Assembly: GCA_025353235.1 (NCBI GenBank)
Contig: JANXQZ010000040.1
Coordinates: 1 to 16,638, forward strand
DNA: 16,638 bases
Direction of reading: 5' to 3'
Source: Bryobacterales bacterium
Lineage (GTDB): Bacteria; Acidobacteriota; Terriglobia; Bryobacterales; Bryobacteraceae
The number at the start of each line of letters is the position of its first letter. Position 1 is the stretch's first letter. The position numbers and the translations under genes were made by a program. The notes under the pieces are model-generated. The model saw only the letters and a program-made list of their open reading frames with translations, was not told the origin of the DNA and made no database searches. Positions 1-16,638 of the stretch are shown here, piece after piece.

Positions 1-774
1 GGCGGCACCCTGCCCTTGGTGTTCAATCATACCTTTGCGTTTGTGAACGAAGGGGCGCGTTTCTACCGGCTTCAAGTGGACGGAGTGGACCAATCAACCG
101 TGCCCTTCACGGACTATAAATACAACAGCGTGACCGGGCACGACGACGCAGTGGTGAACCCTCCCTCCGGCGTGGCGGATTACGAGGTTCGCGACGATAT
201 CAATTTGTGGCCGATTCATCCCACGCTCGGACTCTACTATGACACCACTCCGCTTACCGACGGGTTGCACACATTGAGCTTCCGTCTCTTCAACGGCGCG
301 CACGTTGAGATAGGCGCGGCGAATAACGCGGGCCGCTCGCTCACGCTTCTGATCGATAATAAGGAGCCGATCGCCCAGATCGAGAACGTGTTTCACGCGG
401 GCGTGGTAGTGCCGACTTGCTCGATTGTTCACATTGCCGGCAAGGACGATTGGACTTTCGAAATCACCGCCAGCCAGTCGAATCAGCACTTGCGAACGTG
501 GATACTGTATGCGGTGTGGGGCGACAACAAATCCGATGGCGTCGATAGCGCATCCTACGTTCCGGTTCCGTCGCGTTTGTGGGCAGGAATTACCAATGCT
601 ATCGTTCCGGCACCCATGCCGCCGAAAGCTCCTTGGCACGCAGCCGTAGCAGGGGATCCAAGTTCTACCAGTTGCGCCCACACTTTCATCCTGTTGGTTT
701 ATGATCGGGTGATCGACGGAATCGACTTCATCCACTCTGCGGAGTGGACGAGATCGATCACCATTCTGCCCTAG
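1..774 (+). CDS. Unrecognised, probably exported protein, C-terminal part (5' end outside window)
   Basis: The reading frame is open from the first base of the window to a TAG stop at 772-774, so at least 257 residues are present and the true start lies upstream. I do not recognise the family. The visible part is rich in beta-type segments with aromatic residues (for example FAFVNEGARFYRLQVDG and LHTLSFRLFNG), has only two cysteines, and lacks membrane helices. The pattern 'DG-LHTLSFRLF' followed by 'LLIDNKEP' resembles the end of Ig-like modules that present an extended sheet, like those in the large surface protein that converges on it. An extracytoplasmic location is therefore likely, but this is an inference. 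No catalytic motif was found. Codon use looks typical of the neighbours. Confidence 0.7.
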   Translation, partial: GGTLPLVFNHTFAFVNEGARFYRLQVDGVDQSTVPFTDYKYNSVTGHDDAVVNPPSGVADYEVRDDINLWPIHPTLGLYYDTTPLTDGLHTLSFRLFNGAHVEIGAANNAGRSLTLLIDNKEPIAQIENVFHAGVVVPTCSIVHIAGKDDWTFEITASQSNQHLRTWILYAVWGDNKSDGVDSASYVPVPSRLWAGITNAIVPAPMPPKAPWHAAVAGDPSSTSCAHTFILLVYDRVIDGIDFIHSAEWTRSITILP

Positions 775-793
775 AGCCATTCACCTGTCGAAC

Positions 794-823
794 AGCCCGG
801 CCGCCGCAATTTTCGGCCGGGCT
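794..823. terminator. Perfect hairpin between two convergent genes
   Basis: A perfect 10-bp inverted repeat (AGCCCGGCCG at 794-803 and its complement at 814-823) encloses a 10-nt loop and sits exactly between two convergent genes. Its right arm overlaps the stop codon of the minus-strand surface protein by two bases. There is no T-run on either strand, so it is not a canonical intrinsic terminator, but position and strength suggest a bidirectional transcription stop or 3'-end stabiliser. Confidence 0.6.
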
Positions 824-1100
824 AAGGATTGGCCACCGTGATGCTAATGTTGGCCGTATGTACGACATGTCCCACGTCGGTAGCCGTTAAAGCTAGTGTG
901 TGAGATCCGCTCCTCATATACGGCGTGTTCAGAAGCGTATCGTAGCCCGACGAACCCCAATACAGCCTCTGCGGAGTTCCACCGTCGACGGATAGCGTGA
1001 TTCCGGCGTTGTCGTCCACCGAGAATGTCATGCCGGCCCTGACGTCAAGCAGGCCGGAAACGGTCTGGCCATTGGCGGGATAGACGAAGTACAGGGGCGT
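822..1100 (-). repeat. Ig-like module copy 3 (C-terminal) of the surface protein
   Basis: One of three homologous segments of about 90 codons in the surface protein gene; the others are at 2053-2321 and 2449-2720. All begin with (T)P-(L/V)YF and GQTVSGL, carry YW-S-GYDTL in the middle, and end in an I/V-T-V strand. The similarity is visible in both protein and DNA. The architecture resembles bacterial Ig-like (Big) domains; the exact subfamily cannot be fixed by eye. Confidence 0.75.
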
Positions 1101-3566
1101 CGCGGAAACCGGCGGCGGGATCGGGGTCGGAGTCGGAGTCGGCAGGGGAGTAGGAGTGGGCGATGGGGCCACGCCCAGTGTGAACGACACCGCCGAACCG
1201 GGAAGCTGCACGTCCGATGCGCCTGACGTGTCAGTCAAATCGGCTGCCCAGACCCAGGCCTGATGCGTTTTGCCGTCCGAGTAAGAGGCTGGCAGCTTGT
1301 AGTGGAATCCATGATTTCCTTTGCCGGAGACGGCATCCGATGCCGTAAGAATTGTGATAGGAGGCGAGCCTGCCCCGCCGTTGATCACATTCAGCAATAA
1401 AACCACGTGCCCCGCGCTCCGCGAATCGCTTCCTCCCACTCCGCAGAATTTTTCGGAACTAGCGCCGTAGGGGTTGCCTCCGCCCCCCGTGTCTCCGGGA
1501 GTGTAGTAGCAATGCGCATTGGCGGCCAGCCAGTTGATGGATGCATCGAACGGATCGGGTATCTGCCCGCTCGGCAACCTCGGCGGCAAGTAACCGGGAT
1601 TGCAGTTAATGGCAGCGGTGCCTTTCCAATCCGCGTGATAGCATTTGCCGTCCACTCCCAGATAGTCGATCTGTCCCACAAACTGGCGGTTGATGGTGGC
1701 GCAGGCGAGGTTGGGCGGCAGCAAAAGCAAACCCAAATTCTGGGTGATCAAATCGAGGTGGCAAACGTCGCCGTTCGGTGTGAGCGGTGGGTTATTGGGG
1801 TCAATTGGGGGAATTATCGGCGCGACGATGGGAGTGCCGGTGCCTGCGTTGCTGTCGATATAGATTCGCACCTGCACAGGCAACGAAAGGTTGTCTGGAT
1901 CTTCCGCCCATCCGCTCACTGTCCCGTCCGTGGCAACGCCGTCTAAATTGCCAACTGGCTTTTGGTTGCCGGGAACCGGGGTTGGCGTTGGCGTCGGGGT
2001 AGGGCCTGGATTCGGGGTGGGTGTTGGCACCGGGGGTGGTGGCGTAACAATGTTGGACACCGTAATCGTCACCGTAGCCGTGTACGTGCTTCCGCCCAGA
2101 TCCTTGGCCGTCAAGGTCATCGTGTGCGATCCGTCGCCCAGGCTGGAAGTGCTGAGCAAGGTGTCGTATCCGCTCGAACTCCAATACAGGCGCTGCGGCG
2201 GCCTTCCGTCCAGGGAAAGTCTTATGCCAGCGCCGTCGTCCACGGTGAACGTCATGCCGGCTTTGACGTCGAATAGCCCGGAAACGGTTTGGCCGTTGGT
2301 GGGCGAAGCAAAATAAAGCGGCGAGATCACTGGAGGCGGGGCGGGAGTTGGAGTCGGTGTGGGTATAGGGGTCGGAGTTGGAGTTGGAGTGGGTGTGGGG
2401 GTTGGTGTGGGCGTCGGGGTGGGAGTGGGAACCGGCACGGGAACCAAGCTAGCCACAGAAACTGTGATTGTGGACGTGTACGGGTTGCCGCTCAGGTCGT
2501 ACGCTCTTAGGGTGAACGTGTGCGGTCCAACGCTCAGGACAGCCGTGTTGATCAAGGTATCGTAGCCCGCCGCGCTCCAGTAAAGCTTTGTCGGAGGCCT
2601 CCCGTCCAAAATCAGGGTAATGCCTGCGCTCTCGTTTATGGAAGGAGCCACGCCGGCTCTTACGTCGAGCAAACCGGAAACAGTTTGACCGTCGGCGGGC
2701 GCGACAAAATACACCGGTGTCGAGGCGGCAGCAGCCGTAGCTTCCGGTGCGGCAGCCAGATAATTCCTGTACGGCTCCGAATTGATTCTATTGTTGACGA
2801 TCGTTAGATTGTCGCTGTCAAAAAGCTCCAGATCGGTGTCGAGCGTGTTTCCGGTTATCGAGACGTGGGCGCTGCTCCGCACGCGCATCACTCCCCCGTT
2901 GACCGAGTTATTCGCAAACGAGCCATAAGGGCTATTCTGAATCGATACCGCGGGCGAACCCGGCTTCTTTTTGTTGTCCAGCGCGCCTATTTTGCAGTTC
3001 GCAATCGAATAGCGGGCGGCCTCGCCGATGGTCATTGCCGAGAAGCCGAAACCTCTGCAATCCAGCAGCACGTTTGACACATCGTGGATGCTGATGCACG
3101 CCGTGCCAGTAGAGGCTAAATCGGCATTGAGCGAGTAGGTGCCGCTCCGGGTAATTTCACCGCAAGAGGTAAGTGCTATGGGAACGGCGGCGCGGTGTTG
3201 AGGAGCCTGCTCACTTACAGGCTCAATGGCAGACATCGTCACGTCGAGCCTCAAACCACTGCCGGCGCTTAGCGGGTCATCTGGACTTACAAACGTGCTT
3301 GTATATTGCCGGAAGCCGGGAGCATCGCCTGCGATCGTATAAAGTCCGGAAGGCAGGGTTCCCAAGTCGAAGCTGCCGTCCTGCCTGGAAATCGCGCGAT
3401 GGGTCCGTGTAGGGCCGACGCCGTGCACGGTGATCGTGGCGCCAGGCAGCGGCAAGCCAGTGGCATCCAGCACGGCCCCTCGAATTTCGCCGCGGCCATG
3501 CATCTGAGCTAATCCAGCGCACGAAAACGCGAGCATCAGCGCGCCGCAGCGCGTGAGCTTGGTCAT
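822..3566 (-). CDS. Large modular secreted/surface protein: carboxypeptidase-regulatory domain, beta-helix-like segment, three Ig-like modules on Pro-Thr linkers
   Basis: This protein of 914 residues is probably exported and displayed at the cell surface. The start at 3566 is chosen because GGAGGTAG lies just upstream and the next residues form a signal peptide (about 1-21). Domains in order: a carboxypeptidase-regulatory-like beta sandwich (about 26-112); a segment of short asparagine-rich repeats resembling a right-handed beta-helix (about 145-262; for example VSITGNTL, LTIVNNRI); Ig-like module 1 (283-373); a long Pro-Thr linker (about 376-414); Ig module 2 (416-504); a linker (509-531); a cysteine-containing region (about 532-795) that opens with GWAEDPD and closes with GNHGFHYKLP; a linker; and Ig module 3 (823-914) at the very end. 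The modules share GQTVSGL-DV, YW-S-GYDTL and SHT-LT. No enzyme motif or sortase/PEP-CTERM anchor was seen. A glycan-binding or adhesive role is an inference. Confidence 0.8.
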   Translation of the reverse strand: MTKLTRCGALMLAFSCAGLAQMHGRGEIRGAVLDATGLPLPGATITVHGVGPTRTHRAISRQDGSFDLGTLPSGLYTIAGDAPGFRQYTSTFVSPDDPLSAGSGLRLDVTMSAIEPVSEQAPQHRAAVPIALTSCGEITRSGTYSLNADLASTGTACISIHDVSNVLLDCRGFGFSAMTIGEAARYSIANCKIGALDNKKKPGSPAVSIQNSPYGSFANNSVNGGVMRVRSSAHVSITGNTLDTDLELFDSDNLTIVNNRINSEPYRNYLAAAPEATAAAASTPVYFVAPADGQTVSGLLDVRAGVAPSINESAGITLILDGRPPTKLYWSAAGYDTLINTAVLSVGPHTFTLRAYDLSGNPYTSTITVSVASLVPVPVPTPTPTPTPTPTPTPTPTPTPIPTPTPTPAPPPVISPLYFASPTNGQTVSGLFDVKAGMTFTVDDGAGIRLSLDGRPPQRLYWSSSGYDTLLSTSSLGDGSHTMTLTAKDLGGSTYTATVTITVSNIVTPPPPVPTPTPNPGPTPTPTPTPVPGNQKPVGNLDGVATDGTVSGWAEDPDNLSLPVQVRIYIDSNAGTGTPIVAPIIPPIDPNNPPLTPNGDVCHLDLITQNLGLLLLPPNLACATINRQFVGQIDYLGVDGKCYHADWKGTAAINCNPGYLPPRLPSGQIPDPFDASINWLAANAHCYYTPGDTGGGGNPYGASSEKFCGVGGSDSRSAGHVVLLLNVINGGAGSPPITILTASDAVSGKGNHGFHYKLPASYSDGKTHQAWVWAADLTDTSGASDVQLPGSAVSFTLGVAPSPTPTPLPTPTPTPIPPPVSATPLYFVYPANGQTVSGLLDVRAGMTFSVDDNAGITLSVDGGTPQRLYWGSSGYDTLLNTPYMRSGSHTLALTATDVGHVVHTANISITVANP
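2053..2321 (-). repeat. Ig-like module copy 2 of the surface protein
   Basis: The middle copy of the three homologous modules. It is closest to the C-terminal copy: the GMTF-VDD and RPPQRLYW stretches are nearly shared. Pro-Thr linkers flank it on both sides. Confidence 0.75.
2341..2434 (-). repeat. Hexanucleotide-type repeat encoding the long Pro-Thr linker
   Basis: A low-complexity tract on the plus strand is built of GGTGTG, GGAGTT and GGCGTC-like six-base units. Read on the minus strand these are alternating Pro and Thr codons (PTPTPTP). Shorter tracts of the same kind occur near 1101-1166 and 1975-2040. Six-base units keep the reading frame, so gain or loss of units would only change linker length. 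Confidence 0.85.
2449..2720 (-). repeat. Ig-like module copy 1 of the surface protein
   Basis: The first copy of the module and the most divergent: GVAPSINESAG replaces the GMTF-VDD stretch of the others. It follows an alanine-rich hinge after the beta-helix-like region and leads into the long Pro-Thr linker. Confidence 0.7.
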
Positions 3567-3839
3567 ACCTCTACCTCCGCGCAAGAATTTACTCCTACGC
3601 TGAAGCGTCACGGACAGACGCCCGCTCCACCCCGTTCAGATTTTGTGTTCTTAATGATTCTAGCTTGTTTTACTCCCATTTTCAGATCTATTTCGCTCCC
3701 TAAGCTCTTAACCCTAGGCATGTTCTCGGTGAATTCCGTAGCCCAACTTAGGAGGTTGGCTGAGCTTCGCGGCGGATCTGTATTTTATATTTCAGTGCGG
3801 GAGCGCAATGCGGAGAAGTTGGTTGAAGCTCTCCGGGTA
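3567..3839. other. Intergenic region, 273 bases
   Basis: The gap between the DUF262 gene and the surface-protein gene, both on the minus strand. It is more AT-rich than its flanks. I see the surface-protein ribosome binding site at its left end, a minor ACGCT-GA-AGCGT mini-hairpin near 3597-3608, and no convincing consensus promoter, terminator or small gene. Confidence 0.5.
3571..3578 (-). promoter_or_regulatory. Strong Shine-Dalgarno that fixes the surface-protein start
   Basis: Read on the minus strand, GGAGGTAG lies four bases before the ATG at 3566. A longer in-frame start at 3611 would add 15 basic residues ahead of a clean signal peptide and has no comparable site. Confidence 0.7.
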
Positions 3840-4934
3840 CTACGGGATATCCGCGAATGCAGCGGTGGCGAGGTCCAGCCGCTTAGCGACACTCTCCTCA
3901 TCTGCGGTAGCTCGTTCAGTAACTGCGAGAAAATCAGGGTTGACGAGAAGGGCAGTGTACATCTTATTCAGCAGATCAAGGTTCACGAGAGGTCCTCGCG
4001 CGAGACGCCGGGCAATTCCGACCATAACCGAATCGAAAACTGCAGCGTTGAGAACGCGAGCCAATCTAAATGCGCGCTTCCCAATGCTCTGGTGAATTGT
4101 CTCCATGGCCTGGGTGAACTCCGATCTCATTTTCTCTTTTGGGACTGCGGTCAGGTGCCTATTCCTTCCCATGAAGTCATTCAAGAATCCTTTCATCGGT
4201 CGGCTATACTGACCGGAATCGTGGTACAACGCGAAGAAGCGTAAAATCAGTTCTTGATCTCGCATCAGACTGTTTACGGGACCATAAATTGCTCGCCAGG
4301 AAGCGCCTGCGTTCAATTCCTTGAGAAAGTCACTCAACTCACCATGGTGAATCGCAGTTCTTATCTCTTGTGGAGTAAGCGAAACTCCACTTGTGTTCAG
4401 ACGCTCAAAGATGTGATAGATGCTACTGTCATCGTCTGAGGGTTGGTCCTGCTTCACGATGATTGCGTGTACGATGGAATCATCCAACCGTCGGCGATCA
4501 TCCGAAGCGAGACTCTTGTAGGTAGCGCCCTCGAACTTGCTAATCACTCCTTTGAGAGAAAATTCTTTGCGTGTCAGCGGCCAAATCCCTTCGTAGAAAT
4601 AGCGGAGTGTCGACAGACGCTGCTGACCATCGATTACAAGTAACCTTTGTGTTTCATGCTCCCTGGAAAGAAAAATACTCGGCACTGGTAGACCCAGTAA
4701 CAGGGATTCAACGAAACGAGACGCCTCTCGAAGCGACCAGACATAACCGCGTTGAAATGTTGGAACGATGATGTCCCCCGACGACATGCGCCGAATTAAG
4801 CCGTCTACCGGGTGATCCGCGCCGTAGCTCGTGATTGAGTACCGAAAGGGCACCACCTCATCTGCTTCATCAAGGTTTTCGTCAATCTCCTGTTCGCCTT
4901 GCAAGAGCAAGTCTTTCTGGTATGGTGTAAGCAT
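3840..4934 (-). CDS. DUF262 domain protein (ParB/sulfiredoxin fold, GmrS-like)
   Basis: This protein of 364 residues belongs to the DUF262 family. Visible hallmarks, numbered from the ATG at 4934, are PTFQRGYVW (58-66), the LLGLPVP helix end, the nucleotide-handling motif DGQQR (102-106) and FERLNTSGVSLTPQEIR (176-192). The remaining C-terminal half is helical and lacks the DUF1524 HNH nuclease domain found in full GmrSD or SspE proteins. Family members with known roles sense or restrict modified DNA in an NTP-dependent way; the function of this solo version is unknown. The gene overlaps the 3' end of the upstream phosphoribosyltransferase by 53 bases, so translational coupling is likely. An earlier ATG at 5030 has a good GAGGAG site six bases upstream but would extend the overlap to 149 bases. 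I prefer 4934 because the leader ahead of PFRYSITSYGAD then has the usual family length. Local GC is lower than in the flanking genes. Confidence 0.85.
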   Translation of the reverse strand: MLTPYQKDLLLQGEQEIDENLDEADEVVPFRYSITSYGADHPVDGLIRRMSSGDIIVPTFQRGYVWSLREASRFVESLLLGLPVPSIFLSREHETQRLLVIDGQQRLSTLRYFYEGIWPLTRKEFSLKGVISKFEGATYKSLASDDRRRLDDSIVHAIIVKQDQPSDDDSSIYHIFERLNTSGVSLTPQEIRTAIHHGELSDFLKELNAGASWRAIYGPVNSLMRDQELILRFFALYHDSGQYSRPMKGFLNDFMGRNRHLTAVPKEKMRSEFTQAMETIHQSIGKRAFRLARVLNAAVFDSVMVGIARRLARGPLVNLDLLNKMYTALLVNPDFLAVTERATADEESVAKRLDLATAAFADIP

Positions 4935-5454
4935 CGTCGACTCGGGCGAGGTAGTGGGCTTCCGACTCAGTGAGTCTTTCAAAGCGGTAGCCGAAAGTAG
5001 TAAGCCACCATTCTTCAAACCAGTTTGCATGTTTTCTCCTCAACCCTTGTAACGTATTTTCCAGAGGCGTCAGCTTTGCCGAGTACGATTTGCCTGCAAG
5101 GGCCGTGGCTCCTATCACTCGGCCTCCACGTGATTCAACGAATCCTTTGAGATTGGCGATCGTCCCGCCCTGGCCAATGAAGTCGTCTACGATCAAATAA
5201 TCGACACGCGCCACGTTGCCGTCAAAGATAGCAGGAAACGCAAGTCTGTGATAGCCGTCTGCGCCCGTATGAATAACCCGGTTGATCTGGATCACTTCAT
5301 GCGATACAGAAAGATCAAAGACCGCCGAAAGTTTTCGCGCGAAGACTCTCGGGATCACGTTCATCCCCTCAGATTCAAGCGCGTGTACGGGAAGGAGTAA
5401 CGGATGCGACGATCCCAGGAGCGCCCTGAGTCCATCAAGATTTGCTATCTCCAT
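4882..5454 (-). CDS. Type I phosphoribosyltransferase domain protein
   Basis: This protein of 190 residues has the PRPP-binding loop of type I phosphoribosyltransferases: a hydrophobic strand, then VDDFIGQGGT (89-98 from the ATG at 5454), with the usual acidic pair and the glycine-rich turn. Ahead of it lies NRVIHTGADGYHRL, and after it a LAGKSYSAKL segment, so the Rossmann-like core is complete. The base or acceptor it uses cannot be read from sequence; it is not an obvious pyrE, apt, hpt or upp product. Sites upstream are weak. An in-frame TTG at 5469 would add five residues, and no other start exists before a stop at 5548-5550. It heads a two-gene unit with the DUF262 gene and overlaps it, which implies a joint function, possibly DNA/nucleotide modification or defence (inference). 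Confidence 0.8.
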   Translation of the reverse strand: MEIANLDGLRALLGSSHPLLLPVHALESEGMNVIPRVFARKLSAVFDLSVSHEVIQINRVIHTGADGYHRLAFPAIFDGNVARVDYLIVDDFIGQGGTIANLKGFVESRGGRVIGATALAGKSYSAKLTPLENTLQGLRRKHANWFEEWWLTTFGYRFERLTESEAHYLARVDDAYTIPERLALARRTGD

Positions 5455-5584
5455 GGAATCTTCAAGCAAGCCTTCGGCGGCCCGGGTTTCCCCATCCTTT
5501 GCCCTTGAGTAGAGGGGGTGACTTGATGAACCGCTCGCCCGAATGGATTACGACATCAGGGAAGTCGCCCCAAGCTGTCCGGCG

Positions 5585-5613
5585 AAGATACTCTCTCTCT
5601 GCCGTTAAGTCCA
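5585..5613 (-). promoter_or_regulatory. Possible sigma70-type promoter for the phosphoribosyltransferase-DUF262 unit
   Basis: On the minus strand TGGACT (4/6 to the -35 consensus), a 17-base spacer and TATCTT (4/6 to the -10 consensus) stand about 130 bases before the start codon. The match is weak, and only the correct spacing and position recommend it. Confidence 0.25.
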
Positions 5614-5623
5614 TTTCTCATCA

Positions 5624-5657
5624 GGGGCGACCCATCATGAGTCGCCCCGACAAAATA
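5624..5657 (-). terminator. Hairpin plus conserved TATTTTGT box after katE
   Basis: A perfect 8-bp stem (GGGGCGAC at 5624-5631, GTCGCCCC at 5641-5648) with a 9-base loop begins 13 bases after the katE stop. On the katE strand TATTTTGT immediately precedes the stem. The same arrangement follows msrB at 9441-9475. There is no T-run after the stem, so it may be a 3'-end processing or protection element or a dispersed repeat, not a classic terminator. Confidence 0.5.
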
Positions 5658-5661
5658 AAGC

Positions 5662-7743
5662 CTAGTCGCTAGCTCGTTCCCATACTCTGCCGTTGCGGGC
5701 GAACTCTAGAAACGCCCCCAGATCATGCGACTTCCCGATCTCGGTGACGCCAACCTCCCCGCCCACGTGCGCCTTCGCTGTCAAACTTGGCACTCCCGAA
5801 AGCGCGATCGCCTTCAGATGCCGGTTCGCATCCATTAGGAAACTGACCGCATCGGGATTAGACGTTAAGGTCTTATCCCCTGCCGGTCCCGCCAGAATGG
5901 CCACTGCATCGAACATCACCGAGGGTCCGCCGGAAAGCGCCATGTCGGCTGGGTGCTTGAGACCCGCCGAGTCCTCCGCGCCGCCCACCTTGACCGAGAT
6001 CAGCGCAGCAGCCGCTCCTTCCTTGGCGATAGCCGCAACCAGCGCGTCTTTTAGTTTGTCATCGAAGCCAGCCGCGAGCAGTACGCCAATTTTTCTACCC
6101 TTCAGCGTAGGCGCATATTTGCCGTACAATCGCAAAGCCGGGCTCAGCGCCACATCCTTCGGCATCAATCCGGCCGTGATCTTCTCGGCCTGACCTGTCA
6201 TCCCGAGTTCGTCGGCGACCTTGCTTCCCAGGCTCGTATCGATGATGTCGAGATGGCCGAGCATCCGCTTCCGAATCTCCACGATGTCTACTTTGCTGAG
6301 TTCGAAAGTTAACGCCTTAACGATGTGCTTTTGCTCCTGCGGTGTCACCGAGCGGAAGAACATGCGCGCCTGAGAATAATGATCGGCGAAAGACTCCGCT
6401 CGCAAGCGAACTTTGGTGCCCTCCACCGGAATGGGCGCCGTGTGGAATCCACGCGAAGTTTCCCGAGGCCCATGTAGGTCAATCGAGTTCGGCTCGTAGT
6501 TGCCCCGGCCTTTCGGCACTTCCATCTGCATATGGCCATCGCGCTGCAGATTGGCGAACGGGCACTTCGGACGGTTGATCGGGAGCTCATGGAAATTGGG
6601 GGATCCCAATCTGCTGAGTTGCGTATCGAGATACGAAAAGAGCCGTCCCTGCAACAGCGGGTCCTCGCTAAAATCAATGCCGGGCACAACATGGCTGGGG
6701 CAGAAGGCAACCTGCTCCGTCTCCGCAAAGAAATTATCCGGGTTCCGGTCAAGCACCATTTTGCCGACCATTTCAATGGGTACGATCTCTTCTGGGATTA
6801 GCTTCGTGGCATCCAGGATGTCGAAGTCGAAGTCATCGGCCATCTTTTGATCGAGAAGCTGGAAGCCGAATTCCCACTCCGGATAGTTGCCTTTCGCAAT
6901 AGACTCGTACAAATCGCGTCGATGAAAATCCGGGTCGGCGCCGCTGATCTTAACCGCCTCATCCCACATGACTGCGGCGGTTCCCAGAATGGGGCGCCAG
7001 TGGAACTTAACGAACTTGAACTCTCCAGCGGCGTTCACCAGCCGAAAAGTGTTGACGCCGAAACCTTCCATCATCCGCAGCGATCGCGGAATAGCACGGT
7101 CCGACATCGCCCACATGATCATGTGCAGCGACTCCGGCATTAATGAGATAAAATCCCAAAAAGTATCGTGCGCCGATCCTGCTTGAGGATAGCCGCGGTC
7201 GGCTTCCATCTTGACGGAGTGAATCAAATCGGGAAACTTGATGGCGTCCTGAATGAAGAACACCGGAATGTTGTTCCCCACCAGGTCGAAGTTGCCCTGC
7301 TGCGTGTAGAACTTCACGGCGAATCCTCGTACATCGCGCGGCAGGTCCACCGATCCGGCTCCTCCGGCCACGGTCGAGAACCGCGCGAATACTGGCGTCC
7401 TTACTGCAGGGTCCGCCAGGAAAGCCGCGCTGGTCACGTGCGCCATGGATTTATAGGGCTGAAAATAGCCGTGCGCCGCAGAGCCTCTGGCATGTACAAT
7501 TCGCTCGGGGATGCGCTCATGATCGAAGTGAGTGATCTTTTCGCGCAGAATGAAATCTTCGAGCAGGGTGGGCCCTCGCCCGCCGCCCTTCAAGGAATTC
7601 TGGTTATCGGAAATAGGTAGGCCTTGGTTTGTTGTGAGGACGCTCCCTTTGCCTGATGCTTGCTGGTGCGTCTCGCCGCCTTTAGGCGTTTCCGGGCTGT
7701 GGTGTTTTGGTGTTTTGTCTCGCACGTCCCTAGAATAACTCAC
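5662..7743 (-). CDS. katE: Large-subunit monofunctional catalase, HPII type
   Basis: This haem catalase disproportionates hydrogen peroxide to water and oxygen in the cytoplasm. Counted from the GTG at 7743 (693 residues), it shows the catalytic histidine in [13 protein letters not shown] (His84), the distal asparagine in [11 protein letters not shown] (Asn157), and the haem-ligand tyrosine in [12 protein letters not shown] (Tyr371). Long stretches match E. coli HPII as I recall it (for example [20 protein letters not shown]). The C-terminal 150 or so residues (from about KGRKIGVLL) form the DJ-1/flavodoxin-like domain typical of large-subunit catalases. The cysteine in AFCPSH (Cys348) occupies the position of the HPII histidine that is crosslinked to the haem tyrosine. 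The start is uncertain: GTG at 7743 or 7725 are both weak, and the frame runs open to 7878, but that would overlap the divergent gene. The N-terminal arm is shorter than in E. coli. Confidence 0.95.
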
Positions 7744-7809
7744 GTGTTCTACAACTGCCGGAGACGCTCCCAACCCTCGCGCAAACGCTTGCCGTAGAAG
7801 CGGACTAAG

Positions 7810-8552
7810 ATGAGGAAAGTGATTCGAAAACGCGGGTGGCTCCTCTGTGCGGCGGTTCTCTTTGCAGCGCTCGCGCATGGGGAGGATCCGCCTGCCAATT
7901 TAATCCGGCGTGTCATCGAGCGCGAGACCGAGACGCAGCGCGTGCAGGCCAACTACACCTATCAACAAACAGTCGCCGTGGAAGAGTTCGATCGGCGCGG
8001 CATGAAGACTGGCGAGTACCGCGAATCACGCGACATCATCTTCTCGCCTTCGCACGACCGCACCGAGCAGTTAACCGGTCCTCCGAAAAACTCGCTGGCC
8101 TTGCTGAAGCTGACCGAGAGGACTTTCGCGACCTCCGCGACGTTCAACCTTTCCTGCTTACCGCCGATCAAGCGTTTATCTACGAAACCAAGTTCCGGGG
8201 CGAGGAAGTCATCGAAGGCACCGACTGTTGGGTGATCCAGGTGCGTCCGCGTCAGATCCTGCAAGGGCAGCGTCTTTTCGATGGCCTGCTCTGGGTAAAC
8301 AAGAAAGACTTCTCCATCATCCGCGGCTCGGGAGAGGCGGTTCCTCAGATTCGCACTCTGCACTCGGAAAATCTGTTTCCGCACTTCACGACCGTGCGCG
8401 AGAAGACAGCGGGAGGTTTCTGGTTTCCGGCTGTGACCTCCGGCGACGACACGCTCCAGTTTCGGACCGGTCCGCAGCGCATGCGCCTCACCATTCGCTA
8501 TCGCGATTACCAGCGATTCGGAGCGGACTCCGCGATCACATTTGAGAAATAA
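7810..8552 (+). pseudogene. Secreted protein of about 247 residues, broken by a one-base frameshift
   Basis: Two overlapping frames together make one protein. The first (from ATG 7810) supplies a signal peptide (KRGWLLCAAVLFAALAHG) and the N-terminal part to about LKLTE. The second supplies DFRDLRDVQPF, then YETKFRGEE, CWVIQVRPRQIL, GQRLFDGLLWV and a C-terminus ending AITFEK at 8552. The join is clean at 8116-8121, where GAGAGGAC would read GAG-GAG-GAC if one G were restored, giving LTEEDFRD. The layout (signal peptide, alternating beta strands, about 250 residues) is that of acidobacterial outer-membrane lipoprotein-sorting-like (LolA-fold) exported proteins as I remember them; this identification is tentative. 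Divergent from katE with only 66 bases between. The break could be a sequencing error, a real inactivating mutation, or less likely programmed slippage. Confidence 0.75.
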
Positions 8553-8566
8553 CGTTTGAATATCAT

Positions 8567-8597
8567 ACTCCGCCGCACGCCCAGCGCGGAGTTTGTC
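8567..8597 (+). terminator. Weak intrinsic-terminator-like hairpin
   Basis: A 7-bp stem (ACTCCGC at 8567-8573, GCGGAGT at 8586-8592) with a 12-base loop is followed by TTTGTC, 15 bases after the stop of the frameshifted gene. The T-run is short, so efficiency is doubtful. Confidence 0.35.
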
Positions 8598-8620
8598 AAA
8601 CAGGATACTCTCTTTATATA
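8593..8620 (+). promoter_or_regulatory. Likely sigma70-type promoter of the GAF-ANTAR gene
   Basis: TTGTCA (5/6), a 16-base spacer and TATATA lie about 55 bases before the start codon, in the AT-richest part of the intergenic region. An alternative -10, TATAGC, has an 18-base spacer. The -35 overlaps the tail of the preceding hairpin. Confidence 0.45.
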
Positions 8621-8675
8621 GCGTTCATAGGAAAATTCGATTGGACCCGGGGGACGTTTCGGCCTACCCTGAGTC

Positions 8676-9425
8676 ATGGCCACTATGCTTATGGAACCAC
8701 CCACCTCTCAGGTCGCCCTCCTCCATCGCGTCAGCAGCATTGTCAGCTCTGAATTGTCGCTGGACGAGATGCTCGGCGAAATTGTTGGACTGACCGTGCA
8801 AGTCACTGAGTGCGATGCCTGCTTGGTCTACCTCTTGGAGCGAGATCTGGGCGAAATCGTTCTAAGGGCTTCTCAGGTTCCACACGCGGCAGACCTCGGC
8901 AATCTTCGCATGAAGATGGGCGAAGGTGTCACGGGTTGGGTGGCGGAACACAAATCGGTTGTGGCTTTATCGTCGAACGCGGCTTCCGATCGTCGATTTA
9001 AGCACTTTCAGGGGCTGATTGAAGATACCTACGACGCGTTCCTTTCGGTTCCGCTGGTGAGCGGCGGGGATGTGATCGGAGTCATCAACGTTCACCATCG
9101 CCGCGAACACGACCATAGTGCGGACGAAGTCGCCCTGCTCACGTTCGTTGGCGAGCAGATGGGCGGCGCCATTTCCAAGTCGGTTCTCGAGGAGCAGAAC
9201 GCCAAGCTGCTCGAAGAAACGCAGGAGATGAAGCGACAGCTTGAAGTTCGCAAGCTCGTGGAGCGGGCCAAGGGCATTCTGCAGCAGAAATACACGTTGT
9301 CGGAAGAGGAGGCTTATCTGCGTCTGCGAAATGAAAGCCGCAGGCTGCGTCGTCCGATGCGGGATCTAGCGGAAGCGATCATTCTGGCTGAGGACATGAG
9401 CCGTAAAAGCAGCGACATGATCTAG
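8676..9425 (+). CDS. GAF-ANTAR domain transcription antitermination regulator
   Basis: This cytoplasmic protein of 249 residues has an N-terminal GAF sensor domain (about 15-168, with MGEGVTGWVAEH and FLSVPLVSGGDVIGVINVHH). A charged coiled-coil linker follows (about 170-192), then a C-terminal ANTAR RNA-binding domain (about 192-237, with LVERAKGILQQKY, SEEEAYLRLR and RDLAEAI). ANTAR proteins are known to dimerise through the coiled coil and bind twin-hairpin RNA, preventing transcription termination when the sensor is activated. Here the GAF domain would be the input. Its ligand is unknown; a GAF domain beside peroxide-defence genes could sense small molecules or redox state, but nothing in the sequence proves it. 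ATG codons also occur at codons 4 and 6. The Shine-Dalgarno is weak. The gene is monocistronic, with its own promoter and a hairpin after it. Confidence 0.92.
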   Translation: MATMLMEPPTSQVALLHRVSSIVSSELSLDEMLGEIVGLTVQVTECDACLVYLLERDLGEIVLRASQVPHAADLGNLRMKMGEGVTGWVAEHKSVVALSSNAASDRRFKHFQGLIEDTYDAFLSVPLVSGGDVIGVINVHHRREHDHSADEVALLTFVGEQMGGAISKSVLEEQNAKLLEETQEMKRQLEVRKLVERAKGILQQKYTLSEEEAYLRLRNESRRLRRPMRDLAEAIILAEDMSRKSSDMI

Positions 9426-9440
9426 TCTTCTGACATCGCC

Positions 9441-9475
9441 GTGGGGCAGGCCAATCTTGCCCGCCCCACAAAATA
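9441..9475. terminator. Hairpin plus ACAAAATA box between convergent genes
   Basis: Stem GTGGGGC (9441-9447) with GCCCCAC (9463-9469), extended inside by GGC (9449-9451) with GCC (9459-9461) across one mismatch, with a 7-base loop. It lies between the GAF-ANTAR stop and the msrB stop. The adjoining ACAAAATA at 9468-9475 matches the one beside the katE hairpin. It could stop transcription from either side, although no T-run follows on either strand. Confidence 0.55.
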
Positions 9476-9477
9476 GA

Positions 9478-10023
9478 CTAGCCCCGAGCGACAAAGTTCA
9501 AAGAAGCAGAGTTCATGCAATAGCGCTGATGCGTGGGGGCCGGCCCATCATCGAAGACATGCCCGAGATGAGCATCGCAGCGCGCGCAATTCACCTCGTT
9601 CCGGCTCATGCCGAAGCTAGTGTCGCTGTGATTCGCCACGTTCTCTTTCGCCAGCGGCTGCCAAAAGCTGGGCCAGCCAGTGCCGGATTCGAACTTCGTT
9701 TTCGAGTCGAACAGCGGAGTGCCGCAACAAACGCAATTATAAATGCCGTCAGCATGGTTATCGGCATACTTGCCTGTGAAGGGGCGCTCAGTACCTGCTT
9801 TCCTGGCAACTTGAAATTGCTCCGGCGTTAGTTCCTTCTTCCATTCAGCGTCCGACTTTACTACTTTTTCCACGTCCACCACTCCTTTCCGTTTTCCTGA
9901 TTTATCGAACTCCACAATGCGAACAGTATGCTGCTTCGCGTCACCAGCCAAGAGCGGGTGCAAGCTGGCCACACCGCCGATCAAACCTAGAAGCTGCCGC
10001 CGCGTTAAATCGAAGCCATTCAT
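9478..10023 (-). CDS. msrB: Exported peptide-methionine (R)-S-oxide reductase (MsrB)
   Basis: Reduces the R epimer of methionine sulfoxide in damaged proteins. Of 181 residues, the first 28 or so form a signal with [12 protein letters not shown], a twin-arginine-type motif, so the enzyme probably acts outside the cytoplasm. The MsrB fold is complete: the zinc-binding pairs C97/C100 (CVCCG) and C146/C149 (CARCD), the substrate-site GTGWPSF (114-120), and the catalytic cysteine in RYCMNSASL (C169). The start at 10023 is supported by AGGAGA seven bases upstream. That site overlaps the stop codon of the sugar dehydrogenase, 11 bases away, so the two genes form an operon and are likely translationally coupled. 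There is no fused MsrA domain, and no msrA lies in the window. Confidence 0.95.
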
Positions 10024-10034
10024 GATTGATTCTC

Positions 10035-11306
10035 CTACTTGCCTAAATAGCTAACACGCCAGATTGAGTTAGAGCCGTCGTCGGTGACCATCAGCGAGCC
10101 ATCCGACGCAACCGCGACCCCGACTGGCCGACCCCAAACGTTCCCCTCGGGTGTAACAAAACCTGTCAAAAAATCCTCGTACTCACCCGAGGCATGGCCA
10201 CCTTTCAGAGGCACTCTAATTACTTCATACCCCGTCCTGACTGCTTTATTCCACGAGCCATGCTCGGCGGCGAAGATGCTGCCTTGATAAGCGCCGGGAA
10301 ATTGCTTGCCGTCATAAAAAGTCATCTCCAGCGATGCATTATGGGGTTGCAGCAGAACATCGGGCACGATCACTTTGTTCTTGAGTTCCGGGTGCTTGCC
10401 TTGATGACGCGGGTCCTGATTGCCGCCTGTGTAATACCACGGCCAACCGTAGAAACCGCCCTCTTGCACGTGAGTGATGTAGTCGGGAACAAGATTATCG
10501 CCCAGCATGTCTCGCTCGTTCACGGAACACCAGAGTTCGCCTGTTTGCGGGTGCACCGCAATTCCGACCGCATTCCGGATCCCGGAAGCGTAAATCCGCA
10601 GTCCGGTTCCCTCGGGATTGAACTCCAGAATGTCAGCCCGATGAAACTCCGCTGGCGTCGTATCAGGGTCGTCCACATTCGAATGCGATCCCACAGAAAC
10701 GAACATCTTTTTGCCGTCTTGTGAAAAGGCGATATCGCGGGTCCAGTGTCCGCCGCCGCGCAGGCGTCCGCCCCCGGGCAGGTCGGGCACGATCACTTCG
10801 GGTTTTGCGCTCGCCTTGAGGTCCCCGTTTGTATATGCGAAGCGGACTACCGAGTCTGTATTGCCGACATAGATGTACTTCGGATTGGGTCCGAGGGGGT
10901 AAAACGCAATTCCAAATGGCTGCTGCAAGCCGGAAGCGAACTCAGAGGTGGACTGCGCCTTGCCATCGTCTCCGATTCCGCGAAACACGAAAATCTTGCC
11001 AGGTTCGCTGGCAGCCACGAATAGGTCCCCGTTAGGCGCCGTTCGCGCAAGCCGCGGGTGCTGGAGACCGCTGGCATAAAGCTCCACTTTGAATCCGGCA
11101 GGGGCTTGAGGCAGCGCGTTCGCCGGGCGAGACACCATATGTGGGCCGTTGTCGACCCCTTCCGTGGCGTACGGCTTGGGCAAATCCGCTGCAGTGATCT
11201 TGTGGGTTACGCCGGGCTTTTGCTGGCGATAGTCGGAGAAAACGTCGCTGCCGAACAGCATGGGCGCCGCGAGAGCTAAGAGGGAGATAATCGTACGTGG
11301 GGACAA
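10035..11306 (-). CDS. Exported PQQ-type soluble sugar dehydrogenase (glucose/sorbosone dehydrogenase family)
   Basis: This beta-propeller oxidoreductase (423 residues) is probably periplasmic and oxidises a sugar or similar alcohol with PQQ as cofactor. The start is the TTG at 11306, because GAGGAG lies six bases before it and a signal peptide ([15 protein letters not shown]) follows at once; a TTG two codons earlier touches the Shine-Dalgarno. Family features are [21 protein letters not shown], with the active-site-type histidine at 187, then [19 protein letters not shown] and [14 protein letters not shown] in the cofactor/calcium region, and the repeated blade motif ending SNSIWRVSY. Substrate cannot be read from sequence. 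No heme c motif is fused to it and no PQQ synthesis genes are in the window, so the cofactor must be made elsewhere or taken up. It is the first gene of an operon with msrB. Confidence 0.88.
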
Positions 11307-11312
11307 GTGCAA

Positions 11313-11318
11313 CTCCTC
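11313..11318 (-). promoter_or_regulatory. Shine-Dalgarno that selects a TTG start
   Basis: GAGGAG on the minus strand stands six bases before TTG 11306 and zero bases before TTG 11312, which decides for the inner codon. The 44 to 50 bases between this gene and the divergent ATP-grasp gene must hold both promoters; I see no convincing consensus elements in them. Confidence 0.6.
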
Positions 11319-11356
11319 ACCTTAGATGATCGCTCAAGTTCGCCGGATTCAGCACG

Positions 11357-12577
11357 ATGACTGCTGCTAAACGCATCCTGCTAGTGGCGGCGACCACTGG
11401 GTATCAAACGCAGATGTTCGTCGAAGCCGCTGAGCGTCTTGACCTGCCTATTACGCTTGCCACCGATCGCTGCCACGTTCTCGATAATCCGTGGGGAGAC
11501 AACGCCTTGCCGATCCGGTTCGATGATCCGGAGTCTGCCGCGCAAGCCATCTCCAAGCTGCCAAAGTTCGATGGCATCGTTGCGCTCGGGGATCGCCCGG
11601 CCCGCGTGGCGGCAGTGATCGCCGAACAGCTTGGGATCCGGTACAACTCCGTGGACTCGGTTTCAGCCTGCAGCGATAAGTACTTGGCCCGGCTTCGGTT
11701 TCAGGCTGCGGGTCTGCTTGTACCAACCTTTTACCGGGCGCGGCTGGATAAGGGAGCGGAACGCGCTGCCGAGCAGTCCACCTACCCGTGCGTCTTGAAG
11801 CCGCTCGGACTGTCCGCCAGCCGGGGCGTAATTCGGGCCAACTCACGGCAACAATTTGTAGCGGCCTTCCATCGCATACAAGCTATCCTGAGCGCGCCGG
11901 AGAGGGTCCGCGCCCGGTTTATCCAAGTAGAGAGCTTCATTCCCGGAAGAGAGTTGGCTCTAGAGGGACTCGTCGTGGATGGAAAGCTTCACGTTCTGGC
12001 TCTCTTCGACAAACCGGATCCGCTGGACGGGCCCTTCTTTGAAGAGACCATCTACGTTACTCCATCGCGGGAGGAATCCGCCGTGCAGCAATCCATCACA
12101 CGGACCGCCCAGATCGCGGTGCAAGCGCTGGGATTGACCGAGGGTCCAATACACGCAGAGATGCGAGTAAATCAGGAGGGAGTGTGGATGCTGGAGGTTG
12201 CTGCTCGCCCGATAGGCGGACTTTGCGGGCGAGTACTGCCAGGCTTGGCAGAGCGCATCCTCAAGCACGCCGTCGGAGAACGGGTTGCCGTTGAATCGTT
12301 ACTCGATAACGCCCATGGAGTCATGATGATTCCCATTCCTCGCGGGGGCGTTTATCGGAGCGTCTCTGGGATCGAGGCAGCAGGTGAAGTGGCCAGTATC
12401 GAAGAGGTGATCATCACGGCCAAACCAGGCCACAAGCTGGTGCCGCTTCCCGAGGGCAACAGCTATTTGGGTTTCATGTTTGCTAGGGCCGAAACTCCAG
12501 CCGAGGTGGTAAGCGCTCTTCGGTCCGCCCACGCACTTCTGGATTTTGAGATTACCGCGTCACTAACCGTGATCTAA
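11357..12577 (+). CDS. ATP-grasp ligase (carboxylate-amine ligase, L-amino-acid-ligase-like)
   Basis: This cytoplasmic protein of 406 residues has ATP-grasp architecture. A Rossmann-like pre-domain (1-105, opening ILLVAATTGYQTQMFVEAA) is followed by the nucleotide-binding lysine in PCVLKPLGLSASRGV (K148), the adenine-side segment VESFIPGRELALEG (191-204), and metal-binding acids in HAEMRV (E268) and LEVAARPIGG (E280). The C-terminal domain (about 320-406) resembles the extra domain of BacD/LAL-type dipeptide ligases. Such enzymes activate a carboxylate as an acylphosphate and join it to an amine, often making dipeptides. The substrate here is unknown. The gene stands alone, divergent from the sugar dehydrogenase. 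Its TAA stop interlocks with the TAG of yggX on the other strand. There is no clear Shine-Dalgarno before the ATG. Confidence 0.85.
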   Translation: MTAAKRILLVAATTGYQTQMFVEAAERLDLPITLATDRCHVLDNPWGDNALPIRFDDPESAAQAISKLPKFDGIVALGDRPARVAAVIAEQLGIRYNSVDSVSACSDKYLARLRFQAAGLLVPTFYRARLDKGAERAAEQSTYPCVLKPLGLSASRGVIRANSRQQFVAAFHRIQAILSAPERVRARFIQVESFIPGRELALEGLVVDGKLHVLALFDKPDPLDGPFFEETIYVTPSREESAVQQSITRTAQIAVQALGLTEGPIHAEMRVNQEGVWMLEVAARPIGGLCGRVLPGLAERILKHAVGERVAVESLLDNAHGVMMIPIPRGGVYRSVSGIEAAGEVASIEEVIITAKPGHKLVPLPEGNSYLGFMFARAETPAEVVSALRSAHALLDFEITASLTVI

Positions 12578-12903
12578 CCCTTTGACTGAGGGGGCACGTA
12601 ACCAGGCGGGAAAGCGCTGCCTTCTCCGTAAAAGTAATCCTCCATTTGCTTGATCAGAAATTCCTGGGCTTCCTGCGTGCCAAGATTCAGCCGGTACTCG
12701 TTCATGATCATCTTCATGTGCTCAAGCCAGAGTTTCCAGGCTTCTTTCGAGACGCTGTCGTAGACGCGCTGGCCAAGCGGATGGCCCTCGAAAGGGATCT
12801 CGTCCAAACCTGGCATTTCTTTCTGGAACTTAACGCAAAAGACCTGGTGCCCGCCGCTGACTTCTTGAACTTTGGGTCCCAGCATTCCGCTTCCACATCC
12901 CAT
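12574..12903 (-). CDS. yggX: Fe(II)-trafficking / oxidative damage protection protein YggX
   Basis: Matches the YggX family, small cytoplasmic proteins that protect Fe-S clusters from oxidation and are thought to handle ferrous iron. Conserved features are VFCVKFQKEMPGLD with the key cysteine (C23 here), PLGQRVYDSVSKEAWKLWLEH, MIMNEYRLNL and MEDYFYGEG. Counted from the ATG at 12903 the protein has 109 residues against about 90 in E. coli; the extra length is a glycine-rich N-terminal tail of about 18 residues (with another cysteine at position 3). The start at 12903 is preferred over the ATG at 12909 because AAAGGAG ends seven bases before it but only one base before the other. Divergent from the small coiled-coil gene, and convergent with the ATP-grasp gene by overlapping stops. 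Confidence 0.92.
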   Translation of the reverse strand: MGCGSGMLGPKVQEVSGGHQVFCVKFQKEMPGLDEIPFEGHPLGQRVYDSVSKEAWKLWLEHMKMIMNEYRLNLGTQEAQEFLIKQMEDYFYGEGSAFPPGYVPPQSKG

Positions 12904-12974
12904 GAGCATTCTCCTTTCGTGAGGTATACGTTCTCAGGATAGCAATGTGGATCGGCTGGCTAAAGCAGTACAAT

Positions 12975-12980
12975 GAGGAG
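12975..12980 (+). promoter_or_regulatory. Strong Shine-Dalgarno of the small coiled-coil gene
   Basis: GAGGAG, five bases before the ATG at 12986. It is the best evidence that this short reading frame is a real gene. Confidence 0.7.
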
Positions 12981-12985
12981 ACTCG

Positions 12986-13252
12986 ATGAACCCGGCGATC
13001 CTTAATTTACCGTTTGTCCAGATCGCGCTGCCAATCCTGATTGGCATGTTCTTGACTGCCTGGGCTGCGATCACCACGAACAACAAGCGTTTTGACGACA
13101 TGAACAAGCGGTTCGATGACATGGGCCGCGAGATAAACCGGCGCTTTGATGAGGTTCTCAAACTGCTTGACTCCATCGACGCCATTCTCAGGAACCACGA
13201 GACCCGAGTCACACGCCTCGAAGAGCGCTCCAGCCTCGTTAAGATTGGCTGA
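12986..13252 (+). CDS. Small membrane-anchored coiled-coil protein, 88 residues
   Basis: Not assigned to a named family. The N-terminus is a single hydrophobic segment (about 8-30, VQIALPILIGMFLTAWAAI) that should span the membrane. The rest is a charged helix with seven-residue periodicity: NKRFDDM occurs twice in a row at 33-46, and then REINRRFDEVLKLLDSIDAIL continues the heptads, predicting a coiled coil of about 50 residues. The pattern resembles small phage-holin-associated or mobile-element accessory proteins, but it also occurs widely in bacteria without known function. Start and Shine-Dalgarno are good. It ends eight bases before the stop of the convergent hydrolase gene, with no room for a terminator. 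Confidence 0.75.
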   Translation: MNPAILNLPFVQIALPILIGMFLTAWAAITTNNKRFDDMNKRFDDMGREINRRFDEVLKLLDSIDAILRNHETRVTRLEERSSLVKIG

Positions 13253-13259
13253 GAACCTC

Positions 13260-15173
13260 CTACTGAGCAGCGGGAGTGTAGGTGTACTTCCCCTTTGACG
13301 GCATCACGTGGCCCAGCCAATCCGTTGGGTCGACCCATGAAAGCCTCTCCGCCTCCACCAAGTCCGCTAGATCCCACTTCAAAGCAAACCCTCGAATAAC
13401 TGCACTATGCAGGTCGCGCGTCAACGGATTCTCGAACGCCCGCTCGAAACTTGAAGGCGTTTTGCGCACCGTCACCCGTGCGATTCCAGGTTCCACTGCA
13501 GCAGCCATCATCAGCCAGATTCCCGCGATCCCGCTCGCCTCCGCTCCGATCCTGGACGGGTCCACGTCCGGGCGACTCTTCAAAATCTGAAATGCATTGA
13601 GAATGTCATGAGCGCGCATCGCTGGCAGGTTCCGGCCGATAAACCAACTCCGGACATTTGGCAGCCAATCTCCGGAATATGCTCGCGAGGTCACGTTGGA
13701 CGGCAGCCCGCGCGGGACAACAACAAGAACTACATTGCCCTGCTCCGCCAAATCCAGTGCTCGCTGGGGCACCTGTCCTTGTGTATCCACAATAATCACG
13801 GCCGGGTGCGGCCCCTGAGTCTTCGGAACCAGCAGTGTCCCATTGATCTGAAGCCTGGGCTCCGTCTCGAAGCTTATCGCCTGACCCTCCGCATGAACAG
13901 GCGGGGCAGCATGCGGAGGGTCCACCAACTCCCGCAACATCGTGACCAGATCCGCATGGCCTGTAGGCTTGCGCTTCTGATAGTCCTCGCGAATCACGTC
14001 ATAGACCTCGCGGCTGCCTGGAAGGTCAGCCACTTGCCCGGTCGGCGTGACCTGAAGCGCATTCTCTGGAAGCAACGGCACGTCTTGCTCGGCGGCCGAT
14101 CCCTCGCCCCCTTTCAGCCAGCGGATCATCCACTCATAAATCGCCTCCCGGACCACGAGAGGCGTGCCATGTCCGCCGGGTCCCACCACCCACTTGATCT
14201 TGTCCTCCGCTGCATAGACTCCATACCAGCGGCGAGCCTCTTCAAAAGCAATGCGCGCTCCTTCCAGAGGGAAAAAATCATCGCGTGTGGACGAGATCAG
14301 CCAGGGCTTAGGCGCGAAGAGCTCGATGTAGTCAGCAAGATCGAGACCCGCAGCGAGGAAGTTGGGCAGGCTCTGCTCCGAATCGCCTACTGGACCGCTA
14401 AACAGTTTCCGAAATGAATTGATGTAGCAGGCGGGCGCCGCGACTTTAATGCGAGCATCGAGCGCCGAGATGTAAGTAGTGATCGTTCCGCCGCCGGAGC
14501 AGCCAGTACACCCGATGCGATCCGCAAGCATCTCCGGCCGACTCACCAGATAGTCGAGCGCACGCTTGGCATCCCATATCCGATACCGGGCGAAGCTCTG
14601 GCCGATGAGCACGCTCAGCCCTCCTGCAAGCAGGTGCTGCTCGGTTCCCTGATTCGCGAGAGATCCGCCCAGTCGCCGATCATATAGCTGCTGCCGTTCA
14701 CCCTGGCCAAACGGGTCGTACGTGAGCACTACAAAGCCCTTCAACGCGAAATTGCCCGCGATTTGCTGCACGGCAGGCTTGCCGTATTCCCAATGTCCCA
14801 GCGGCAGCAACACTCCGGGAAACTTGCCGGCCCGATCGGGACGATAAAGATTTGCCGTCACGAAAACATGCGGCAAGCTTTCGAAAATAATCTTCTCGAT
14901 GACGAATCCAGGCTGTCGAATTTCGCCAGTCTTCCGGGCGTTTAGAGGACCTTTATAATCTGGAAGCCCTCCGATTAATTCGAGGATCTTGGCCCGCACG
15001 TATTCTTGCCGCTTAGCTGCGGCACCTGGGTCGCGGATAGCCTGTATCCCGGCTTCGCGCACATCGAGCTGCTTCTGTGCGATCCCGTCCAGCCAGCGCA
15101 GAAACGAGTCGGTGCCGGGCTCGGCGGCTTGGCAACAAACCGCGATCAGAAACAGGGCCAACGTCTTCGTCAT
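13260..15173 (-). CDS. Exported two-domain alpha/beta hydrolase, acetyl-xylan-esterase-like
   Basis: This exported hydrolase (637 residues) has a signal peptide at 1-17 (MTKTLALFLIAVCCQAA). The first alpha/beta-hydrolase domain (about 85-355) carries a complete triad: Ser226 in GCTGCSGGGT, Asp298 or 299 in STRDDFFP, and His335 in GPGGHG. Related proteins deacetylate xylan or cut similar esters. The second domain (about 400-620) repeats the fold, but its elbow (RIGAEASGIAG) lacks a clean G-x-S-x-G, so it is probably a non-catalytic or binding half. The start at 15173 is chosen because the signal peptide begins there and a strong promoter lies directly upstream; the frame stays open to 15515, but that would run across the divergent FAD gene. 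The 5' end has no Shine-Dalgarno and the mRNA may be leaderless. Exact substrate is unknown. Confidence 0.85.
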   Translation of the reverse strand: MTKTLALFLIAVCCQAAEPGTDSFLRWLDGIAQKQLDVREAGIQAIRDPGAAAKRQEYVRAKILELIGGLPDYKGPLNARKTGEIRQPGFVIEKIIFESLPHVFVTANLYRPDRAGKFPGVLLPLGHWEYGKPAVQQIAGNFALKGFVVLTYDPFGQGERQQLYDRRLGGSLANQGTEQHLLAGGLSVLIGQSFARYRIWDAKRALDYLVSRPEMLADRIGCTGCSGGGTITTYISALDARIKVAAPACYINSFRKLFSGPVGDSEQSLPNFLAAGLDLADYIELFAPKPWLISSTRDDFFPLEGARIAFEEARRWYGVYAAEDKIKWVVGPGGHGTPLVVREAIYEWMIRWLKGGEGSAAEQDVPLLPENALQVTPTGQVADLPGSREVYDVIREDYQKRKPTGHADLVTMLRELVDPPHAAPPVHAEGQAISFETEPRLQINGTLLVPKTQGPHPAVIIVDTQGQVPQRALDLAEQGNVVLVVVPRGLPSNVTSRAYSGDWLPNVRSWFIGRNLPAMRAHDILNAFQILKSRPDVDPSRIGAEASGIAGIWLMMAAAVEPGIARVTVRKTPSSFERAFENPLTRDLHSAVIRGFALKWDLADLVEAERLSWVDPTDWLGHVMPSKGKYTYTPAAQ

Positions 15174-15180
15174 TGTCGAG

Positions 15181-15209
15181 ATTATACCCGCCAATCGCCC
15201 AAATGTTAA
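15181..15209 (-). promoter_or_regulatory. Near-consensus sigma70 promoter, probably giving a leaderless mRNA
   Basis: On the minus strand TTAACA (5/6), a 17-base spacer and TATAAT (6/6) end only seven bases before the ATG of the esterase-like gene. The expected start point falls at or next to the A of that ATG, and no ribosome binding site is present, which fits leaderless translation. Confidence 0.7.
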
Positions 15210-15221
15210 ATTGAAGCTTCC

Positions 15222-16433
15222 ATGCTTTCGGAAGTCGACGTGATCGTTGCGGGCGGAGGACCCGGTGGGCTGGCTGCTGCCGAGGCTGCGGCTCGAGGCG
15301 GAGCAACCGTAGCTATATTCGAGAAGAATTCCGAAATAGGATCGCCAACCCGCACCTCCGGCGGCAGCTTTATCCGCGATATGGAAGAGCTTGGCATCCC
15401 CGCCCACCTCTATCACGCCGTCAAAATTTGCCGTTTTGTTTCCCCCAATCGCACTGCGCGCTTCGAATACGACGAGCCAATTGCCTGCGGCATGGATGTC
15501 CGCCGCACATACCAATTTCTAGCCCAACGCGCGATCCTGGCTGGCGCGCATGTGTTCCCGGCCACTTCGGTGCTCGACCTTTCGATGGACTCCGGTCGCA
15601 CGACGGGCGCGAAGATCAAGAATTTTCGCGGCAAGGAAATGGACGTGCGAAGCCGCATTGTGATCGATGCCACAGGCTACCGCGCGGGACTGCTTCGACA
15701 AGCTGGCGTGATGAATGGACATCAGCGCTTCGGAGTGGGAGCCGAATACGATTTGTATGCACCGAATTACAACGAAGAAGAAGTAGTTCTGATCGTTGGC
15801 AGCGTGGTCGCTCCTAGCGGGTATGCGTGGGCGTTGCCGTACGGCAATCATCGGGTCCGCTTGGGCGTCGGTGTGATTCACGCCGATACCAGCGCGAACC
15901 CCGAAGATTACCTCAACCGCTTGGTGGAGAATGCCGAGCGCTTCGGCATGGATTTGCGTGGAGCGCAGCCGGTGGAGTATCACACGGGTCTGATCCCTTC
16001 CGATGGCTTATGCGACCGCTTCGTTGGGAACGGGATCATGGGAGTGGGCGATTCGGCCGGTCAGCCGTCGGCGCTTTTGGGCGAAGGAATTCGCTGGGCA
16101 ATCTGGGCAGGTAAAATGGCTGGCGAGGTCGCCGCCGAAGCGATCCAAGCTGGCGATTGTTCAGCAGACTTTCTGGCGCGCTACGAAAAGCGTTGGAAAG
16201 CTAAACATGGTCCGAACCTGCGCGTTGCATCTGAGATCAACCGGCGCATCGCGCGCTGGAGCGACGAGCGTTGGGACCGTGGCACTGAGACGCTGAGCCG
16301 ACTCACTCCCTATCAATTTGGACAGGCGTTGAAAACGGAATTGCTCGGCGGATGGGCGTTTCAGGCGCTGTGGTCAAATCCAGGACTGCTGAAGACCGGC
16401 GCCCGGGAGATCCTCCGGCGAGTCGGACTGTAG
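15222..16433 (+). CDS. FAD-dependent oxidoreductase, geranylgeranyl reductase family
   Basis: This flavoprotein of 403 residues begins with an FAD-binding Rossmann motif (VDVIVAGGGPGGLAAAEAA, 5-23) followed by an acidic residue at the end of the second strand (IFEK, E34). The second FAD signature GIMGVGDSAGQPSALLGEGI (271-290) is in the usual place. An RRTYQFLAQRA segment near 94-104 and IVIDATGYRA at 146-155 are also family-like. The family reduces double bonds in isoprenoid chains (geranylgeranyl groups, archaeal-type lipids, menaquinone tails), but many members are of unknown use, and close relatives are often simply called NAD(P)/FAD-dependent oxidoreductases. Divergent from the esterase-like gene, with a 48-base gap that holds that gene's promoter. 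The stop at 16433 lies one base before that of the convergent dehydrogenase. The Shine-Dalgarno (GAAG) is weak. Confidence 0.88.
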   Translation: MLSEVDVIVAGGGPGGLAAAEAAARGGATVAIFEKNSEIGSPTRTSGGSFIRDMEELGIPAHLYHAVKICRFVSPNRTARFEYDEPIACGMDVRRTYQFLAQRAILAGAHVFPATSVLDLSMDSGRTTGAKIKNFRGKEMDVRSRIVIDATGYRAGLLRQAGVMNGHQRFGVGAEYDLYAPNYNEEEVVLIVGSVVAPSGYAWALPYGNHRVRLGVGVIHADTSANPEDYLNRLVENAERFGMDLRGAQPVEYHTGLIPSDGLCDRFVGNGIMGVGDSAGQPSALLGEGIRWAIWAGKMAGEVAAEAIQAGDCSADFLARYEKRWKAKHGPNLRVASEINRRIARWSDERWDRGTETLSRLTPYQFGQALKTELLGGWAFQALWSNPGLLKTGAREILRRVGL

Positions 16434-16434
16434 C

Positions 16435-16638
16435 TCACATATGGATGCCGCCGTTGACATCCAGCACATGTCCCGTGACATAGGCAGCGGCATCGCTCGC
16501 CAGGAAAACCACCGCGCCCGCGATGTCCTCAGGCTGGCCAATGCGCCGCAAAGGAATGTTGGCCAGCATCTTTTCCTTCAACTCGGGCGGCAGTCCGTGG
16601 GTCATGTCGGTTTCGACAAATCCCGGAGCCACGGCATT
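16435..16638 (-). CDS. fabG: Short-chain dehydrogenase, FabG-like, C-terminal part (start outside window)
   Basis: The last 67 residues of a short-chain dehydrogenase/reductase, cut by the window end. They contain [40 protein letters not shown] and [15 protein letters not shown], a near-textbook end for FabG (3-oxoacyl-ACP reductase), which makes 3-hydroxyacyl-ACP in fatty acid synthesis using NADPH. The catalytic Ser-Tyr-Lys region is outside the window, so a general sugar/steroid-type member cannot be fully excluded, though NAVAPGF and the [12 protein letters not shown] stretch favour FabG. Stop TGA at 16435-16437. Confidence 0.85.

Follow-up and report, generated by a model that had tools for sequence, protein, structure and literature searches.

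In the 16,638-nucleotide stretch of DNA analysed here (the window), overlapping genes for a phosphoribosyltransferase (PRTase) and a DUF262 protein form a pair that occurs in some soil bacteria and is, by sequence comparison, a conserved two-gene unit in one clade of DUF262 proteins. This pair is probably a conflict module like PD-T4-2 in which a PRPP-using PRTase of the KfrC/MuF group has taken the place of the HEPN RNase. The module would be of either the defence or the toxin-antitoxin type, with defence as its putative activity. Two overlapping minus-strand open reading frames were present at 3840-5030 and 4882-5469, and the features of the locus were as follows.

3840-5030, minus strand: DUF262 gene (GmrSD_N / ParB-Srx NTPase) from its most likely start, 396 aa, PD-T4-2_A / NsnA type
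4617-4631, minus strand: DGQQR nucleotide-pocket motif of DUF262
4882-5030, minus strand: coding overlap between the PRTase 3' end and the DUF262 5' end, most likely 149 bp, in two frames
4882-5454, minus strand: PRTase open reading frame from its first ATG, 190 aa, catalytic core kept, about 54 N-terminal residues missing
4882-5469, minus strand: overlapping PRTase open reading frame
4882-5614, minus strand: frameshifted PRTase gene, two different-frame matches to an intact relative
4934, minus strand: alternative DUF262 start, giving 364 aa
5036-5041, minus strand: GAGGAG within the PRTase gene, likely ribosome-binding site of DUF262
5161-5190, minus strand: PRPP-binding loop VDDFIGQGGT, from the sequence

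The source assembly is a draft genome of 5.3 Mb (1,247 contigs, 89.5% complete), in which the window corresponds to contig C342. The original prediction, that the pair is foreign to the surrounding metabolism and that the DUF262 gene is low in GC, agreed with the measurements. Thus, GC content was 50.8% in the DUF262 gene and 51.7% over the pair compared with 56.5-59.6% in seven other window genes, none of 243 equal-sized segments outside the pair fell below 54.4%, and third-position GC was 52-55% at the pair as opposed to 64-67% in six genes. Metabolic families identified around the pair by Pfam were catalase (5662-7878, just upstream in the reading direction of the pair), SelR, sorbosone dehydrogenase, ATP-grasp, esterase and FAD oxidoreductase, and the remaining window genes with Pfam matches were mostly metabolic or regulatory. 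PADLOC returned no match for the catalase or ten further window proteins (11 in total), which indicates that the window does not constitute a defence island. Between the stop codon of the catalase and the start of the PRTase, at 5624-5648, an inverted repeat of 12 bp (GGGGCGAC stem) was noted; within the source genome, this precise combination of arms and spacing was unique to that site.

The DUF262 protein was identified from a Pfam match to PF03235 (GmrSD_N, about 2.8e-30 to 3.3e-30), and both the DUF262 signatures and the PRTase loop VDDFIGQGGT were present as first described. At E<=0.001, PF03235 was the only match in the 396 aa protein; DUF1524 was not found there, as had been predicted, and no nuclease match was given by Pfam for the neighbours of the pair at 822-3611 and 5662-7878. 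Restriction of the GmrSD type was rejected on the grounds that no DUF1524/HNH domain was fused or adjacent. In PADLOC, the protein matched NsnA (1.2e-68) more strongly than PD-T4-2_A (1e-51, residues 65-392), while its best profile and fold match was BrxU. The origin of the name NsnA was not found in a literature search that used this word in combination with other terms. The motif [IV]DGQQR occurred in 86 of the 102 DUF262 tree rows on the PRTase-linked side and DGQQR in 38 of the 42 others.

An overlap of 53 bases or more had been proposed. The genes do overlap, but the start is most likely at 5030 and the overlap most likely 149 bp, as suggested by GAGGAG before the ATG, by the same overlap at locus L011 (Acidobacteriaceae bog_226) and by an N-terminal extension in homologues. 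Thus, the DUF262 frame is open from 5030; the L011 overlap is also exactly 149 bp, with a purine-rich counterpart of the GAGGAG site and no Met at the site equivalent to 4934; and the extension was present in 40 of 120 listed DUF262 homologues. The 5' part of the DUF262 gene is the other-frame reading of a conserved PRTase stretch, EEWW..FGY..ERLTE, and the corresponding fingerprint in the DUF262 protein (LKNGG...SATALKDSL, matched loosely) was present in 38 of the 120 listed homologues.

The PRTase was recognized by Pfam only as Pribosyltran and below cut-off (0.0013). Structure prediction, which had been recommended for the pair, was applied to P0003, an intact relative, and gave an AF2 model with the PRTase fold, for which ComF was the best fold match. 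Residue R113 of P0003 was nearly invariant; a conserved arginine after the second strand has been described as common to the mobile-element PRTase group and ComFC (PMC5512222). The pattern DD[FTVILM]xx[QM]G[GA]T was found in 205 of 207 PRTase family rows, and the window copy keeps the catalytic DD motif and the PRPP loop despite its out-of-frame N-terminus. A housekeeping salvage PRTase was rejected because the Pfam match was below cut-off, NCBIfam scores were far under their cut-offs and mobile-element contexts were many.

The PRTase open reading frame first taken as the gene thus contains the catalytic core but is not full length. An intact relative matched the source genome in two frames, at 5483-5614 and at 4885-5526, and the N-terminal part (5483-5614) lies in one frame and the rest (4882-5526) in another, from which the window PRTase is judged to be frameshifted. 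Unless the frameshift arose in assembly, which may be the case, the window copy probably has no effector activity. That the locus is a decaying remnant or an assembly error, with nothing functional left there, is somewhat unlikely. Consistent with this explanation are the frameshift itself, between 5483 and 5526, and a near-identical contig (3,555 bases), possibly from the same sample as the window, in which a PRTase (P0001, 190 aa, 99% identical) begins at the same internal Met. The DUF262 gene, however, is intact with its motifs, and full-length proteins (at least 235 aa) make up 102 of the 120 listed PRTase relatives, which indicates that the gene is maintained elsewhere; moreover, the explanation concerns the window copy and does not conflict with reading the pair as a module.

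Intact PRTase copies occur in relatives. Among the nearest relatives, the PRTase was found in 4 of 61 genomes (E<=1e-3) including the source, and two of the other three copies were broken. PRTase genes with stops or frameshifts were noted in two members of the same order (L138, G056:C190, and L137, G042:C90), with several PRTase fragments at one place in G056, as if these genes were easily lost.

Conservation of the PRTase-DUF262 linkage was evident from the distribution of the overlap fingerprint on a tree of DUF262 proteins. This tree (144 rows) was built by a quick method and has flagged long branches; all listed DUF262 proteins were retained, while L135 (gene in two frames) and the short duplicates L115-L123 and L126 were left out. 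The smallest clade that held the fingerprint rows and the labelled PRTase-linked rows comprised 94 rows (SH-aLRT 98) and no HEPN-linked row. The fingerprint was present in 38 of 92 database rows inside this clade as opposed to none of 28 outside (Fisher p 4.6e-6), the outside count omitting 22 rows that were cut to the profile match and so cannot show it. Since a shorter annotated start likewise removes the fingerprint from a homologue, the count was restricted to rows of at least 385 aa, where it was present in 36 of 37 inside the clade and absent from the single outside row of that length. The fingerprint presumably marks an upstream PRTase gene, as it did in the two pair loci read as DNA (the window and L011), linkage at other loci being seen as footprints in protein databases. 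At these two loci, the only ones of the clade readable as DNA, no HEPN gene was detected with the local HEPN profile described below.

Linkage was also indicated by the lengths of source contigs, which coincided 13 times between 119 PRTase and 119 DUF262 matches that carried a length; shifted lengths gave an expectation of 1.7 (maximum 6 in 120 shifts). For source contigs longer than 5 kb, 7 of 32 coincided compared with 0.07 expected. A shared size suggests that the two rows come from the same contig, as distinct from adjacency. One match (P0063/P0226) was dropped because its PRTase and DUF262 distances disagreed, although it remained labelled as linked in both trees, and one of the 12 remaining matches is the near-twin of the window. 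Distances between PRTase proteins correlated with those between DUF262 proteins (r=0.59, p=2.5e-4, for the 13 matches and L011), more so after removal of P0063/P0226 (r=0.76, p=5e-5). In a PRTase tree of 207 rows, from which L038, L039, L056, L070, L081 and L102 (best piece under 200 profile positions) and five listed proteins under 185 aa were left out, the labelled DUF262-linked rows formed one group (one change, support 85) inside a branch that contained no MuF, KfrC or Csb2 forms (SH-aLRT 99). A HigBA-type toxin-antitoxin pair was noted directly downstream of the intact pair at L011, on the opposite strand (L011:11810-12439); HigBA and a DNA methylase 8 kb away were all that stood out in these surroundings.

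Outside this clade the usual partner of DUF262 is different. In six plasmid or phage records (L141-L146), DUF262 was followed by a gene of 163-180 aa, annotated as HEPN in four. A local HEPN profile was built from these six, which were not counted as tests, and DUF262 relatives were searched in genomes of the phylum (396) and of the order (257); a DUF262 relative was found in 127 plasmid and 37 phage records, from which the six were taken. Among related DUF262 loci tested independently as DNA, 18 of 22 had a HEPN RNase-type neighbour and the other four, one of them at a contig end, had neither partner detected. Thus, HEPN was adjacent in 9 of the 11 genomes other than the source in the phylum search and at five of six places in the order search, the sixth being at a contig end. 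Of 26 DUF262 loci on viral contigs, seven had long matches, and HEPN was positive in four of five after exclusion of L158 and L159, which are 100% and approximately 97% identical to a source record of the profile, L146. No PRTase was found at these 22 loci, where some stretches extended only about 1.5 kb to each side. Two HEPN neighbours were confirmed by Pfam as PF18735, a family that was absent from 14 well-known genomes and present in all five genomes chosen for a known HEPN; the source genome gave no PF18735 match. The description of the DUF262 protein as solo and paired with a PRTase therefore holds for one clade, while its relatives usually have a HEPN neighbour.

A single change on the DUF262 tree separated the PRTase-linked rows (15 labelled, including P0063/P0226) from the HEPN-linked rows (19 labelled, including the six profile records), with SH-aLRT 98. 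When the tree was rooted at its midpoint or on the most distant rows, PRTase-linked rows formed one clade nested among HEPN-linked rows, which is the pattern that an effector swap would leave. From this rooting the direction of the swap would have been from HEPN to PRTase.

Association with DUF262 is not a general property of the PRTase family. The PRTase profile covered 93 loci, i.e., the best 80 of 133 relatives in genome contigs and 13 viral-contig loci, and DUF262 adjoined the PRTase in one of these (L011), a rough figure given that less than 1.2 kb of sequence follows the PRTase at nine loci and that there are a few duplicates (L018/L092); at L075 a DUF262 gene lay about 7 kb away. A family-wide tie was rejected on this count, so that the conserved adjacency asked about at the outset exists within one DUF262 clade and not across the PRTase family. 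The two outcomes that the original prediction had named as contrary to it were not those observed, since linkage occurs in the clade and neither family is found mainly in housekeeping contexts.

Instead, by sequence, the window PRTase belongs to the mobile-element PRTase group and is no housekeeping enzyme. The PRTases of phages and conjugative elements were described by Iyer and colleagues (PMC5512222) as a distinct group, MuF-fused or solo, whose role is enigmatic; neither KfrC nor DUF262 is mentioned in the main text of that paper. PRTase-bearing frames exceeded 380 aa in 43 of 98 cases (stop to stop, fragments included), and fusions were of several kinds. PHROG 22413 matched both P0003 (2.7e-54) and MuF fusions, and fusions to MuF or head-morphogenesis domains were identified by Pfam at L022 and L095 (L095 below cut-off) and by PHROG at L018 and L090. 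In such proteins of phages and prophages (L108:4975-6714, L018, L022, L090 and L095) the PRTase occupies the C-terminal end, a location reminiscent of proteins that are injected along with the DNA; in phage Mcat8, a "coat protein" beside the portal has the PRTase as its C-terminal part.

Fusions to Cas_GSU0054 (Csb2/Cas5-Cas6, type I-G) were identified by Pfam at L024, L057 and L066 and by PADLOC at L024, L032, L057, L063 and L084. In these type I-G CRISPR proteins (L024:9278-11647, and also L032, L057, L063, L066 and L084 as tested) the PRTase domain is inserted centrally in the Cas5-Cas6 fusion; the neighbours of L024 include Cas_GSU0053 and Cas3, and about 21 loci have a layout similar to that of L024. 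No relevant paper on Csb2/GSU0054 with a phosphoribosyltransferase was found in a literature search. Other large forms were a viral-contig protein of 2,410 aa (L098:7541-14770) with LPD22, GNAT acetyltransferase and PRTase domains, and the still longer PRTase-bearing frames of L100 and L101. A short contig (L055) carried two opposite-facing PRTase relatives, at 3625-4656 and at 2-3280 on the minus strand, one of them in a frame of 1,093 aa.

A PRTase relative was present in 169 of 72,556 plasmid records, 72 of which were from Acinetobacter. In five plasmid regions that were read, the PRTase formed the N-terminal part of a protein located where KfrC is encoded (annotated as kfrC in one region), and no DUF262 was found. 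KfrC was found both by tblastn with P0003 and by the PRTase family profile, and the DDT of IncU KfrC aligned with the DDF of the PRTase family. Overproduction of RA3 KfrC is reported to slow growth in some hosts and to condense nucleoids, an effect on growth that was abolished in E. coli by a triple-Ala change in the DDT motif and was not seen in C. necator, while stable cloning of the PRTase fragment by itself was not achieved (PMC8124265). Occurrence in genomes was patchy and, in Acidobacteriota, rare: a PRTase was found in 6 of 396 phylum genomes (E<=1e-3), strongly only in the source genome, and in the class in 4 of 399 (E<=1e-10), including the source, one being a frame of 812 aa.

The kinship of the DUF262 protein with PD-T4-2, together with the parallel of a regulator and PRTase effector, suggests that DUF262 would first restrain and then release the PRTase. 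In such a mechanism, the PRTase would be synthesized first, with translation of DUF262 beginning within the PRTase gene, an arrangement through which both proteins may be made in a fixed ratio. DUF262, as a ParB/Srx-type NTPase, would restrain the PRTase, by analogy, and sense the invader; a trigger on infection would lead to NTP hydrolysis and release of the PRTase, which would then spend PRPP on a nucleobase or nucleotide target. This use of PRPP would arrest growth and so protect the population. The anti-phage role first proposed is thus a prediction, for a pair of which one gene is broken in the source genome.

Alternatively, the pair may be a plain toxin-antitoxin or stabilization module, with the PRTase as toxin and DUF262 as antitoxin and no role in phage defence, an explanation that we regard as unlikely. 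The deep overlap of a putative toxin gene with the regulator gene after it is in keeping with such a module, as are the frequency of the PRTase group on plasmids and its toxicity in KfrC, the HigBA pair that adjoins the L011 copy, and the patchy occurrence and broken copies (G042, G056). Against it, the DUF262 lineage lies among DUF262-HEPN pairs of the PD-T4-2 type, PD-T4-2 being protective against T4 (PMC9519451), and no plasmid gene was present among Pfam matches around the window or L011. It is quite improbable that DUF262 is itself the effector (a nuclease or NTPase) and that the PRTase makes a modified nucleotide as a signal to DUF262 or as protection for the host, as proposed for Ter-system PRTases, because, although GmrS-type ParB domains have been proposed to combine NTPase and nuclease and mobile-element PRTases to produce or sense nucleotides (PMC5512222), the partner at sister loci is a HEPN protein, i.e., of an effector class, the window DUF262 has no DUF1524/HNH domain and overproduced KfrC is toxic without any DUF262.

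If the PD-T4-2-like reading is true, one sensor protein drives either RNA cleavage or PRPP transfer, which are unrelated effector chemistries, and there is a direct route to what solo DUF262 detects and how its effectors are switched on; the pair also places the mobile-element PRTase, long enigmatic, in a simple two-gene context where its substrate could be sought. More tentatively, solo DUF262 might be a general sensor platform with exchangeable effectors, mostly a HEPN RNase but in one clade a PRPP-consuming PRTase, while the same PRTase might be a conflict piece shared among plasmids (KfrC), phage heads (MuF) and type I-G Cas5-Cas6, so that PRPP chemistry would be a common, unrecognized currency of attack and defence.

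No published description of the PRTase-DUF262 pair was found in a search whose scope did not extend to most subscription journals, unposted preprints or other names; a PRTase system named in the legend to Figure 4 of PMC13092281 may be related. The original prediction of an undescribed two-gene system thus stands in so far as the unit is conserved, although its DUF262 protein has known kin in PD-T4-2_A and NsnA. PD-T4-2 (DUF262 and HEPN, E. coli ECOR65; PMC9519451, PMC10952713) is, like the pair, a two-gene unit without DUF1524, its listed domain is PF18735 (PMC10952713), and the window DUF262 is similar to PD-T4-2_A at the PADLOC score given above. In PD-T4-2, however, HEPN lies downstream, whereas the pair has a PRTase upstream with an overlap of 149 bp and no HEPN was found. 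GmrSD, BrxU and SspE share with the window protein a DUF262 domain with DGQQR but carry DUF1524, which is lacking in the window DUF262 and the two neighbouring proteins.

With regard to the PRTase, KfrC of IncP/IncU plasmids (N-terminus) and MuF fusions are of the same family (PMC5512222, PMC8124265). KfrC, approximately 40% identical to the window-type PRTase, is known from overproduction, whereas the window type is stand-alone and DUF262-linked, on the branch apart from MuF, KfrC and Csb2. The PRTase of the pair had no PADLOC match and, in a structural alignment, was about 10% identical to ShosTA (ShosT structure, 8zvc). In ShosTA and DprA-PRTase systems (PMC9122126) the partner is DprA, which was not among the Pfam matches of scanned window proteins or scanned L011 neighbours, while here the partner is DUF262. 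A regulator with a PRTase effector has nevertheless been proposed for DprA-PRTase and shosTA (PMC9122126), and this scheme is the closest functional parallel to the pair.
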